Shown here in pieces: positions 1 to 64,000 of a stretch of DNA of 64,000 nucleotides. The DNA comes from Conexibacter woesei Iso977N (GTDB lineage: Bacteria > Actinomycetota > Thermoleophilia > Solirubrobacterales > Solirubrobacteraceae): NCBI RefSeq assembly GCF_000424625.1, contig NZ_AUKG01000002.1, forward strand, positions 1,612,001 to 1,676,000, given 5' to 3'. The position numbers were made by a program, and so were the translations under genes. Position 1 is the stretch's first letter. Each line of letters starts with the position of its first letter. The notes beneath the pieces were generated by a model. The model was not told the origin of the DNA and did not search any database. It was given only the letters and a program-made list of their open reading frames with translations.

Positions 1-104
1 ATGGACCACAGGATGCGCCGTGAAGGCGCCGGGCAAAAGAGGACGCTCTTGCCTGGGACCGGCAGGGCGAGGATAAGCGCGCCCGCCTCGGGCATCCTGT
101 CGTC

Positions 105-932
105 ATGGACCACGACGAGCTCGCCGTCCTCCTGCGCACCTGGCGCGACCGGCTGACGCCCGAGGCGGCCGGCCTGCCCGCGGGCGGACGGCGGCGCGCG
201 CCCGGGCTGCGCCGCGAGGAGGTCGCGCAGCTCGCCGGGCTGTCGGTGGACTACCTGGCGCGCCTGGAGCAGGGCCGCGCGACGAGCCCGTCGCCGTCGG
301 TCCTGACGCCGCTGGCCCGCGCGCTGCGGCTCAGCGACGACGAGCGCGCCCACCTGTTCCGGGTCGCGGGCCAGGCGCCGCCGCTGGCGGGCCACATCGA
401 CCGCCACATCACGCCCGGCGTGCAGCGGATCCTGGACCGGCTCAGCGACGTCCCGGTGCTCGTCATCGACGCCGCCTACTTCCCGGTCGCCGCCAACGCG
501 CTCGGGATCGCGCTGGTCGGCGCGCGCGACGCGAACATCGCGTGGCGCCACTTCACCGGCGGCGCGTCGCGTTTCATCCGCGAGCCGGAGGAGCACGACC
601 GCATGTCGCGCGAAGTGGTCGGGGATCTCCGTGCCGCGTCCGGCCGCTACCCCGACGACGCGCGCCTGCGCAGGCTGATCGACGAGCTGCTCGAGGCGTC
701 AGGCGAGTTCGCCGCGCTGTGGGAGGAGGCGCCGGTCGGCGTCCGGGCCGCGTCGCGCAAGACGATCGACCATCCGGAGGTCGGGCGGATCACGCTCGAC
801 TGCGACTCGCTGCACGTCGCGGGCAGCGACCTGCGCCTGATCGTCTACACCGCGCAGCCCGGCTCCGAGGAGGCGGGCAAGCTCGCGCTGCTGGCGACGA
901 TCGGCACGCAGACGTTCACGCCGACGGACTGA
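105..932 (+). CDS. XRE-family regulator with MmyB-like ligand-binding domain
   Basis: A 275-residue cytoplasmic DNA-binding regulator. Residues about 34-83 form a Cro/C1-type helix-turn-helix, with GLRREEVAQLAGLS followed by a recognition-helix-like YLARLEQGRA. Residues about 105-270 match the MmyB-like ligand-binding fold that usually follows this HTH in actinobacteria. Such proteins often control a neighbouring short-chain dehydrogenase, but none lies next to it here. The ATG start has no clear Shine-Dalgarno sequence, so the transcript may be nearly leaderless. The next gene follows after 18 bp on the same strand. Family assignment is firm; the ligand and target genes are unknown. Confidence 0.88.
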   Translation: MDHDELAVLLRTWRDRLTPEAAGLPAGGRRRAPGLRREEVAQLAGLSVDYLARLEQGRATSPSPSVLTPLARALRLSDDERAHLFRVAGQAPPLAGHIDRHITPGVQRILDRLSDVPVLVIDAAYFPVAANALGIALVGARDANIAWRHFTGGASRFIREPEEHDRMSREVVGDLRAASGRYPDDARLRRLIDELLEASGEFAALWEEAPVGVRAASRKTIDHPEVGRITLDCDSLHVAGSDLRLIVYTAQPGSEEAGKLALLATIGTQTFTPTD

Positions 933-950
933 CTACCGTGGGTCGCTGAG

Positions 951-1463
951 ATGGCGGCCGAGCCGACCCATGTGCAGGAGGTCGAGGCGATCCTCGCCTC
1001 CACCGCCGCCGAGCGGCGCGCGCTGCTCGAGGTGGTCTCCCCCGTCCTGCGTGCGTCGCTGCCGGTCGACGGGACCGGGATCGCGCAGGCGATCGAGCAC
1101 CTCGGCGCCGCCGTCGAGCTGGCCGAGGAGCTGCGCGCCGAGCAGCGCGAGGGCCATCGCGCCAACCCGGCGGTCCTGCACGGCCGCGTCTTCGGGCGCG
1201 CGCCGCTGTCGCCCGACACCGTGCTCGCCGCCTTCGTCGACGGCGCCCGCGTCCGGGCGGCCGCGATCACGTCGCTGGCCGGCGCGATCGGTGGCGACGC
1301 GCTCGTCGCCGAGGTCCGCGGCGAGCTCATGGCGCACCCGCTGCCGAGCGAGGACGCCGCGGTCGCGGGCGCGACCGACGCGCTGGAGGACGCCTACGCC
1401 GCCCAGGAGCGCGTGGTCCTGACGCTGGCGGCGGCGCTGGACGCCGGCCCGGACGGCCCCTAG
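951..1463 (+). CDS. hypothetical helical protein
   Basis: A 170-residue protein with no domain that I recognise. It is rich in Ala, Glu and Arg, looks almost entirely alpha-helical, and has no signal peptide or membrane segment. It follows the XRE/MmyB regulator after 18 bp and precedes the DUF2277 gene by 9 bp, so the three are probably co-transcribed. High third-position G+C and a continuous frame support a real gene. No function can be proposed. Confidence 0.65.
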   Translation: MAAEPTHVQEVEAILASTAAERRALLEVVSPVLRASLPVDGTGIAQAIEHLGAAVELAEELRAEQREGHRANPAVLHGRVFGRAPLSPDTVLAAFVDGARVRAAAITSLAGAIGGDALVAEVRGELMAHPLPSEDAAVAGATDALEDAYAAQERVVLTLAAALDAGPDGP

Positions 1464-1472
1464 CCTGAAGGC

Positions 1473-1751
1473 ATGTGCCGCAACATCCGGACCCTGTACA
1501 ACTTCGCGCCGCCGGCCGCCGGCGACGAGGTCCACGCCGCCTCGTTGCAGTACGTCCGCAAGGTCAGCGGCTTCACGAAGCCGTCGCAGGCCAACCAGGA
1601 GGCGTTCGACCGCGCGGTCGCGCAGGTCGCCGCGACGACCCAGGAGCTGCTCGACTCCCTGGTCACCAACGCGCCGCCGAAGGACCGCGAGGTCGAGGCG
1701 GCCAAGGCCCGCAGGCGCGCCCAGGCGCGCTACACGATCACCGCCGCTTAG
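1473..1751 (+). CDS. DUF2277 family protein
   Basis: A 92-residue protein starting MCRNIRTLYNF, the signature N-terminus of DUF2277, with the family's conserved QYVRKVSGF and KPSQAN segments and a basic tail (KARRRAQARY). DUF2277 proteins are short, soluble and of unknown function, often annotated as HTH-like. The stop codon overlaps that of the convergent CAP-domain gene through the shared tetranucleotide TTAG at 1748-1751. Family call is confident; function is not known. Confidence 0.85.
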   Translation: MCRNIRTLYNFAPPAAGDEVHAASLQYVRKVSGFTKPSQANQEAFDRAVAQVAATTQELLDSLVTNAPPKDREVEAAKARRRAQARYTITAA

Positions 1752-2386
1752 CGGCTGACCGCGGAGCAGCGCTTGCCGCGCAGGCGCGCGGCGCGGGCCT
1801 GCGCCTTGGTGGCGCACTTGACCGCCGTGCGCCTGGACGACGCCGCGCTGGCGATCGGCGACGTGAAGTCGTTGACGTAGGTGCCCGCGTCGCCGGAGAT
1901 GCCGGACTGCGGCGCGCCCTCGGCGATGCCGATGCCGATCGCGCCGTAGGCGCCGTTGAGGATGTTGGCGCGGTGCGGCGGCGAGTGCATCCAGGAGTCG
2001 ACGGTCGACGCCGGCGTCCCGAGCGAGCCCGAGCCCCAGGCGATGTTCTCGCCCGCCGTCCAGCTGCCGCTCGCGGTCCAGCCGGCGGCCTTGATGCGGT
2101 CCATGAACGTCCCGCCGTCGGGCGAGACGTGGTCGAAGAAGCGATCGGCGACCATCCGCCGGGCGTAGGCCGCCGCGGCCTTGTCGAGCACCGCCGACTC
2201 GCTGAACGCCGAGAGGCCATGCTGCGCGCGCTGCGCGTTGAGCAGGCACAGCGTGGCGGAGACGGCCGCGGGATCCGACGGCGACACGTCCTCGTTGGCG
2301 CACGCGGCCCACGCGCCGGGCGCGACGGCCAGAGCGGCGACGACGGCGGCGAGCAGGACCAGGATGCTGCGAAGGCGACGAGGCAT
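1748..2386 (-). CDS. secreted CAP-domain (SCP/PR1-like) protein
   Basis: The chosen ATG gives 212 residues beginning MPRRLRSIL, then a hydrophobic stretch ending APGAWA|A, a good Sec signal peptide. Upstream in-frame starts would bury this signal behind 20 extra residues. The mature part is a CAP domain, with LLNAQRAQHGL, a GENIAWGSG segment and the SPPHRANIL motif that carries a conserved CAP histidine. Bacterial CAP proteins are secreted and mostly of unknown biochemical role. A short Arg/Lys-rich tail follows the domain. The gene is divergent from the unknown gene at 2505 and convergent with the DUF2277 gene. Confidence 0.88.
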   Translation of the reverse strand: MPRRLRSILVLLAAVVAALAVAPGAWAACANEDVSPSDPAAVSATLCLLNAQRAQHGLSAFSESAVLDKAAAAYARRMVADRFFDHVSPDGGTFMDRIKAAGWTASGSWTAGENIAWGSGSLGTPASTVDSWMHSPPHRANILNGAYGAIGIGIAEGAPQSGISGDAGTYVNDFTSPIASAASSRRTAVKCATKAQARAARLRGKRCSAVSR

Positions 2387-2452
2387 CGCGAGTCCATCGA
2401 CCCCGCAGCGACGCACACGTGAGCGAAGTTGAGCCGCTCTGGACATCCGTCC

Positions 2453-2502
2453 GATCCGGAACCCCGCACGTCACCTCAGCCGGGGCGCGCGCGTTCCGGA
2501 TC
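2453..2502. promoter_or_regulatory. long inverted repeat in divergent promoter region
   Basis: GATCCGGAAC at 2453-2462 is matched by its perfect reverse complement GTTCCGGATC at 2493-2502, with a nested CCCCG/CGGGG pair at 2462-2466 and 2481-2485. The structure ends 2 bp before the ATG at 2505 and lies 66 bp upstream of the divergent CAP gene. It could be an operator for both genes or a 5' hairpin on the plus transcript. Only the symmetry is observed; the role is inferred. Confidence 0.4.
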
Positions 2503-2504
2503 CG

Positions 2505-3419
2505 ATGCTCGCCCCCGCCCCCACGCCGTACGCGTCGCTGCAGGCGCCCACGACGATCAAGGCCTACGCCGGCTGGACCGCCTGGCAGGACGTCGATCCG
2601 AAGGCCCGCGAGCACGTCGTCAAGGTGCGGGCGCCGGACGGGACCGTCACGACGCGCCCGGAGCGCAGCCACGTCGCCGACCCCGACAACCCGCTGGACG
2701 ACGGTGTTGCGTTCGACCTCGCCCCGGACGCGTTCGGCCGGCCGTCGATCGTCGTCGGCGTCTGCGGCCGCACCGGGAGGCTGCGCTGCCACCTCCACAT
2801 CGGGCGCCTGCCGAACCGTGCCTCGCGGCCGATCGGCCACACCGCGCAGCGCGCCATGCCGGCGGCCGTGACGTTCTGGCGCAAGCGGCTCGCCTGGGCC
2901 GACGCCGACGGCGCGCTGCACCTCCGCACCGCGGCCGGCGCGACCCCGCGCGTCGTCCGGCCGTGGCCGCAGCCGCACGCGGACGTCGAGGAGGCCGAGC
3001 TGCGCGGCGACCTGCTCGCAGCGACGCTGAACTACGACGATCCGACCGCTCCGGAGGACAACGCGGTCGCGCTTGCGCTCGCCAACGTCCGGACGGGCCA
3101 TCCCGAGACGCTCGCGACCGAGCAGCCCGGCGAGGGCGGGCAGCGCTTCACGGGCCCGACGTTCGTCGGCGGCCACACGCTGAGCTGGCTGCTGACCTGC
3201 CACGGCGACCCGGAGGGGTGCTCGCGACGGTTCGGCGTCTACCGGCGCGATCTGCGCACGCGCAGGACGGTCTTCGCGCGCGACATGCGCCAGCACTTCG
3301 GCTTCGCGGCGCTGAGCGACACCACCGTGTTGCTCGGGCCGAGCCAGGGCGGCTGCTACGACGACGGCCTCGCCGCCGGCAGGTGCCGCATCGAGCGACG
3401 CCGCCTGACCTTCGGCTGA
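2505..3419 (+). CDS. hypothetical protein, possible beta-propeller-like repeats
   Basis: A 304-residue protein that I do not recognise. It is rich in alternating short hydrophobic strands and turns (for example WTAWQDV, LAWADADG, LRTAAG), a texture typical of beta-propeller or other all-beta proteins. It has six cysteines. No convincing signal peptide is visible from this ATG; the N-terminus MLAPAPTPYASLQAP may be a truncated secretion signal or a true cytosolic start. The gene is followed by a strong bidirectional hairpin terminator. Confidence 0.6.
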   Translation: MLAPAPTPYASLQAPTTIKAYAGWTAWQDVDPKAREHVVKVRAPDGTVTTRPERSHVADPDNPLDDGVAFDLAPDAFGRPSIVVGVCGRTGRLRCHLHIGRLPNRASRPIGHTAQRAMPAAVTFWRKRLAWADADGALHLRTAAGATPRVVRPWPQPHADVEEAELRGDLLAATLNYDDPTAPEDNAVALALANVRTGHPETLATEQPGEGGQRFTGPTFVGGHTLSWLLTCHGDPEGCSRRFGVYRRDLRTRRTVFARDMRQHFGFAALSDTTVLLGPSQGGCYDDGLAAGRCRIERRRLTFG

Positions 3420-3438
3420 CCGCGCCGCGTAGTGCGGA

Positions 3439-3468
3439 CGGCGCCCGGCTGTGCGGAGCCGGGCGCCG
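3439..3468. terminator. bidirectional hairpin terminator
   Basis: A perfect 12-bp stem: left arm 3439-3450 (core GCGCCCGGCT) pairs with 3457-3468 (core AGCCGGGCGC) around a 6-nt loop. It lies between two convergent genes ending at 3419 and 3523. No long T-tract is present, as is usual for terminators of high-GC actinobacteria. Confidence 0.75.
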
Positions 3469-3522
3469 CCGCGTCGGCCGTCGCGTCCCGGTCCAGCGGA
3501 GAGCGCGGTGGCCGAGCTTGGT

Positions 3523-3927
3523 TCAGCCGATCATGAGCGACGTGCGGTCGGCCGGGTCGACCCGGACCGGGACCGTCGCGCCCGGCTGGAAGCTCGGGAT
3601 GGCGATGCGGGAGATCGTCTGGCGGTGCGTCACCGCGTAGGGCTCGCCGCCGCCGAGGGAGACGTCGAGGTCCATCTCGACCGTCGGGTTGTCGTTGATC
3701 GTCATGCCGGTGTCGCGGACGGCGGTGATCGTCGCGCTGCCGGCCTGGCCGTTGGCCATCAGGTGCTGGGCCTTCACGCCGTCGGCCTGCAGGTCGCCGA
3801 GGACCTGGTTGGCCTGGGCGACGCCGTCGCGCATGCGGCGCATGCCGCCGGCCATGCCGCGGTGCTCGGGCGGCGTCATGGCCTCGGCCTGCTTCTGGAG
3901 GTTGCGGATGTCCTTCAAGAACCCCAT
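3523..3927 (-). CDS. conserved actinobacterial protein with C-terminal beta domain
   Basis: From the ATG at 3927 (MGFLKDIRNLQKQ) the protein has 134 residues. An N-terminal helical region of about 60 residues is followed by a compact beta-rich domain with a GSATITAVRDTGMTIND segment and the ending VPVRVDPADRTSLMIG. This N-helix plus beta-barrel pattern recurs in small actinobacterial proteins of unknown function. The longer reading to 4002 adds an unlikely TR-rich leader. No membrane segment is evident. The gene ends beside a bidirectional terminator and has VOC, ABC and GT4 genes upstream on the same strand. Confidence 0.65.
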   Translation of the reverse strand: MGFLKDIRNLQKQAEAMTPPEHRGMAGGMRRMRDGVAQANQVLGDLQADGVKAQHLMANGQAGSATITAVRDTGMTINDNPTVEMDLDVSLGGGEPYAVTHRQTISRIAIPSFQPGATVPVRVDPADRTSLMIG

Positions 3928-4012
3928 GTCGATCGTGTGCTCCTGGGTGCGGGTGGCGAGTGGCGTGGCGGATGTCTGATGTGACAACCGTCTCGCCGCC
4001 ACCGGCTTACGC

Positions 4013-4633
4013 TCAGGAGCGCGGCGACATGAGCGCGACGCGTGTGCCGAGACCGGCGTCCTTCGGGACGATCGCGATCCGGCGCCCCGGCTGGACCGCG
4101 TCCCTCGGCTCGCTCGCGCCGGTGGCGCGGGCCGCGGCGTCGAGGTCGTCCGCCACGAGCGTGATCCCCCACAGCCGCGCGGGGTCCTCGGCGGTGCCGG
4201 GCGCGGGCTCGGGCGGGCCGACGACCTCCAGGATCAGGTCGGAGAAGAGGAAGAAGCCCTGGCGCAGCTCGGAGCCCGCATCGCGGACGCGCCGCAGCTC
4301 GAAGCCCGCGGCCTCCAGCGTCTCGAACGTGCGCGCGGTGTCGGGCGTGGTCAACACGATGTGGTCGATCGCCGAGACCGTGTTGGGGTGCGCGGCGGCG
4401 GCCTCGCTCGCGGCGGTGCCGGCCGTCGTCGGGACGCCCGCCAGCGCGCCGTCGCCCTCCGGGATCGCGCCCGCGAGCGTCCAGCCCACGAGCCCGGACG
4501 CGGCGCCCGGCAGGAACACGAGGTCGGTGGTCCCGATCCGCAGCCGGTCGGTGCCGGCGCGGAAGCCGGCCATCTCCCAGCGCGCCGGGTCGGCGTGGAG
4601 GTCGAGCGCGACGAGGGCCGGCCGTGGGCTCAT
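4013..4633 (-). CDS. VOC (glyoxalase-like) family protein
   Basis: A 206-residue soluble protein. The core around residues 90-150 carries the vicinal-oxygen-chelate pattern (IDHIVLTTPDTART, then FETLEAAGFELRRVRD and FLFSDLILEVVGP), with a metal-ligand-like His and Glu. The N-terminal and C-terminal thirds look like the other paired beta-alpha-beta-beta-beta halves. The substrate cannot be predicted; VOC members include dioxygenases, lyases and resistance proteins. Its ATG overlaps the stop of the ABC exporter gene (ATGA), so the two are translationally coupled within an operon that starts with the GT4 gene. Confidence 0.8.
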   Translation of the reverse strand: MSPRPALVALDLHADPARWEMAGFRAGTDRLRIGTTDLVFLPGAASGLVGWTLAGAIPEGDGALAGVPTTAGTAASEAAAAHPNTVSAIDHIVLTTPDTARTFETLEAAGFELRRVRDAGSELRQGFFLFSDLILEVVGPPEPAPGTAEDPARLWGITLVADDLDAAARATGASEPRDAVQPGRRIAIVPKDAGLGTRVALMSPRS

Positions 4634-6393
4634 GCCCGCGTCTGCTCCCCCTGCGCGCTCTGCAGCGCGGCGTAGCGCCCACCCAGCTCCAGCAGCTCCT
4701 CGTGCGTCCCGCGCTCCACGATCCGCCCCCTGTCGAGCACGACGATCTGGTCGGCGTCGCGCACGGTCGACAGGCGATGCGCGATCGCGATCGTCGTCCG
4801 CCCCGCCGCCAGCCGGTCCAGCGCGTCCTGCACGTGGCGCTCGGTCTCGGTGTCCAGCGCCGAGGTCGCCTCGTCGAGCACCAGCACCGGCGGGTTGCGC
4901 AGCACGACGCGCGCGATCGCGATCCGCTGCTTCTCGCCGCCGGAGAAGCGGTAGCCGCGCTCGCCGACCATCGTGTCGTAGCCCTCGGGCAGCCGGTCGA
5001 TCAGGTCGTGGATCTGCGCGGCGCGCGCCGCGGCCTCCAGCTCGGCGTCGGTCGCGTCCGGCCGCGCGAAGCGCAGGTTGTCGCGGACCGTGGCGTGGAA
5101 CAGGTACGTGTCCTGCGAGACCAGCCCGACCGTCCGCGCCAGCGACGCGAACGACACGTCGCGCACGTCGACTTCGTCGATCGTCACGCGCCCCGCGTCG
5201 ACGTCGTACAGCCGCGCGACCAGGTACGCCAGCGTCGTCTTCCCGGACCCGGTCTCGCCGACGATCGCGGTGAACGACCCCGGCGCCACCTCCAGGTCGA
5301 CGCCGTCCAGCGTCGGCGCCACGTCGGCGTCGTAGCCGAACGTCACACCCTCGAACTTCACGTCGCCGACGACGTCCCGCAGCTCGACCGGCTCGGCCGC
5401 CTCTTCGAGGTCGACCGGCAGGTCGAGGTACTCGAAGATGCGGTGGAACAGCGCCAGCGACGACTGCAGGTCGACCGACACGGACAACAACGACCCGATC
5501 GGGAACAGCAGCCGCGTCTGCAGCGTCGTGAACGCGACCAGCGTGCCGACCGAGATCGCGCCGGTCTGTCCGGCGAACCAGTACACGAGCGCCGGCAGGA
5601 TCGCGAAGGACATCTGAACGCTCGCCATCCGCCAGCGCCCGGCCATGCGCGAGCGGACCTCCAGCGTCGCCAGCTCGCGCGACTCCGCGCGGAAGCGCTC
5701 GACCAGCTCCTCCCCGCGCCCCATCGTCCGCCCCAGCAGGATGCCGGAGACCGACAGCGACTCCTCGACCAAGGACGACATGTCGGCCACGCGCCCCTGG
5801 CGCGCCGCGGTGATCTTGCGCCGCTCGCCGCCGACGCGCCGCGTCATCCACACGAAGAACGGCAGGATGATCAGCGAGAACGCGGCCAGCCGCCAGTCGA
5901 GCGCGAACAGGCCGACGATCGTCGCCACGACCGTCGTGACGTTGGAGACGATCGACGTCGCCGTCGAGGTCACGACGCTCTGGATCCCGCCGATGTCCGA
6001 CGCGATCCGCGACTGCACCTCGCCGGTCCGCGTGCGTGTGAAGAACGCCAGCGACAGCCTCTGCAGGTGGCGGTACACGGCGGCGCGGAGGTCGTGCATG
6101 ACCTCCTGGCCGACGATGTTGGACAGGTAGGTCTGCGCGACGCCGAGCGCACCGGTCGAGATCGCCACCGCGATCATCCCGGCCACGAGCCACGTCAGCA
6201 GGACCGTGTCGCCCTCGGGGATCGCCGTGTCGAGGATCTCGCGCAGCAGGAACGGCGAGGCGATCGAGATCGTCGCGCTCAGCGCGATCAGCGCCAGGAC
6301 CGCGCTCAGCCGCACGCGGTAGGGCGTGAACAACCTCCCGATGCGGTGCAGCTCGGCGCGCCGCGTGGCCTGCGTCGGCTCAGCTTCGGTCAC
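4630..6393 (-). CDS. ABC exporter, fused permease-ATPase (MsbA/MdlB-like)
   Basis: A 587-residue half-transporter of the ABC exporter class. Residues 20-320 form a six-helix type IV transmembrane domain. The nucleotide-binding domain has Walker A GETGSGKTT at 379-387, a signature FSGGEKQRIAI, Walker B VLVLDEATSALD and a switch His in IAIAHRLSTVRDADQ. A homodimer would export a lipid, glycoconjugate or drug. The GTG start at 6393 overlaps the upstream glycosyltransferase stop by 4 bp. That pairing favours export of a glycosylated product, though this is inference. The VOC gene overlaps it downstream. Confidence 0.9.
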   Translation of the reverse strand: MTEAEPTQATRRAELHRIGRLFTPYRVRLSAVLALIALSATISIASPFLLREILDTAIPEGDTVLLTWLVAGMIAVAISTGALGVAQTYLSNIVGQEVMHDLRAAVYRHLQRLSLAFFTRTRTGEVQSRIASDIGGIQSVVTSTATSIVSNVTTVVATIVGLFALDWRLAAFSLIILPFFVWMTRRVGGERRKITAARQGRVADMSSLVEESLSVSGILLGRTMGRGEELVERFRAESRELATLEVRSRMAGRWRMASVQMSFAILPALVYWFAGQTGAISVGTLVAFTTLQTRLLFPIGSLLSVSVDLQSSLALFHRIFEYLDLPVDLEEAAEPVELRDVVGDVKFEGVTFGYDADVAPTLDGVDLEVAPGSFTAIVGETGSGKTTLAYLVARLYDVDAGRVTIDEVDVRDVSFASLARTVGLVSQDTYLFHATVRDNLRFARPDATDAELEAAARAAQIHDLIDRLPEGYDTMVGERGYRFSGGEKQRIAIARVVLRNPPVLVLDEATSALDTETERHVQDALDRLAAGRTTIAIAHRLSTVRDADQIVVLDRGRIVERGTHEELLELGGRYAALQSAQGEQTRA

Positions 6394-7760
6394 GCGGTCG
6401 GGGTCCTCGCGGTGAACCGCGGCTCGTCGGCGTCCGCGTCCTCCTCGGCGACCGTGTCGAAGACGGTCGCGAGGTCGGCGGCCAGCGCGGGCCAGGAGAA
6501 GCGCTCGTGGGAGTCGCGCCAGGCGCGGCGGCCGCGGCGGCGGCGCTCGACCGGGTCGGCCAGCGCCTGCGCGAGCGCGGCGGCCAGCGCGCGCTCGTCG
6601 TCGGGCTCGACGAGCCAGCCGGTCGCGCCGTCGTGGACGATGTCGGCCGGCCCGAAGCGGTCGACGGCGATCGGCGGCAGGCCGCAGGCCATCGCCTCGA
6701 CCAGCACCGAGCCGAACTGCTCGCGCACCGAGGCGAGCGCGAAGACGTCGGCCGCCGACAGGAACGCGGGCAGCGCATCGTGGTCGCGCCAGCCGCCGAG
6801 GAAGACGTTCCGGGCGCCGCTGGAGGCGATCGCGTCGGCCGGGTGCTCGCCCTCCCACTCGCCGGGGTAGCCGCCGAGCAGGACCAGCGACGCGTCGTCG
6901 GGAAGCGTTCCGGACGCCTGAGCGCTCGCCCACGCGCGGATCATCAGCCCGATCCGCTTGACGGCCGTGAAGCGCGAGACCGACATCGCCACCGGCCCGC
7001 CGTGCGTCAGCGGTGCGATCTCGTTCAAGGTGTAGGCCATGCTGCCCTCGTCCTGACCGGGGAGCCAGCCGCGCGGGTGGTCGACGAGGTGCTCGCGCCA
7101 GAGCGCGCCGCGGTCGACCTCCAGGCGGTCGAAGACCTCCGGGTCGAAGCCGTTGGGCGCGAGCACGCAGCGGTCCGGCTCGACGCCGAGCAGCTCCACC
7201 GCGCGCGGGATCTGCGAGGGCGACAGCACCAGCAGCCGCTCCGAGCGCCGCGCCCAGGCGCGCATGCGCCTGGCCCACGCGGCGGCGTGCGGCCACGGCG
7301 CGCCGTCGGCGATCTCCTCGAGCATCAGCAGCTCGGTCCCGTGCAGGTGCGTGACGATCGGGACGTCCGGCGCCACGCGCCCGGCCGCCTCGTGCAGCGG
7401 CGTGAGGTGGTGCAGGTGCAGGACGTCGCACTCGGCCGCGCCGGCGCGATCGAACGCCCGCGCCCAGGCACTGACGTGCGTCTCGAACGCCGCGTCGTCG
7501 AGCGACGCGAAGACGCGGTCGTGCGCGCCCGGGCGGTCCTCGTAGGACGGGTGCAGCGGCGCGTTGCCGGCGTCGAAGTCGACCGGCCGGACGTCGAGCC
7601 CGGCGAAGAAGCGGGACGCGTCGCCGTGGCCGCCGTCGCCGCGCGAGCCGGCCACGATCGTGACGTCCCACCCGTGCTCGGGCAGCGCGGCCGCCAGCGC
7701 CCGCGTGACGTGCGCGCTGCCACCGCGTGGGAAGAACATGAGACCGGAGAGGGCGCGCAC
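6390..7760 (-). CDS. GT4-type glycosyltransferase
   Basis: A 456-residue GT-B fold glycosyltransferase. The N-terminal half has the glycine-rich acceptor-side loop (FFPRGGSAHVTRAL) and a THLHGTEL segment. The C-terminal half has a donor-binding region with the EX7E pattern in REQFGSVLVEAMACG. It would transfer an activated sugar to a lipid or polysaccharide acceptor at the cytoplasmic membrane. The GTG start is 6 nt downstream of a TATAAC box, so the mRNA may be leaderless; a Met at position 8 is an alternative start. It is first in an operon with an ABC exporter and a VOC protein. Confidence 0.85.
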   Translation of the reverse strand: MRALSGLMFFPRGGSAHVTRALAAALPEHGWDVTIVAGSRGDGGHGDASRFFAGLDVRPVDFDAGNAPLHPSYEDRPGAHDRVFASLDDAAFETHVSAWARAFDRAGAAECDVLHLHHLTPLHEAAGRVAPDVPIVTHLHGTELLMLEEIADGAPWPHAAAWARRMRAWARRSERLLVLSPSQIPRAVELLGVEPDRCVLAPNGFDPEVFDRLEVDRGALWREHLVDHPRGWLPGQDEGSMAYTLNEIAPLTHGGPVAMSVSRFTAVKRIGLMIRAWASAQASGTLPDDASLVLLGGYPGEWEGEHPADAIASSGARNVFLGGWRDHDALPAFLSAADVFALASVREQFGSVLVEAMACGLPPIAVDRFGPADIVHDGATGWLVEPDDERALAAALAQALADPVERRRRGRRAWRDSHERFSWPALAADLATVFDTVAEEDADADEPRFTARTPTA

Positions 7761-7766
7761 GCCTCT

Positions 7767-7772
7767 GTTATA
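7767..7772 (-). promoter_or_regulatory. -10 box TATAAC, probable leaderless promoter of the GT4 operon
   Basis: On the minus strand TATAAC lies exactly 6 nt before the GTG at 7760. A start site at the usual distance would fall on the start codon itself. No strong -35 hexamer is visible. The box stands out in a GC-rich setting. Confidence 0.5.
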
Positions 7773-7791
7773 TGAAACTCCGGAACGCTGA

Positions 7792-8586
7792 CTATCGGCG
7801 GCGGAACACGAGCGCCGTCGCGACCGCGCGCCCGCCGGGCAGCGTGATCCCGTGCGACTCGCGCGGCTCGTTGCGCAGCCGGCCGCCGCAGACCAGCGAC
7901 GTCGAGCCGCCGCCGTCGAGGTTCATCGCCTGGACCGCGCCGAGCGCGGCCATCGCCTCGGCGAGCTCGTCGATCAGCAGCCCCGCCTCGTCGTCGGCGC
8001 GCCCGTCGCAGGTGACCGCGAGCAGCTCGCCGCGGCGCGTGATCCCGATCGCCGCGCGCGGGTGGCGCTCGGCGGTGATGTCGGAGTCGAACTGGTGCGA
8101 GCCCGCGCTGAAGCCCTCGTCGTCGCCCCGGACCACGGCGCCGCCGCGGACCAGCAGCGGCCCGGCCTGCATCAAGTCGCCGCGCGGCGCGTCCGGCAGC
8201 TCGTCGCGGCGGGCGATCGTCACGTTGGTGCCGTCGATGGCGATCGCGGCGCGGATCGCGCCGAACGGCTCGGCGAACGGGACGTGGCGGCGCACGACGC
8301 CGCCGGTGCGCAGCTCGCCGAGCGGGATCAGGTCCGGGCGCTCGTAGAAGCCGCCGACGAGCGCCTCGTCGAAGCCGTTGGCGCGGCAGAACGCCTCCAA
8401 CGGCGCGGGCTGCGGGAGCCGGACGACGCGCGCCTCGAAGCGCCGCAGGTCGTAGCGGGCGACGTACAGCGTGGTCCTGGCGCCGTCGGGCAGGCGCAGA
8501 CGTTCCCGGCGGAGATGCCGGAGCTTGGGCTGCGCGGCGTCGCGCAGCGGCGTCAAGCGTTGGCGGGTGGCCATGGCGCGGGTCAC
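7792..8586 (-). CDS. phosphodiester glycosidase family protein (NAGPA-like)
   Basis: A 264-residue protein of the DUF2233/NAGPA family. The hallmark MNLDGGGSTSLVCGG lies near residue 220, preceded by an AAIGITRRGELLAVTCDGR strand pair. The middle contains the VGGFYERP loop typical of the family. Family members hydrolyse sugar-phosphodiester bonds, and many bacterial ones are secreted. No signal peptide is seen here from either the first start or the MATRQRL start at 8574, so a cytosolic location is possible. It is a monocistronic gene beside the GT4 operon; a link to the same glycoconjugate is speculative. Confidence 0.85.
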   Translation of the reverse strand: MTRAMATRQRLTPLRDAAQPKLRHLRRERLRLPDGARTTLYVARYDLRRFEARVVRLPQPAPLEAFCRANGFDEALVGGFYERPDLIPLGELRTGGVVRRHVPFAEPFGAIRAAIAIDGTNVTIARRDELPDAPRGDLMQAGPLLVRGGAVVRGDDEGFSAGSHQFDSDITAERHPRAAIGITRRGELLAVTCDGRADDEAGLLIDELAEAMAALGAVQAMNLDGGGSTSLVCGGRLRNEPRESHGITLPGGRAVATALVFRRR

Positions 8587-8692
8587 AGGATGCGTGTGTC
8601 GGGCGTCGGAGGCGTGAAGCTCTCGTTACGAGGGTCGGCAGTCCGACCTTGGAGGATGAGTTCGCCGCCCAGGCGGCGCGCCCTTCAGAAGG

Positions 8693-9250
8693 CTAGAGAA
8701 CGCGGAAGCGGATCAGCGTCGCCCGCTCGGCGCGGGCGTCGACTTCGAGGCGCTCCAAGCGCACGTCGGCGCCGCCGGGGCGCTCGAACAGGCGGGTGCC
8801 GTCGCCGAGCAGGACGGGCGCGATGAAGACCAGCAGCTCGTCGAGGCGGCCCGCGTCGAGGCAGGCGCGGGCGGTCTGCGCGCCGAGGACGTTGACGACC
8901 CTGCCGTCGCCGGCCGCGTGCTGCGCGCGGTCGATCGCGTCGTCGAGGTCGCTGACGAACACGACGTCCGGGATCGGCTCCGCGTGCTGCTCCGGGTGGT
9001 GGGTGAGCACGACCTGCAGGCCCTCCCAGCCGCCGCCGAACGGCTTGCCCGCGCGCTCGGCGTCGCTCTTGTGCGGGTCGTCGCCCAGGAACGTCCGGTG
9101 GCCGACCAGCAGCGCGCCGACCTGCGCGATGAACTCCGGCACCGCGGGGTTGGGCCCGATGTGCGGGGTCAACCACCCCATGTCGCCACCCGGCCCGGCG
9201 ATGAAGCCGTCGAGCGACATCGTCACGCCATAGACCAGCTTCGCGCTCAT
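8693..9250 (-). CDS. dihydrofolate reductase family protein (RibD C-terminal-like)
   Basis: A 185-residue protein with the DHFR-like fold. It has MSAKLVYGVTMSLDGFIAGPGG at the N-terminus, a GALLVGHRTFLGDD segment and VVNVLGAQTARACLDAGRLDELLVFIAPVLLGDGTRLF, the pattern of the RibD C-terminal/YyaP-like reductases. True folate reductases differ in the active site, so this is probably an NADPH-dependent reductase of unknown substrate. Its ATG overlaps the CGNR regulator stop (ATGA), suggesting regulation by, or joint expression with, that regulator. Confidence 0.85.
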   Translation of the reverse strand: MSAKLVYGVTMSLDGFIAGPGGDMGWLTPHIGPNPAVPEFIAQVGALLVGHRTFLGDDPHKSDAERAGKPFGGGWEGLQVVLTHHPEQHAEPIPDVVFVSDLDDAIDRAQHAAGDGRVVNVLGAQTARACLDAGRLDELLVFIAPVLLGDGTRLFERPGGADVRLERLEVDARAERATLIRFRVL

Positions 9251-9852
9251 GCCACCTCCTGTGCCCCGCGGCGGCGCGCGCGGAACTCGCGGCCCTTGAC
9301 GCGGTTGCCGCAGATCTCCATCGAGCACCACTGGCGCGAGCGGTTGCGCGACGCGTCGTAGAACAGCCAGCCGCAGTGCGGGCCGGGGCACGCCTTGACG
9401 CGCGACCAGCGCCCGTCCGCCTGCGCCTCGGCGACGACGCCGAGGACCAGCGCCAGCGCGGCGTCCGGGCCGTCGCCGGAGGGGACGTGGATCGCGGAGC
9501 CGTCGGGCTCGAAGCGCAGCGCCAACGGGGCGCTCCGGGCGGCGGTGTTCAACACCACCATGTCGCTCGCCTCCGGAGCGACACCATCATGATGGCCCAG
9601 CGCGATCCGCCGCAGCGCCTCACGCAGCTCGATCGCCCGCACTCGGTCGTCCTCCGACACGCGCTCGCCGCCCCCGAACCCGCGCGCCGCCAGCCAGCGC
9701 CCGTAGCCGGCGGCGTCCGCCCACTCGTCGGCGCCCCCGCCGTCCAGGTCCCAGAACGAGTTCGCGAACGCCTGGACCAGCCCGAGCCGGCCGGGCGCGG
9801 GCGTGCGTCCGGAGGGCTGGCGGCCGGGGTCGAAGCGCTCCACGCACGACAT
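9247..9852 (-). CDS. CGNR zinc-finger (ABATE domain) transcriptional regulator
   Basis: A 201-residue protein. The N-terminal ABATE-like region contains LVQAFANSFWDLDGG and a helical core. The C-terminal 45 residues hold the zinc-binding CGNR module: CPGPHCGWLFYD, then RQWCSMEICGNRVKGREFR. Members are putative DNA-binding stress regulators. It is the first gene of a two-gene operon with a DHFR-like reductase. A 16-bp palindrome, TGGTTGCGCACAACCA, touches its start codon and is a likely autoregulatory operator. Confidence 0.88.
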   Translation of the reverse strand: MSCVERFDPGRQPSGRTPAPGRLGLVQAFANSFWDLDGGGADEWADAAGYGRWLAARGFGGGERVSEDDRVRAIELREALRRIALGHHDGVAPEASDMVVLNTAARSAPLALRFEPDGSAIHVPSGDGPDAALALVLGVVAEAQADGRWSRVKACPGPHCGWLFYDASRNRSRQWCSMEICGNRVKGREFRARRRGAQEVA

Positions 9853-9893
9853 GGTTGCGCACAACCACCCAACGTGTCTACGCTGGTTAGCGT
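9852..9893. promoter_or_regulatory. divergent promoter/operator region
   Basis: Two inverted repeats fill this 42-bp gap: TGGTTG-cgca-CAACCA at 9852-9867 and ACGCT-ggtt-AGCGT at 9880-9893. For the plus gene a TTGCGC (9855-9860), an 18-bp spacer and TACGCT (9879-9884) make a plausible sigma-A promoter. The first palindrome overlaps the -35 and abuts the CGNR start, so one repressor could control both directions. Confidence 0.45.
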
Positions 9894-9894
9894 C

Positions 9895-10731
9895 GTGAGC
9901 GACGACGATGACCTCCCTCCCCTCCGGACCTGCCCGCGCTGCGGCCGCGAGGGCCGGACGCGGTACGAGCGCTGCCCGCACTGCCAGGCCTCGTACTTCG
10001 CCCGCTCCCGCGCCCAGCAGCGCAGGCGGATCGCCGTCGGCGCCGGCGTCCTGGCGGTCGTCGCCGCCGGGCTCGTCGTCGCCTCCGTGTTCGCGTTCTC
10101 GGACCGCGACTCGCGCGAGAGGACCGAGAACGCGCGCAGCGCGAGGGTCATCAGGGACCTGCGCGCCAAGATGGTCCGCGAGCAGGCGCCCCACCACGAC
10201 GCCGCGCCGCAGCTGAGGCCGCCGGCCGGCGCGACCGCAGCCCAGCAGCTCGCGGCACGCCACCGCCTGCTGCTCGCCGTCGACGACCGGATCACCGCCG
10301 ACGCGCGGGCGCGCGTGAAGGCCGGAGAGCTCGACGGTCCCGTCCTCTCCACGTTCTGCGGCCCGATCCTCAAGGCCAGGGACGCCGTGCCCGACGACCG
10401 CGTCCTGACGAAGTCGATCGGCCGCTACGACTGCGTCGCGATCAAGGACCACGTGATCGGCGCGGACAACAAGAAGGTCGCCGAGCTGGGCAACCCGTTC
10501 GTCGCCGCGCTCAACTTCAAGACCTACACCTACACCTGGTGCCGCAACACGCCCGCCCAGGGCGAGGCCGGCGTCGCGCTCGTCTTCGTCCGCCTGGACC
10601 GCGCCTGCCTCGCGGCCCACGGCCGCGCCCTCGGCTCCGGCTACGCCGAGGCGCCCGGCGAGCAGAACCTGACCGAGTCCGAGCTCGCCGCCCAGCAGGT
10701 GACGACCACGACCTCGGCCGCCAAGAACTAG
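9895..10731 (+). CDS. zinc-ribbon single-pass membrane protein, function unknown
   Basis: A 278-residue protein from a GTG start. A rubredoxin-like zinc ribbon opens it (CPRCGREGRTRYERCPHC), followed by a basic stretch, one transmembrane helix at about residues 43-63 (AVGAGVLAVVAAGLVVASVFAF) and an extracytoplasmic domain of about 200 residues. That domain has four cysteines (FCGPI, YDCVA, WCRN, RACLA) that could form disulfides. No known domain is recognised in it. The stop overlaps that of the convergent gene at 10728 through CTAG. Confidence 0.7.
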   Translation: MSDDDDLPPLRTCPRCGREGRTRYERCPHCQASYFARSRAQQRRRIAVGAGVLAVVAAGLVVASVFAFSDRDSRERTENARSARVIRDLRAKMVREQAPHHDAAPQLRPPAGATAAQQLAARHRLLLAVDDRITADARARVKAGELDGPVLSTFCGPILKARDAVPDDRVLTKSIGRYDCVAIKDHVIGADNKKVAELGNPFVAALNFKTYTYTWCRNTPAQGEAGVALVFVRLDRACLAAHGRALGSGYAEAPGEQNLTESELAAQQVTTTTSAAKN

Positions 10732-11123
10732 CGGTTGCGCTTGCGCGCCGCGCGGGCGCGCTTGCTGGCGTCGCGCGACTTGGCCTTGCGGCGCTTGATG
10801 TCGTCCTCCTTGCGCAGCTTGGCCGCGTGCTGGACCTCGGTCTCGTCCTCGACCGGCGCGTGGCTGCGCGCGTCGGACAGGATCGCCCAGCCGATGCCCG
10901 CGATCAGGACGCCGCCGCCGAGGAAGATCAGGACCTGCTGCCACGCCGCCAGCCCGCCGTTGTCGTCGGACGACGTCGACGTCGTGGTGGTCGAGTCGTC
11001 CGGCGTCGTCGTCGCCTGCGGCAGCGGCGCGAACGGCGACGAGGTCTGCGCATAGGCGATCCCGGCGGCGGGCGCGGAGAACGCGATGAGCAGGCAGAAC
11101 AGGAGCACGAGACGACGAGGCAT
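10728..11123 (-). CDS. small single-pass membrane protein with signal peptide
   Basis: The start MPRRLVLLFCLLIAF gives a 131-residue protein with a cleavable signal (AGIAYA|Q). A Thr/Ser/Asp-rich extracellular linker of about 35 residues follows, then a membrane helix (WQQVLIFLGGGVLIAGIGWAIL) and a very basic C-terminal tail (KRRKAKSRDASKRARAARKRNR) that would be cytoplasmic. This layout resembles small actinobacterial envelope proteins of unknown role. It is convergent with the zinc-ribbon membrane protein and divergent from the gene at 11192. Confidence 0.65.
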   Translation of the reverse strand: MPRRLVLLFCLLIAFSAPAAGIAYAQTSSPFAPLPQATTTPDDSTTTTSTSSDDNGGLAAWQQVLIFLGGGVLIAGIGWAILSDARSHAPVEDETEVQHAAKLRKEDDIKRRKAKSRDASKRARAARKRNR

Positions 11124-11191
11124 CGCGCGCATCCTGCCAGGTGACGGGCGCTCCGTGGAAGGTCGCCGCTGCCAGTAGGCTGCAAGGTGAC

Positions 11192-11797
11192 ATGCCGCCC
11201 AAGCAGCGCCAGATCCGGATGCAGCAGCAAGGCGGGCTCGCCGCCATGCAGCAGCTCGAGAACCGCTCCGACGAAGAGCTCGAGCGCGAGCAGAAGTTCA
11301 AGGCCGCCGCGCAGGCGATCCTGGGCGCCCGAGCCGCCGAGCGCTACGACGCGAAGACGTCGCGCGAGCACTTCCGCAAGGCGCTCGCTGCCGCGCGCCC
11401 GCAGGAGCGGATGGCGCTGCGCCGCATGGCCGACGCGTCGCTGGCGCTCGCCGAGCGCCGCCCGGACGACCTCAAGGCCGCGGTCGAGCGCCTCGGCCAG
11501 GCGCCGCCGTCCTCGCGCCAGCTGCTGCTGCTGCGCTTCATGGGCATCGTCGCCCCGCCCGCCAGCGCCGGGACGTTCGCGCGCGTGCGCGGCATCGCGA
11601 TCATCGTGGCGCTGGTCGTCGCGCTGATCGCCGTCGGCACCGGGATCGCGAAGCTGATCGCCTGGCCGCTGGGCGGCGTCAGCACGCTGGTCGCGGTCTG
11701 GCTCGGGCTCCTGATCGTCATCGTCGCGATCGTCGTCCTGGCGCTCCTCGGCCGGCGGCGCCAGGCCAGGGCCAAAGCGGCGGCCAAGACCGGCTGA
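11192..11797 (+). CDS. hypothetical protein with two C-terminal membrane helices
   Basis: A 201-residue protein. The ATG at 11192 is preceded by AAGGTG at good spacing, which decides the start. Residues 1-115 are charged and helical, with TPR-like character (KFKAAAQAILGARAAERYDAKTSREHFRKALAAA). Two hydrophobic helices follow (about 128-150 and 158-182), ending in a short basic tail. A membrane-anchored cytoplasmic helical domain is the simplest reading. The next gene starts 1 bp after the stop, so it is coupled to the SRAP peptidase. Confidence 0.65.
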   Translation: MPPKQRQIRMQQQGGLAAMQQLENRSDEELEREQKFKAAAQAILGARAAERYDAKTSREHFRKALAAARPQERMALRRMADASLALAERRPDDLKAAVERLGQAPPSSRQLLLLRFMGIVAPPASAGTFARVRGIAIIVALVVALIAVGTGIAKLIAWPLGGVSTLVAVWLGLLIVIVAIVVLALLGRRRQARAKAAAKTG

Positions 11798-11798
11798 C

Positions 11799-12536
11799 AT
11801 GTGCGGGCGGTACTCGCTCGCGACGCCGGCCCAGAACGACCTGCGCGGCCGCTTCGGCCTGAGCGAGTCGCTCGAGGTCCGGCAGCGCTTCAACGTCGCG
11901 CCCGGTGACGACGTCGTCGCGGTCACGACCTCCAAGGAGGGCGAGCCGCGCGGCGAGCTGCTGCGCTGGGGCCTGGTCCCGTTCTGGGCCAGGGACGTCA
12001 AGGTCGGCTACAAGATGATCAACGCGCGGTCCGAGACCGTCGCGGAGAAGCCGGCGTTCCGCGACGCGCTGAAGACGCGCCGCTGCCTGATCGTCGCCGA
12101 CGGCTTCTACGAGTGGCAGCCGCGGCCGGACCGCGCGTCGCGCAAGAAGCAGCCGTTCCACATCACGCGCGCCGACGGCGCGCCGTTCGCGTTCGCGGGC
12201 CTGTGGGCGTCCTGGCACGGCGACGGCGCGCCCGAGGACGGGCTGCGGACGTGCACGATCATCACGACGGCGGCCAACGCCAAGCTCACCGACATCCACG
12301 ACCGGATGCCGGTGATCCTCCCCGACCAGGCGGCCGAGGAGGCGTGGCTGGACCACGCGACGCCCGCGCCGCTGCTCCCGGAGCTGCTGGTGGCCCTGCC
12401 GGACGACCTGACCGCCCGCCGCGCCGTCGGCCCCGCGGTCAGCGACGCGCGCCACGACGCGCCGGACTGCCTCGACGACGCGCCGCCCGAGGACGACCCG
12501 GCGGGCGGCGGCGACGCAGCCCTCAGCCTGTTCTGA
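11799..12536 (+). CDS. SRAP-family abasic-site crosslinking protein (YedK/HMCES-like)
   Basis: A 245-residue SOS-response-associated peptidase (SRAP). After Met removal the N-terminal Cys2 (MCGRYSL) is the residue that forms a thiazolidine crosslink with abasic sites in single-stranded DNA. Other family motifs are present: LLRWGLVPFWA, MINARSET, GFYEWQ and the His of DIHDRMPVIL. It shields abasic lesions at replication forks. No LexA box is visible just upstream, and it seems to share a transcript with the preceding membrane protein gene. The C-terminal 40 residues are acidic and low complexity. Confidence 0.92.
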   Translation: MCGRYSLATPAQNDLRGRFGLSESLEVRQRFNVAPGDDVVAVTTSKEGEPRGELLRWGLVPFWARDVKVGYKMINARSETVAEKPAFRDALKTRRCLIVADGFYEWQPRPDRASRKKQPFHITRADGAPFAFAGLWASWHGDGAPEDGLRTCTIITTAANAKLTDIHDRMPVILPDQAAEEAWLDHATPAPLLPELLVALPDDLTARRAVGPAVSDARHDAPDCLDDAPPEDDPAGGGDAALSLF

Positions 12537-12572
12537 GCGGCCCGCTGCCGCCCGTCGGCTAGGGTCGATCGT

Positions 12573-13067
12573 GTGGATCTGACGACCCCTCGACTGCGCC
12601 TTCGCCCACTCGCGCCGGACGAGATGCGCGAGCTGCTCGAGGGCCGGCCGCTGCCGGGCCAGACATGGGCCGAGGGCTACCCGCTCGACGGGACGCTCGT
12701 GGCGGTCGCGATGCAGCAGGAGCTGGTCGACGCCGACATCGACCGCGGCGGCTTCTGCCACTACCAGGTGATGCTGGCCGACGAGGACGTCGTGATCGGC
12801 GACGTCGGCTTCCACGCGCCGCCCGACGAGCTGGGCGAGGTCAGCGTCGGCTTCGGGATCGTGCCGGTCGCGCGCCGGCGCGGCTACGCGGTCGAGGCGC
12901 TGCAGGCCGTGCTGGCCTGGGCGCTGGCCAGGTCGGAGGTCCGGTCGGTGCACGCCGACACCGACCTCGTGAACCTGGCCTCGCAGCGGGTCCTGCTCGG
13001 CGCCGGGATGCAGGTGGTCGCCGACGAGGGCGACCGCAAGGTGTATGAGATCTCGCGGCGACCGTGA
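12573..13067 (+). CDS. GNAT family N-acetyltransferase (RimJ/RimL-like)
   Basis: A 164-residue acetyltransferase beginning at a GTG. It opens with the RimJ/RimL-type LTTPRLRLRPLAPDE and has the acetyl-CoA pyrophosphate loop near residues 93-105 (GIVPVARRRGYAVEALQAV), followed by the C-terminal NLASQRVLLGAGM segment. The acceptor is unknown; relatives modify ribosomal protein N-termini, amino acids or drugs. Its stop overlaps the GTG of the next gene by 4 bp, so it is coupled to the HAD-IIA phosphatase. Confidence 0.85.
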   Translation: MDLTTPRLRLRPLAPDEMRELLEGRPLPGQTWAEGYPLDGTLVAVAMQQELVDADIDRGGFCHYQVMLADEDVVIGDVGFHAPPDELGEVSVGFGIVPVARRRGYAVEALQAVLAWALARSEVRSVHADTDLVNLASQRVLLGAGMQVVADEGDRKVYEISRRP

Positions 13068-13945
13068 GCGACCACCCTGACTTGTCTCCGCTGCTGGCGG
13101 AGTACGCCTACGTGTTGCTCGACCTCGACGGCTGCGTCTACGTCGGCGAGGACGCGGTGCCCGGCTCGGCCGAGGCGGTCGCCGCGCTGCGCGCCGGAGG
13201 GATCGGCGTCGCGTTCGTGACCAACGACGCGCGCCGCTCGGGCGAGGAGTACGTCCGCAAGCTCTGGGGCCTCGGGCTGCAGGCGTCGCTGGAGGAGGTC
13301 GTGACGGTCGGCGGCGCGATCCAGCACGTCCTGGCCGAGACCGAGCGCTGGCGGTCGGCCTACGTGGTCGGCGCGCCGGTCATCCACCGCCACGTCCAGG
13401 ACGCGGGGCTGCGCGTCGTCAACGGCCTCGACGTGCCCGCGCCCGACGTCGTGGTCGTCGCCGCCCACGACCACTTCTCCTACGACGAGCTGCGCGGCGC
13501 GACCCAGGCGGTCCTGGCCGGCGCCGAGCTGGTGACCGCCGGGCGCGACCCGGTCTTCCCGACGGCGGACGGGCTGTGGCCCGGGACCGGCGCGGTCGTC
13601 GCCGCGGTCGAGGCGGCGACGGGTGCCGTCGCGATCAACTGCGGCAAGCCCGCCGCCCAGCCGTTCCTGACCGCGATGGAGCGCCTCGGCGGTCCGCTCG
13701 GCAGCGCCCCGCGCCAATCGGCGGCCGAGCGCCTCGCCGCCGCTCCGGGGTCGGCGCCGCCCGCGCCGCCCAAGGCGCTGGTCGTCGGCGACCGCCTCGA
13801 CTCCGACCTCGCGGGCGCCCACGCCGCGGGCCTGGACGCCGCGATCGTCCTGACCGGCGCGACGAACGAGGCCGAGGCCCGCGCGGCCACCGATCCGGCG
13901 CCGGTCGCGATCGCCGCCTCGCTGGCCGAGCTGGTCCTGGGCTGA
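13064..13945 (+). CDS. HAD-IIA family phosphatase (NagD-like)
   Basis: A 293-residue HAD hydrolase of subclass IIA. Motif I is LLDLDGCVYVGEDAVPGS, motif II is AFVTNDARRSGEEY, the C2-type cap lies between, and the C-terminal acidic motif is VVGDRLDSDLAGAHAAGL. Family members dephosphorylate nucleotides or small sugar phosphates in the cytoplasm. A Pro/Ala-rich insertion of about 25 residues sits before motif III (near APPAPPKALVVGD). The GTG start overlaps the GNAT stop. Confidence 0.9.
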   Translation: MSDHPDLSPLLAEYAYVLLDLDGCVYVGEDAVPGSAEAVAALRAGGIGVAFVTNDARRSGEEYVRKLWGLGLQASLEEVVTVGGAIQHVLAETERWRSAYVVGAPVIHRHVQDAGLRVVNGLDVPAPDVVVVAAHDHFSYDELRGATQAVLAGAELVTAGRDPVFPTADGLWPGTGAVVAAVEAATGAVAINCGKPAAQPFLTAMERLGGPLGSAPRQSAAERLAAAPGSAPPAPPKALVVGDRLDSDLAGAHAAGLDAAIVLTGATNEAEARAATDPAPVAIAASLAELVLG

Positions 13946-14012
13946 GCTCGAACCCGGCTCCTCCCCGCGCGGGCGGGCTGTTTCGTGGCGCTTTGCGGCA
14001 GGATGGACGCGG

Positions 14013-14912
14013 ATGCCGCGCCCCCTCGCCCTGCTCGTGAACCCCTCGGCCGGAGGTGGACGCGCGCTCAAGGCACTCCCGGCCGTCGAGGCCGAGCTGC
14101 AGCGGCTCGGGCTGACCTACCGCGTCGTGCAGACCGAGTCGGTCCGCCACGCCAAGGAGCTGGCGGTCGCGGCTGCTGCGGCCGGCGAGACGGTCGTCCC
14201 GCTGTCCGGCGACGGCCTCGTCGGCGCGGTCGCGGCGGCGCTGCGCCACCACGACGGCGCGCTGATGGGCGTCCTGCCCGGCGGCCGCGGCAACGACTTC
14301 TGCCGGACCGTCGGGATCCCGCGCGACCCGGTCGCGGCGTGCGCGGTCCTGGCCGGCGGCGTGCCGACGCCGGTCGACCTCGGCGAGGTCGTCTCCGGCT
14401 CGCACGACCCGCAGACGTTCATCGGGATCGCCTCGCTGGGCTTCGACTCCGAGGCCAACCGCGTCGCCAACGCCGCCCCCGCCGCGCTCGGCCCGTTGGT
14501 GTACGCCTACGGCGCGCTGCGGGCGCTGGCGACCTTCCGCCCCGCCACGTTCGACGTCGCCGTCGACCGCGAGCGGCGGACGTTCAGCGGCTGGTCGGTC
14601 GGGGCGTGCAACACGAGGTTCTACGGTGGAGGCATGAAGGCCGCACCGGACGCCCGCCTCGACGACGGGCAGCTCGACGTCATGATGGCGTCGCCGCGCT
14701 CGCGCACCGAGTTCCTGACCAAGATCCTGCCGGGCGTCTTCAAGGGCACGCACACGCAGCTGAAGTCGATCACGATGATGCGCGGCGCCGAGGTCCGGAT
14801 CGCCGCCGATCGCCCGTTCACGGTCTACGCCGACGGTGACCCGATCGGCGAGCTGCCCGCGACGATCAGGGCGGTGCCGGGCGCGATCCAGGTGCTGCTG
14901 CCCGCGGCATGA
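14013..14912 (+). CDS. diacylglycerol kinase catalytic-domain protein (YegS/DgkB-like)
   Basis: A 299-residue lipid-kinase-like protein. The N-terminal LLVNPSAGGGRALKAL is the DAGK nucleotide-binding start. The conserved glycine loops follow (PLSGDGLVGAVAAAL, VLPGGRGNDFCR), and the C-terminal beta domain ends YADGDPIGELPATIRAVPGA. The usual GGDGT core reads SGDGL here, a modest departure. It would phosphorylate diacylglycerol or a related lipid at the inner face of the membrane. Its stop overlaps the murT start (ATGA), linking lipid recycling with wall precursor amidation. Confidence 0.88.
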   Translation: MPRPLALLVNPSAGGGRALKALPAVEAELQRLGLTYRVVQTESVRHAKELAVAAAAAGETVVPLSGDGLVGAVAAALRHHDGALMGVLPGGRGNDFCRTVGIPRDPVAACAVLAGGVPTPVDLGEVVSGSHDPQTFIGIASLGFDSEANRVANAAPAALGPLVYAYGALRALATFRPATFDVAVDRERRTFSGWSVGACNTRFYGGGMKAAPDARLDDGQLDVMMASPRSRTEFLTKILPGVFKGTHTQLKSITMMRGAEVRIAADRPFTVYADGDPIGELPATIRAVPGAIQVLLPAA

Positions 14913-16276
14913 GCCTGCTGTCCGTCAAGCTCGCGGCGGCGCGCGCGGCGGGCGCGGTGTCACGGCGCGCGGGCCGCGGCGGCACGTCGCTGCCGGGCAA
15001 GCTGCTGCTGCGCCTGGAGCCGGGCGCGGTCGGGTCGCTGGCCGCGCGCCTGTCCAACGGCAGCGCGGTGATCTCCGCGACCAACGGCAAGACGACGACG
15101 GCCGCGATGGTCGCCTCGATCCTGGAGCGCGGCGGGCACACGCTCGTCCACAACCGCGCGGGCGCCAACATGGCCGGCGGGATCGCCGGCACGCTGCTGG
15201 AGGCCGCGGGCCCGCGCGCGACGCTGCGCGGCGACACCGGCCTGTTCGAGATCGACGAGTTCTGGCTCGACCGGCTCGTCCCCCAGATCAGGCCGCGGGC
15301 GCTGCTGCTGGCCAACCTCTTCCGCGACCAGCTCGACCGCTACGGCGAGCTGGACACGATCGCCGACCGCTGGGCGGCCGTCGTCGCCACCGGCGACGCG
15401 CAGACGCTGGTGCTGAACGCCGACGACCCGCTCGTCGCCGACCTCGGCCGCGACCGGGACGGCGTCGTCTACTTCGGCGTCGAGGACCCGTCGGTCGCGC
15501 TGGAGGGCATGGCGCACGCCGCGGACTCCAAGCACTGCCGCCGCTGCGGCGCGCCCTACACGTATGACTTCGTGTTCTTGGGGCACTTGGGCCACTACCA
15601 CTGCGACGCCTGCGGCGCGACGCGGCCGGCGCCGTCGGTCGCCGCCGAGCGCGTGGTCCTCGACGGGCTGCGCGGCGCGCGCGTGACGCTGCGCCTGCCG
15701 AGCACGACCGTCGAGGTCGCGCTGCCGCTGCCCGGCCTCTACAACGTGTACAACGCGCTGGCCGCCGCGGCGCTCAGCACCGCTCTGGGTGCCTCACCGG
15801 ACGAGATCGTCGCGGGGCTGGAGGCGACCGCCGCGGCCTTCGGGCGCGCCGAGACCGTGTCGCTCGGCGGGCGCGACCTGCTGCTGTTGTTGGTGAAGAA
15901 CCCGGCGGGCGCCAACGAGGTGCTGCGGACGCTCGCGCTGGAGGACGGCGAGCACGACGTCCTCGCGGTGCTGAACGACCACGTCGCCGACGGCCGCGAC
16001 GTCTCGTGGGTCTGGGACGCGGACTTCGAGCTGCTCGCCGGCCGCCTGGCGCGCGTCGTCTGCTCGGGCACGCGCGCGGCCGAGCTGGCGCTGCGCTTCA
16101 AGTACGCCGGGGTGCCGGAGGAGCGGCTGGTCGTCGAGCCGTCGCTGCCCGCCGCGCTGGACCGCGCGGTCGCCGGCGGGTCCGGGCGGCTCGTGGCGAT
16201 CCCGACCTACACGGCGATGCTCGCGCTGCGCCAGGAGCTGGTCGCGCGCGGCGCGGCGCGGGGGTCGTTCGGATGA
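14909..16276 (+). CDS. murT: lipid II isoglutaminyl synthase subunit MurT
   Basis: A 455-residue Mur-ligase-like subunit. The ATP-binding loop is SATNGKTTTAAM (residues 56-67). A zinc-ribbon insertion has Cys210, Cys213, Cys232 and Cys235, as in known MurT proteins, and the C-terminal third is the DUF1727 domain. With GatD it amidates the alpha-carboxyl of D-Glu in lipid II, giving D-isoglutamine. It activates the carboxylate with ATP while GatD supplies ammonia. It is coupled by overlap both to the upstream diacylglycerol kinase gene and to the methyltransferase that separates it from gatD. Confidence 0.92.
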   Translation: MSLLSVKLAAARAAGAVSRRAGRGGTSLPGKLLLRLEPGAVGSLAARLSNGSAVISATNGKTTTAAMVASILERGGHTLVHNRAGANMAGGIAGTLLEAAGPRATLRGDTGLFEIDEFWLDRLVPQIRPRALLLANLFRDQLDRYGELDTIADRWAAVVATGDAQTLVLNADDPLVADLGRDRDGVVYFGVEDPSVALEGMAHAADSKHCRRCGAPYTYDFVFLGHLGHYHCDACGATRPAPSVAAERVVLDGLRGARVTLRLPSTTVEVALPLPGLYNVYNALAAAALSTALGASPDEIVAGLEATAAAFGRAETVSLGGRDLLLLLVKNPAGANEVLRTLALEDGEHDVLAVLNDHVADGRDVSWVWDADFELLAGRLARVVCSGTRAAELALRFKYAGVPEERLVVEPSLPAALDRAVAGGSGRLVAIPTYTAMLALRQELVARGAARGSFG

Positions 16277-17010
16277 GCCGCCCGGTGCCGCTCGGCGTGA
16301 TCTGGCACGACATCGAGTGCGGCAACTACCTCGAGGACCTGCCGCTGTGGCGCGACCTCGCGGCCGAGGCCGACGGGCCGGTCCTCGACGTCGGCGCGGG
16401 CGCCGGGCGCGTCGCGCTCGACCTCGCGGTGCGCGGCTTCGACGTCGTCGGGCTCGACATCGACGCCGAGCTGCTGGAGGCGCTGAGCGCACGTGCGAAG
16501 CAGTTCGACGTGACGATCGAGACCGTCGTCGCCGACGCGCGCACGTTCGATCTCGGCACCGACCGCTTCGGCCTCGTCGCGGTGCCGATGCAGACGCTCC
16601 AGCTGCTCCCCGACGCCGCGGCGCGCGCGGAGTTCTTCGTCGCCGCGCGCCGCGCGCTGAGGCCCGGCGGCCATGTCGCGATCGCGCTGGCCGACGCGCT
16701 CGACAGCTTCGACGGCGAGACCGACGGCCTGCCGGAGCCCGACGTCGGCGAGATCGCCGGCGTGCAGTACGCGTCGCTGCCGCTGGCCGTCGTCGACGAG
16801 GGCGACTACGCGGCGATCCACCGCCTGCGGAAAGTCATAGGGGATGACTCGGTGCCCGAGGAGCACGACGTGATCCGCCTGGCGCGGGTCGATCCGGTCG
16901 GCCTGGCCGACGAGGCCGAGGCCGCCGCGGGGTTCGAGGCGGCCGAGCTGCGCCGGATCCCGGCGACCGACGTCTACGTGGGCTCGACGGTGGTGGTCCT
17001 GCGTGGCTGA
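16273..17010 (+). CDS. SAM-dependent methyltransferase between murT and gatD
   Basis: A 245-residue class I methyltransferase. Motif I is VLDVGAGAGRVAL (residues 38-50), the acidic end of strand 2 is VVGLDIDAELL, and motif III is GGHVAIALADAL. The ATG overlaps the murT stop and the gene's own end overlaps gatD by 8 bp, so all three are made from one transcript in close proportion. MurT and GatD genes are usually adjacent. A methyltransferase between them is unusual and may act on a wall precursor or lipid, or be a passenger. The substrate is unknown. Confidence 0.85.
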   Translation: MSRPVPLGVIWHDIECGNYLEDLPLWRDLAAEADGPVLDVGAGAGRVALDLAVRGFDVVGLDIDAELLEALSARAKQFDVTIETVVADARTFDLGTDRFGLVAVPMQTLQLLPDAAARAEFFVAARRALRPGGHVAIALADALDSFDGETDGLPEPDVGEIAGVQYASLPLAVVDEGDYAAIHRLRKVIGDDSVPEEHDVIRLARVDPVGLADEAEAAAGFEAAELRRIPATDVYVGSTVVVLRG

Positions 17011-17746
17011 CCGGACCCTGCGCGTCTGCGCGCTCTACCCCGACCTGATGAACATCTACGCCGACCGCGGCAACATGTTGATGTTGGAGCGGCGGTGCGG
17101 GTGGCGCGGGATCGGCTTCGAGCTGACCGCGGCGAGCCTCGGCGACGCCGTCGACCCCGGCGCGCACGACCTCTTCTACCTCGGCGGCGGCCAGGACCGC
17201 GACCAGCAGCTCTGCGCCCAGGACCTCTACGACACCAAGCGCGACGCGCTGCACGCGGCGGCCGCCCGCGGCGCCGTCGTGCTCGGCATCTGCGGCGGGA
17301 TCCAGCTGCTCGGCGACCACTACGAGCTGGGCGACGAGACCGTGCCCGGGATCGGGCTGGTCGACCTCGTCACCAAGCGCGCGATCGACGGCTCGCGGCT
17401 GATCGGCAACGTCGCGATCGAGGTGGAGCTCGAGGGCCTCGACGGCCCGCGCGTCCTGGCGGGCTTCGAGAACCACGGCGGCCGCACGATGCTCGGCGCC
17501 GGCGAGCGGCCGCTGGGCAAGGTGCTCAAGGGCCACGGCAACGACGGCCGCTCCGGCTTCGAGGGCGTCATCAAGGGCAACGTGATCGGCACCTACCTGC
17601 ACGGGCCGCTGCTGCCCAAGAACGCGTGGTTCGCCGACTGGCTGCTGGCGACGTCGCTGGGCCTCGCGCCGGGCGACCTGGCGCCGCTCGACGACGCGCT
17701 GGAAGACGCGGCGCACGCCTCGGCGCGCCGCGCGGCCGGGCTCTAG
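17003..17746 (+). CDS. gatD: lipid II isoglutaminyl synthase subunit GatD (glutaminase)
   Basis: A 247-residue class I glutamine amidotransferase of the CobB/CobQ type. The nucleophile is Cys97 in VVLGICGGIQLLG, and the catalytic His is in IGTYLHGPLLPKN. It starts with the GatD-like LRVCALYPDLMNIYADRGN. It hydrolyses glutamine and channels ammonia to MurT for D-Glu amidation of lipid II. The GTG start lies inside the end of the methyltransferase gene. Its stop shares CTAG with the convergent GFA-enzyme gene. Confidence 0.92.
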   Translation: MADRTLRVCALYPDLMNIYADRGNMLMLERRCGWRGIGFELTAASLGDAVDPGAHDLFYLGGGQDRDQQLCAQDLYDTKRDALHAAAARGAVVLGICGGIQLLGDHYELGDETVPGIGLVDLVTKRAIDGSRLIGNVAIEVELEGLDGPRVLAGFENHGGRTMLGAGERPLGKVLKGHGNDGRSGFEGVIKGNVIGTYLHGPLLPKNAWFADWLLATSLGLAPGDLAPLDDALEDAAHASARRAAGL

Positions 17747-18153
17747 CTCGGCGAGGCGTAGCGCGGCAGGCCGTCGTCGGGGATCGCCTCCCAGACCGCG
17801 GCGGTCTCGACGCGCTGGTGCTTCTCGGGCCGGATCCCGGGATCGCCGTCGACCGTCCCGAGGCGGATCGCCCTGACCGACGGGTCGGCCGGGTCCTCGG
17901 AGTACAGCGCGCTGCCGCAGCCGACGCAGAAGAGCTTCAGGAACCCGCCGTCGCCCGGGTCATAGGCCTTGATCAGCTCCTCCCCCGCGACGACGCGGAA
18001 CGACCCGGGCCGCATGCGCGCGTTGGCCGACGCGGCCGTGCCGGTCCGCCGCTGGCAGCGCGTGCAGTGGCAGTAGTTGGCGTCGGCCAGCGGCTCGGTG
18101 ACCTCGTAGCGCACGCCGCCGCAGAGGCATGCCCCGGTGAGATGCGTCGTCAT
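17743..18153 (-). CDS. GFA (glutathione-dependent formaldehyde-activating)/CENP-V family protein
   Basis: A 136-residue zinc protein with the GFA pattern: GACLCGGVRYEV (Cys9, Cys11), YCHCTRCQRRTG and LFCVGCGSALYS. The fold binds zinc through these cysteines. The founding member activates formaldehyde with glutathione, but actinobacterial members act on unknown thiols, so the named activity should not be assumed. It starts 26 bp from the divergent lipoprotein gene and ends in a CTAG overlap with gatD. Confidence 0.88.
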   Translation of the reverse strand: MTTHLTGACLCGGVRYEVTEPLADANYCHCTRCQRRTGTAASANARMRPGSFRVVAGEELIKAYDPGDGGFLKLFCVGCGSALYSEDPADPSVRAIRLGTVDGDPGIRPEKHQRVETAAVWEAIPDDGLPRYASPS

Positions 18154-18179
18154 GGTGCTGATCCTGCCAGCCTTGCGGG

Positions 18180-19175
18180 ATGCGGACCGCGCTGCTGAGC
18201 GCAGCGACCCTCGTCCTCGCCGCGCTGCTCGGCGGCTGCGGCGGCTCCACGCCCGCCGCGCAGATGCCGGCGCGCACGCCCGCGCCGACGGCCTCGGCGC
18301 CCGCCGCCGCGGGGCCGCAGGCCGGCCCGGCGGTCTCGCCGCCGCTGGCGCGCAGGCCCGCGGGCCGCGTCGTCTCCGTCGGCGCGCGCCCGGACGCCGT
18401 CGGCGCCGACGTGCTCGGCCGCCAGTTCGCGGTCGCCGTCCACGACCCGGCGCGCCTGGTCCTGGTCGGCTCGCGCACTGGGCGCGTGTCCCAGCGCGTC
18501 GCGGTGCCCGGCGCGGTCCCCCGCCCCGGCGACCCGACGCCCGCGGTCTTCCTGCTCCAGGGCCAGCTGGGCCGCGACGCCGTCGCCGTGTCGTCCGCGG
18601 CGCGGCCCGCGTCGGCCGCCGTCGCCCTCGGCAGGACGTTCGTGACCGTCGGCGGCGAGGTCGACGTGCTCGGCCGCGACGGCCCCGTCGCCCACTTCTC
18701 CACCGCGACGACCGCGATCGCGGCCGCCGACGCCGCGACGCACCTCGCGGTCCTCTCCGGCCCACGCCGCGTCCTGGAGCTCTACGACCCCAGGACGCTG
18801 CGCCGGATCGCGTCGGTCGCCGCGCCCGCCGGCGCGACGCACCTCGCGACGCTCGACGACCGCGTGTACGTCACCGACACCACGGGGAACGCCGTCCTGA
18901 CCTACGCGACCCAGCCGCGCCTGCACCGCGTCGCGCACTGCGCGCTGGCGGGCGCGCCCTACGCGATCGCCGTCGACCCGATCCGCCGGATCCTCGCTGT
19001 AACGCTGACGGCCGCCAACGGACTGACGTTGATCCCGCTCACGGCTCCCACCGCCACCACGACGCTCCCCACCGTCCGCCAACCCAACGCGCTCGCCATC
19101 GACGCCTCGACCTCCACGATCGCCGTCGCCTCCCCGGCGTCGGGCACCCTGCAATTGATCAGCCGCCATCGGTGA
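18180..19175 (+). CDS. lipoprotein with beta-propeller-like repeats
   Basis: A 331-residue lipoprotein. The N-terminus MRTALLSAATLVLAALLGGC has a clear lipobox (LGGC, lipidated Cys20) followed by an Ala/Pro/Thr-rich linker to about residue 60. The rest reads as repeated beta blades of about 40 residues (LGRDGPVAHFSTATTAIAAA, RRVLELYDPRTLRRIASV, LDDRVYVTDTTGNAVLTYA), resembling YVTN/NHL-type propellers. It would sit on the outer face of the membrane. Function unknown. It precedes the cyclase gene by only 3 bp. Confidence 0.75.
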   Translation: MRTALLSAATLVLAALLGGCGGSTPAAQMPARTPAPTASAPAAAGPQAGPAVSPPLARRPAGRVVSVGARPDAVGADVLGRQFAVAVHDPARLVLVGSRTGRVSQRVAVPGAVPRPGDPTPAVFLLQGQLGRDAVAVSSAARPASAAVALGRTFVTVGGEVDVLGRDGPVAHFSTATTAIAAADAATHLAVLSGPRRVLELYDPRTLRRIASVAAPAGATHLATLDDRVYVTDTTGNAVLTYATQPRLHRVAHCALAGAPYAIAVDPIRRILAVTLTAANGLTLIPLTAPTATTTLPTVRQPNALAIDASTSTIAVASPASGTLQLISRHR

Positions 19176-19178
19176 GCG

Positions 19179-20231
19179 ATGCCACAGACCGCACACAAAG
19201 CTGTGCTTGACTCCGCATCCATGCAGTCCCCATCCGAGTTCCTGGAGCAACTGGCGACCGCGAAGCACGAGTCGCAGATCGTCATCGCGATCAACGTCGA
19301 CATCCGCGGTTTCTCCCGCTTCAGCCTCGAGGTCGAGTCGGTCGAAGCGTCGATCTTCATCAAGAAGTTCTACGACCAGCTCTTGCGCACCTACTTCACG
19401 GATCCGGCCTTCTTCAAGCCGACCGGCGACGGCATGTTGATGATCTTCCCCGTTGAGGAGGACGAGCTGAAAGAGCGCACCAACGGCCTAATCCAGCAGT
19501 CGCTGAGGTTGTTGGAGGACTTCCCGAGGATGTTCGACGAGATCCCCATCATCAACTTCTCGGTCCCGACCGGCGTCGGCATAGGCATGGCCCGCGGCGC
19601 CGCTTCCCGCCTCGTCGCCGGCGACACCGTCCTCGACTACTCCGGCAAGGTCCTCAACCTGGCGTCCCGCCTAATGGACATGGCCCACCCCGCCGGCCTC
19701 ATCCTTGACGCGAGCATCGGCTTCCGGTTGCTGGCCGAAGATCTCCGCGAGCACTTCGAGCCCGACAAGATCTACGTCAAGAGCGTCGCCGAGCAACAGC
19801 CGATCGCGGTTCACTTCACGGCAAGGATCACCCAGATCCCTGCTTCCGCCCGGCGCCCCATCGATGAAGTTGAATGGCACCGCGAAGTGAAAACACGCGA
19901 TTGCAGGACAATTCTCGCGAACACGACGCTTCCGTTCTTGTTTGGGTTGACCCGTGAGACGACCAACCCAGACGCCATCGAAGTTGGCGTGCGGTTCAGC
20001 ATTGGGGACCCGGACGAGCATCTGAGTCGGTGGTTCAAGCCGCCGTTCAACTTCACAACGCGAGCCGGAAAGCAAAGCGTCTGGCTGGACAGCCAGATCG
20101 TCGCGACACGCCTGGAGGAATCCGGCGTTGACCCCGAAACGATGGTTCACATCGAAATCGCCTACCCGGTGGCGCCGACCGGAGAGCGGCCTGACGCCGA
20201 ACCGGCTTCACACGCCCGGAGCGGTGGCTAG
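19179..20231 (+). CDS. class III nucleotidyl (adenylate/guanylate) cyclase-domain protein, likely acquired
   Basis: A 350-residue soluble protein. Residues 33-215 form a class III cyclase catalytic domain with every key residue visible: metal-binding Asp41 (NVDIRGFSRFS) and Asp84 (KPTGDGM), the purine-selecting pair Lys80 and Asp153 (LDYSGKVLN), and transition-state Asn160 and Arg164 (NLASRL). Lys and Asp at those positions favour ATP, hence cAMP. Residues about 220-350 form a second domain that I do not recognise. There is no membrane segment. The gene is far poorer in G+C than its neighbours (sampled 3'-half lines are 50-58%), a sign of horizontal transfer. A shorter start at 19221 is possible. 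Confidence 0.85.
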   Translation: MPQTAHKAVLDSASMQSPSEFLEQLATAKHESQIVIAINVDIRGFSRFSLEVESVEASIFIKKFYDQLLRTYFTDPAFFKPTGDGMLMIFPVEEDELKERTNGLIQQSLRLLEDFPRMFDEIPIINFSVPTGVGIGMARGAASRLVAGDTVLDYSGKVLNLASRLMDMAHPAGLILDASIGFRLLAEDLREHFEPDKIYVKSVAEQQPIAVHFTARITQIPASARRPIDEVEWHREVKTRDCRTILANTTLPFLFGLTRETTNPDAIEVGVRFSIGDPDEHLSRWFKPPFNFTTRAGKQSVWLDSQIVATRLEESGVDPETMVHIEIAYPVAPTGERPDAEPASHARSGG

Positions 20232-20233
20232 GA

Positions 20234-20249
20234 TCGGCGGTTCCGCCGG
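20234..20249 (+). terminator. weak hairpin after the cyclase gene
   Basis: CGGCGG and CCGCCG form a short self-complementary stem just after the cyclase stop codon. The loop is very tight, so the call is tentative. The remaining 95 bp before the ABC operon hold a possible -10 (TAGGTT at 20329-20334) for the next gene. Confidence 0.3.
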
Positions 20250-20344
20250 TCGCGGACCTCTTCTATGACTCCCCGAAACTCCGCCCAAGCCGAGGGGCCG
20301 TCGGGCTACCCGGACCGCTCAATTCCCAGTAGGTTGGTGCACAA

Positions 20345-21145
20345 GTGAGCACGTCTGGCGCAGCAACGGTCGAGTTCGACCACGCCCGGAAGGTCTACGA
20401 CGATGCCGAGCACCCGGCGATCACGGACTTCTCGCTGGAAGTGCCGGCCGGCGAGCTGACGATCTTCATCGGCCCGTCGGGCTCCGGCAAGACGACCGCG
20501 ATGCGGCTCGTCAACCGCATGATCGAGCTGACCTCGGGCGACGTCAGGGTCGACGGCGTCTCGGTCACCGACCGCCCGGCCGCCGAGCTGCGGCGCGGCA
20601 TCGGCTACGCGATCCAGCAGATCGGCCTGTTCCCGCACCTGACGGTCGCCGAGAACATCGGGACGGTCCCGAAGCTGCTGGGCTGGGACGACAAGAAGAT
20701 CGCCAAGCGCTCCGAGGAGCTGCTGGAGCTCGTCTCGCTCGAGCCCGCGATGGCCAGGCGCTACCCCGCGCAGCTCTCCGGCGGCCAGCGCCAGCGCGTC
20801 GGCGTCGCCCGCGCCCTGGCGGCCGACCCGCCGCTGCTGCTGATGGACGAGCCGTTCGGCGCGATCGACCCGATCAACCGCAACAGGTTGCAGGAGGAGT
20901 TCCGCAAGCTCCAGGCCGACCTCGGCAAGACCGTCATCTTCGTCACCCACGACATCGACGAGGCGCTCAAGCTCGGCCACCACATCGCGGTCATCCGCCC
21001 CGGCGGCGTGCTGGCGCAGTTCGCGACGCCCGAGGAGCTGGTCGCCGCGCCCGCCGACGACTTCGTCAAGGAGTTCGTCGGCGTCGACCGCATGGTCGCC
21101 CGCCTGGAGTGGCTCCAAGAGGTTCGCGAGGCGCGCCGCGCGTGA
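20345..21145 (+). CDS. OpuC/EgtU-type ABC importer, ATP-binding subunit
   Basis: A 266-residue ATPase of the glycine betaine/carnitine/choline (OpuA/ProV) family. Walker A is GPSGSGKTT, the signature LSGGQRQRVGVARAL, Walker B LLLMDEPFGAID and the switch FVTHDIDEALKLG. The C-terminal CBS pair found in osmosensing OpuA-type ATPases is absent, since the protein ends soon after the ABC domain. It would power uptake of a quaternary amine such as glycine betaine, or of ergothioneine. The GTG start follows a TAGGTT box by 10 nt. It overlaps the first permease gene by GTGA. Confidence 0.88.
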   Translation: MSTSGAATVEFDHARKVYDDAEHPAITDFSLEVPAGELTIFIGPSGSGKTTAMRLVNRMIELTSGDVRVDGVSVTDRPAAELRRGIGYAIQQIGLFPHLTVAENIGTVPKLLGWDDKKIAKRSEELLELVSLEPAMARRYPAQLSGGQRQRVGVARALAADPPLLLMDEPFGAIDPINRNRLQEEFRKLQADLGKTVIFVTHDIDEALKLGHHIAVIRPGGVLAQFATPEELVAAPADDFVKEFVGVDRMVARLEWLQEVREARRA

Positions 21146-21846
21146 TCGCCCAGGTCGTCCTCCACCAGCGCGACTCCAGGCACCTGGACTGCGTCCAGAA
21201 CAACGGCGTCTGCCCGTCGTGGATCGTCCACCACTTCCACCAGTACCTCTCACCCCTCTGGCGCCACCTGGAGCTGACGCTCACCAGCGTCGTCCTGGGG
21301 TTCATCATCGCCTTCGCACTCGCGCTGCTGGCCCACGAGAAGCGCTGGCTGACCGGCCCGATCATCGGCGTCACCGGGATCCTCTACACGATCCCGTCGC
21401 TGGCGCTGTTCGCGATCCTGATCCCGCTGACCGGCTTCGGCTTCACGACCGCGCTGATCCCGCTGACGACCTACACGTTGCTGATCCTGTTCCGCAACAT
21501 CGTCGCCGGCCTGGACAACGTCCCGGCCGACGCCAAGGACGCGGCGATCGGGATGGGCCTGACCGACCGCCAGCTGCTGTGGAAGGTCGAGCTGCCGTTG
21601 GCGCTGCCCGAGATCATCGCGGGCCTGCGCGTGGCGACCACCACCAATGTGGGTCTCGCAGCGCTCGCGTTCTACGCGGGCGCCGGCGGGCTCGGCCAGC
21701 AGATCCTGACCGACATCACGTTCAAGTCCAACATCTTGACCGCCGGGATCCTCTGCGTCCTGCTCGCCTTCGTGCTCGACCTCGCGCTGGTCCTGGCCCA
21801 GCGCCTGCTGCTGCCCTGGCAGCGCGTGAAGGGGGCGACCGCGTGA
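21142..21846 (+). CDS. OpuC/EgtU-type ABC importer, permease subunit 1
   Basis: A 234-residue membrane protein with about five or six hydrophobic helices and the binding-protein-dependent permease EAA-like loop (GMGLTDRQLLWKVELPLALPEIIAGL). The N-terminal segment RHLDCVQNNGVCPSWIVHHFHQY would be periplasm-facing. It would pair with the second permease in a heterodimeric channel. The GTG start overlaps the ATPase stop, and the stop overlaps the GTG of the next gene, a tightly coupled operon. Confidence 0.87.
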   Translation: MIAQVVLHQRDSRHLDCVQNNGVCPSWIVHHFHQYLSPLWRHLELTLTSVVLGFIIAFALALLAHEKRWLTGPIIGVTGILYTIPSLALFAILIPLTGFGFTTALIPLTTYTLLILFRNIVAGLDNVPADAKDAAIGMGLTDRQLLWKVELPLALPEIIAGLRVATTTNVGLAALAFYAGAGGLGQQILTDITFKSNILTAGILCVLLAFVLDLALVLAQRLLLPWQRVKGATA

Positions 21847-23546
21847 GGGACGCGATCGACTACCTGCTGCACTCGCGCGAGTCGGTCGGCGGCGGTGTCC
21901 AGGTCGGCGGCAGCCACCTCTGGCCGCTGCTGTGGACGCACCTGCGCGTGACGTTCGAGGCGATGGTCGTCTCGATCGCGCTGACGCTGCCGATCGCGCT
22001 GTGGCTCGGCCACAAGGGCAAGGGCCAGCTCGCGGCCTCGACCGCGGCCAACGTCGGCCGCGCGGTCCCGAGCTTCGCGGTGCTCGTCTTCGCCTCGACC
22101 TACCTCGGCCTCAACGCCGGCAACCTCGTCTTCGCGATGGTCCTGCTGGCGATCCCGCCGATCTTCACCAACACCTACGTCGGGATCCGCCAGGTCGATC
22201 GCGACGTGGTCGACGCCGCTCGCGGCATGGGCCTCTCCGAGCGCCAGCTCGCCACCCGCGTGGAGCTGCCGCTGGCGCTGCCGCTGATCTTCGGCGGCAT
22301 CCGGACGTCGGTCGTCAACGTGCTGGCGACCGCCACGCTCGGCCCCTACGTCGGCGTCAACACGCTCGGCGTCCCGATCATCAACGCCAACGTCCACGGC
22401 GACGCCGGCCGCCTCGGCACCGCGCTCCTGATCGCGCTGCTGGCGATCGGCGCCGAGCTCATCTTCTCCGCGCTGCAGCGTGCCGTCACGCCGCGCGGCC
22501 TCAAGCTCACCCAAGAGAACCACACCCCCAGGAGGATCCGACGCATGCGCTCTCGCAGCGTCGTCGCCCTGCTCGTCTTGGTCTTGGCCTCCTTCGGCCT
22601 GGCCGCGTGCGGCAGCGATGACAACAACAGCAACACCACGTCCAGCAACAGCGCCGCCGCCACGACGGCGACGAACGCGCAGGACGCCAGCCTGATCACC
22701 AAGAACCCTGACAACGCCTCGAAGCCGCAGGTCACCATCGGCTCGAAGAACTTCACCGAGCAGTTCATCCTCGGCGAGATCTACGCGCAGGCGCTGCAGG
22801 CGGCGGGCTACAAGGTCAAGAAGCAGCTCAACCTCGGCTCCGAGCAGATCGCCCTCAGGGCGCTCGACTCGGGCCGCGTCGGCGCGTACCCGGAGTACAC
22901 GGGCACGATCCTGACGTCGTTCTGCAGGATCAAGGACGCCGACGTCAGCCACGACGCCGACCAGGCCTACACCCAGGCCAAGGAGTGCATGGCCAAGAGG
23001 AACATCACGGCCTACAAGCAGTCGCCGTTCACGGACTCCAACGGCTTCGCCGTGACCCAGCAGACCGCCCAGAGGCTCGGCAACATCACCAAGTTGTCGC
23101 AGTTGAAGGACAAGGCCCCCACGTTGAAGGTCTCCGGCCCGCCGGAGTGCCAGCAGCGCGTGGACTGCCTGCTCGGCCTGGAGAGGACCTACGGGTTGCA
23201 CTTCAAGAAGTTCGTGTCGATCGACATCGCCAAGCGTCACGAGGTCATCAAGAACGGCCAGACGGACGTCGGCGAGGTCTTCACGACCGACGGCCAGATC
23301 AAGGCGCAGAACGAGGTGCTGCTGCAGGACGACAAGCAGCTGTTCCCGCCCTACAACGCGGTGCTGCTCGCCACGACCAAGGTCGCGGACGCGGCCGGCC
23401 CGGACTTCGCGACGACCATCGACAAGGTCACCGCCGGGCTCACGCTGCCGGTCATGCAGGAGCTCAACTCCCGCGTCGACCTCGACAAGCAGACCCCGGC
23501 CGCGGTGGCCAGGGAGTACCTGACGGAGTCGCACTTCATCAAGTAG
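21843..23546 (+). CDS. OpuC/EgtU-type permease fused to substrate-binding protein
   Basis: One unbroken frame of 567 codons encodes a permease (residues 1-about 225, with GMGLSERQLATRVELPLALPLIFGGI as the EAA loop) running without a stop into an OpuAC-type binding protein (VTIGSKNFTEQFILGEIYAQ, LNLGSEQIALRALDSG, YPEYTGTIL). Fused permease-binding proteins are known for this family, for example EgtUBC. Here the junction also carries a complete lipoprotein signal with its own AGGAGG and ATG (22545), so a separate lipoprotein may be made as well. The substrate is probably a betaine-like or thiol-betaine compound. Confidence 0.8.
   Translation: MRDAIDYLLHSRESVGGGVQVGGSHLWPLLWTHLRVTFEAMVVSIALTLPIALWLGHKGKGQLAASTAANVGRAVPSFAVLVFASTYLGLNAGNLVFAMVLLAIPPIFTNTYVGIRQVDRDVVDAARGMGLSERQLATRVELPLALPLIFGGIRTSVVNVLATATLGPYVGVNTLGVPIINANVHGDAGRLGTALLIALLAIGAELIFSALQRAVTPRGLKLTQENHTPRRIRRMRSRSVVALLVLVLASFGLAACGSDDNNSNTTSSNSAAATTATNAQDASLITKNPDNASKPQVTIGSKNFTEQFILGEIYAQALQAAGYKVKKQLNLGSEQIALRALDSGRVGAYPEYTGTILTSFCRIKDADVSHDADQAYTQAKECMAKRNITAYKQSPFTDSNGFAVTQQTAQRLGNITKLSQLKDKAPTLKVSGPPECQQRVDCLLGLERTYGLHFKKFVSIDIAKRHEVIKNGQTDVGEVFTTDGQIKAQNEVLLQDDKQLFPPYNAVLLATTKVADAAGPDFATTIDKVTAGLTLPVMQELNSRVDLDKQTPAAVAREYLTESHFIK
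22529..22535 (+). promoter_or_regulatory. internal Shine-Dalgarno inside the permease-SBP frame
   Basis: CCAGGAGG, one of the strongest ribosome-binding sequences in the window, ends about 9 nt before the in-frame ATG at 22545. It supports independent initiation of the binding-protein part within the longer fused frame. Confidence 0.6.
22545..23546 (+). CDS. substrate-binding lipoprotein, alternative internal product
   Basis: Initiating at this ATG gives a 333-residue lipoprotein. MRSRSVVALLVLVLASFGLAAC is a textbook type II signal with lipobox LAAC, followed by an Asn/Ser/Thr linker and the OpuAC-type fold. It lies in the same frame as the upstream permease, which has no stop of its own, so this entry is a nested alternative to the fusion. 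The strong Shine-Dalgarno and lipobox make it likely that at least some binding protein is made separately. The stop is shared. Confidence 0.65.
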   Translation: MRSRSVVALLVLVLASFGLAACGSDDNNSNTTSSNSAAATTATNAQDASLITKNPDNASKPQVTIGSKNFTEQFILGEIYAQALQAAGYKVKKQLNLGSEQIALRALDSGRVGAYPEYTGTILTSFCRIKDADVSHDADQAYTQAKECMAKRNITAYKQSPFTDSNGFAVTQQTAQRLGNITKLSQLKDKAPTLKVSGPPECQQRVDCLLGLERTYGLHFKKFVSIDIAKRHEVIKNGQTDVGEVFTTDGQIKAQNEVLLQDDKQLFPPYNAVLLATTKVADAAGPDFATTIDKVTAGLTLPVMQELNSRVDLDKQTPAAVAREYLTESHFIK

Positions 23547-23571
23547 CGAACCCGTCGCGACGTCACGCGCT

Positions 23572-23601
23572 CCGGGCGCGCGCTGGTCCTAGCGCGCCCG
23601 G
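23572..23601. terminator. bidirectional hairpin terminator
   Basis: CCGGGCGCGC at 23572-23581 and its exact complement GCGCGCCCGG at 23592-23601 form a 10-bp stem with a 10-nt loop, between the importer operon and the convergent DUF4097 gene. The right arm doubles as the last codons of the DUF4097 gene, whose TAG is in the loop. Confidence 0.75.
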
Positions 23602-24290
23602 ACCGTGATGTTGCCGACGTCGGTCGTGGCGTCGATCGCCTGCGGCGCGAGGTCGTCGCGGATGACGCCGTCGACCTTGACGTTGCCGCCGCCGTCGGCG
23701 TTGGCGTCCACGCGGTACATCCCGTAGGGCACGGTCACCTGGACGTCGCCCGCGTCGGACCTGGCCTCGGTGCGCGTCGGCGAGCCGAAGAGGTCGAGCG
23801 ACACGTCGCCCGCGTCGGTCGTCGCCTTGACGGTGACGGGCTCAAGGCGGTGGGTGTCGATGTTGCCCGAGTCGGTCTCGATGTCGGCCCGGCCCTGCAG
23901 GCCGCGCAGGCTGACGTCGCCGGACTTCGTCCTGATCGCGACGTCGACCTCGGGCGGCGCGTCGATGCTGAGGTTCGAGCGGCAGCGCAGCACGGCCTTG
24001 AGGTGGCCGCAGTTGGTGTCGATCTCCAGCACGCCGTCGTGGTAGCGCTCGCGCACGTCGGGGCGGTCGACGAGCCACGCGTCGTGGCGGTGGATGACGA
24101 CGTCGCCGGTCAGGCCGGCGCTGACGTTGACGTCCCCGTTGTCGGAGTCGATGACGATCCGGTGGACGGGCGAGACGACCGTCGCGAGCGACGTCCGGTC
24201 GCGGTGCAGCGCCTCCGAGGCCGCGAACGCGAGCCCGGACAGGACGAGCAGGCCCAGCGCGGCGAAGAGGACGATCCGGATCGTGGACAA
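23589..24290 (-). CDS. DUF4097 family membrane-anchored beta-repeat protein
   Basis: A 233-residue protein. An uncleaved-looking N-terminal hydrophobic helix (RIVLFAALGLLVLSGLAFAAS) is followed by a right-handed beta-solenoid-like domain of DUF4097 type, with repeated short strands each ending in a G-D/N-V/I turn (SDNGDVNV, TKSGDVSL, TDSGNIDT, TDAGDVSL, SDAGDVQV, TDVGNITV). No ATG or GTG is available in frame, so TTG at 24290 is the start. DUF4097 proteins are often linked to membrane stress systems, but no function is established. Transcription probably ends at the hairpin overlapping its 3' end. Confidence 0.8.
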   Translation of the reverse strand: MSTIRIVLFAALGLLVLSGLAFAASEALHRDRTSLATVVSPVHRIVIDSDNGDVNVSAGLTGDVVIHRHDAWLVDRPDVRERYHDGVLEIDTNCGHLKAVLRCRSNLSIDAPPEVDVAIRTKSGDVSLRGLQGRADIETDSGNIDTHRLEPVTVKATTDAGDVSLDLFGSPTRTEARSDAGDVQVTVPYGMYRVDANADGGGNVKVDGVIRDDLAPQAIDATTDVGNITVRAR

Positions 24291-24364
24291 CGTGGGCGAG
24301 AAGGTAGACCGGCCGCGAGGGTCCGGTGGTACGGGTGGCCCCCCTTCTCACATCCCCACTGCAA

Positions 24365-24386
24365 GGATCCCCCGACGGGGGGATCC
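24365..24386 (-). terminator. hairpin between dut and the DUF4097 gene
   Basis: GGATCCCCC (24365-24373) pairs perfectly with GGGGGATCC (24378-24386) around a GACG loop. It lies 48 bp downstream of the dut stop on the minus strand and is best read as the dut terminator. No T-run follows. Confidence 0.5.
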
Positions 24387-24433
24387 CCTGGAAATGGACG
24401 CCTTGTGGTGTTCGGCTCGGGCGTCCAGGCGGG

Positions 24434-24904
24434 CTAGCGCCCGGAGGATCCGAAGCCGTCGGCGCCGCGGTCGTCGGGCGACGGCGGCAGCTCGTCGACG
24501 ACCTCCAGGCGCGGCGCCCAGAACGGGACCAGCAGCAGCTGGGCGATCCGGTCGCCGACGCCGATCTCCATGTGCGTGTCGGACGCGTTGTGCAGCGCGA
24601 CCTTGATCTCCCCGCGGTAGTTGGGGTCGATCAGGCCCGGCGAGTTGAGCGGGTGGATCCCGTGGTTGGCGGCCAGGCCGGAGCGCGGCGTGACGAGGCC
24701 CGCCACGTGCGGCGGGATCGCGACCGCGACGCCGGTCGCCGTCAGGCGCCGCTCGCCCGGGCCGAGCGTGAACGCCTCGACCGACGACAGGTCGTAGCCG
24801 GCGTCGTTGGGTCGCCCGCGCGCGGGCAGCTTGGCGTCGGGGTGCAGCAGGCGGACGTCGAGCGTCTCGGTCGTCGTGATCGCGGCGGTCACGCGATTCA
24901 TCAT
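24434..24904 (-). CDS. dut: deoxyuridine 5'-triphosphate nucleotidohydrolase
   Basis: A 156-residue trimeric-type dUTPase with all five motifs: NDAGYDLSS (1), TPRSGLA (2), GLIDPNYRGEIKVAL (3, with the catalytic Asp and the uracil-site Tyr), DRIAQLLLVP (4) and the C-terminal RGADGFGSSGR (5) that closes on the nucleotide. It converts dUTP to dUMP and pyrophosphate, keeping uracil out of DNA and feeding thymidylate synthesis. Translation may start at either of two adjacent Met codons. hflX lies 37 bp upstream on the same strand. Confidence 0.95.
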   Translation of the reverse strand: MMNRVTAAITTTETLDVRLLHPDAKLPARGRPNDAGYDLSSVEAFTLGPGERRLTATGVAVAIPPHVAGLVTPRSGLAANHGIHPLNSPGLIDPNYRGEIKVALHNASDTHMEIGVGDRIAQLLLVPFWAPRLEVVDELPPSPDDRGADGFGSSGR

Positions 24905-24941
24905 CGCGTGCGGTCCCGCCCCGCGCGGGCGCGATTCACGC

Positions 24942-26243
24942 TCAGACCGCGAAACGCTGATAGCGCTCGGCGATCGCGGCGGGCAGGCGCGCGACGACGT
25001 GCACGCCCTCGGGCGTGTCGTCGCGATGCAGGTCGCCGGCCACGTCGTGCAGCTCGGCCAGCCGGCCGCCCTCGGAGTACGGCAGCAGCAGCTCGACCGA
25101 CTGCAGCGTCCGGGCGAAGGCGGCCTCGATCGCCTCCATGAGGTCCTCCAGGCCGTCGCCGGTCAGCGCGCTCACCTGGACGCCGTCCGGATGGCGGTGG
25201 CGCAGCTCGGTGCGCTGCTCGGCGTCGAGCTGGTCGACCTTGTTGACCACCAACAACCGCGGGCGGTCGCCGGCGCCGATCTCCTCCAGCGTGTCCTCGA
25301 CCGAGCGCAGCATCTCCATGCGGTCGTCCTCCTCGGCGGAGCCGTCGACGACGTGCAGGACGAGGTCGGCGCGGCGCGTCTCCTCCAGCGTCGACTCGAA
25401 CGCGTCGACCAGCTGGTGGGGCAGCTTGCGGATGAAGCCGACGGTGTCGGTCAGCAGGTACGGGCGCCCGTCGATCGCCAGCTGGCGCGTCGTCGGGTCC
25501 AAGGTGTGGAACAACCGGTTGCGGACGCCGACCTCGCTGCCGGTCAGGGCGTTCAACAACGTGGACTTGCCGGCGTTCGTGTAGCCGGCCAGCGCGATCT
25601 GCGGCAGGTGCGCGCGCTCGCGCTCGGCGCGCTGGGTCTCGCGCGTCGCCTTGACCTGGTCGAGGCGGCGGCGCAGCGCGGCGATCCGGTCGCGCGCCAG
25701 GCGGCGGTCGGTCTCGATCTGCGATTCGCCGGGACCACGGGTCGCGAAGCCGCCGGACGAGACGCCGCCGAGGCGCTCCAGGTGGGTCCAGAGCCCACGC
25801 ATGCGCGCGAGGTTGTACTCCAGCTGGGCCAGCTCGACCTGCAGCTTGCCCTCGGCCGTGTTGGCGTGCGAGGCGAAGATGTCGAGGATCGTCGCGGTCC
25901 GGTCGACGACGGAGATCCCCAGCTCCTTCTCCAGGTTGCGCTCCTGGCGCGGGGACAGCTCGTCGTCGCAGACGACGACGTTGGCGTCGGCGGCCTTGGC
26001 GGCGTCCTTGACCTCGAGCAGCTTGCCGGGGCCGAGGTAGGTGTTCGGATGCGGCCTGTCGCGGTGCTGGACGGCCTGGCCGACGACGGCGACGCCCGCG
26101 GTGCGCAGCAGCTCGCGCAGCTCGCCGAGGTCGTCGCCGGTCTCCAGCGCGGCGATCAGGTAGGCGCGCTGCTTCGCGCGGCCTTGGGTTGGCGCCGCGC
26201 CGTTCCGGGTTGGGGTGTTGCGTCCGTTGCGACCGCGATCCAT
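24942..26243 (-). CDS. hflX: ribosome-associated GTPase HflX
   Basis: A 433-residue GTPase. The N-terminal HflX domain includes NTYLGPGKLLEVKDAA and the conserved GPGESQIETDRR before the G domain. G1 is GYTNAGKSTLLN at about residue 219, G3 DTVGFI and G4 NKVD. HflX binds stalled 70S ribosomes and splits them under stress. In mycobacteria it is linked to hypoxia and macrolide tolerance. The N-terminal 20 residues (NGRNTPTRNGAAPTQGR) are a low-complexity extension. It probably forms a transcription unit with dut. Confidence 0.93.
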   Translation of the reverse strand: MDRGRNGRNTPTRNGAAPTQGRAKQRAYLIAALETGDDLGELRELLRTAGVAVVGQAVQHRDRPHPNTYLGPGKLLEVKDAAKAADANVVVCDDELSPRQERNLEKELGISVVDRTATILDIFASHANTAEGKLQVELAQLEYNLARMRGLWTHLERLGGVSSGGFATRGPGESQIETDRRLARDRIAALRRRLDQVKATRETQRAERERAHLPQIALAGYTNAGKSTLLNALTGSEVGVRNRLFHTLDPTTRQLAIDGRPYLLTDTVGFIRKLPHQLVDAFESTLEETRRADLVLHVVDGSAEEDDRMEMLRSVEDTLEEIGAGDRPRLLVVNKVDQLDAEQRTELRHRHPDGVQVSALTGDGLEDLMEAIEAAFARTLQSVELLLPYSEGGRLAELHDVAGDLHRDDTPEGVHVVARLPAAIAERYQRFAV

Positions 26244-26382
26244 GTGCCCATTGAGTCTAGGCCCCGCGGCGCTCCGGTTGGGACCTAGTCAGAAGTGGGC
26301 TCGAACCTGGACGGGTGTACGACCCTGCCCGGCTGGCCGCGGAGTAGCGTCAGCATTCGAACAGGGAAAGAGGTGGTGGCTG

Positions 26383-26778
26383 GTGTCGGAACTGCCGGGA
26401 CGGCCAGAGGACTGGATCCGCATCGGTGCCGCGGCCGCGGCGCTGGGGGTGAGCGTCGACACCTTGCGCCGCTGGGAGCGGGACGGGCGGATCGTGTTCG
26501 AGCGCCGGGGCCAGCAGCGCTACCTGCGCGCCGAGGAGCTGGCCGCGCTGCTGCGCGAGCGCGCGCGGGAGGGGCGGTCGTCGGCCCGGAACCGGCTCCA
26601 GGGCATCGTCCTGGGCGTGCGCCGCGACGGCGTGATGGCGCAGATCGACATGGCCTGCGGGCCGTACCGGATCGTCTCGCTGATGTCGCGCGAGGCGGCC
26701 GACGACCTCGGGATCAAGCCCGGCGATCAGGCCGTCGCGCTGATCAAGTCGACGACGGTCGTGGTGGAGAAGCGCTGA
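26383..26778 (+). CDS. MerR-like HTH regulator with TOBE (molybdate-binding) domain
   Basis: A 131-residue protein starting at the GTG behind AGGTGG. Residues 9-60 are a MerR/excisionase-type HTH (IRIGAAAAALGVSVDTLRRWERDGRI, then GQQRYLRAEELAALL). Residues 68-131 are a TOBE/Mop domain (RNRLQGIVLGVRRDGVMAQIDM, ending in a VALIKSTTVVVEK strand) like those that bind molybdate or tungstate. The pair resembles small ModE-like regulators, but no molybdate transport genes are in the window. A TAGCGT box at 26345-26350 is a possible -10. Its last 35 bp overlap the convergent DUF429 gene. Confidence 0.82.
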   Translation: MSELPGRPEDWIRIGAAAAALGVSVDTLRRWERDGRIVFERRGQQRYLRAEELAALLRERAREGRSSARNRLQGIVLGVRRDGVMAQIDMACGPYRIVSLMSREAADDLGIKPGDQAVALIKSTTVVVEKR

Positions 26779-27574
26779 CGAGCCGTGCGCGGGCCGGTTG
26801 CGGCGGCCTGACGTAGCGGTCCTGCAGGCGCGGGACGGGGACGACGATCACGCCCTCGCGCGGGTCCCCCACCCAGCCGCCCTGCCCGGTGGCGAGCGTG
26901 TACGCGGCGTAGGCCGCGGCGGTGGCGTCGAGCTCGTCGACCGTGCGCTGCCAGAGGCCGCCGGCGTCGTCGACGACGCGGCTCTCCTTCAGGATCATGA
27001 TCCGTTGTTGTAGGCCATGAGGCGTCCGCTTGGGCGGCGGGCGATGGCCGAGCAGCGCGCAGAAGACGGCGTCCGGGTAGGTCTCGGCGACGCGGCCGAG
27101 CCGGAGCGCGCCGTCGTGGATCGGGCCTTCGTATTGGCCTTGCGCGGTGGCGGCGTCGGGCGTGAAGCGCTGCAGCGGCTCGAGCGCCGCGAAGAGGTCG
27201 AAGCCCTGTTGCATCCAGCCTTGGGCCTGCGTGAGCGCGGCGCCGGAGGCGGGCACCGGGTAGAGCGGCAGGCGCCGGCGGAACAGCACCGTGTCGCAGA
27301 CGCGCATCGTCTCGTAGCGGCCCTCGGGAAGTTGAAGGACATCCCGCAGCGGCTTGCCCTTCGTCAGCAGGTCCAGCCGCGGCGCGGACGGCGCGTCGAT
27401 CGCGACGACCGCCTCACCGCCGAACGCCAGGATCGTCTGCGCGACGTCGGCCACCGTCCCGGGCTCGTAGAACGTGGCGACCAGCTCACGCCCGTCGGCG
27501 CCACGGCGCTCGTGCAGGGTGACGAGCTGCTGGTTGCCGGGCTTCGCGCTGATGTCCACGCCGCAATACCGCAT
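26744..27574 (-). CDS. DUF429 domain protein
   Basis: A 276-residue protein with the DUF429 pattern: MRYCGVDISAKPGNQQLV at the start (an RNase H-like first strand with Asp), AVVAIDAPSAPR with a second Asp, VFRRRLPLYPVP-type core and VAETYPDAVFCALLGH. The fold is predicted to be nuclease-like, but no activity is established. GGAGGAG precedes the ATG at 27574. A second ATG 19 codons upstream sits in a near copy of the same start sequence. The 3' end runs 35 bp into the convergent HTH-TOBE gene. Confidence 0.8.
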   Translation of the reverse strand: MRYCGVDISAKPGNQQLVTLHERRGADGRELVATFYEPGTVADVAQTILAFGGEAVVAIDAPSAPRLDLLTKGKPLRDVLQLPEGRYETMRVCDTVLFRRRLPLYPVPASGAALTQAQGWMQQGFDLFAALEPLQRFTPDAATAQGQYEGPIHDGALRLGRVAETYPDAVFCALLGHRPPPKRTPHGLQQRIMILKESRVVDDAGGLWQRTVDELDATAAAYAAYTLATGQGGWVGDPREGVIVVPVPRLQDRYVRPPQPARARLVSASPPRPSST

Positions 27575-27637
27575 GATCGCGATGGTCTCCTCCGGAGCTG
27601 GCCCGCGCTGTAGCGGGCCGCAGTACCGCATGACCGC
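27561..27637 (-). repeat. 20-bp direct repeat covering the DUF429 start codon
   Basis: The 20-bp unit at 27561-27580 recurs at 27618-27637 with 18 of 20 matches. Each copy contains an in-frame ATG and encodes MRYCG on the minus strand. The offset of 57 bp equals 19 codons, so the longer reading would begin with a duplicated N-terminus. Confidence 0.7.
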
Positions 27638-27658
27638 CGGGACGGTAGCGTCCCGGCC

Positions 27659-28708
27659 ATGACGGGGGATCGCCTCGCGGCGCGCTTGCTGGAGATCGTC
27701 GACATCGCCTCGGAGTCGCGGGACGAGGCGGCGCTGGCGGCGCATGTGCTGGAACAACTCCCGGACGCGCGGGACGCGGGCGACACATGCGTCCTGGCGG
27801 GCGTGACGGAGCGGCGGGAGCGGCCGCTGGTGCTGTTCGCGGGGCACCTCGACACGGTGCCGGCGCAGGGCAACTTCCCGGGGCGGCTGGAGGATGGTGT
27901 CGTCCACGGGCTCGGCGCGGCGGACATGAAGGCCGGTGTCGCGGTGATGATGGAGCTGGCCCTCGCGGTCGGTTCGCTCGACGCTTCGGTCGACGTCGGG
28001 TTCGTCTTCTTCGGGCGCGAGGAACTGCCGTTCGGGGATTCCTCTCTGACGCCGTTGCTGGAGCGCGAGCCGGGGCTGCGCAGCGCGGACCTGGCGATCG
28101 TGATGGAGCCGACCGACAACGAGCTGCACGCGGGCTGCGTCGGGAACATCAACGCCACCTGGACGTTCCGGGGCGTCGCGGGTCACAGCGCGCGGCCGTG
28201 GCTGGCCGACAACGCGATCCACCGCGCGGGGCGCGGGATCGCGGCGCTCGCGGAGGTCGAGGTGGTCGATCACGTCTTCGCGGGCCTGACGTTCCGCGAG
28301 GTCGTCAGCGCCGTGACCGTTCATGGTGGTGTTGCCCGCAACGTCGTCCCGGACGAGTGCGTCGTCGAGGTCAACATGCGCTACGCGCCCGGCACCTCCG
28401 CGGCCGACGCCGAGGCCAAGCTGCACGCGCTCTGCGACCCGCACGGCGAGCTGGTCATCGACGGCAACGCGCCGTCCGGGCTGGTCTCGACGGGGCCGCT
28501 CGTCGACCGGCTGGTCGCCGCGGGCGACGGGCTGACGCTGGCGCCCAAGCAGGCGTGGACGCCGGTGGCCGAGCTGACCGGCGCGGGCGTCGACGCCATC
28601 AACTTCGGTCCGGGCAGGCCGCTGTACGCGCACCGGCGCGACGAGCAGGTCGAGGTGGAGGCCTTGGTCAAGTCCTACAACACGCTGGAGCGGTTCCTGT
28701 GCGCCTGA
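27659..28708 (+). CDS. dapE: succinyl-diaminopimelate desuccinylase
   Basis: A 349-residue M20 family metallohydrolase. The metal ligands are visible in order: His in FAGHLDTVP, Asp in GLGAADMKAG, the Glu-Glu pair in FFGREELPFG, Glu in IVMEPTDNELH and the C-terminal His in RPLYAHRRDEQ. The lid domain contains the VAGHSARPW segment. It hydrolyses N-succinyl-LL-diaminopimelate to LL-diaminopimelate and succinate, the last step before the epimerase. It overlaps dapC by 10 bp, giving coupled dapE-dapC expression opposite dapD-dapF. Confidence 0.93.
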   Translation: MTGDRLAARLLEIVDIASESRDEAALAAHVLEQLPDARDAGDTCVLAGVTERRERPLVLFAGHLDTVPAQGNFPGRLEDGVVHGLGAADMKAGVAVMMELALAVGSLDASVDVGFVFFGREELPFGDSSLTPLLEREPGLRSADLAIVMEPTDNELHAGCVGNINATWTFRGVAGHSARPWLADNAIHRAGRGIAALAEVEVVDHVFAGLTFREVVSAVTVHGGVARNVVPDECVVEVNMRYAPGTSAADAEAKLHALCDPHGELVIDGNAPSGLVSTGPLVDRLVAAGDGLTLAPKQAWTPVAELTGAGVDAINFGPGRPLYAHRRDEQVEVEALVKSYNTLERFLCA

Positions 28709-29826
28709 ACCCGGTCCTGGAGTCGCTGGGCACCTACCCGTTCGTCAGGCTCGACGACGCGAAGGCGGCGGCGGTCGCGCGCGGCATCGAGCTGATCGAC
28801 TTCGGGATCGGCGAGCCGCGGGAGGAGACGCCCGAGTTCATCCGGCGCGCGCTGGTCGAGGCGATCGAGCCGGTGTCGACGTACCCGAAGGCCGTGGGGC
28901 TGCCGGTGCTGCGCGAGGCCGTCGCGGCGTGGATCGGGCGGCGCTACGGCGTGACGGTCGATCCGGATACGCAGGTCCTCCCCACGCTCGGGTCCAAGGA
29001 GGTGATCTTCTCGATGTCCGAGGTGGTCGACGGCGCGGTCGGCGTCACGTCCCCGGGCTATCCGGTGGCGGCGCGGTCGGCGCTGTTCGCGGGGCGCGAG
29101 GTCGTGGAGTTCCCGTTGGACGCCGCCTCCGGCTTCCTGCCCGACCTCGACGCGGTCGGGGCCGACGTGTGGGCGCGCCTCGGCGTGCTGTGGCTCAACT
29201 ACCCCAACAACCCGACGGGCGCGGTCGCGCCGCCGGCGTTCCTGGAGCGCGCGGCGGCGCTGGCGCGCGAGCACGACTTCCTGCTCGCCTGCGACGAGGC
29301 CTACAGCGAGCTGTGGTTCCGCGGCGACGCGCCGGCGTCCGGGCTCCAGGTCGGCGACCTGACCAACGTGGTGGTGTTGAACACGCTGTCGAAGCGCTCG
29401 TCGATGCCGGGGTATCGGTCCGGGTTCGTCGCGGGCGACGCGCGGCTGATCGCGGCGCTGAAGCAGTACCGGCCCAACGTCGGCGTCGCGCCGCAGGAGC
29501 CGATCCAGCTCGCGGCGGTCGCGGCCTGGAACGACGAAGCGCACGTGGTCGAGGTCCGCGACCGCTACCGGCGCAAGCGCGACCTGCTCTGGCCCGCGCT
29601 ACAGGACGCGGGCTTCCGCGACGCGGGCGGGCCGGCGACGTTCTTCCTGTGGTTGGAGACGCCCGGCGGCGAGGACGCCGAGGCGTGCGCGGTCCGGCTG
29701 CTGGAGCACGGGATCGTCTGCGCGCCCGGGTCGTTCTTCGGCCCCGGGGGCGCGGGGCACGTCCGGTTCGCGCTGGCGCCGACGCCGGAGGCCTGCGCGG
29801 CCGCGGCGCACCGCCTGAAGGGCTAG
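28699..29826 (+). CDS. dapC: succinyldiaminopimelate transaminase
   Basis: A 375-residue fold-type I PLP aminotransferase. It shows the substrate loop LIDFGIGEPREETP, WLNYPNNPTGA, CDEAYSELWF and the PLP lysine in VVLNTLSKRSSMPGYRSGF. The class matches actinobacterial DapC rather than general aspartate aminotransferase, a reading reinforced by overlap with dapE. It converts N-succinyl-2-amino-6-ketopimelate and glutamate to N-succinyl-LL-diaminopimelate. The GTG at 28699 lies inside the last codons of dapE. It converges on dapD with a 14-bp gap. Confidence 0.92.
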   Translation: MRLNPVLESLGTYPFVRLDDAKAAAVARGIELIDFGIGEPREETPEFIRRALVEAIEPVSTYPKAVGLPVLREAVAAWIGRRYGVTVDPDTQVLPTLGSKEVIFSMSEVVDGAVGVTSPGYPVAARSALFAGREVVEFPLDAASGFLPDLDAVGADVWARLGVLWLNYPNNPTGAVAPPAFLERAAALAREHDFLLACDEAYSELWFRGDAPASGLQVGDLTNVVVLNTLSKRSSMPGYRSGFVAGDARLIAALKQYRPNVGVAPQEPIQLAAVAAWNDEAHVVEVRDRYRRKRDLLWPALQDAGFRDAGGPATFFLWLETPGGEDAEACAVRLLEHGIVCAPGSFFGPGGAGHVRFALAPTPEACAAAAHRLKG

Positions 29827-29840
29827 ACCTCCCGGAACCC

Positions 29841-30857
29841 CTACGCGTTGCTGTGGAGAGCGGCGTTGAGGCCGGTCCAGGCGGAGTCCGAGCGGGCGAG
29901 CACTTGGACGGCGCCTGACTCGGAGTTGCGGCGGAACAGGAGGCTCGGCTTCCCGGAGAGCTCGCGGGCCTTGATCACTTCGCCTTCCGGCGTGGTGACG
30001 CGGGTTCCGGCGGTCAGGTAGAGGCCGGCTTCGACGATGCAGTCGTCGCCGAGCGAGATCCCGAGGCCGGCGTTGGCGCCGATCAGGGAGCCGGTCCCGA
30101 CCGAGATGACGTCCCTGCCGCCGCCGCTGAGCGTGCCCATGATCGAGGCGCCGCCGCCGATGTCGCTGCCGTCGCCGACGACGACGCCCTGGCTGATGCG
30201 GCCCTCGACCATCGAGTGGCCGAGCGTCCCGGCGTTGAAGTTCACGAAGCCCTCGTGCATGACCGTCGTGCCCTCGGCGAGGTGCGCGCCGAGGCGGACG
30301 CGGCGGGCGTCGGCGATCCGGACCCCGGCAGGCGCGACGTAGTCGGTCATCTGCGGGAACTTGTCGACGGAGACGACCGTCAGCTGACGGTCCAGCGCGC
30401 GGGCGCGAAGGCGGGCGGAGTCGAGGTCGGCGGGATCGACCGGGCCGCGGTTGGTCCAGGCGACGTTCGGCAGGACGCCGAAGATCCCGTCCAGGTTGAT
30501 GGTGTTGGGCTGGACGAGCCGGTGGCTCAGCAGGTGCAGGCGCAGGTACGCCTCGTGCGTGTCCTGGGGCGGGCTGGCGAGGTCCTCGATGACCGTCAGG
30601 ACCGGCACGACCGTGACGTTGCGCAGCTCGTCCGCCCCGACCGCGCCAGCGAACGCGCCGCCGCCGAGATCGGTCGCCTCGGCGGTCCGGAGCGTCCGCG
30701 TCCCACCCGGCGCCGGCCGCTTCTCGGGCGCGCCGTCGAGGCCGAGCTGCGGCCGCAGGTAGAGCGTGTCCAGGACCTTCGGCTCATCGCCCGTCGTGAT
30801 CGTGGCGAGACCAACGGCCCACGCGGGCCCGGAGATGCGCTGCGGCTGCTGAGTCAT
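29841..30857 (-). CDS. dapD: tetrahydrodipicolinate N-succinyltransferase
   Basis: A 338-residue protein of the actinobacterial DapD type. The N-terminal 165 residues are the family-specific domain ([37 protein letters not shown]). A left-handed beta-helix of hexapeptide repeats follows ([59 protein letters not shown]). It transfers succinyl from succinyl-CoA to tetrahydrodipicolinate, committing the pathway to the succinylase branch. It lies 74 bp upstream of dapF with a hairpin nearby. Confidence 0.94.
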
Positions 30858-30905
30858 CGCCCGGGACGATAGTCGCCGAGGCCGGAGCAGCGCACCCTCG
30901 CGGGC

Positions 30906-30926
30906 GCGCGGCCCCTCCGGCCGCGC
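30906..30926 (-). terminator. hairpin downstream of dapF
   Basis: GCGCGGCC (30906-30913) pairs with GGCCGCGC (30919-30926) around a CCTCC loop, just after the dapF stop codon and before dapD on the same strand. Confidence 0.6.
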
Positions 30927-30931
30927 CGCGG

Positions 30932-31786
30932 TCAGTCCAGCTCGGCGAGGTCGGCGAGCAGTGCGTCGCTTGCGGTTCCGGCGTAGACCGGCACGGCCCA
31001 GCCGGTCAGCGTGAAGAGCAGCGCCTCGTCGACGTCGACGGTCAGCTCGCCGCCGTCCAGGACCACCGTCACCGGGGAATCCCCACCGTTGAGGACATGG
31101 GCGATCGCCGCGCCCGAGGCGCCGGTGCCAGACGCAGATGTCTCCCCCACGCCGCGCTCGAAGATCCGGGCGCGGATGCGGTCCGGGGCGAGCGGCCGGT
31201 AGAACGACACGTTGGTCCGGTTCGGGAACGCGGCGTGCGTCTCGATGCCGGGCCCGATCTCCCGGAGCTGCAGCTCCTCGAGCTCGTCGAGGTCCGGGAT
31301 CGCGATCGCCGCCTGCGGGTTACCGACCTGCAGGTGCTGGAAGTTCCAGACGTGGCCGTCGGCCGTGGTGACCTGGCCGCGGCCGTCGGCGGCGCCGTCG
31401 GGGTAGTCGCCGGAGGTCAGGCGCGCGCGGCCCATCGCGAGCGTGCAGGTCCGGTCGTCGTGGATCGTCGGGCGGATCTCGCCGGCGCGGGTCTGGATGC
31501 TGAACTCGCGCTGGTCGGTCCAGCCGCGGTGGAAGAGGTACATGACGGCCTCGCGCGCGCCGTTGCCGCTCAGCTCGGCCTCGCTGCCGTCGGGGTTGAA
31601 GATCCGCAGGCGGGCGACGAACCCGGGCTCGTCGGGCGGCGACAGCTCCAGGATGCCGTCGCCGCCGATCCCGAAGTGGTAGTCGCAGATGCGCTGCACG
31701 CGCGCGGGCGTGAGCGCCCACGGGAGCGCGTCGCGCTCGATGATGATGTAGTCGTTGCCCAGCGCCTGCCACTTCTCGAATCGCAT
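30932..31786 (-). CDS. dapF: diaminopimelate epimerase-like protein with both catalytic Cys replaced by Ser
   Basis: A 284-residue protein with clear full-length DapF homology: [17 protein letters not shown], the half-domain pattern and [15 protein letters not shown]. In DapF two cysteines act as acid and base, in CGNG and CGTG motifs. Here both are serine: the first motif reads [10 protein letters not shown] and the second SASGTGAS, confirmed from the codons AGC and TCT. Either it epimerises by another mechanism, it has another substrate, or it is inactive. It lies in a dapD-dapF-miaA strand group, so context still points to LL- to meso-diaminopimelate conversion. The family call is firm; activity is uncertain. 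Confidence 0.88.
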
Positions 31787-31807
31787 GGTGGGCGCGGACG
31801 CTACCGG

Positions 31808-32704
31808 CTAGGTGCCGCCGACGATCTCCGCGGCGGCCTCCGCGGCGGTGCGGCCGGTGAGGTCGACGTGCTCGACGCCCGGGAGCTTGCGCAGCCACGT
31901 CAGCTGGCGGCGGGCGTACTGGCGGGTGCGGGTCTTCATCGTGTCGACCTCGCCGGCGAGCAGCTCCTGGTAGCCGACGGCCTTGCGGGCGGTGGCCGAG
32001 GCGCCGAGCTGCTCGGCGTGGAGGACCTGCGCGCGGGCGCCGGCGGCGACCATCGCGTCGACGCGCGCGTCGATGCGGGACTTGAGGAGGTCGCGGTCCA
32101 TGGTCAGCGCGATCAGGCGCGTGGGGAGCCGCGTGTCCTGGGTCCAGAGCTGGTTGTTGGTGGTGTTGCCGTCCGTGAGCGCGCCCTGGGCGGCGAGCTC
32201 CAGCGCCCGGACGATCCGGTGGCGGTCGTTGGGGTCGATCGCCGCGGCCGTCGCGGGCGCCGCGCGTGCCAGCTCATCATGGAGCTGTTGGGCGCCTTGT
32301 TGATGGAGTCGCTCCATCAGCGCCTCCCGGACACCGGGCTCGGGCGGTGGCTTGAGGTCGAGCTGCGCGAGCGCGGCCCGCAGGTACAGCCCGGTCCCGC
32401 CGACGACGATCGGGACGCCGCCGTCGTTGATGATGTCGTCGATCTCGGCGTGGGCGCGGCGGGCGTACTCGGCGACGCTGAACGTCTCGGTGACGGGGAT
32501 GACCGAGACCATCCGGTGCTCGAGCCGGCGCTGCTCTTCGGGCGACGCGGCGCCGGTGAGGATCTCGAGGCCCTCGTAGACCTGCAGCGCGTCGGCGCTG
32601 ACGGCGACCGGGCGCCGGCCCCGCGCGCGCAGGATCTCCGCGACCTCGATCGCCACCTCCGTCTTGCCGACCCCGGTGGGACCGAACAGCGCGAGAACCG
32701 TCAC
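31808..32704 (-). CDS. miaA: tRNA dimethylallyltransferase
   Basis: A 298-residue protein. The GTG start gives VTVLALFGPTGVGKTEVAIEVA with the P-loop at residues 7-15. VSADALQVYEGLEI is the substrate-phosphate and tRNA-contacting segment, and VVGGTGLYLRAALAQL and TRQYARRQLTWLRK are later MiaA motifs. It transfers the dimethylallyl group to N6 of A37 in tRNAs reading UNN codons. MiaB, which acts on the product, is encoded 4 kb downstream on the same strand. dapF follows after 21 bp. The upstream region is shared with a divergent SDR gene. Confidence 0.94.
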   Translation of the reverse strand: MTVLALFGPTGVGKTEVAIEVAEILRARGRRPVAVSADALQVYEGLEILTGAASPEEQRRLEHRMVSVIPVTETFSVAEYARRAHAEIDDIINDGGVPIVVGGTGLYLRAALAQLDLKPPPEPGVREALMERLHQQGAQQLHDELARAAPATAAAIDPNDRHRIVRALELAAQGALTDGNTTNNQLWTQDTRLPTRLIALTMDRDLLKSRIDARVDAMVAAGARAQVLHAEQLGASATARKAVGYQELLAGEVDTMKTRTRQYARRQLTWLRKLPGVEHVDLTGRTAAEAAAEIVGGT

Positions 32705-32734
32705 GCCCCACAGTCTGCCGCGCGGCGCGGCCCG

Positions 32735-32752
32735 ACCACCCGGCCAGGTGGT
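32735..32752. promoter_or_regulatory. inverted repeat between miaA and SDR genes
   Basis: ACCACC-cggcca-GGTGGT is a perfect 6-bp-arm palindrome in the 103-bp divergent promoter region. It is a candidate operator. GC-rich background makes chance symmetry plausible. Confidence 0.3.
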
Positions 32753-32807
32753 GCGGCGCCGTGCCGTACGCCACCGCTCGCCGGCCGGGCATGCAAGAGT
32801 GCGCGGC

Positions 32808-33599
32808 ATGGAACTCCGAGGCACTTCGGTTCTGCTCACCGGCGCGACGGGTGGCATCGGCCACGCGATCGCCCGCGCGCTGCACGGACAGGGCGCGTCG
32901 CTGCTGCTCTCCGGGCGGCGGACGGACGTCCTCGAGCCGCTCGCCGCGGAGGTCGGTGGCCGGGCGACGGCGGTCGACCTCTCCGATCGCGCGGCGGTCG
33001 AGCGCCTGCTGGACGAGGCTGCGGACGTCGACATCCTCGTCGCCAACGCGGCGCTGCCCGCCTCGGGCGACGTGCTCGACTTCAGCGTCGACCAGATCGA
33101 CCGCGCGCTGGAGGTCAACCTGCGTGCGCCGATCATCATGTCGCGCGTGCTCGGCGAGCGGATGGCGGCGCGGCGCAGCGGCCACATCGTCCTGATCTCG
33201 TCGCTGAGCGGGAAGTCCGGCCAGGCGGCGAGCTCGATCTACAGCGCCACGAAGTTCGGCCTGCGTGGGTTCGGCCAGGGCCTGCGCGGCGACCTCGCCC
33301 CGCGTGGTGTCGGCGTGAGCGTCGTGTTCCCTGGCTTCATCCGCGACGCCGGCATGTTCCACGAGTCGGGCGCGAAGCTGCCGAAGGGTGTCGGCACCTC
33401 GACCCCCGAGCAGGTCGCCGCCGCCGTCCTGCGGGCGATCACCGCCGATAAGGGCGAGCTCGACGTCGCCCCCGTCGGCATGCGCGCCGGCACCGCCTTC
33501 GCCCAGATCGCCCCGGAGATCTCCGCGAAGGTCGCCAAGCGCCTGGGCGGCGACAAGGTCGCAGCCCAGCTGGCGAGCGGCCAGGCGGACAAGCGCTGA
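32808..33599 (+). CDS. short-chain dehydrogenase/reductase
   Basis: A 263-residue classical SDR. The Rossmann cofactor motif is TGATGGIGHAIA, followed by an NADPH-type Arg (LSGRRTD), an NAA-like VANAALPA, the catalytic Ser in VLISSLSGKSG and the Tyr/Lys pair in SIYSATKFGLRG. The C-terminal half has the PGFIRDAGMF lid. The substrate is not predictable; the sequence resembles DltE/YqjQ-like oxidoreductases. Transcription ends at a strong hairpin facing the convergent mscS gene. Confidence 0.88.
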   Translation: MELRGTSVLLTGATGGIGHAIARALHGQGASLLLSGRRTDVLEPLAAEVGGRATAVDLSDRAAVERLLDEAADVDILVANAALPASGDVLDFSVDQIDRALEVNLRAPIIMSRVLGERMAARRSGHIVLISSLSGKSGQAASSIYSATKFGLRGFGQGLRGDLAPRGVGVSVVFPGFIRDAGMFHESGAKLPKGVGTSTPEQVAAAVLRAITADKGELDVAPVGMRAGTAFAQIAPEISAKVAKRLGGDKVAAQLASGQADKR

Positions 33600-33644
33600 C
33601 CGCGTAGCGACCGCGCGGGGCGGGCGGCGCGGAGTCATCGCAGA

Positions 33645-33672
33645 GCGACCGCTCGCGAGGCCGAGCGGTCGC
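33645..33672. terminator. bidirectional hairpin terminator
   Basis: GCGACCGCTCG (33645-33655) and its exact complement CGAGCGGTCGC (33662-33672) form an 11-bp stem with a 6-nt loop, between convergent SDR and mscS genes. Confidence 0.75.
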
Positions 33673-33700
33673 GGCGAGGCGGCGCGACCGGCGAGCGGCG

Positions 33701-34594
33701 CTAGGCCGCCTCTGCGCGCCGCGTCTCGTTTGCCAGCGCGTGCAGGACCTCGGAGGACAGGCGGGCGCCTTCCAGTGGGTCCTCGGGGGAGACGCCGATG
33801 CGGACGACGGTCTCGTCGCCGTCGATCTCCTCGAGGGCGACGCGGGGCTTGTCGCGCATGGGTGTGTCGATGGTCTGCTCCAGCAGCGTCTGGATGTCGA
33901 CCGGTGTCACGCCCGGGCGCAGACGGGCGCGGAGGTCGACGCCTGCGGGCTCGTGGAGTGGGATCACCGCTACCGAGAGGACGACGTTGTTGGGGACCAT
34001 GATCTGGTTCTCGCCATCGGAGAAGGTGGTGTACAAGAGCCCGAGCGAGCTGACGACGCCGACGATCTGGCCGGCGAGGCCGCCGCCCTGCAGCCGGACG
34101 CGATCGCCGACGCGGAACGGCCGCGCGCTCAGCAGGACCAGCCCGGCGAACAGGTTGCCGAACGTCTGCTGTGCGGCGAGACCGAGGATGACCGCGGTGA
34201 ACGCACCGCCGACGGCCAGCGTCCGCGGGTCCAGGCCCGCGACCCGGAGCGCCACCAGCACCGACGCGATGATCGTGAAGAAGCGCACCAGGAACCCGAC
34301 GGTGCCCGCGGTCCCGGGATCCAGCCGCCGGAACAGCGTCGGCCCGGCAGCGCGCCCGAGGTCACGCGCGAACTGCCAGCCGAGCGCCACCAGCGCGATC
34401 ACCGTCGCGATCCGGATCGGGTCGTCGACCCCGAACAGCTTCTCGCGGTAGGAGTACAGGACCAACACGCCGGCGATCATCGGCAGCAGCAGCAGGGTCT
34501 GGATCCGCGCGCGCTTCACGGCGCGGGAGCTGAGCTGACGGGCCAGGCCGGCCTCTCGCCAGGAATGACTGCGGGTTTCCATCAGGCGCTTCAT
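33701..34594 (-). CDS. MscS-family mechanosensitive channel
   Basis: A 297-residue membrane protein. Helices lie at about 33-49, 60-77 and 98-118. The pore-lining segment (LAVGGAFTAVILGLAAQQTFGNLFAGLVLL) is then followed by the MscS beta domain (RPFRVGDRVRLQGGGLAGQIVGVVSSLGLLYTTFSDGENQIMVPNNVV) and a C-terminal alpha/beta domain. It opens on membrane tension to release solutes after hypo-osmotic shock. A GAAGGAG ribosome-binding site precedes the ATG. A perfect CRP-type palindrome lies 74-91 bp upstream, suggesting cAMP-linked or related control. Confidence 0.9.
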   Translation of the reverse strand: MKRLMETRSHSWREAGLARQLSSRAVKRARIQTLLLLPMIAGVLVLYSYREKLFGVDDPIRIATVIALVALGWQFARDLGRAAGPTLFRRLDPGTAGTVGFLVRFFTIIASVLVALRVAGLDPRTLAVGGAFTAVILGLAAQQTFGNLFAGLVLLSARPFRVGDRVRLQGGGLAGQIVGVVSSLGLLYTTFSDGENQIMVPNNVVLSVAVIPLHEPAGVDLRARLRPGVTPVDIQTLLEQTIDTPMRDKPRVALEEIDGDETVVRIGVSPEDPLEGARLSSEVLHALANETRRAEAA

Positions 34595-34667
34595 GGGCTC
34601 CTTCGGGACAGCGAAGTTGGCACGTTCTCTCTAGGCCCTTCCACCTTCGGGCAGACCCTGAACCCCT

Positions 34668-34685
34668 GTGTGATGCCCCTCACAC
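34668..34685 (-). promoter_or_regulatory. CRP/FNR-type operator upstream of mscS
   Basis: GTGTGATGCCCCTCACAC is a perfect palindrome matching the TGTGA-N6-TCACA consensus of CRP exactly. It is centred about 82 bp upstream of the mscS start codon. No crp gene is in this window. Match to consensus is observed; binding is inferred. Confidence 0.55.
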
Positions 34686-34736
34686 GATGAAGAAAACGGC
34701 TGCGTGCGGACATGTTCGGCAAGGCACCGGGTTTCG

Positions 34737-36761
34737 TCAGAACAGCGCCTCCTGGATCCCACCGGACGGCTGCCGTGGCAAGCGCCGGTCGTCCGGCGCG
34801 GCAGCGCCGCGCGGCCGGTCGACCCGGTCACGCGGTCCCATCTGCCGCCGGAACGTGCGCTCGAACGGCCGGTCGTCGGCCGGGTCGCGGCGGAACGGCA
34901 GCCGCTCCGGCGCACCGGCGTCGCGCAGCAGCCGGGCGACGCGGTCCTGCTCGGCCTGCGGCAGGTACGCGCCGCGCGAGTACAGCGCCTCGTAGTGCTC
35001 TTCGAGGTCCGGCCGGTAGGCGCGCAGCCACTCCATGAACACCCCACGGACCTCGCCGCGTAGGTGCAGGCCGATCCCGCCGATCGACGTCGCCCCCGCG
35101 TCGATCGCCGTCTGGATGATCTCCTCCACCTGCTTCGGGTCGTCGTTGATCCCCGGCATCAGCGGGGCGACCAGGATGCCCGTCGGGATCCCCGCGCGGT
35201 TGAGCTCCGCCACCGCCTCCAGCCGCGCTCGCGGGTTCGGCGTGTGCGGCTCGGTCGCGCGCCACGCCTTCTCGTCGATCGTCGGGATCGACAGGTTCGC
35301 GCTGACCTCCGTCACCGCCGCGATCTCCTTCAACAACGGCAGGTCGCGCAGCACGAGCGGCGACTTCGTCAGGACCGAGCAAGGGTTGCGGAAGTCGCGC
35401 AGCGCCTCCCAGATCCCCTGCATCAGCCTGTAGCGGCCTTCGACCCACTGGTACGGGTCGGTGTTCGTCCCCATCGCGATGTGCTCGCCCTTCCACGACG
35501 GCCGCCTCAGCTCCGCACGCAGCACCTCGGGCACGTTGACCTTCACGACGATCTCGCGCTCGAAGTCGCGCCCGGCGTCGAAGTCGAGGTACTTGTGCGT
35601 CGGCCGCGCGAAGCAGTTGTGCGACACCACGCCGTTGGCGATGAAGTCGCCGGTCCCCGTCGTGATGTCATACAACTCGATCGGCTCGGCCGACACCGGC
35701 TCGATCGCCTCCACCCGCAGCGGCGCGTTCGTCTTGATCGAGCGCCCCGCAAGGCTCCACTTCGCGGTCGCCGCCGGCCACGTCAGGTGCGAGAACCGCA
35801 GCTGCTCGCGCACCCCGCCCTGCACGCGCAGCGTGCGCACGCCGAGCGGGTCGGGAGGCAGCAGCGGCGCGGTGAAGCCGAACGACGCCAGCGACGCGTC
35901 GACCCACGACAGGACCGTCGCGTCGGCGCCGGCGATCCGCAGCTCCTCCCCGTCCACGACGCCCTCGGCGTCGAACACGCCGGCCAGGAAGCCCTTGCGC
36001 CAGTCGATGCCCGCTTCGAACGGCCACACGATCAGCGACTCCACGCGGTCGGCGCGCGCGATCGTCGCGAGGCTGTGCGGCCGGTCGCCCGGATCCTCGA
36101 TCCCGTAGTGCGCGAGGTAGGCCGCGACCCGCCCGCGCGCCTCGGGCTCCTGCGCGTCGCACCGGATCGCCCCGCAGAGGTATCCGCGCCGGTACTGGTC
36201 GGTCTCGGCCGGCCGGTCCGTGAACCTCCCGGGCCCGAGCAGCGACACCGCGCGCGTGAGGAACGGTCGCGGCGGCCCCTCGCCGCGCTCGACGTGCTTC
36301 CACCCGCGGTCGGTCAGGAACCGGTGGTCGCCGCTGGCGATCAGCTCGGTCCCGTCCGCGAGCACCACGCGCAGCGCCGGCTTCGCGGTCGTCCAGTGCG
36401 CGCGCACGCGCGTCTCGACGTAGCGCCGCGGCCCGCCGTTCTCCTGCTCGGTCCCGTAGATCGCGTCGCCGACGCGCACGTCGCGCAGCGGCATGTGGCG
36501 CCCGTCGGCCATCAGGATCGGCGTGTCGCCCTCGAGGCAGTACACGCACGCGTGCGAGCACCCGCGGTACGGGTTGATCGTCCACCGGAACGGCATCCGC
36601 GACGCCTCCGGCACCCGGTTCAGCGCGCTCTTGGCATGGATCTCGTAGAAGCGCGTGTCGAGCGCCTCGGGCGCGTCGAAGCGCCGCACGGTCGCCGCGT
36701 CGCGATACCCGGGGAGCCGCGTCCCCTCCTCCGCCTCGATCTTCAGGTTGTCCCACCGCAT
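34737..36761 (-). CDS. Rv2578c-family radical SAM protein containing an intein
   Basis: A 674-residue precursor. The extein parts (1-74 and 383-674) together make a 366-residue radical SAM protein of the Rv2578c/spore-photoproduct-lyase-like group. A 308-residue intein (75-382) interrupts the cluster motif. After splicing the sequence reads RGCSHACVYCFARPTH, restoring CxxxCxxC. Downstream are MGTNTDPYQWVEGRY, LTKSPLVLRDLP and GILVAPLMPGINDD, as in the family. The role may be DNA photoproduct repair or another radical reaction; it is not proven. Two LexA-type boxes lie just upstream. It follows miaB on the same strand after 63 bp. Confidence 0.9.
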   Translation of the reverse strand: MRWDNLKIEAEEGTRLPGYRDAATVRRFDAPEALDTRFYEIHAKSALNRVPEASRMPFRWTINPYRGCSHACVYCLEGDTPILMADGRHMPLRDVRVGDAIYGTEQENGGPRRYVETRVRAHWTTAKPALRVVLADGTELIASGDHRFLTDRGWKHVERGEGPPRPFLTRAVSLLGPGRFTDRPAETDQYRRGYLCGAIRCDAQEPEARGRVAAYLAHYGIEDPGDRPHSLATIARADRVESLIVWPFEAGIDWRKGFLAGVFDAEGVVDGEELRIAGADATVLSWVDASLASFGFTAPLLPPDPLGVRTLRVQGGVREQLRFSHLTWPAATAKWSLAGRSIKTNAPLRVEAIEPVSAEPIELYDITTGTGDFIANGVVSHNCFARPTHKYLDFDAGRDFEREIVVKVNVPEVLRAELRRPSWKGEHIAMGTNTDPYQWVEGRYRLMQGIWEALRDFRNPCSVLTKSPLVLRDLPLLKEIAAVTEVSANLSIPTIDEKAWRATEPHTPNPRARLEAVAELNRAGIPTGILVAPLMPGINDDPKQVEEIIQTAIDAGATSIGGIGLHLRGEVRGVFMEWLRAYRPDLEEHYEALYSRGAYLPQAEQDRVARLLRDAGAPERLPFRRDPADDRPFERTFRRQMGPRDRVDRPRGAAAPDDRRLPRQPSGGIQEALF
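35616..36539 (-). mobile_element. intein with LAGLIDADG-type homing endonuclease region
   Basis: The 308-residue intein starts at Cys75 (CLEGDTPILMADG, block A) and ends at GVVSHN before the +1 Cys383 (block G). Block B reads IASGDHRFLTDRGW. The middle has two LAGLIDADG-like segments (RRGYLCGAIRCDA and GFLAGVFDAEGVV), so a homing endonuclease may still be active or be decaying. The +1 Cys becomes the third iron-sulfur cysteine of the host protein, which makes splicing essential for activity. Confidence 0.92.
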
Positions 36762-36778
36762 GCGAACTCATGTTCGCA
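36761..36778. promoter_or_regulatory. LexA (SOS) box 1
   Basis: TGCGAACTCATGTTCGCA has 7-bp inverted arms around 4 nt and matches the actinobacterial LexA consensus CGAAC-N4-GTTCG exactly. It overlaps the start codon of the radical SAM gene, so bound LexA would block initiation or early elongation. Confidence 0.75.
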
Positions 36779-36794
36779 CATCCCAAGGCGGAAG

Positions 36795-36810
36795 GCGAAC
36801 GCGTGTTCGC
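36795..36810. promoter_or_regulatory. LexA (SOS) box 2
   Basis: GCGAACGCGTGTTCGC is a second exact CGAAC-N4-GTTCG palindrome. Its centre is 33 bp (about three helical turns) from box 1, placing both boxes on the same DNA face in the 63-bp gap between miaB and the radical SAM gene. Confidence 0.75.
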
Positions 36811-36824
36811 GCAGGGGCGCGCGG

Positions 36825-38159
36825 CTACGCGAGCGCGCGGGCGAGCAGGGACATCTCGCCCGCCAGCGTCTGGGAGGTCGCGGAGGTGATCTCGACCGGG
36901 ACGATCTCGCCCGGCTGGGCGAGGCCGGTGAAGTTGACGACCTTGCCGTGCGCGGAGCGGCCGCGTAGGCGTGATGGGTCGGTGCGCGAGTAGCCCTCGA
37001 CCAGGACGTCGAGCGTGCGCCCGATGAACCGCTGGGCGCGCTCGCCGGCGCGGCGCTGGACGACCTCGACCAACCGCTCCATGCGGTCGACGGCGACCTC
37101 GTGCGAGACGAAGCGGTCGGTGAACTCGGCGGCCTCGGTCTCCCGCCGCGGCGAGTAGATGAAGGTGAACGCGCCGTCGAAGCCGACCTCCTCGCAGACC
37201 TCGAGGGTCTCCTGGAAGTCCGCCTCGGTCTCTCCCGGGAAGCCGACGATGATGTCGGTCGTCAGCGCGATGTCGGGGTTGTGCTCGCGGATCAGCGCGA
37301 CACGATCGAGGAAGCGCTCGCGCGAGTAGGTCCGGCGCATCTCCTTCAGGACGCGCGAGGACCCGGCCTGGAGCGGCAGGTGCATGTGCGGGCAGACGCT
37401 GTCCAGCTGCGCGTGCGCGAGGACGACGTCCTCCTTCATGTCCTGCGGGTGCGGCGAGGTGTAGCGGATGCGCCGCAGCCCGTCGATCGCGTCGAGTTCG
37501 GCCAGCAGCGCCGCGAACGACGAGCGCTCGCCGCCGCGGACCGCGCGCCCGTAGGCGTTGACGTTCTGGCCCAGCAGCGTGACCTCGATCACGCCGCCGT
37601 CGACCATCGTGCGGACCTCGGCGACCAGCTCGTCGAGCGGGCGGTCGACCTGGCGGCCGCGGGTCGCGGGCACGATGCAGTACGAGCACTTCATGTTGCA
37701 GCCGGCGCTGATCTGGACCCAGCCCTGGAACTCGCGCTCGCGCTTCATCGGCAGGTGGCCGGTGAAGCCCTCGAACTCGAAGAAGCCCTGAGCGGTCAAG
37801 GAGTCGGAGTTCAGGAACTCCGCCAGCTTGTGGACCTGGCCCGGGCCGAACGCGACGTCCACGTACGGGAACTGCCGGAAGACGTCCTCCTTGACCGACT
37901 GCGCCCAGCAGCCGCCGACGCCGATGACGGTCCCCGGGTTGCGCCGCTTCAGCGCCGCCGCCTGCTGCAGGTAGGCGATGAACTTCGAGTCCGCCTTCTC
38001 GCGGATCGAGCACGTGTTGAACAGGATCAGGTCCGCGCCGTCCTGCGCGCCGGCCTCCGCGTAGCCGAGCGACTCGAGCATGCCCTTCATGCGCTCCGAG
38101 TCGTGCTCGTTCATCTGGCACCCGAAGGTGGTGACGTGGAAGGTCTTGCTGGCGTTCAC
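36825..38159 (-). CDS. miaB: tRNA-2-methylthio-N6-dimethylallyladenosine synthase
   Basis: A 444-residue methylthiotransferase. The N-terminal UPF0004 domain has three cluster cysteines (FGCQMNEHDSERM, FNTCSIREKA, GGCWAQ). The radical SAM domain has ISAGCNMKCSYCIVP, and the C-terminal TRAM domain ends the protein. MNEHDSE is diagnostic of MiaB over MtaB or RimO. It adds a methylthio group at C2 of i6A37, the MiaA product. The start is GTG. It lies 27 bp downstream of rny, probably on one transcript, with the SOS-boxed radical SAM gene after it. Confidence 0.95.
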   Translation of the reverse strand: MNASKTFHVTTFGCQMNEHDSERMKGMLESLGYAEAGAQDGADLILFNTCSIREKADSKFIAYLQQAAALKRRNPGTVIGVGGCWAQSVKEDVFRQFPYVDVAFGPGQVHKLAEFLNSDSLTAQGFFEFEGFTGHLPMKREREFQGWVQISAGCNMKCSYCIVPATRGRQVDRPLDELVAEVRTMVDGGVIEVTLLGQNVNAYGRAVRGGERSSFAALLAELDAIDGLRRIRYTSPHPQDMKEDVVLAHAQLDSVCPHMHLPLQAGSSRVLKEMRRTYSRERFLDRVALIREHNPDIALTTDIIVGFPGETEADFQETLEVCEEVGFDGAFTFIYSPRRETEAAEFTDRFVSHEVAVDRMERLVEVVQRRAGERAQRFIGRTLDVLVEGYSRTDPSRLRGRSAHGKVVNFTGLAQPGEIVPVEITSATSQTLAGEMSLLARALA

Positions 38160-38186
38160 GGCGGTGCGGAGGGTAGCTCGCGGGAC

Positions 38187-39671
38187 CTACTTCGCGTAGT
38201 CCACGGCGCGCGACTCGCGGATCACCGTGACCTTGATCTGGCCCGGGTACTCGAGCTCCTGCTCGATCTCGCGCGCGATCGTCCGCGACAGCGTGATCGC
38301 CTTGTCGTCGGAGATGACCTGCGGCTCGACGATCACGCGGATCTCGCGGCCCGCCTGCATGGCGTACACCTTGTCGACGCCGTCGTGGCGGGTCGCCAGC
38401 TTCTCCAGGTCGCGGAGGCGCCTGACGTACTGCTCCAGCGACTCGCCGCGCGCGCCGGGCCGGGCGCCGCTGAGCGCGTCGGCCGCCTGGACGATCACGG
38501 CCTCGACCGTCTGCGGCTCGACCTCGTTGTGGTGGGCCTCCATCGCGTGGGCGACCGCCTCGCTCTCGCCGTGGCGGCGTGCGAGGTCGCCGCCGACGAG
38601 CGCGTGCGGGCCCTCGACCTCGTGCGAGACCGCCTTGCCGATGTCGTGCAGGAGCGCGGCGCGCCGGGCGGTCTTGGTCGACGCGCCGAGCTCGGAGGCC
38701 ATCAGCGCCGCGAGGTGCGCGCACTCGACGCTGTGGGCCAGGACGTTCTGGCCGTAGGACGTGCGGAACTTCAGGCGGCCGAGGATCTTGACCAGCTCGG
38801 GGTCGAGCCCCTGGACGCCGGCGTCGAAGACGGCCTGCTCGCCGGCCTCGACCATGTGCGACTCCAGCTCGGACTTCGCCTGGTAGTAGGTCTCCTCGAT
38901 CCGCGCCGGGTGGATGCGGCCGTCCTGCAGGAGCTTCTCGAGCGTCATGCGCGCGATCTCGCGGCGGACGCCGTCGAAGGCGCTGAGCACGACCGCGTTG
39001 GGCGTGTCGTCGATGATGAAGTCGACGCCCGTGAGGTTCTCCAGCGCGCGGATGTTGCGCCCCTCGCGGCCGATGATCCGGCCCTTCATGTCGTCGCTGG
39101 GCAGCTGGACGACGCTCACGGTGGTCTCGGCGGCGTGCGACGCGGCCAGGCGCTGCATCGCGACCGACAGGATCGAGCGGACGCGGCGCTCGGCGTCGCG
39201 CTTGGTCTCCTCCTCGACCTGGCGCAGGACGCGGACGGCGTCGTGGCGGGCGGAGTCCTCGACGTCCTTGAGCAGCGCCTGCTTGGCCTGCCCGGCCGAG
39301 AGGCCGGCGACCCGCTCGAGCGCGTCCTCGCGGGTGGCGCGGAGCTGCTCGACCTCGACGGAGTGCGCGCGCAGGTGCTGGTCGCGGCGCTCGAGCTCCG
39401 CCTCGCGGCGGTCGAGGTCGGCGCCGCGGCGATCGAGCGCGGCCTCCAGCGCGGCGGCCCGGGCGGCGGAGCGCTCCAGCTCGGCGGCGCGCCTCGTCAG
39501 CTCGGCGTCGGCAGGCGTGGGCGCGACGACGGCGACCGCGGTGCCCGCGGCGGGCTGCTGCGGTGCGAGCGCGCCGGCGACGGGGGCCATGGCCGGACTG
39601 CGGCGTCCGTACACGAGGGCCGCGACGACGATGGCGACTCCGATGAGCGCCGCGCCGATCAGGGTTTCCAT
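38187..39671 (-). CDS. rny: ribonuclease Y
   Basis: A 494-residue membrane-anchored endoribonuclease. Residues 1-25 (METLIGAALIGVAIVVAALVYG) form the anchor. A long charged coiled coil follows to about 170. The KH domain has MKGRIIGREGRNIRALE, and the HD domain has RRAALLHDIGKAVSHE, with the metal-binding His-Asp pair. It starts bulk mRNA decay at the membrane. GGAGAGG gives a good ribosome-binding site at the chosen ATG. A sigma-A-like promoter about 230 bp upstream implies a long leader. RNase J and PNPase are also encoded in the window. Confidence 0.94.
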   Translation of the reverse strand: METLIGAALIGVAIVVAALVYGRRSPAMAPVAGALAPQQPAAGTAVAVVAPTPADAELTRRAAELERSAARAAALEAALDRRGADLDRREAELERRDQHLRAHSVEVEQLRATREDALERVAGLSAGQAKQALLKDVEDSARHDAVRVLRQVEEETKRDAERRVRSILSVAMQRLAASHAAETTVSVVQLPSDDMKGRIIGREGRNIRALENLTGVDFIIDDTPNAVVLSAFDGVRREIARMTLEKLLQDGRIHPARIEETYYQAKSELESHMVEAGEQAVFDAGVQGLDPELVKILGRLKFRTSYGQNVLAHSVECAHLAALMASELGASTKTARRAALLHDIGKAVSHEVEGPHALVGGDLARRHGESEAVAHAMEAHHNEVEPQTVEAVIVQAADALSGARPGARGESLEQYVRRLRDLEKLATRHDGVDKVYAMQAGREIRVIVEPQVISDDKAITLSRTIAREIEQELEYPGQIKVTVIRESRAVDYAK

Positions 39672-39905
39672 TGGGTGTCCTCTCCCCAACGCCCGATGGA
39701 GGGCGGGCGCTGGTCTCCGATGCTGCGATCAGGGAGCGAGGTTCCGGGCCGCCGCCTCGGCGATGGGTGGACGGGCGGTTTCAGGTGCTGCGTGGTGCGG
39801 CGCGCCCGGACGGAACGGTGGGCGCGGCGCAACCGGTGTCAGGTGCGGAAAGTGCTGGAAATCTGGGGTTCGTTCGCCGTGTGGGGCCGGTCTTCGCTGG
39901 CGGGG

Positions 39906-39935
39906 ATCGTAGTACTGCGGGCGTTGCGCGTGCAA
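39906..39935 (-). promoter_or_regulatory. putative rny promoter with long untranslated leader
   Basis: On the minus strand TTGCAC (39935-39930), an 18-bp spacer and TACGAT (39911-39906) fit a housekeeping promoter. The start site would be near 39899, leaving about 228 nt before the rny ATG. The region 39672-39905 holds no gene that I can support. Confidence 0.4.
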
Positions 39936-39938
39936 TCA

Positions 39939-39967
39939 GGCTGACCGGCGGGTCAGGCGGGTCAGCC
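39939..39967 (-). terminator. hairpin at the 3' end of the NlpC/P60 gene
   Basis: GGCTGACC at 39939-39946 and GGTCAGCC at 39960-39967 are perfect complements with a 13-nt loop. The structure begins at the stop codon of the NlpC/P60 gene on the minus strand. Confidence 0.55.
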
Positions 39968-41125
39968 GACGCTGCGTGCGCCGAGGTAGTGCGCGCCCCA
40001 GTAGGAGTCGAAGATCGCGTGCTGCATGACGCCGTGCGTGGTGGCCGAGACGGCGGTGGTCGCGGAGGTCGCGATGCCCACGTGCGAGGCGCCCGCGCCG
40101 TCGGTGCTGAAGAACACGAGGTCGCCGGCCTGGATGTTGCCCTTGGAGACCGCGGTGCCCGTCCCGTACTGGGCGAACGAGGTCCGCGGGATCGAGATCC
40201 CGGCCTGGCGCATCGCCCACTGGGTCAGGCCCGAGCAGTCGAACGACGACGGCCCGGTGGCGCCGGAGCTGTAGGGCGCGCCGACCTTGGACAGCGCGGC
40301 GGAGACCGCGGCCTGGGCGCCGGAGCCGGCGGTGCTGGCGGCCTGCGGGGTGCTGTCGGCGGCCGCGTCGGCGGTGGCGCTGACGGTCCGGGTCGAGGCG
40401 GTGGTGGCGCTGCTGGCGCCGGAGAGGCCGAGCGAGCCGAGCGTCTGGGGCCCGACGACGCCGTCGACGGTCAGCCCGTGGGCGCGCTGGTAGGCGCGGA
40501 CGGCGGTGCGGGTCTGCGGGCCGAAGACGCCGTCGGCGGAGAGGCCGAGCTTCTGCTGGACCGCACGGGTGGTCGCCGCCGGGAGCGAGGAGGCGGTCGT
40601 GTCGTCGGTCGTCGCGCTGTCGGCGGCCGTGTTCACGGCGCTGGTGACGGCGCGAGGGGTCGCGCTGCGCTCGAGCGTCGGGCCGGCGGCGAGGCCCAGG
40701 GCCGCGCGCGTCTGCGGGCCGACGCGGCCGTCGGCGGTCAGCCCGTGCGCGCGCTGGAAGGCCCGGACCGCCTTGCGGGTCTGCGGGCCGAAGACGCCGT
40801 CGGCCGCGATGCCGAGCGCGCGCTGCGCGGCGGCGACGCCGGCGCCCTTCGCGCCATGGCCGAGCGTCGTGGTGTGGGTCGCCGCCGACGCCGCGCCGAT
40901 CAGCGGGCCCGTCTGGCCGACGAGGCCGGCGGCCAGCAGCGCGGCCGAGATCCGGGCGGTCATCGTCCTCGGCAGCGCGACGATCCGTGCTGCGGCCGCC
41001 GCGCGGCGGCGCTGTGAGCGGGCGAGCGAGTTCTCCCATGCGTCCGGCTGTGCGAGGTCGCGGATCCCGGGCGGGTCGGCGAAGATCGCGAAGCGGTCGT
41101 CCGTGCGGGCGTAGGCGGCGTCCAT
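39962..41125 (-). CDS. secreted NlpC/P60 peptidoglycan hydrolase with two PG-binding domains
   Basis: A 387-residue protein. A charged N-terminal leader of about 55 residues precedes a hydrophobic signal segment (ISAALLAAGLVGQTGPLIGAASAA). Two PG_binding_1 domains follow (each with GVFGPQTR and VRAFQRAHGLT or VRAYQRAHGLT). A Ser/Thr/Ala linker leads to an NlpC/P60 domain with catalytic Cys in FDCSGLTQWA and His in ASHVGIA. It would cleave stem peptides, probably next to diaminopimelate. A c-di-AMP riboswitch lies directly upstream, the usual control for such wall hydrolases in actinobacteria. Confidence 0.92.
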   Translation of the reverse strand: MDAAYARTDDRFAIFADPPGIRDLAQPDAWENSLARSQRRRAAAAARIVALPRTMTARISAALLAAGLVGQTGPLIGAASAATHTTTLGHGAKGAGVAAAQRALGIAADGVFGPQTRKAVRAFQRAHGLTADGRVGPQTRAALGLAAGPTLERSATPRAVTSAVNTAADSATTDDTTASSLPAATTRAVQQKLGLSADGVFGPQTRTAVRAYQRAHGLTVDGVVGPQTLGSLGLSGASSATTASTRTVSATADAAADSTPQAASTAGSGAQAAVSAALSKVGAPYSSGATGPSSFDCSGLTQWAMRQAGISIPRTSFAQYGTGTAVSKGNIQAGDLVFFSTDGAGASHVGIATSATTAVSATTHGVMQHAIFDSYWGAHYLGARSVG

Positions 41126-41146
41126 CTGGGTGCTCCTGTTGGGTGG

Positions 41147-41285
41147 CGGCCTACGAGGTGAGCTGACGGGCTCGCGCCGAACCGGCGCTACACCGCATGG
41201 ACTGCGGCGATTCGCCCCGGGCCCGGCACATCCTGTGCCGGACCGATTGGGTCCCCCGCTCCCGCGCTCCTGAGAGCACGGAACT
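41147..41285 (-). ncRNA. ydaO-yuaA (c-di-AMP) riboswitch
   Basis: Read on the minus strand, the leader has the conserved landmarks in order: GCGGGAGCGGGGGACCCAA, then GGGGCGAATC, and at the 3' end GAGCCCGTCAGCTCACC followed by TCGTAGGC. These match the c-di-AMP riboswitch consensus. It ends about 12 nt before the CAGGAGC ribosome-binding site of the NlpC/P60 gene, and no separate terminator hairpin is obvious, so control may be at translation. Boundaries are approximate. Confidence 0.88.
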
Positions 41286-41357
41286 CGGCCTGGTCGATCT
41301 GGTTCGGTCGATGGAACACCACCGGCCGGACGACAGTTGCGGTCGTCGTTATGGAAC

Positions 41358-41876
41358 TTATCGGCCCAGCGCGTAGACGACGTGCGGCAGCCCGGCGTGG
41401 ATCGCGTCGCCGGTGTGCGTCATGCCGAGCTTCTCCATGACCGACCGCGAGGCGCGGTTGACCTCGACGGTTTGCGCCATCAGCTCGTCGAGCTCCAGCA
41501 CCTCGAACGCGACCCGGACCGCCTCCCGCCCCATCTCGGTCGCGTAGCCCTGCCCCCAGTGGTCGGGATCCAAGAACCACAACAACTCGACGACCGGCCG
41601 CCCGTCGACCTCCGCATAACGGATCCCGTCGTAGCCGATCGGGACGCCGTCGCGCAGCACCGTCCACGGCCCGAACCCCCACCGCTCCCAGTGCGCGATC
41701 GACGCCTTCAGGTTGCTCTCCGCCAGATCCGCCGTGCGCAGGTGCTCGGGCCACACGTCCTCGGAGACTCTCGGATCGGTGAACATCCTCACGTATGCTC
41801 CGAGATCCCCCGGCTCGGGCCGCCGCCCGGTCAGTCGCGCGGTGCTGACCCGATCGATCCCGAAGTCGATCGGCAC
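41358..41876 (-). CDS. GNAT family N-acetyltransferase (RimJ/RimL-like)
   Basis: A 172-residue acetyltransferase from GTG at 41876 (VPIDFGIDRVSTARLTGRRPEPGD). The acetyl-CoA loop is DPDHWGQGYATEMGREAV, with VVELLWFLD before it and VNRASRSVMEKLGM after. The substrate is unknown. It follows recX by 11 bp on the same strand and may be the last gene of a recA-recX-GNAT transcript. An imperfect hairpin (GACGAC/GTCGTC, 41329-41347) follows its stop. Confidence 0.85.
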   Translation of the reverse strand: MPIDFGIDRVSTARLTGRRPEPGDLGAYVRMFTDPRVSEDVWPEHLRTADLAESNLKASIAHWERWGFGPWTVLRDGVPIGYDGIRYAEVDGRPVVELLWFLDPDHWGQGYATEMGREAVRVAFEVLELDELMAQTVEVNRASRSVMEKLGMTHTGDAIHAGLPHVVYALGR

Positions 41877-41887
41877 CGGGAACGGGG

Positions 41888-42388
41888 CTAGTCGCGCCCG
41901 TAGGCGCGGATGGCGTCGTAGGCGGTGTCGAGCTCGTAGCCCTTGCGGACGAGGAAGCCGAGGGCGCGGTTGCGGTCCTTCTCGGTCTCGGGCGGCGTCC
42001 GGAAGCGGTGGCGGAGCGTGGCGAGGGCGGCTTCGAACTGGGATGCGGGCTCGGAGCCGGACTCGGTCTCGCCGTGGAGGGCGGCGGAGATGAGCTCGGC
42101 CGCGACGCCGGCGGCCTGGAGCCTGCGCTCGATGCGCTCGTTGCCCCACTGGTCGAGCGTGCGACGGTCCTCGGTGAAGCGGCGGGCGAAGCGAGCGTCG
42201 TCGAGGTAGTCCTGGGCCTGGAGCTCGGCGACCGTCTGGTCGATCGTGTCGGGCTCGACGCGCTTGCTCTCCAGATGCCGCCGCACCTCGACGACCGTCC
42301 GGTCGCGAAAGCCGAGGTAGCGGTAGCTGAGATCCAGCGCGTGCTGCAGCCGCGCCTCGGGATCGATGGCCCGCTCGGCGGTCGTCAT
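41888..42388 (-). CDS. recX: regulatory protein RecX
   Basis: A 166-residue RecX. The ATG MTTAERAIDPEARLQHALDL is chosen because sequence upstream of it is non-homologous and overlaps the hairpin. Three-helix repeats are visible (YRYLGFRDRTVVEVRRHLE, DYLDDARFARRFTEDRR, GYELDTAYDAIRAYG). RecX binds the RecA filament and limits its activity. It lies 70 bp after recA, separated by a strong stem-loop that probably attenuates it relative to recA. Confidence 0.9.
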   Translation of the reverse strand: MTTAERAIDPEARLQHALDLSYRYLGFRDRTVVEVRRHLESKRVEPDTIDQTVAELQAQDYLDDARFARRFTEDRRTLDQWGNERIERRLQAAGVAAELISAALHGETESGSEPASQFEAALATLRHRFRTPPETEKDRNRALGFLVRKGYELDTAYDAIRAYGRD

Positions 42389-42399
42389 CGGTGCGAGGT

Positions 42400-42423
42400 G
42401 CGGCGGCCCGTGTGGGCCGCCGC
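42400..42423 (-). terminator. recA-recX intergenic stem-loop (attenuator)
   Basis: GCGGCGGCCC (42400-42409) and GGGCCGCCGC (42414-42423) form a perfect 10-bp stem with a 4-nt loop in the 70-bp gap between recA and recX. It is likely a partial terminator that lowers recX expression. Confidence 0.7.
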
Positions 42424-42458
42424 AGTCGCTGAGGTTGCGCCGGTGGGCACCGTCACCG

Positions 42459-43568
<1,110 letters not shown>

Positions 43569-43638
43569 GTGAAGTCTGTACCTCTCTCGGCAGCGGTTCT
43601 GGATGGCAGTGTGCAGTGACCATCGGACGGAACCGAAC

Positions 43639-43652
43639 CGTACGCACGTTCG
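43639..43652. promoter_or_regulatory. degenerate LexA box upstream of recA
   Basis: CGTACGCACGTTCG matches CGAAC-N4-GTTCG except for one base in the left arm. Its position, 71-84 bp before the recA ATG, suits promoter control. Confidence 0.5.
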
Positions 43653-43675
43653 TGTGGCGTTTCGGGCGCGAATTG

Positions 43676-44227
43676 TTACGACATCGCGGCGAGATCGCCG
43701 CGAGAGAGCGGCTCGTAGCGGGCTGGGCCGCCTCCGAGCCACGAGCGCATCAGGGTCACGCCGCGGACGTCGAGGTCGAGATCGGGCGTCGGCGGGAGCG
43801 CGCCGCCGGGCGCCGTCCAGCCGTGCCGGACCCGCGCGACCGTGAGGTGCGGGCGGAAGCGGCGGTGGTCGCGGGTGTGGCCCATGTCCTCCAGCTCGCG
43901 CCAGAGGTCGGCGTGGAGGTCGTCGAGGACGCCGTCGTCGTGGTGGACCTCGACGGTCAGGACGTGCGGCCTGCGCGGCGACAGCCAGAGCGCGCTGCCG
44001 GTCGACAGCCGCGGCGCGGGCCGGCCGGAGAAGGACTCGACGAGGTCCGAGAGCGGGCCGATCTCGTCGGGCGAGCGGTGGCCGAGGAAGGCGAGCGTGA
44101 GGTGGACGTTCTCCGCCGCGACGACGCGCATCCCGCGGTCCGGGCCGACCGCCTCGCGCGCCCACTGGACCAGGAGGCGGCGCTGTTCGTCGGCGAGCTC
44201 CAGGGCGATGAAGAGACGCGCGCTCAT
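43676..44227 (-). CDS. thpR: RNA 2',3'-cyclic phosphodiesterase
   Basis: A 183-residue 2H phosphoesterase. The two catalytic HxT motifs are HLTLAFLGH (His42) and [11 protein letters not shown] (about His126). It begins [13 protein letters not shown], typical of ThpR. It opens 2',3'-cyclic phosphate ends of RNA to 2'-phosphates and was formerly called 2'-5' RNA ligase. It sits between cinA and recA on the same strand, 58 bp after cinA. The biological substrate is uncertain, as for the whole family. Confidence 0.92.
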
Positions 44228-44285
44228 CGTCGCCCGGAGGGTACGCCGCGGCGCGGGGCGGCGCGTGAGGCGGGGCGCTGCCGCG

Positions 44286-45578
44286 CTAGGCGGCGTCGCC
44301 GACCAGGGTGCGGCGGATGAGGTGCATGGCGACGGTGGTCGAGCGGTCGCGGATGTCGAAGCGGGAACCGGGCAGCAGCAGGCGGCGCGTGATCTGGGGA
44401 CCGGCCTCGGTGGCGACGGAGAAGCAGACGGTGCCGACGGGCTTGTCGTCGGTGCCGCCGCCCGGGCCGGCGATGCCGGTGATGCCGACGCCGACCGAGG
44501 CGCCGAGGGCCTTCACCGCGCCGACGGCAAGCGCTTCGGCGACCTCGTTCGACACGGCGCCGTGCTGGGCGATGAGGTCCGGAGAGACGCCCGCCAGCGC
44601 GGTCTTCGCCTCGTTGGAGTAGACGACCAGGCCGCCGAGGACGTAGGCCGAGGAGCCGGCCAGGTCGGTCAGGCGGCCGGCCAGGAGCCCGCCGGTGCAG
44701 GACTCGGCGGTGGCGATCGTGCGCCTCGACGACGTCAGGAGCTCTGCCACCTGCTGGTCGACGGAGGCGCCGTCGGTCGAGAACAGCTCGCGCGGATGGC
44801 GGTCGGCGATCAGCGCGGCGAAGGCGTCGTAGACCGGCTGCTGGGGCGGCTCGAAGCGGGTCACGACCTCGACCTCGCCGCGGCGCAGGCAGGTGGTGAT
44901 CTCCAGCGCGTCGAGGTCGATGCCGGCCTCGCGGGCCTTCAGCATGGTGTTGGCGATCTCCGACTCCGGGATCCCGAAGAGGCGGAGCATGTCCTGGCGG
45001 TACTCGACGGCCCCCGCGATCGCTGCCCGGAACGGCTCGGTCTCGACGGCCACCGACCACATCGGCTGCAGCTCGCGCGGCGGGCCGGGCAGGACGACGA
45101 TCGTCGGCCCGGACGTCCCGGCGGCCGGAGGCACGACCAACCCCGGCGCGGTGCCCACAGGCTCCAGCACCGTCGCGCCCTCGGGCACCATCGCCTGCTT
45201 CTCGTTCGAGCGCCGGATCGCGTCCTGGTCCAGGTCGGGCCAGCGCGCCATCAGCCGCTCCAGGATCGCCCAGATGCGGCCTTCCAACTCCACGTCCAAA
45301 GACGACTCACGGCCCTGGAACTCCCCCACCACCGCGGCGGTCAGGTCGTCCTCGGTCGGCCCCAGGCCACCGCTCGTGATGATCAGGTCCATCCCCGCCG
45401 ACGCGAGCCACGAGAGCGCGTCCATCAGATCCGCAGGCCGGTCCCCCACCACGATGTTGTGGGCGATGTCCACGCCCAGCTCGCGCAGCCGCTCCGCCAG
45501 CCACGGCCCGTTGCGGTCCGTGACGCGGCCCGTCAGGACCTCGGTCCCCGTCACCACGATGCCGGCACGTGCGCTCAT
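44286..45578 (-). CDS. cinA: CinA-family protein (ADP-ribose pyrophosphatase/NMN deamidase)
   Basis: A 430-residue two-domain CinA. The N-terminal molybdopterin-binding-like domain has [38 protein letters not shown] and LPGPPREL. The C-terminal domain has [21 protein letters not shown] and [14 protein letters not shown], the deamidase half that turns NMN into nicotinate mononucleotide. Together they recycle pyridine nucleotides; the old competence label is historical. The ATG overlaps the stop of the RodZ-like gene. cinA next to recA and recX is a common bacterial arrangement. Confidence 0.94.
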
Positions 45579-46429
45579 GAGCAGTCAGGGACCTTCCTCA
45601 CATCGACCCGCTTGACCGTCCCCTTGGTGATCGTGAACGCGATCGGCGACGCGTCCGGGACGTCGTGGTTCCTGCCGTTGACGCGCAGCCGCGCGTTGCC
45701 GTTGCCCAGCCGGAGCCGGAACGAGCGTGACCGGTAGACCGGCGTCGTCACGCCCTGGTTCAGCGTCGCGCCGTTGATCCGGCGGTTGCCGCCCGCGTCG
45801 ACCAGGCACGCGAACACCTGCCCGCTCGTCGCGGTGATCGCGACGGTCGCCAGCGAGGACACCGCGACGCCGTTCCTGGTGGTCCTGGTCCTCCTCGACG
45901 TCGAGGACGACCTCCTCCTCGAGGTCCTCGTCCTCGGGACCGCCGTCGTCGTGGTCTGCCCGACCGTCGCGCCCGACGTCCCGGAGTCGCCGTTGTCGTC
46001 GCTCCTGTTCAGCTTCCCCAGCCCGTACAGCGCGCCGACCAGCAGCACGATGATCACGCCGACGATGAGCCCGACCGGGATCCCGCGCGGCTGTCGCGGC
46101 CCACCGCGACCGCCGCCACGCCCGCCACGCCCGCCACGCCCGCTGCCACCGCCGCGCCGCGGCGCGCCGATCGGCATCAGGTCGTGGTCGCTCGGCCGCT
46201 CGTGCCGGAGCTTGTACTCCTCCAGCAGCAGCTTGGCGTCCAGCCCCAGCGCCTCGGCGTAGGTGCGCAGGAACGACCGGACGTATGCCGGCCCGGGCAG
46301 CAGCCCCCACTCCTCGTTCTCCAACGCGCGCAGGTACTTCGCACGGATCTTCGTCTCGGCTTCGATCTCCGAGATGTCGATGCGTGCGCGCATGCGCGCT
46401 TCGCGGAGTGTTGCCCCGATCTCCGGCAT
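45575..46429 (-). CDS. RodZ-like HTH membrane protein with DUF4115
   Basis: A 284-residue protein. Residues 1-80 form the RodZ-type HTH ([55 protein letters not shown]). A Gly/Arg-rich linker ([18 protein letters not shown]) leads to one membrane helix at about 117-137, then a Thr/Ser/Arg-rich stretch and a C-terminal DUF4115 beta domain. RodZ couples MreB to wall synthesis; in actinobacteria lacking MreB the role is open. It is coupled to cinA downstream and lies 27 bp after ftsK. Confidence 0.88.
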
Positions 46430-46456
46430 CTGCTCGCGCCGCAGTCTATGGAGCGA

Positions 46457-49195
46457 TCACGCGATGTCGTCGGGACCCGGCTCGGCGTCGCCGATGGGCG
46501 GCGCCGAAGCGGTCGGCTCCGGGGCCACCGGAGCGTCGGGCGTGGGCGCGATGTCGCCCTTCTCGGTCAGCGCGGCGAGCACGCGCGGAAGGTCCTGCCC
46601 GGTGATCAGCACCTGGCGCGGCTTGGAGCCCTCGTAGCCCGAGATCACGTTGCGCCGCTCCAGCATGTCCATCATCCGCCCGGCGCGCGTGTAGCCCAGC
46701 CGCATCCGCCGCTGCAGCATCGACGTCGACGCCGTGCCCATCTCGACGACCAGCTCGATCGCCTCGGCCAGCAACGGATCCTCGTCCGGGTCCTCGCCGT
46801 CGCGCGCGTCCTTCTCGGCGGCGGCGCCCTCGGCCTCGACCTCCTCCAGGAGGTCCGCCCGCAGCTCCGGCTCGCCCTGGCGTGCCCAGAACTCGGTGAT
46901 CTGCGCGATCTGCGCCTCGTCGATGAACGCGCCCTGGATGCGCTGCAGCTTCGACGACCCGACCGGCGAGAACAACATGTCGCCCATGCCCAGCAGCGAC
47001 TCGGCGCCGTTCTGGTCGAGGATGACGCGCGAGTCGGTCTGCGAGGACACCGCGAACGCGATCCGCGACGGCACGTTGGCCTTGATCATGCCCGTGATGA
47101 CGTCCACGCGCGGCGACTGCGTCGCGAGCACGAGGTGGATGCCCACCGCTCGCGCCTTCTGAGCGATCCGGATGATCGAGTCCTCGACGTCGCCCGGCGC
47201 GACCATCATCAGGTCAGCGAGCTCGTCGATCACGCACAGGATGTACGGGAGGCGCTTCTCGCCCTCCTCCTCGCGCACCTTGTTGAGCTCGTTCAGCGAG
47301 CGCGTGCGCTTCATCGCCATGATCCCGTAGCGCCACTCCATCTCGCGCACCAGGTTCTGCAGCGCGTTGGCCGCCTGGCGCGGGGACGTGATCACCGGCG
47401 TCAGCAGGTGCGGCACGTCCTCGTAGTGGTTGAGCTCGACCTGCTTGGGGTCGACCAGGACCAGCCGCGCCTCGTCCGGCGTGGCGTTGAGCAAGATGGA
47501 GGACAACATCCCGTTGATGCACGCCGACTTGCCGGCGCCGGTCGTGCCGGCGACCAGGATGTGCGGCATCTTCGCGAGGTCCGCGCCGATCGCCTTGCCG
47601 CTGACGTCCTTGCCCAGCCAGACCGTGAGCGGCGAGTAGCCCTCGGGCCGCGGCCGGAAGACGTCGCCGAGGTGGACCGTGCGGCGGTCGCGGTTCGGGA
47701 CCTCGATGCCGACCGCCTGCTTGCCCGGGATCGGCGCCAGGATCCGGATCTCGGTCGCGGCCAACGCGTAGGCCAGGTCGTCCTTGAGCTGGGCGACCTT
47801 CGACATCTTCACGCCCGGCGCCAGCCGCAGCTCGTAGCGCGTGATGTGCGGGCCGGACACCGTGCCGACGACGCGCGACTCGACGTTGAAGTGGCTGAGC
47901 GCCTCGACCAGCGACGCCGCGACCTTCTCGTTCTGCGACGTGTCCGGGCGCACCTGCTCGCTCGTGGAGCGCTTGAGCACCCGCGCGTCCGGGACGATGT
48001 AGTCGATCTCGACGTCCTCGCCCTCGGCCTCACCACGCGCGGCCGGAAGCTCCAGCTGGGTCGGCTCGCCGGGCGGCAGCGCGCCCTCGTCCTCGAAGTT
48101 CTGCTCGATCTCCGGCAGGTCGTCGGTCGCCATGACCGCGTCGGCGACCTCGGCGTCCATCGCGTCCTCGGCCGCCGACTGCGGCGCGGCGAGGTCGGCG
48201 TCGTCGTCGAGCGATGGGACCGCGGGCTCCGGCGCGTCGTCCCTCTTCCTCTTGCCGCGCGCGCGGGTGACCCTGGGCTCGGCGTCGATCGGCGCCGGGG
48301 CGTCGTCCTCGTCACCGAAGAGATCCGGGTAGCGCTCGACGCCATCGAGCGATGGCGCCTCGACGTGCGTGGACTTGACGACCACGTCGCCGTCGGGTTC
48401 CGGGACCTGGACGCGCGGGCGCCTCGTCGTCGCGCCGCTCCTGGTCCTAGTCGCCTTCGGCTCCGGCTCGCGCTCCTCGCGCGGCGGGCGCGCGGTCCGG
48501 ATCGCGCGCGTCGACTCGGCCACGGTCCCGCCCGTGGCCTTCAGGATCCCCGCCAGCGACGCGCCCGTGAGCAGCAGCAGCCCCGCCAGGAACAGGAACA
48601 GCGCCAGGATGTGGGTCCCGATCGACCCGATCAGGTGGTGCGACGCGTAGAACAGCGACTCGCCCAGGTAGCCGCCGCGGTCGCGCATGAAGTCGTGGTT
48701 CCAGTAGCCGTCGCGGACCGTGCTCGGCCCGAGGCCGAGCGTCCCCGCGGCGAACATCAGCGCCAGCGCGAGCGTGAAGCAGATCCCGCCGGTCCGGAAC
48801 GGCCGCACCGACGGCAGCACCGGCCCGAGCACCGTCACGACGCCCGCGAAGATGATCCCCAGCGGCGCGATGTAGCGCAGGTCGCCGACCAGCAGCGCCA
48901 GCGCGTTGACGACGCCGTCGCCCGCCTGGCCGCCGTCCCATCCGAGGTAGAGCGGGAACGACAGGAACACGCCGACCGCGATCAGCGCCAGCCCCATCAG
49001 GTCCAGATGGCGCTGCTCGATGACCGGGACGCGCGGCGCCCAGGTCGCCGACGAGCGCTTGGCGCGCGTCCGCGTGCCGCCCGCGCTGCCGCGGGCCGCC
49101 GGCCTGCGCTTGCGCGCCGCCGCGGCGGAGGTCGTGGTCTTCGACTTCGGGGCAGGCTTGCGCTTGCGCGGAGGTGAGGTGCGGGCGGTGGGCAT
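46457..49195 (-). CDS. ftsK: DNA translocase FtsK/SpoIIIE
   Basis: A 912-residue protein. The N-terminal 70 residues are basic, followed by about four membrane helices to residue 215 and a charged linker of about 170 residues. The motor domain has Walker A VAGTTGAGKSACINGML (about 546-562), Walker B LPYILCVIDELADLMMV and SPRVDVITGMIKANVPSRIAF. A gamma winged helix that reads KOPS-like sites is at the end (STSMLQRRMRLGYTRAGRMMDMLERRNVISG). It pumps chromosomal DNA through the closing septum and aids dimer resolution. The linker is acidic and poorly conserved, as is usual. Confidence 0.95.
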   Translation of the reverse strand: MPTARTSPPRKRKPAPKSKTTTSAAAARKRRPAARGSAGGTRTRAKRSSATWAPRVPVIEQRHLDLMGLALIAVGVFLSFPLYLGWDGGQAGDGVVNALALLVGDLRYIAPLGIIFAGVVTVLGPVLPSVRPFRTGGICFTLALALMFAAGTLGLGPSTVRDGYWNHDFMRDRGGYLGESLFYASHHLIGSIGTHILALFLFLAGLLLLTGASLAGILKATGGTVAESTRAIRTARPPREEREPEPKATRTRSGATTRRPRVQVPEPDGDVVVKSTHVEAPSLDGVERYPDLFGDEDDAPAPIDAEPRVTRARGKRKRDDAPEPAVPSLDDDADLAAPQSAAEDAMDAEVADAVMATDDLPEIEQNFEDEGALPPGEPTQLELPAARGEAEGEDVEIDYIVPDARVLKRSTSEQVRPDTSQNEKVAASLVEALSHFNVESRVVGTVSGPHITRYELRLAPGVKMSKVAQLKDDLAYALAATEIRILAPIPGKQAVGIEVPNRDRRTVHLGDVFRPRPEGYSPLTVWLGKDVSGKAIGADLAKMPHILVAGTTGAGKSACINGMLSSILLNATPDEARLVLVDPKQVELNHYEDVPHLLTPVITSPRQAANALQNLVREMEWRYGIMAMKRTRSLNELNKVREEEGEKRLPYILCVIDELADLMMVAPGDVEDSIIRIAQKARAVGIHLVLATQSPRVDVITGMIKANVPSRIAFAVSSQTDSRVILDQNGAESLLGMGDMLFSPVGSSKLQRIQGAFIDEAQIAQITEFWARQGEPELRADLLEEVEAEGAAAEKDARDGEDPDEDPLLAEAIELVVEMGTASTSMLQRRMRLGYTRAGRMMDMLERRNVISGYEGSKPRQVLITGQDLPRVLAALTEKGDIAPTPDAPVAPEPTASAPPIGDAEPGPDDIA

Positions 49196-49252
49196 AACTC
49201 GGATCCCAACCTTCGACGCGCCGTCGCGCGTCCCTCCCGCGAACGTCGTCGC

Positions 49253-51187
49253 TTACGCGTGCGCGCGCGTCACGGCAGCGGCGGGCGCCTCCGCGTCCGG
49301 GCGCAGCATGGCGCGGATCGCCTCTGCGGGCATCGGCCGCGCGAAGTGCCAGCCCTGGGCGTTGGAGCAGCCCATCGCGCTCAGCGCCTCGGCCTGCTCG
49401 GCGGTCTCGACGCCCTCGGCGATGCAGTCCAGGCCCAAACCCTCGGCCAGCCGCACGACCGCCGAGATGATCGCCGCGTCCTCGCGGTCCTCCGCGAGCC
49501 CGTCGACGAACGACTTGTCGATCTTCAGCACGTCGACCGGCAGCAGCTGGCGCAGGTGGCGCAGCGACGCGTGGCCGACGCCGAAGTCGTCGACCGCCAG
49601 CAGGACGCCCAGCTCCCGCAGCCGCGCGAGCATCGCGTGCGCGGCCTCGACGTCGGCCAGCAGCGCGGTCTCGGTGACCTCGAGGCAGAGCCGGTGCGCG
49701 TCCAGCCCGGACCTGGCGAGCGCGTCGCGGACGATGTCGGCGAACTCCGGCGTCGACAGCTGACGGGGCGAGACGTTGACGGCGATCTCGAGGTCGTCGC
49801 GGCCCCAGGCGACCGCCTCGGCGCACGCGGTCCGCACGACCCACGCGCCGATCTCCTCGATCACGCCGAGGCGCTCGGCCATCGGGATGAACTCGGCCGG
49901 CGAGACCGCGCCGAGGTCGGGGTGCTGCCAGCGGATCAGCGCCTCGGCGCCGGTGATCAGGCCGTCCGGCAGGCGGACCTGCGGCTGGTAGTGCAGCGTC
50001 AGCTCGTCGTGGGCCAGCGCCTCGCGCAGCCCGGACTCCAGCGCCAGGCGGCGGATCGCGTCGGCGCGCAGGGAGTCGTCGAAGGTGTCGCAGCGCGCCT
50101 TGCCGTTGGCCTTCGCGCGGTACATCGCGGCGTCGGCGTCCTGCAGGAGCTGGTCGGCGTCGCCATAGCCGTCGCCACCGATCGCCAGCCCCACCGACGC
50201 GGTGACGAAGCGCGACTCGCCGTCGAGGTCGATCGGCGGCACGAGCGCCGCTGCCAGCCGCTCCGCGACGCGGCGCGCGTCTGCTTCGTCGATGACGTCG
50301 GCGACCAGGACCGTGAACTCGTCGCCGCCGAAGCGGGCGACCACGTCCTGCGGGCGCAGCGCTTCGGTCAGCCGCTGCGCGACCGCCTCCAGGAGCCGGT
50401 CCCCCGCGCCGTGGCCGAGCGAGTCGTTGACGAGCTTGAAGTCGTCGATGTCGACGAACATGACCGCGACGCGGCCCTGCGCGTGGGCGTCGTCGCGGCG
50501 CCGGTCCAGCGCGCGCTCGACCTGGCCGACGAACGCCGGGCGGTTGGGCAGACCGGTCAGCGGGTCGTGCGTCGCACGGTGGGCGAGCGCCCTGCGCGCG
50601 GCGGTCTGGCCGATCCGGGCCTTCTCGTTCGAGCGCCAGGACACGATGTTGACGATCGCCAGCGCGCCGATGAAGCCGGCGTGGATCCCGGCCCAGCGCC
50701 ACGGGTGGGCCTGCGCGCTGGGGTTGTCGCCGAAGACCGACCTCGGGTCGATCGCGCCCATGACCCCGTGGTGGACCAGCACGTAGGCGATCGCCAGGCC
50801 CCACGGGACCCAGTCCTCGTAGAGCGACAGCAGCGCGACGACGACGAAGAAGTGGAAGTGCGCCTCGGTGACGCCGCCCCAGAGGTGGGTGAAGATCGCC
50901 GAGCACGTGACGAGCCCGAGCGCGCCGATCGACGCGCGGCCGCGGCGGTTGAAGCGGCGCGACATCGCCGCGATCGCGCACACGAGGATCGGCGACGTGT
51001 CGAGCAGCCCGTGGTACCACGGGTAGCCGCGCGCGATCGCGAACAGCGGCAGGCCGAGGACGTGGATCCACAGCAGGATGACGACCGTCCGGTGCCGCGT
51101 CTCGAACGCGGCAGCCGGAAGCGTGCCGCCCGTGGGCAGCCAATCGCGCGTCCGGCCCGTGCCGCGGCCGTCCGGTGGAACCAGCAC
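49253..51187 (-). CDS. membrane GGDEF/EAL bifunctional cyclic-di-GMP protein
   Basis: A 644-residue protein. Residues 32-185 form a membrane sensor of about five helices rich in histidine (THLWGGVTEAHFHFF, VLVHHGVMG). The GGDEF domain carries an intact RFGGDEF (residues 285-291), and the EAL domain an intact GAEALIRW (413-420) and the DDFGVGHASLR loop. Both synthesis and hydrolysis of c-di-GMP are possible. No RxxD inhibitory site is obvious. The start is GTG. It is divergent from a two-component system over a 105-bp region, which may link the two. Confidence 0.92.
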   Translation of the reverse strand: MLVPPDGRGTGRTRDWLPTGGTLPAAAFETRHRTVVILLWIHVLGLPLFAIARGYPWYHGLLDTSPILVCAIAAMSRRFNRRGRASIGALGLVTCSAIFTHLWGGVTEAHFHFFVVVALLSLYEDWVPWGLAIAYVLVHHGVMGAIDPRSVFGDNPSAQAHPWRWAGIHAGFIGALAIVNIVSWRSNEKARIGQTAARRALAHRATHDPLTGLPNRPAFVGQVERALDRRRDDAHAQGRVAVMFVDIDDFKLVNDSLGHGAGDRLLEAVAQRLTEALRPQDVVARFGGDEFTVLVADVIDEADARRVAERLAAALVPPIDLDGESRFVTASVGLAIGGDGYGDADQLLQDADAAMYRAKANGKARCDTFDDSLRADAIRRLALESGLREALAHDELTLHYQPQVRLPDGLITGAEALIRWQHPDLGAVSPAEFIPMAERLGVIEEIGAWVVRTACAEAVAWGRDDLEIAVNVSPRQLSTPEFADIVRDALARSGLDAHRLCLEVTETALLADVEAAHAMLARLRELGVLLAVDDFGVGHASLRHLRQLLPVDVLKIDKSFVDGLAEDREDAAIISAVVRLAEGLGLDCIAEGVETAEQAEALSAMGCSNAQGWHFARPMPAEAIRAMLRPDAEAPAAAVTRAHA

Positions 51188-51265
51188 ACCCTTTCCATCG
51201 GCCGCACTGAAAGGAACTTCACCGTGCCGGTTGGCGGGGGCGCGCCAGGCTCATGTTGAGCTGGG

Positions 51266-51286
51266 GTTGATCAACGCCCTTACCAT
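51266..51286 (+). promoter_or_regulatory. promoter/operator of the two-component operon
   Basis: GTTGATCAAC (51266-51275) is a perfect 10-bp palindrome, directly followed by a TACCAT -10 (51281-51286) that ends 6 nt before the GTG at 51293. A TTGAGC at 51256-51261 could be the -35 (19-bp spacer). The mRNA would be leaderless, and the palindrome sits where a repressor would block the promoter. Confidence 0.45.
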
Positions 51287-51292
51287 GTTCTT

Positions 51293-51982
51293 GTGATCGA
51301 CGGCCACGAGCGGCAAGCACGCGTCCTGATCGTGGAGGACGACGACGACATCGCCCAGGTCCTGCAGCGCTCGCTGCGGCTGGAGGGCTACGAGACGCGC
51401 ATCGCCGCCGACGGCGAGGCGGCGCTCGGCGCTGCCAACGACTTCGTCCCGGATCTCGTCGTCCTCGACCTCGGGCTCCCCAAGCTTGACGGCATGGAGG
51501 TCGCCAAGCGCCTGCGCTCGGCCGACGACGTCCCGATCCTGATGCTGACCGCGCGCGACGCGCTGGAGTCGCGCGTCGAGGGCCTGGACGCCGGCGCCGA
51601 CGACTACCTCGTCAAGCCGTTCGAGCGCCAGGAGCTGCTCGCCCGGTTGCGCGCGCTGCTGCGCCGCCGGCCGCCACGCGGGAGCGCCTCGCTGGTCGTC
51701 GCCGACCTGTCGCTGAACCCGGACACGCACGAGGTCCGCCGCGGCGACCGCGTCGTCGAGCTGACCCAGCGCGAGTTCGAGCTGCTGGAGTACCTGATGC
51801 GCAACGAGCGGATCGTCGTCCCGCGCCAGCGGCTGCTGGAGGACGTCTGGGGCTACGACCCGTTCGCGACGACGAACACGATCGAGGTGTTCGTGTCGAA
51901 CCTGCGGCGCAAGCTCGAGGGCGGCGGTGAGCCGCGCCTTCTCCATACGATCCGCGGCGCGGGCTACGTCCTCCGGGCATGA
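51293..51982 (+). CDS. OmpR-family response regulator
   Basis: A 229-residue regulator from a GTG start. The receiver domain has the acidic pocket (IVEDDDD), phospho-acceptor Asp59 (VVLDLGLP), Thr in MLTARD and Lys in YLVKPF. The C-terminal winged helix contains LTQREFELLEYLMRN and TIEVFVSNLRRKLE with GAGYVLRA at the end. It binds DNA when phosphorylated by the histidine kinase, whose ATG overlaps its stop. The organisation resembles MprAB/TcrA-type actinobacterial envelope stress systems; the signal is unknown. Confidence 0.93.
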   Translation: MIDGHERQARVLIVEDDDDIAQVLQRSLRLEGYETRIAADGEAALGAANDFVPDLVVLDLGLPKLDGMEVAKRLRSADDVPILMLTARDALESRVEGLDAGADDYLVKPFERQELLARLRALLRRRPPRGSASLVVADLSLNPDTHEVRRGDRVVELTQREFELLEYLMRNERIVVPRQRLLEDVWGYDPFATTNTIEVFVSNLRRKLEGGGEPRLLHTIRGAGYVLRA

Positions 51983-53430
51983 CGTCACTGCTCCACTCGA
52001 TCACCCTGCGCTGGCGGCTCGCGCTGCTGTCGGCGGGACTGACGTTCCTCGTGCTGTGCGTGTTCGCCCTCTTCATCGGGCAGTCGACCGCGTCCCGGAT
52101 CCGGAGCGACTTCCGCAACGAGATGAACACGGCGATGCACAACCTGCTCGCCAGCAGCAACCTGACGTTCACGCTCCAGAACAACCGCTTCACGATCGAC
52201 AAGTCGACGGTCCGGACCTACGGCGCGTCCAACGACGCGGCGATCCGGATCCTCGACGCGCACGGCAACGTGATCGGGGACACCGAGAACGCGCCGGACT
52301 TCACCAAGCTCGGCCTCAAGCTGGGCGACAGCGGGCAGGTCGGCGGCTATCGCGTGCTGACGCGCAACGCGTCGGTGTCCATCAACAACTCGATCTTCGG
52401 CGCGGTCGCGTACGTCCAGTACGCGCGCAAGAACGGGTCGGTCGAGGCGTCGGTGCACCGCGTCCGCGTGTTCCTGATCTTCGGCGTGCTCGTCGGCGCG
52501 GGCCTGGCGTTGTTGTTGGCCTTGGCCCTGGCGCGGCGCGCGCTGGCACCGATCACGCGGCTGACGTCGACCGCCCGCGACATCGCGCGCGACCGCGACC
52601 CGTCGCGGCGCGTGCCGATCCCGGACACCGACGACGAGGTCGCCGAGCTGGCGACGACGCTGGACGAGATGCTCCAGTCGCTGGAGGGGGCGCGCGAGGA
52701 GCGCGAGGCGGTGCTCGCCCGCCAGCGCCAGTTCGTCGCCGACGCGTCGCACGAGCTACGCACGCCGCTGACGAGTGTGCTGGCGAACCTGGAGCTGCTG
52801 GAGGAGGTGCTCGACGGCGAGCCGCGCGAGGCCGCGCAGTCGGCGCTGCGCTCGACGCAGCGGATGCGGCGGCTGGTCGCCGACCTGCTGCTGCTCGCGC
52901 GCGCCGACGCCAAGCGCGAGGTGCCGCACGAGCCGACCGACCTCGGGCGCGTCCTGATCGACGTCGCCTCCGAGCTGGGACCGGTCGCCGACGACCACGA
53001 CCTGTCGGTCGACGCGCGGCGCGGGATCGTCGAGGGCGCGAGGGACGAGCTGCACCGGCTCGCGCTCAACCTGGTCGGCAACGCGATCGCGCACACGCCG
53101 CCGGGGACGCACGTCGAGGCGCGGATCGAGACGGCGGGCGACGTCGTCCGGCTCGTGGTCAGCGACGACGGGCCGGGCGTGCCGGAGGACCTGCGCGACA
53201 AGGTCTTCGACCGCTTCGTGCGCGCCGAGGGCGACAGCGGCGGCTCGGTCGGGCTCGGGCTATCGATCGTGCGGGCGGTCGCGCGCACGCACGGCGGCGA
53301 CGTCGTGCTCGAGTCGCCGCCGGAAGGCGGCGCGCGCTTCGTGGTGACGCTTCCGGCGGCGCCGCAGAACGTCGCGCCGCCGGAGGCGCCGGACCTCACC
53401 GCGTCAGCCGCACCGGCTTCGGCCGGCTGA
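51979..53430 (+). CDS. two-component sensor histidine kinase
   Basis: A 483-residue kinase. TM1 lies at about 14-34, and an extracellular sensor of about 125 residues (NLTFTLQNNRFTIDKSTV) runs to TM2 at about 163-185. A HAMP domain follows, then HisKA with phospho-acceptor His258 (DASHELRTPLTSV). The ATPase part has the N box (LNLVGNAIAHTPPG), DDGPGVPEDLRDKVFDRF and GLGLSIVRAV. The C-terminal 35 residues are Ala/Pro-rich. It should phosphorylate the coupled response regulator. The 3' end forms part of a terminator hairpin. Confidence 0.93.
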   Translation: MTSLLHSITLRWRLALLSAGLTFLVLCVFALFIGQSTASRIRSDFRNEMNTAMHNLLASSNLTFTLQNNRFTIDKSTVRTYGASNDAAIRILDAHGNVIGDTENAPDFTKLGLKLGDSGQVGGYRVLTRNASVSINNSIFGAVAYVQYARKNGSVEASVHRVRVFLIFGVLVGAGLALLLALALARRALAPITRLTSTARDIARDRDPSRRVPIPDTDDEVAELATTLDEMLQSLEGAREEREAVLARQRQFVADASHELRTPLTSVLANLELLEEVLDGEPREAAQSALRSTQRMRRLVADLLLLARADAKREVPHEPTDLGRVLIDVASELGPVADDHDLSVDARRGIVEGARDELHRLALNLVGNAIAHTPPGTHVEARIETAGDVVRLVVSDDGPGVPEDLRDKVFDRFVRAEGDSGGSVGLGLSIVRAVARTHGGDVVLESPPEGGARFVVTLPAAPQNVAPPEAPDLTASAAPASAG

Positions 53431-53433
53431 CGC
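53401..53433. terminator. bidirectional hairpin terminator
   Basis: GCGTCAGCCG (53401-53410) and CGGCTGACGC (53424-53433) are perfect complements; a nested CCGGC-TTCG-GCCGG can also form. The structure covers the last codons of the kinase and faces the convergent rnj gene. Confidence 0.7.
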
Positions 53434-53458
53434 GCTGTAGGCCTTCGGTTTCGGTCCC

Positions 53459-55123
53459 CTAGACCTCGACCACGACCGGCAGCACCATCGGGCGCCGGCG
53501 GAGGCGGTCGTAGACGAACGTCGCGAGGTCGTCGTGCAGCGTCTGCTGGAGCAGGTCGATCTCGCGGATCTCGTCCTTGGCGGCGCGCTCCAGCGAGGTG
53601 TTGACCGTCTCGCGGATGTCACCGAGCAGCGACTCGGCGTCCTCCGGGTACGGCACGCCGCGGAAGATGATCTCCGGGTCGGCGACCGACGATCCGTCCT
53701 GCTCGCTGATCGTCGCCACGACCACGAAGATGCCGTCAGCGCTCAGCATCCGCCGGTCGCGCAGCGCGACGTCGGTCGGATCGCCGATGTCGACGCCGTC
53801 GACGTAGATCATCCCGGCGCGCTCGGGCCTGCCGAACGCCGCGCCGTCCCTGTCGAGCTCCAGCGGCAGGCCGTTCTCGCCCTTGAAGATGTTCTCGGGC
53901 GGCACGCCCACGGCCTCGGCCAGCTGGCCGTGCAGGTGGATGCGCTTGTGGTCGCCGTGGAACGGCATCACGTACCTGGGCCTGGTCAGGTTGAGCATCA
54001 ACTTGATCTCCTCCTGGTAGCCGTGACCGGAGGCGTGGATCGGCTCGTCCCTGGCCGTGATCACGTCGCAGCCGATGTGGTAGAGCCGGTCGATCGTCTC
54101 GTTGACCGCGCGCTCGTTGCCCGGGATCGGCGAGGCCGCGAAGACGATCGTGTCGCCCTTGTGCAGCTCGACCTGCGGATGGTCCCTGTGGGCCATGCGG
54201 CGCAGCGCGCTGAGCGGCTCGCCCTGGGACCCCGTCGACACGATCACGAGCTTGTGGTCCGGGAAGTCCTGGGCCTCGCGCGGCTGCACGAACGTCCCGT
54301 CCGGGACGTCGATGTGGCCGAGCATCCTGCCGATGTTGATGTTCTTGCGCATCGACCGGCCGACCAGGACGACCTTGCGCCCGTGGACGGTCGCCGCGTC
54401 GACGACCTGCTGGACGCGGTGGATGTTCGACGCGAAGCACGTCACGACGATCCGGCCCTCGCAGCGCCCGAACAGCGCCTCCAGGTTCGGGCCGGCGACC
54501 GACTCGCTGGGCGAGAAGCCCGGGCGGTCGGCGTTGGTCGAGTCGCCGCACAGCAGCAGCAGGCCCTCGCGGCCCAGCTCGGCCAGGCGCGACACGTCGG
54601 CCGGCTTGCCGTCGACCGGCGTCTGGTCGAACTTGTAGTCGCCGGTGATCAGCATCGTCCCGAGGTCCGTCGTGATCGCGACGCCCATCATGTCGGGGAT
54701 CGAGTGCGTGAGGTGGACCAGCTCGATGTCGAACGGGCCGAGCTCGAGCGTCTCCCCCGGCCTGACGTCGGTCAGGTCGGTCTCCTTGAGACGGTGCTCG
54801 TCGAGCTTGGAGCGGGCCATCGCCATCGTCAGCGGGCCGCCGAAGACCGGGATGTCGGTCCCCAGCTCGCGCAGGATCCACGGCAGCGCGCCGAGGTGGT
54901 CCTCGTGGCCGTGGGTGATGACGATGCCCTCGATGTCATCCGCGCGCTCGCGCAGGTACGTGAAGTCGGGCAGGACCAGGTCGATGCCGACCTGCTCCGC
55001 CGTCGGGAAGCGCAGTCCGACATCGACGACGAGGATCGATCCGTCGTACTCGACGACGGTCATGTTCTTGCCGATCTCGCCGAGCCCACCGAGGGGCAGG
55101 ACGCGCAGCTTGCTTTGAGGCAT
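53459..55123 (-). CDS. rnj: ribonuclease J
   Basis: A 554-residue metallo-beta-lactamase/beta-CASP ribonuclease. The zinc site is TPHGHEDHLGALPW-like (VITHGHEDHLGAL), with further motifs LIHLTHSIPDMMG-type, LITGDYKFDQTPVDG and the beta-CASP segment IVVTCFASNIHRVQQ. FAASPIPGNERAVN, HASGHGYQEEIKLML and MPFHGDHKRIHLH complete the core, and a C-terminal domain follows. It is a 5'-3' exo- and endoribonuclease in mRNA decay and rRNA maturation. It lies 9 bp after dapA on the same strand. Confidence 0.95.
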   Translation of the reverse strand: MPQSKLRVLPLGGLGEIGKNMTVVEYDGSILVVDVGLRFPTAEQVGIDLVLPDFTYLRERADDIEGIVITHGHEDHLGALPWILRELGTDIPVFGGPLTMAMARSKLDEHRLKETDLTDVRPGETLELGPFDIELVHLTHSIPDMMGVAITTDLGTMLITGDYKFDQTPVDGKPADVSRLAELGREGLLLLCGDSTNADRPGFSPSESVAGPNLEALFGRCEGRIVVTCFASNIHRVQQVVDAATVHGRKVVLVGRSMRKNINIGRMLGHIDVPDGTFVQPREAQDFPDHKLVIVSTGSQGEPLSALRRMAHRDHPQVELHKGDTIVFAASPIPGNERAVNETIDRLYHIGCDVITARDEPIHASGHGYQEEIKLMLNLTRPRYVMPFHGDHKRIHLHGQLAEAVGVPPENIFKGENGLPLELDRDGAAFGRPERAGMIYVDGVDIGDPTDVALRDRRMLSADGIFVVVATISEQDGSSVADPEIIFRGVPYPEDAESLLGDIRETVNTSLERAAKDEIREIDLLQQTLHDDLATFVYDRLRRRPMVLPVVVEV

Positions 55124-55132
55124 GTTCTCCTT

Positions 55133-56005
55133 CTAGGAGGTCCCGGCGGAGGCGAGCAGCCCGTGGCGCTCGAGGACGGCGGCGATCTGCGCGCGCTCGT
55201 CCTCGTCGGCCTCGACGAGCGGCAGGCGCAAGGCGCCGACCGGATGGCCGGCCAGCTCGAGCGCGGCCTTCACCGGGATCGGATTCGTGGTGACGCCCAT
55301 CGCGGCGTAGACGTCGCGCAGCGACGCGTCGATCTCGGCCCGGTTGTCGGGCTCGTCGACCATGCGGCGCATCTCCTCGCCGACCAGGTGGCTGGCGACG
55401 GAGATGACCCCTTGGCCGCCGAGCTCCAGCGTGGGCAGGAAGATCTCGTCGTTGCCGGCGTACAACCCGAGGCCGTCGACCTGGGCCAAGTTGTCGTTGT
55501 TGGCCTGCTTGACGTACTCGATGTGGTCGATCTGCGCCAGCTCGGCGAGCAGGTCGTTCGGCACGTCGATGACCACGCGCGACGGGATGTTGTACAGGAT
55601 GATCGGCTTGTCGGTGGCCTTGGCCACCTCGGTGTAGTGCGCGATGATCCCGCGGCGGTTGGGCTTGTTGTAGTACGGGGTGACCGAGAGGAGCGCGTCG
55701 ACGCCGAGCGCGGTCGCGCGCTCGGTCAGGTGCACGGCGTGCCTGGTGTCGTTGACCCCGACGCCGGCCGTGATCGACGTGCCCTCGGGGCGGTTCTGCA
55801 CCGCCAGCTCGATGACGCGCATCTGCTCGTCGTCGGAGAGCGTCGAGGACTCGCCGGTCGTGCCACAGACGACGAAGCCGTCCGAGCCGTGCGCGGCGAG
55901 GTGGTGCATGAGGTCGACGAACGCCTGCTCGTCGACGTTCAGGTCGTCGTCGAACGGCGTGACGATCGCAGTGAGGATGGCTCCCAGCCCGGCCACGTGA
56001 CTCAT
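55133..56005 (-). CDS. dapA: 4-hydroxy-tetrahydrodipicolinate synthase
   Basis: A 290-residue class I aldolase-fold enzyme. The catalytic pieces are VVCGTTGESSTL (the Thr-Thr of the proton relay), IILYNIPSRVV (Tyr) and IEYVKQANNDN (Schiff-base Lys). It condenses pyruvate with aspartate semialdehyde, the first step dedicated to diaminopimelate and lysine. The dapA-rnj gene order with close spacing is common in actinobacteria. The upstream neighbour is a small unknown gene ending 11 bp before it. Confidence 0.94.
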   Translation of the reverse strand: MSHVAGLGAILTAIVTPFDDDLNVDEQAFVDLMHHLAAHGSDGFVVCGTTGESSTLSDDEQMRVIELAVQNRPEGTSITAGVGVNDTRHAVHLTERATALGVDALLSVTPYYNKPNRRGIIAHYTEVAKATDKPIILYNIPSRVVIDVPNDLLAELAQIDHIEYVKQANNDNLAQVDGLGLYAGNDEIFLPTLELGGQGVISVASHLVGEEMRRMVDEPDNRAEIDASLRDVYAAMGVTTNPIPVKAALELAGHPVGALRLPLVEADEDERAQIAAVLERHGLLASAGTS

Positions 56006-56015
56006 TCTCCCAGCT

Positions 56016-56414
56016 TCAGCCCGCGAGCGGGTCGCCGCTGGTCATCGACGGCGCGGCCTCGCCGCTGCGGTCGACCTGCGCGGCGCCCGACGGGGGCGCG
56101 GTCGGGGTGGACGGAGCGGCGGGCGCGGCGGCTTCCGCGACGGTCTCGGCGGCCGCCGCGGTGGCGGCCGGGTCCGGGGCCGGGGCGTCCTCGGCGGCGG
56201 GCGTGTCCGGGATCGACGCGGCGGCCTCGGCGGCCTCGGAGGCGCCCGCGGGCGCGTTCCCGCTCTTCTGGGAGTCGTTGAACTGCGTCTGGACCTCGTC
56301 GAGCTTGGCCTGCGCCTGGTCGGCGAGCGCCCTGGCCCGGTCCTTCAGCGTGCCGTCCCTGGCCTCCTGCTGCGCCTGCTCGGCGAACTTCTTGGCCTTG
56401 TCCATGAAGCCCAT
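56016..56414 (-). CDS. hypothetical helical protein with Ala/Pro-rich tail
   Basis: From the ATG at 56414 the protein has 132 residues. The first 50 (MGFMDKAKKFAEQAQQEARDG, then KDRARALADQAQAKLDEVQTQF) are an amphipathic charged helix or coiled coil. The rest is a disordered Ala/Pro/Thr/Glu tail. The start MGFMDKAKK resembles small actinobacterial proteins with antitoxin-like or phage-shock-like N-termini, but I do not assign a family. It is followed by dapA and divergent from the RecD2 gene. Confidence 0.65.
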   Translation of the reverse strand: MGFMDKAKKFAEQAQQEARDGTLKDRARALADQAQAKLDEVQTQFNDSQKSGNAPAGASEAAEAAASIPDTPAAEDAPAPDPAATAAAAETVAEAAAPAAPSTPTAPPSGAAQVDRSGEAAPSMTSGDPLAG

Positions 56415-56468
56415 GTCGCTCGTGCGTCTCCTCGGGGGTCGATCGGCCTCACAGCGTACCCTCGATGC

Positions 56469-58580
56469 GTGCCGGAACCATCGTCCCTCGCCGCCGAGAT
56501 CGTCGCGGTCCGCTGGCGCACGGACGACGGGGGCTTCGCCGTGATGGTCGCCAAGGCCGGCGACGGCGACGAGCACGTCCTGACCGGGCCGATCGCGCAC
56601 CTGCACGAGGGCGACTCGGTCGAGGTCGAGGGCCAGTGGCGCGAGCACCCGAAGTTCGGCCGCCAGCTGCACGTCCAGCAGGTCCGGGTCGGCGCGCCCG
56701 CGTCGGGCGACGCGGTCCTGGCGCTGCTGGAGTCCGTCAAGCACGTCGGGCCCAGGGGCGCCGAGTTCCTGCTCGACCGCCATGGCGACCAGGTGCTGGA
56801 GATCGTCGACCGCGACCCGGGCGCGCGCCTGCGCGAGGTGCCGGGGATCGGGAAGGCGAAGCTGGCGGCGGCGGTCGCGTCGTGGCAGCGCCAGGCGGGC
56901 GGCCGCGCCCTGCGGATGCTGCTGGCCGAGCACGACGTCCCGGCGGCGGTCGCCGCGCGCGTCCAGAAGGCGCTGGGCGGCGGCGCGCTGCAGCTGCTGC
57001 AGCAGGATCCCTACGCGCTGATGAAGGTCGACGGGATCGCGTTCGCGACCGCCGACGTCGTGGCGCGCGCGATGGGTACGCCGGCCGACGCGCCGGAGCG
57101 GATCCACGCCGCGCTGCACCACGTGCTGAGGGCGAGCGAGCAGGACGGGCACTGCTTCCTGCCGCGCAGCGAGCTGGTCCCGCGCGCCGCGCGGCTGCTG
57201 GAGCTGCCGATGGAGGTCGTCGCGTCGCACATCGAGGACGCCGAGCTGGTGCTGGATGGCAGCGAGCGCGTCCTGGAGCCGCGGATGAACCAGACCGAGC
57301 ACCGGCTGGCCGAGCGCGTGATGGAGCTGGCGGCCGCGCCGCCGACGCTCGACGTGGACGTCCCGGCCGATCCGCCTTCGGAGGGCGAGCACCCGCCGAC
57401 GCCCGCGCAGTGGGCGGCGGTGCACGCGGCGGCCGAGCACCGCTTGTCGATCCTCACCGGTCTGCCGGGCACCGGCAAGACCGCGACGATGCGCGCGCTG
57501 GTCGACCTGCTGAGGGACCAGAGGCGCACGGTCCGGCTGTGCGCGCCGACCGGCAAGGCGGCCAAGCGGCTGTCGGAGGCGACCGGCGCCGAGGCGACGA
57601 CGATCCACCGGCTGCTCGAGTGGGTGCCGGGCGAGGGCTTCGCGCGCGACGCCGACGACCCGCTGACCGGCGTCGACCTGCTGGTGGTCGACGAGGCCTC
57701 GATGTTGGACGTGCGGCTGGCGGGCGCGCTGGTCGAGGCGGTCGGGCCGCGCACGCACGTCCTGCTCGTGGGCGACGTCGACCAGCTGGCGCCGGTCGGC
57801 CCGGGGCGCGTGCTGGAGGACCTGATCGCGTCCGGGCTGGTGCCGTCGACCAAGTTGGTGGAGGTGTTCCGGCAGGCCGCGCGCTCGCTGATCATCCGCG
57901 CCGCCCACGCGATCGACCGCGGCGAGGCGCCGCCGACGCAGGCCGGTCCCGACGACATCCGCGACTTCTTCTACATCGAGCGCCCGAGTGCCGAGCACGT
58001 GTTCGCGGAGATCATCTCGCTGGCGACGAGGCGGCTGCCCAAGCACTATGGGTTGGACCCGGTCCAGGACCTGCAGGTGCTGGTGCCGATGCACCGCGGC
58101 CCGGCCGGGATCGACGCGTTCAACGAGACGCTGCGCGCCGAGCTGAACCCGGATGGCGCCGCCGTCAAGGGCACGCCGTTCCGGCTGGGCGACCGGATCA
58201 TGCAGACGCGCAACAACCACGAGCGCAACTTCTACAACGGCGAGATCGGCGTGGTCGTGGCCAACGACCCGGCGCGCGGGACGCTGACGATCGTCGGCGA
58301 CGACACCCGCCGGATCACGTTGGACCTCAACGAGACCAACACCTTGCGGTTGGCCTACGCCTGCTCCGTCCACAAGATGCAGGGCTCCCAAGCCCCGGCG
58401 ATCGTCATCGCCCTGGCCCGCGGCCACGCCCCGATGCTGACCCGCAACCTCGTCTACACCGCCGTGACCCGCGCCCAAGCCACCTGCGTCGTCGTCGCCG
58501 AACGCGGCGCGCTGAGCACCGCACTCTCCCGCGTCGACGCCTCCCGCCGCAACACACGCCTGGTCGAGCTGGTCTCCTGA
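56469..58580 (+). CDS. RecD2-like ATP-dependent DNA helicase
   Basis: A 703-residue superfamily 1B helicase. An N-terminal OB-like domain (AAEIVAVRWRTDDGGFAVM) precedes tandem helix-hairpin-helix segments (VPGIGKAKLAAAV, about 130-215). The motor has Walker A TGLPGTGKTATM (about 331), motif II LLVVDEASMLD, LLVGDVDQLAPVGPGRVL (motif III), LVEVFRQAARS (motif IV) and a C-terminal SH3-containing motor half ending VHKMQGSQAPAIVI and LVYTAVTRAQ. RecD2 unwinds DNA 5' to 3' apart from RecBCD. The start is GTG. No SOS box is seen. A small secreted-protein gene follows after 1 bp. Confidence 0.9.
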   Translation: MPEPSSLAAEIVAVRWRTDDGGFAVMVAKAGDGDEHVLTGPIAHLHEGDSVEVEGQWREHPKFGRQLHVQQVRVGAPASGDAVLALLESVKHVGPRGAEFLLDRHGDQVLEIVDRDPGARLREVPGIGKAKLAAAVASWQRQAGGRALRMLLAEHDVPAAVAARVQKALGGGALQLLQQDPYALMKVDGIAFATADVVARAMGTPADAPERIHAALHHVLRASEQDGHCFLPRSELVPRAARLLELPMEVVASHIEDAELVLDGSERVLEPRMNQTEHRLAERVMELAAAPPTLDVDVPADPPSEGEHPPTPAQWAAVHAAAEHRLSILTGLPGTGKTATMRALVDLLRDQRRTVRLCAPTGKAAKRLSEATGAEATTIHRLLEWVPGEGFARDADDPLTGVDLLVVDEASMLDVRLAGALVEAVGPRTHVLLVGDVDQLAPVGPGRVLEDLIASGLVPSTKLVEVFRQAARSLIIRAAHAIDRGEAPPTQAGPDDIRDFFYIERPSAEHVFAEIISLATRRLPKHYGLDPVQDLQVLVPMHRGPAGIDAFNETLRAELNPDGAAVKGTPFRLGDRIMQTRNNHERNFYNGEIGVVVANDPARGTLTIVGDDTRRITLDLNETNTLRLAYACSVHKMQGSQAPAIVIALARGHAPMLTRNLVYTAVTRAQATCVVVAERGALSTALSRVDASRRNTRLVELVS

Positions 58581-58581
58581 G

Positions 58582-59190
58582 GTGCGCCATCGCCGATCGC
58601 AGGCCATGAGCATCGTCGCGCCGATCGCCGCCGCCTTGGCGACGGCGGCGATCGCGAGCGTGGTGGCGGCTCCGGGAGCGCGGGCCGCGACGGACTGCCG
58701 CACGGTCGGCAGGACGGTCGTCGCTGACAGCAGGGCGCGCGTGTATGCCTACAGGCACATCGTCCTCAACGCGTGCGTCTATGGGCAGAGGAACAACCTC
58801 GGGTTCTTCGGCGAGCTCAACACCAGGATCGGAGTCAGCGGGATCCAGCTCGCCGGCACGCGTCTTGGCTACGTCGCGCGCGGTCCCGACGTGCATGGCG
58901 GCGACCAGCCGGATGTCGTCCGGGTCGTCGACCTGCGCCGCCCTTCGGCTACGCCGGCGCAGGCGATCGCCACGTCGTTCGTGCTCGCGAGCGATGGTGC
59001 GTTCGCCGCGTTGACACAGCCCGACGTCAACGGGGCGATCCGGGTGTTGACGGTCGCCGCGGGCCACAGGACGACCGTGATCGCCTCGGGTGCGGTCGTG
59101 CCCGGCTCGCTGGCGCTCACGGGCCGGACGTTCTACTGGACGCAGGACGGCGCTCCCCGCAGCGCCGTGCTGCCGCCGACAGGCGGCTAG
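58582..59190 (+). CDS. hypothetical secreted protein
   Basis: A 202-residue protein with an N-terminal signal peptide (MSIVAPIAAALATAAIASVVAAPGARA|A), reached from either the GTG at 58582 or the ATG at 58606. The mature part has two cysteines near its start (TDCRTVGRT and NACVYGQ), likely a disulfide, and a beta-rich body (ARVYAYRHIVLN, LTGRTFYWTQDGAPRSAVL) that resembles WD/TolB-like blades. It is not recognised. It begins 1 bp after the helicase stop and converges on the next gene with a CTAG overlap. Confidence 0.6.
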   Translation: MRHRRSQAMSIVAPIAAALATAAIASVVAAPGARAATDCRTVGRTVVADSRARVYAYRHIVLNACVYGQRNNLGFFGELNTRIGVSGIQLAGTRLGYVARGPDVHGGDQPDVVRVVDLRRPSATPAQAIATSFVLASDGAFAALTQPDVNGAIRVLTVAAGHRTTVIASGAVVPGSLALTGRTFYWTQDGAPRSAVLPPTGG

Positions 59191-59597
59191 GCGTGGACGT
59201 GGGCGTGGGCCCCCGTGCTGACCGGCGCGCACTCGATGTGCGTCACCGGCGCGTCAACGGCCCGCGTGATCCGGCGGGGTAGGTCGATGCGCAGCCAGCG
59301 GGAGGTGGCGGAGGGCAGCGTCGAGACGACGACCTCGTCCCAGCGCCGCGGGTCCCAGACCTCGATGACCGCGCAGCACGGGTCGACGTCGCCGAGCATC
59401 GCCTCGGCGTCGATGCCGGCGGCGTGCAGGTGGATCAGGGCCCTGTTCACCCGGCTGCCGAGCCCGTCGTGCTGATCCTGCGGAACGAGCAGCGTCACGG
59501 CCAGCGGACCGTGTCCCGCGCGTTCGAAAAGGGCGTCGTAGAGCTCGTCGGAGTCGACCGTCTGGTTGGCCACGACGAGGAGCTTCTGGCGGTACAT
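59187..59597 (-). CDS. small universal-stress-like protein, function unknown
   Basis: A 136-residue soluble protein. The opening strand-helix (KLLVVANQTVDSDELYDAL), LAVTLLVPQDQHD and WDEVVVSTLPSATSRWLRIDLPRRI look like the nucleotide-binding alpha/beta fold of universal stress protein-like and permease-tail proteins of actinobacteria. No G-x2-G-x9-G ATP loop is present, so nucleotide binding is doubtful. GAGGAG precedes the ATG. A His-rich end (GAHAHVHA) may bind metal. A possible alternative-sigma promoter motif lies about 100 bp upstream. Confidence 0.6.
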   Translation of the reverse strand: MYRQKLLVVANQTVDSDELYDALFERAGHGPLAVTLLVPQDQHDGLGSRVNRALIHLHAAGIDAEAMLGDVDPCCAVIEVWDPRRWDEVVVSTLPSATSRWLRIDLPRRITRAVDAPVTHIECAPVSTGAHAHVHA

Positions 59598-59689
59598 CGT
59601 GCTGCTCCTCTTCGGGTGAACGTCTCCCCATCTGTTCTACGCCCACCGACGCCGGAAGGCAACGCCCAACCCCTGCCGGATGGTCCAGA

Positions 59690-59700
59690 AACCCCTGTGT
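59690..59700 (-). promoter_or_regulatory. ACACAGGGGTT motif, possible alternative-sigma promoter element
   Basis: ACACAGGGGTT on the minus strand recurs at 34661-34671 upstream of mscS. Here GTTT, 13 nt and GGGGTT loosely resemble the SigB/SigF-type pattern GTTT-N12-14-GGGTAT. Chance 11-mer matches are common in 64 kb, so confidence is low. Confidence 0.25.
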
Positions 59701-59742
59701 TCCCGGAACTGCTGAGTACCGCTGCGTGGCCGCCGCGCGCCG

Positions 59743-60087
59743 CTAGGTGGCGTCGTCGCGCCGGCGCTCGTCGTCGCGCTTGAGCGCATCGGTGAAGCGG
59801 CGCGGGACGCGCGGCGGGGTGACGCCGCCCTCCTGCTCCCAGAGCGTCACGACGACCAGCTCGCCCGCGCCCTCGCGGCGGCAGACGTAGACCACGGAGC
59901 GGTCGGCGCCGTCGCGCACGTACAGCGATCCGCGGGCGGCGGTCGCGCCCGGCGGCGGCTCCTCGCTCACGCGCCCGGCCTCCCAGGCGCGCGCCACGCG
60001 TGAGGCGATCTCGGTCTTCGCGTCCAGCGTGCCGGCGACGCGCTGGCGGAAGCGCTCGGCCGCGTGGTCGGTGACCGCGACCAGCAT
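59743..60087 (-). CDS. hypothetical protein (DUF4258-like start)
   Basis: A 114-residue protein starting LVAVTDHAAERFRQRVAG, a motif shared by small DUF4258-like and toxin-like proteins. A central beta section follows (GSLYVRDGADRSVVYVCRREGAGELVVVTLW), then a charged tail (KRDDERRRDDAT). There is no signal or membrane helix. It ends a three-gene minus-strand group with two acetyltransferases; its start lies directly against the stop of the first. The toxin-like resemblance is weak, and no antitoxin partner is visible. Confidence 0.55.
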   Translation of the reverse strand: MLVAVTDHAAERFRQRVAGTLDAKTEIASRVARAWEAGRVSEEPPPGATAARGSLYVRDGADRSVVYVCRREGAGELVVVTLWEQEGGVTPPRVPRRFTDALKRDDERRRDDAT

Positions 60088-60567
60088 CTACAACTCGCGC
60101 CGGTAGCGCACCTCGACGACGCCGGGCAGCGTCTCCTGCTCCGCGCCGTCGGGCGTCCAGCCGTGGCGCGCGTAGAGCGCGCGGTTGTGGTGGTTCTCGC
60201 GGAACGTCCACAGCAGGATCGAGGAGTGCCCCGCGTCACGCAGCGCGTTCTCGGCGTGCTCCAGCAGCAGCCCGTCGACGTCGGACCCGTCCGGGCCGTC
60301 CTCGTCGAGCAGGTCCGGATCGACGTGCAGCACGCCGACCTCGCCGTCATGCACCCCGACGACGCCGACGATCCTGCCGTGGGCGTCTTCGCTCAGCCAC
60401 GCCTCCCCCGGCCGCACGCCGTTCCACAGCGCGATCCGGTCCTCCAGCGTCGGCATCTGCGCCTCGACCACGAAGCCGTCGTGCTCGTGGCGCCAGGCGC
60501 GCACCTGCAGCTCGGCGATCGCGTGGACGTCGCGCGGCGTGACCGGGCGGATCGACGGCGGCGTCAT
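60088..60567 (-). CDS. GNAT family N-acetyltransferase (first of tandem pair)
   Basis: A 159-residue acetyltransferase. It starts MTPPSIRPVTPRDVHAIAELQVRAW, has WLSEDAHGRIVGVVGVHDGEVGVLHVDPDLLDEDG, and ends with the NHHNRALYARHGWTPDGAEQE helix-strand typical of GNATs. The canonical Q/RxxGxG/A acetyl-CoA loop is poorly kept here (the equivalent reads LLDEDGPDGSDVDGLLLEHA), so activity may be weak or altered. Its ATG overlaps the stop of the paralogous GNAT by 4 bp. Confidence 0.8.
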   Translation of the reverse strand: MTPPSIRPVTPRDVHAIAELQVRAWRHEHDGFVVEAQMPTLEDRIALWNGVRPGEAWLSEDAHGRIVGVVGVHDGEVGVLHVDPDLLDEDGPDGSDVDGLLLEHAENALRDAGHSSILLWTFRENHHNRALYARHGWTPDGAEQETLPGVVEVRYRREL

Positions 60568-61016
60568 CGCCCCAGCTCCTTGCGGTAGCGGACCTCGGGT
60601 GCCTCGGCGGCGGTGCTCATCTCGCCGTCCACTGCCCACCCGCGGCGTTCGTAGAACCCTCGCGCGTGGCCGTTGGCCTCGAACACCCACAGCGTGGCAT
60701 CGTCGACCCCGCGCCGGCGCAGCTCCTCCAGCGCGTGGTCGTGCAGCTCGGCGCCGAGCCCCGCGCCCTGCGCGGCCGGCTCGACGTAGAGCCCGCGCAA
60801 CTGCCCTTCATCATCAACTTGCACAACTCCGACAACTCGCCCGTCGACCTCGGCCACGAAGGCTCCGTCCACGCCGCGCTCCGACCAGCGCTCCACGCGA
60901 TCGGCGATCGTGATCATGTCCTCCTCGGCGACGAAGTCGACGTAGGCCCAGCGCCACGCGCGGACCTCGAGCTCCGCCAGCGCGCGGGCGTCGTCGGCGG
61001 TCGCCGGCCGGATCAA
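60564..61016 (-). CDS. GNAT family N-acetyltransferase (second of tandem pair)
   Basis: A 150-residue acetyltransferase similar in layout to its neighbour (MIRPATADDARALAELEVRAW). It has a complete acetyl-CoA loop, LYVEPAAQGAGLGAELHDHALEE, and a C-terminal ANGHARGFYERRGW. The TTG start overlaps the dapB stop (TTGA). The pair probably arose by tandem duplication. Substrates unknown; location after dapB does not by itself imply a lysine role. Confidence 0.85.
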   Translation of the reverse strand: MIRPATADDARALAELEVRAWRWAYVDFVAEEDMITIADRVERWSERGVDGAFVAEVDGRVVGVVQVDDEGQLRGLYVEPAAQGAGLGAELHDHALEELRRRGVDDATLWVFEANGHARGFYERRGWAVDGEMSTAAEAPEVRYRKELGR

Positions 61017-61675
61017 GCGCTCGGGAAGAGCAGGTTGTCCAGCCCCACGACCAGCGGCGCGCCCTGGTCGGCGACGCGGCGCACGGCCAGCAGGACGCCC
61101 GGGACGAACGACGTCCGGTCCATGGAGTCGTGGCGGATCGTCAGCGTCTGGCCGACGTCGCCCAGGATGACCTCCTGGTGGGCGACCAGGCCGGGCAGCC
61201 GGACCGAGTGGATCGGCACGTCGCCCTCCATCAGCTCGGCCGTGTGCTTGGCGGTGCCCGACGGCTTGTCGAGCTTGCCGTCGCGGTGCAGCTCGATGAT
61301 CTCGGCCGACTGCATGTACTTGGACGCCTCGACGGCGAACTTCATCATCAGCACGGCGCCGATCGCGAAGTTCGGGGCCAGGAACGCGTTGCCGTCGCCC
61401 TGGCGCTCCGCCAGCGGCGCCGGATCGAAGCCGGTCGTCCCGATCACCACGTGCACGCCCGCGCGCACGCAGGCCAGCGCGTTCTCCAGCGCCGTGTCGG
61501 GGCGCGTGAAGTCGACGACGACGTCGCAGTCGCCGAGGATCGACGCCAGCGGCGTGTCGAGCGCCGGGTCGGCGCGGCCCGCCAGCTCCAGGTCGTCCGC
61601 GGCGTCGACGCCGTCGCAGATCGCCCGGCCGACGCGACCCGCCGCACCCGCCACTCCGACACGCAGACTGCTCAC
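61013..61675 (-). CDS. dapB: 4-hydroxy-tetrahydrodipicolinate reductase
   Basis: A 220-residue reductase, short for the family. The dinucleotide-binding start is LRVGVAGAAGRVGRAI, followed by VVVDFTRPDTALENA and VVIGTTGFD. The catalytic region is IIELHRDGKLDKPSGTA, with the proton-donating His and the Lys conserved; the second of the usual two His is Arg. It reduces the DapA product with NAD(P)H. The GTG overlaps the M16 peptidase stop. Together with dapA, C, D, E and F it completes the succinylase route in this window. Confidence 0.94.
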   Translation of the reverse strand: MSSLRVGVAGAAGRVGRAICDGVDAADDLELAGRADPALDTPLASILGDCDVVVDFTRPDTALENALACVRAGVHVVIGTTGFDPAPLAERQGDGNAFLAPNFAIGAVLMMKFAVEASKYMQSAEIIELHRDGKLDKPSGTAKHTAELMEGDVPIHSVRLPGLVAHQEVILGDVGQTLTIRHDSMDRTSFVPGVLLAVRRVADQGAPLVVGLDNLLFPSA

Positions 61676-62964
61676 GCAGCCTCCGCCAACGTCGGCGACA
61701 CGGCTTCCAGCGCCGTGCGGTAGACCGTCTCGTCGCCGCCGATCCCGGCGGCGCTGAGCCGCTCGGGCGCGTACAGCTCGCGCGCCAGAGCAGCGACGTC
61801 GTCGAGCGTGACCGCGTCGATCCGCTCGACCACGTCGTCGACCGTCAGGATCGGCATGTCGGCCAGGACCGACGAGCCGAGCCGGTTCATCCGCGCGGTC
61901 GTGGACTCCAGCGCCAGCACGACGCGGCCCTTCACGTTCTCCTTGGAGCGGTCCAGCTCCTCGGCCGTGATGCCGTCGGCGAGCAACTTGTCCAACTCGG
62001 TGCCGACGACCTGCAGCGCCGTCTTGACGTTGTCGGGCCGCGTGCCGAGGTACAGGCCGACCTGGCCCGTCCCCGCGTAGGACCCGGTGAACGAGTAGAC
62101 GCTGTAGGCCAGCCCGCGCTGCTCGCGCACCTCCTGGAACAGGCGCGACGACGAGGTGCCGCCGAGCACGTTGTCCAGGACGCGCAGCGCGAAGCGCCGC
62201 TCGTCGTCGCGGGCGATGCCGGGCGCGCCGAGCGCGACGTGGTACTGCTCGGTCTCCTTGGCCAGGAAGCGCCGGCGCGCGACCGCGCCGCCCGGGACGG
62301 CCAGCGGCTCCAGCGCGCCGCCGGGGCGCACGGTGTCGCCCAGCGTCTGCTGGACCAGCTCGACGATCCGGTCGTGGTCGATGCTGCCGGCGGCGGCCAC
62401 GACGACGTTGCCCGTCGTGTAGCGCGCCGCGTGGAAGTCGCGGATCTCGGCCGCGGGCGTGCCCGCGACGACCTCGCGCGTGCCGATGATCGCCCGTCCC
62501 AGCGGGTGGTCGCCGAACGTCGCCTCGCCGAGCACGTCGAAGACGCGGTCCTGCGGGTCGTCCTCGTACATCGCGATCTCCTCGAGGACGATCTCCCGCT
62601 CCTGCGAGAGGTCCTCGTCGGCGATCTTGGGCCGCCAGACCATGTCGGCCATGACGTCGAACGCCCGCTCCAGATGCACGTCGAGGACGCGCGAGTAGAC
62701 CGACGTGGTCTCCTTGCCCGTCCCCGCGTTGATCTCGGCGCCCATGCCGTCGAAGATCTGGTCGATCTCCAGCGACTCGTAGCGGGCCGTCCCCCGGAAG
62801 AGCATGTGCTCCAACAGGTGCGACAGGCCCGCCCGGTCGGCGTCCTCGAAGCCCGAGCCCGTCCCGATCCAGAACCCCAGCGCCGCGGATCGCACGGAGT
62901 CCATGGACTCCGTGACGACCCGGACGCCCGAGCTCAGCTCGGTCAGGCGGTGTTCCTCGCGCAG
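61672..62964 (-). CDS. M16 family zinc peptidase (processing-peptidase-like)
   Basis: A two-domain M16 peptidase of about 430 residues. The inverse zinc motif HLLEHMLF is near residue 49 and the distal Glu lies in the GAEINAGTGKETTSVYSRV to EEIAMYEDD region. LFQEVREQRGLAYSVYSF is the R/Y motif of the C-terminal half. Family alignment needs the segment LREEHRLTELSSGVRVVTE before the ATG at 62904, but no ATG, GTG or TTG is in frame there; CTG at 62964 is the likely start. It is coupled to dapB downstream and follows pnp by 5 bp, a common pnp-M16 arrangement. Confidence 0.87.
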   Translation of the reverse strand: MREEHRLTELSSGVRVVTESMDSVRSAALGFWIGTGSGFEDADRAGLSHLLEHMLFRGTARYESLEIDQIFDGMGAEINAGTGKETTSVYSRVLDVHLERAFDVMADMVWRPKIADEDLSQEREIVLEEIAMYEDDPQDRVFDVLGEATFGDHPLGRAIIGTREVVAGTPAAEIRDFHAARYTTGNVVVAAAGSIDHDRIVELVQQTLGDTVRPGGALEPLAVPGGAVARRRFLAKETEQYHVALGAPGIARDDERRFALRVLDNVLGGTSSSRLFQEVREQRGLAYSVYSFTGSYAGTGQVGLYLGTRPDNVKTALQVVGTELDKLLADGITAEELDRSKENVKGRVVLALESTTARMNRLGSSVLADMPILTVDDVVERIDAVTLDDVAALARELYAPERLSAAGIGGDETVYRTALEAVSPTLAEAA

Positions 62965-62969
62965 GGTGC

Positions 62970-64000
<1,031 letters not shown>

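What the first reader, a model, noticed from the sequence alone, without database searches (positions are those of the whole stretch)
30932..31786. DapF-like protein with serine at both catalytic cysteine positions
DapF works by a two-base mechanism with one cysteine in a CGNG motif and one in a CGTG motif. Here the matching sites are [10 protein letters not shown] and SASGTGAS. I checked both on the DNA: codons AGC and TCT. The rest of the protein is full length and well conserved, and the gene sits between dapD and miaA. Either serine supports a different mechanism, the enzyme has a new substrate, or meso-diaminopimelate is made by another route. The second motif is also encoded by codons rare in this sequence (ACA TCT GCG TCT).
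Basis: partly seen in the sequence, partly recalled or inferred. Interest (0 to 1): 0.75.

Follow-up and report, generated by a model that had tools for sequence, protein, structure and literature searches.

The report
DapF with serines replacing catalytic cysteines
In a group of soil bacteria, the standard enzyme for a key cell-wall and lysine building block has serines in place of both of its supposedly indispensable cysteines and usually no back-up copy was found, so either textbook thiol chemistry is not required or an unknown enzyme does the job.

Summary
The window's only detected dapF (30932-31786, minus strand) has Ser73 and Ser219 where diaminopimelate (DAP) epimerases carry two catalytic cysteines. 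Error or decay is excluded: 100 of 100 genomes read from its order are Ser/Ser with a third change (catalytic His to Gln158), and the DAP contacts are kept. A second DapF was absent in 12 of 12 order genomes searched with the family model; in a single-sequence scan 99 of 102 had one match, three had two (unresolved). No meso-DAP dehydrogenase reached its cut-off; LysA is present in 31 of 31. A genome paper gives meso-DAP as the wall diamino acid of Solirubrobacterales. Neighbouring genes make LL-DAP. Elsewhere in Actinomycetota, Ser replaces Cys at either or both sites in several families; no third residue was seen. I infer a working LL-DAP epimerase using hydroxyls instead of thiols. Activity is not shown; published Cys mutants of a related racemase keep under 0.1%, so an unknown second epimerase is the main rival. 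A natural Ser/Cys pair works in a related hydroxyproline epimerase; my searches saw no report of natural Ser in DapF. New variant of a known kind, decidable by one assay.

The parts
30932..31786 (-). dapF orthologue, 284 aa, Ser/Ser variant
   Evidence: TIGR00652 185.6 bits, cut-off 114.65; AlphaFold2 mean pLDDT 96.4, pTM 0.92; top fold matches are DapF structures
31568..31570 (-). Ser73 codon AGC, at the first catalytic Cys (Cys73 in H. influenzae), just before helix 74-86
   Evidence: Ser in 100 of 100 order genomes read
31130..31132 (-). Ser219 codon TCT, at the second catalytic Cys (Cys217 in H. influenzae), just before helix 220-232
   Evidence: Ser in 100 of 100 order genomes read
31313..31315 (-). 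Gln158 codon, at catalytic His159 of H. influenzae DapF
   Evidence: Gln in 100 of 100 order genomes read; in the non-redundant set His in 106 of 106 sequences with at least one catalytic Cys, and in 29 of 120 Ser/Ser ones, Gln in the other 91
31157..31159 (-). Glu210 codon, equivalent of catalytic Glu208; kept
   Evidence: Glu in all groups
31550..31552 (-). Glu79 codon, clade-specific acid just after the Ser73 motif
   Evidence: Glu in 82 and Gln in 9 of 91 non-redundant Ser/Ser sequences with Gln158
31205..31207 (-). Ser194 codon, where the Cys/Cys enzymes read here have Glu
   Evidence: Ser in 90 of 91; Glu in the 79 Cys/Cys sequences
29841..30857 (-). dapD, tetrahydrodipicolinate N-succinyltransferase
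   Evidence: TIGR03535 453.7 bits, cut-off 441.5
28705..29826 (+). aminotransferase of the DapC kind
   Evidence: best model TIGR03537 DapC 370.2 bits, below its cut-off 453.6
27659..28708 (+). dapE, succinyl-DAP desuccinylase
   Evidence: TIGR01900 340.4 bits, cut-off 304.2
31808..32731 (-). miaA (start codon not determined)
   Evidence: TIGR00174 181.6 bits, cut-off 148.65; miaA beside dapF in relatives

Best explanation
This is the organism's working LL-DAP epimerase, an orthologue of DapF whose proton-transfer pair has gone from two thiols to two hydroxyls. SHOWN by sequence: Ser just before both active-site helices, His to Gln at the third catalytic site, DAP contacts and Glu210 kept, one DapF detected in this genome, order-wide fixation, LysA and a DNPR-bearing MurE present. 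INFERRED: it binds LL-DAP in the closed pocket; one Ser oxygen (Ser219 with Glu210, or a bound water held by the Ser pair) takes the alpha proton and the other delivers one from the opposite face, helped by the helix dipoles and the protonated substrate amine. Turnover is probably slow, tolerable in slow-growing cells. Losing even one thiol also removes the disulfide proposed to switch off thiol DapF under oxidation, a possible reason why the change recurred.
For: Orthology: miaA lies beside dapF in 53 of 56 Ser/Ser and 16 of 17 Cys/Cys class loci looked at (some contigs are short; 12 further loci without a state and one Ser/Cys locus were also listed). Fixation: 100 of 100 order genomes read. 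Selection on the hydroxyl: only Ser or Cys at either site in 310 of 310 scored rows (rows of one genome may repeat; 4 partial rows dropped), with TCN and AGY codons mixed inside family f1. The ten contacts listed for Anabaena DapF (PMC12039745 section 2.2, part 1) are kept in 170 Ser/Ser/Gln158 rows but for one gap at residue 11 and one His at residue 75. Need: LysA over cut-off in 55 of 56 genomes, MurE with DNPR, meso-DAP in Solirubrobacterales walls (PMC3035278, passage). No Ddh over cut-off in 56 and 29 genomes. One DapF per genome in 27 of 27 Ser/Ser genomes with a TIGR00652 match. Two LL-DAP routes beside it: dapD/C/E, or a DapL-subfamily aminotransferase in 6 of 6 tested loci. Precedent: an active 4-hydroxyproline epimerase with a Ser/Cys pair (PMC4113996, passages).
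Against: No activity data. PddB mutants (C101A, C233S) keep under 0.1% activity, likened there to Cys-to-Ser Mt-DapF (PMC8225329, passage), and a 2021 review explains why Cys is favoured over Ser as base (PMC8142540, passages). The known precedent keeps one Cys. No new invariant basic residue has appeared: Glu79 is Gln in 9 of 91 and the clade's extra Cys114 is missing in 10 of 91. Gln158 should make Ser73 harder, not easier, to activate (inference). Three order genomes (G196, G202, G240) gave two matches whose second was not listed, so a second copy there is not excluded. Five genomes of the class at 92-97% completeness show no DapF by TIGR00652 (chosen because one search found none), which may be assembly gaps or may hint at another epimerase.
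Confidence: 0.6

Rival explanations
1. The Ser/Ser protein is a catalytically dead or near-dead DapF kept for a non-catalytic job (as E. coli DapF stimulates RppH), and an unknown, non-homologous enzyme makes meso-DAP.
For: Three of four listed catalytic residues are gone (PMC3581254 names Cys73, His159, Glu208, Cys217; passages). E. coli DapF with both Cys changed to Ala still binds and stimulates RppH (PMC4227774, passages). Some genomes of the class show no DapF at all.
Against: A dead site should drift: only Ser or Cys is seen at either site in 310 of 310 scored rows, and the substrate contacts are kept. The proline-racemase family, a likely stand-in, is in only 13 of 45 genomes of Ser/Ser families (4 of 31 in the order), and the window genome's best copy sits with hydroxyproline-catabolism-like genes (read by eye). 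No Ddh.
Confidence: 0.19
2. The enzyme has a new substrate or reaction (for example elimination or another diamino acid) and DAP epimerisation is done elsewhere.
For: In the related superfamily, a Ser/Thr pair belongs to a dehydratase (PMC4113996). In families f26 and f40 a second Ser/Ser DapF paralogue coexists with a Cys-bearing copy and has changed its second motif to SAAG or SATG.
Against: Those paralogues lose contacts (G220 to Ala in 7 of 7 f26 and 1 of 1 f40; N156 to Thr or Ser in 5 of 7 f26), whereas the window's clade keeps them and has one DapF in 12 of 12 order genomes searched with TIGR00652. Neighbours are LL-DAP genes in two versions.
Confidence: 0.1
3. meso-DAP is not needed in amount: MurE and LysA use LL-DAP, or the wall has LL-DAP, so a crippled epimerase suffices.
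For: Some Actinobacteria use LL-DAP walls (recalled); this could fit the other Cys/Ser families, whose wall types I could not establish (searches gave nothing usable).
Against: meso-DAP is given as diagnostic for all Solirubrobacterales (PMC3035278, passage) and was found in a Solirubrobacter (PMC10722151, passage). MurE of this genome has the DNPR motif that I recall as the meso-DAP type.
Confidence: 0.07
4. Sequencing error, contamination or a decayed copy.
For: None found.
Against: 100 of 100 order genomes read and 62 of 62 named loci with both sites readable agree; the model is full-length with pLDDT 96.4; one copy in this genome.
Confidence: 0.01

Closest known systems
Thiol-pair diaminopimelate epimerase DapF (TIGR00652; H. 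influenzae 1BWZ/1GQZ, Anabaena 9MRO, C. glutamicum 5M47)
   Same: Fold (9mro Z 37.4, 37% identity), DAP contacts, Glu208, miaA as neighbour as in Cys/Cys relatives, pathway neighbours
   Different: Both catalytic Cys are Ser and His159 is Gln; against the Cys/Cys set read here also Glu194 to Ser, Ala225 to Gly and a new acid at 79
Engineered C73S (2Q9H) and C217S (2Q9J) mutants of H. influenzae DapF
   Same: Ser at a catalytic position in the same fold
   Different: Laboratory single mutants, a change said to hinder catalysis (PMC12039745 and PMC11602996, passages). Here a natural, fixed double change with further active-site changes
Ser/Cys 4-hydroxyproline epimerase, B9JQV3 as in the figure legend (proline racemase superfamily, PMC4113996)
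   Same: Natural Ser for Cys on one face in the DapF-like fold, with 1,1-proton transfer kept
   Different: Only one Cys replaced; different substrate; remote sequence
Ser/Thr trans-3-hydroxyproline dehydratase B9K4G4 (same paper)
   Same: Both Cys replaced in the same fold
   Different: Thr is in a non-catalytic orientation; the reaction is dehydration, not epimerisation

Membership tests
DapF (diaminopimelate epimerase) | Match to the curated equivalog model over its cut-off | tested here: met
   185.6 bits against 114.65
DapF (diaminopimelate epimerase) | DapF fold over the full length | tested here: met
   Model pLDDT 96.4; 9mro_A Z 37.4, 268 aligned, 1.9 A
DapF (diaminopimelate epimerase) | DAP-contact residues | tested here: met
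   The ten positions named in PMC12039745 are present in the window protein and kept in its clade
DapF (diaminopimelate epimerase) | Two catalytic cysteines | tested here: not met
   Ser73 and Ser219
DapF (diaminopimelate epimerase) | PROSITE signature with C before GN (as quoted in PMC8225329) | tested here: not met
   [15 protein letters not shown] fits at every place but the Cys (read by eye)
DapF (diaminopimelate epimerase) | Catalytic His159 and Glu208 | tested here: not met
   Gln158 in place of His; Glu210 kept
DapF (diaminopimelate epimerase) | Converts LL-DAP to meso-DAP | not testable with these tools
   Needs an assay
DapF (diaminopimelate epimerase) | Orthologous position and pathway context | tested here: met
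   miaA beside dapF as in Cys/Cys relatives; dapD, DapC-like gene and dapE adjacent
Proline racemase superfamily Ser/Cys epimerases | Pro_racemase domain PF05544 | tested here: not met
   Only PF01678 matches in Pfam at E 0.001

The most novel reading that the evidence does not exclude
DapF has repeatedly abandoned thiol chemistry in Actinomycetota; in a whole order an enzyme needed for wall and lysine performs cofactor-free alpha-carbon epimerisation with a Ser/Ser pair and without the catalytic His, a chemistry held to need thiolates.
Probability: 0.57. Interest if true: 0.86.

Novelty: new variant of a known kind. Interest (0 to 1): 0.72.

Why it matters
DapF is a standard case of a thiol-thiolate pair taking a proton of pKa about 29 without cofactor, and an antibiotic target attacked through those Cys. 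If Ser/Ser works, the rule is wrong or incomplete, Cys-directed inhibitors should fail on these bacteria, and a natural series (Cys/Cys, Ser/Cys, Cys/Ser, Ser/Ser-His, Ser/Ser-Gln) exists to dissect how the reaction is catalysed. If it does not work, an unknown DAP epimerase awaits discovery in a large soil order. Either outcome is new, and one assay separates them.

Tried and rejected
Second DapF or Ddh: no second DapF in this genome nor in 28 of 29 Ser-bearing genomes outside the order (G433 has two); Ddh over cut-off in none (sub-cut-off hits in 6 of 56 and 6 of 29 genomes are partial, none reaching beyond profile position 136 of 324). Proline-racemase family as hidden epimerase: in 13 of 45 genomes of Ser/Ser families only (two of the 45, G051 and G231, were not read for their own motif); both copies in the window genome keep Cys/Cys (read by eye). 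PhzF family: three full-length genes in the window genome, not followed. A replacement base: no invariant candidate seen. Codon reassignment: rejected, both Ser codon families used. Independent origin of Ser/Ser within the class: my free tree suggested it, but a test of one clade does not reject a single origin (p-AU 0.53), so I do not claim it. Wall chemistry of the other Ser-bearing families: nothing usable. A Thermoleophilia marker paper does not mention DapF (PMC6544083, term search). Prior report of natural Ser in DapF: none seen in the listings (8 to 20 papers listed each; open-licence PMC only).

Full report
Observation. The 284-aa ORF at window 30932-31786, minus strand, carries Ser73 ([10 protein letters not shown]) and Ser219 ([10 protein letters not shown]); codons AGC and TCT are read directly. 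It matches TIGR00652 DapF at 185.6 bits (cut-off 114.65) and PF01678 at 142.2 (cut-off 34.7). The genome (9 contigs, 96.55% complete) has no other PF01678 match than its two halves and one TIGR00652 match.

Extent in the order. One search covered 299 genomes of the class; 280 had a match. Of the 299, 103 belong to the window's order (families f1-f4 by kinship code; my count of the rows), 102 with a match; I read 100 of them and 100 of 100 have Ser73, Ser219 and Gln158 (G202 and G204 not read, G224 no match). The genome-contig scan gave 66 relatives, mostly with titles such as Solirubrobacterales, Solirubrobacteraceae, Solirubrobacter, Conexibacter, Paraconexibacter or Patulibacter; the 62 with both sites readable are Ser/Ser. 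Some of these are the same assemblies as G genomes.

Rest of the class and phylum. Class: f7 Ser/Ser in 14 of 14 genomes read, f11 Ser/Ser in 4 of 4; f5, f6, f8, f10 and f12 Cys/Cys in 31 of 31; f9 Cys/Cys in 7 and Ser/Cys in 5 of 12. Other classes, from the 246-genome phylum scan (225 with a match), of which I read 67 genomes in 36 families, chosen because their matches were listed and in part to add to Ser-bearing families: Cys/Ser in f23 (9 of 9), f50 (7 of 7), f36 (2 of 2), f44 and f15 (1 each); Ser/Ser in f46 (2 of 2) and f49 (1 of 1); Ser/Cys in f34 (1). f26 and f40 carry two DapF genes: in the genomes where both were read (6 of 9 in f26, 1 of 1 in f40) one is Cys/Cys (Ser/Cys in G433) and the other Ser/Ser with a changed second motif. 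The rest are Cys/Cys. Low-scoring families were not read, so the share of Ser forms in the phylum is not estimated, and nothing outside the phylum was surveyed. No residue but Ser or Cys was seen at either site in 310 of 310 scored rows (201 Ser/Ser, 82 Cys/Cys, 20 Cys/Ser, 7 Ser/Cys).

Evolution. On a quick tree of 194 sequences with the two trait columns removed, the pair state changes at least 10 times, 7 at site 73 and 7 at site 219 (layout). Many deep branches have low support, and within the class a single origin of Ser/Ser is not rejected (p-AU 0.53; the held tree was even better), so counts are approximate; several origins across the phylum are likely, not proven. Over 120 non-redundant Ser/Ser sequences all four TCN and both AGY codons occur at each site, and f1 alone mixes TCN and AGY at both, which excludes reassignment of one codon and shows that serine itself is kept.

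What else changed. Among 91 non-redundant Ser/Ser sequences picked for Gln158 (mean pairwise identity 0.64), Gly225 is in all 91, Ser194 in 90, and residue 79 is Glu in 82 or Gln in 9. Position 158 is His in the 79 Cys/Cys, 20 Cys/Ser and 7 Ser/Cys sequences and in 29 of 120 Ser/Ser ones. PMC3581254 (passages) lists Cys73, His159, Glu208 and Cys217 as the catalytic residues of H. influenzae DapF: three of four are replaced here and Glu is kept. The ten DAP contacts described for Anabaena DapF (PMC12039745, section 2.2, part 1) map by the alignment to N11, N64, G74, N75, N156, N192, E210, R211, G220 and T221. In 170 rows of the window's type (Ser/Ser with Gln158; order and named loci) they are unchanged but for one gap at 11 and one His at 75. 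Other Ser/Ser groups: f7 and f11 keep them with Ser or Thr at 221; the single f49 sequence has Gln64. In the f26 paralogue G220 is Ala in 7 of 7 and N156 is Thr or Ser in 5 of 7: that is what drift to a new role looks like, and the window's clade does not show it.

Structure. AlphaFold2 on a 45-sequence alignment gives mean pLDDT 96.4 and pTM 0.92, with Ser73 and Ser219 just before helices 74-86 and 220-232, the places of the catalytic Cys at helix N-termini described for Anabaena DapF. The best matches are inhibitor- or DAP-bound DapF structures (9mro Z 37.4, 3ejx 36.3, 5m47 34.8), with O-ureidoserine racemase 7vdy at 36.1. Atom distances could not be measured.

Pathway. Beside dapF lie dapD, a DapC-like aminotransferase and dapE. 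In many relatives the gene after dapF is instead an aminotransferase; 6 of 6 tested exceed the DapL subfamily cut-off NF006756 and stay below the stricter TIGR03540. Either way LL-DAP is the expected local product. miaA is beside dapF in 53 of 56 Ser/Ser and 16 of 17 Cys/Cys class loci, so these are taken as orthologues. LysA is over cut-off in 55 of 56 genomes checked (31 of 31 in the order; miss G057 in f7). MurE of the window genome has DNPR, recalled as the meso-DAP type. Ddh is over cut-off in 0 of 56 and 0 of 29.

Copy number. With the TIGR00652 model, 12 of 12 order genomes, 14 of 14 f7 and 1 of 1 f11 genomes with a match have one DapF, as have 28 of 29 genomes with Ser at one or both sites outside the order. 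In the single-sequence scan, 99 of 102 order genomes with a match have one; G196, G202 and G240 have two, unresolved (the one listed for G202 is a part of the gene).

Wall chemistry. PMC3035278 (passage) states that meso-DAP is diagnostic for all Solirubrobacterales; PMC10722151 (passages) reports it for a Solirubrobacter. The window's own organism was not analysed.

How it probably works. Shown: the predicted fold and the binding set are intact and the two hydroxyls are kept. Inferred: two-face proton transfer by hydroxyls, perhaps Ser219 with Glu210 on one face and Ser73 (or water held by Ser73 and Gln158) on the other. Against: PddB mutants C101A and C233S keep under 0.1%, which that paper likens to Cys-to-Ser Mt-DapF (PMC8225329, passage; the Mt-DapF paper itself was not read), and Cys is favoured for its pKa and easy desolvation (PMC8142540, passages). 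For: a natural Ser/Cys hydroxyproline epimerase works (PMC4113996, passages). A rough estimate from recalled numbers (about 5e7 lysines per cell, one-day doubling) asks for some 600 turnovers per second per cell, that is 600 to 6,000 copies at 1 to 0.1 per second, so a slow enzyme is affordable. C. glutamicum DapF is proposed to be switched by a disulfide between the two Cys (PMC5296763, passages); every Ser form escapes this, a plausible but untested driver.

Main doubt. Conservation cannot prove turnover. DapF with both Cys changed to Ala still stimulates RppH in E. coli (PMC4227774, passages), so a kept non-catalytic role is possible in principle, and five class genomes of 92-97% completeness have no detectable DapF. 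If the protein is inactive, an unknown DAP epimerase must exist, which would be just as new. No report of natural Ser at these sites in DapF was seen in the listings, which cover open-licence PMC only.

Noticed in passing
window 34737-36761 (-): Radical SAM protein of the Rv2578c family interrupted by an intein-like insert (NF038136 661.8 bits, just under its cut-off of 700). A known intein-bearing family.
   Followed up: partly
L189-L193, L213, L215 (family f26) and L239 (f40): Second DapF paralogue, Ser/Ser with SAAG or SATG as second motif and altered contacts, in genomes that (where both were read) also have a Cys-bearing DapF: a candidate new enzyme.
   Followed up: partly
L128, L129, L136, L142-L144, L146-L148, L216-L220 (family f7): Ser/Ser DapF whose second motif is SGTS or SGSS (Gly222 to Ser) and whose His158 is kept; some are very divergent from the window's protein, and the G075 match (L147) has a TAG inside.
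   Followed up: partly
G016, G028, G064, G089, G110 (class genomes, 92-97% complete): No DapF found by TIGR00652: assembly gaps or loss.
   Followed up: no
G000:C2:591076-592044 (L269): Proline-racemase-family gene with intact Cys/Cys beside a dihydrodipicolinate-synthase-like gene and an FAD oxidoreductase, as in hydroxyproline catabolism (roles read by eye).
   Followed up: partly
L078: Record titled Chlamydiae bacterium carries a dapF 56% identical to the window's, with miaA beside it; probably a mislabelled or mixed assembly.
   Followed up: no
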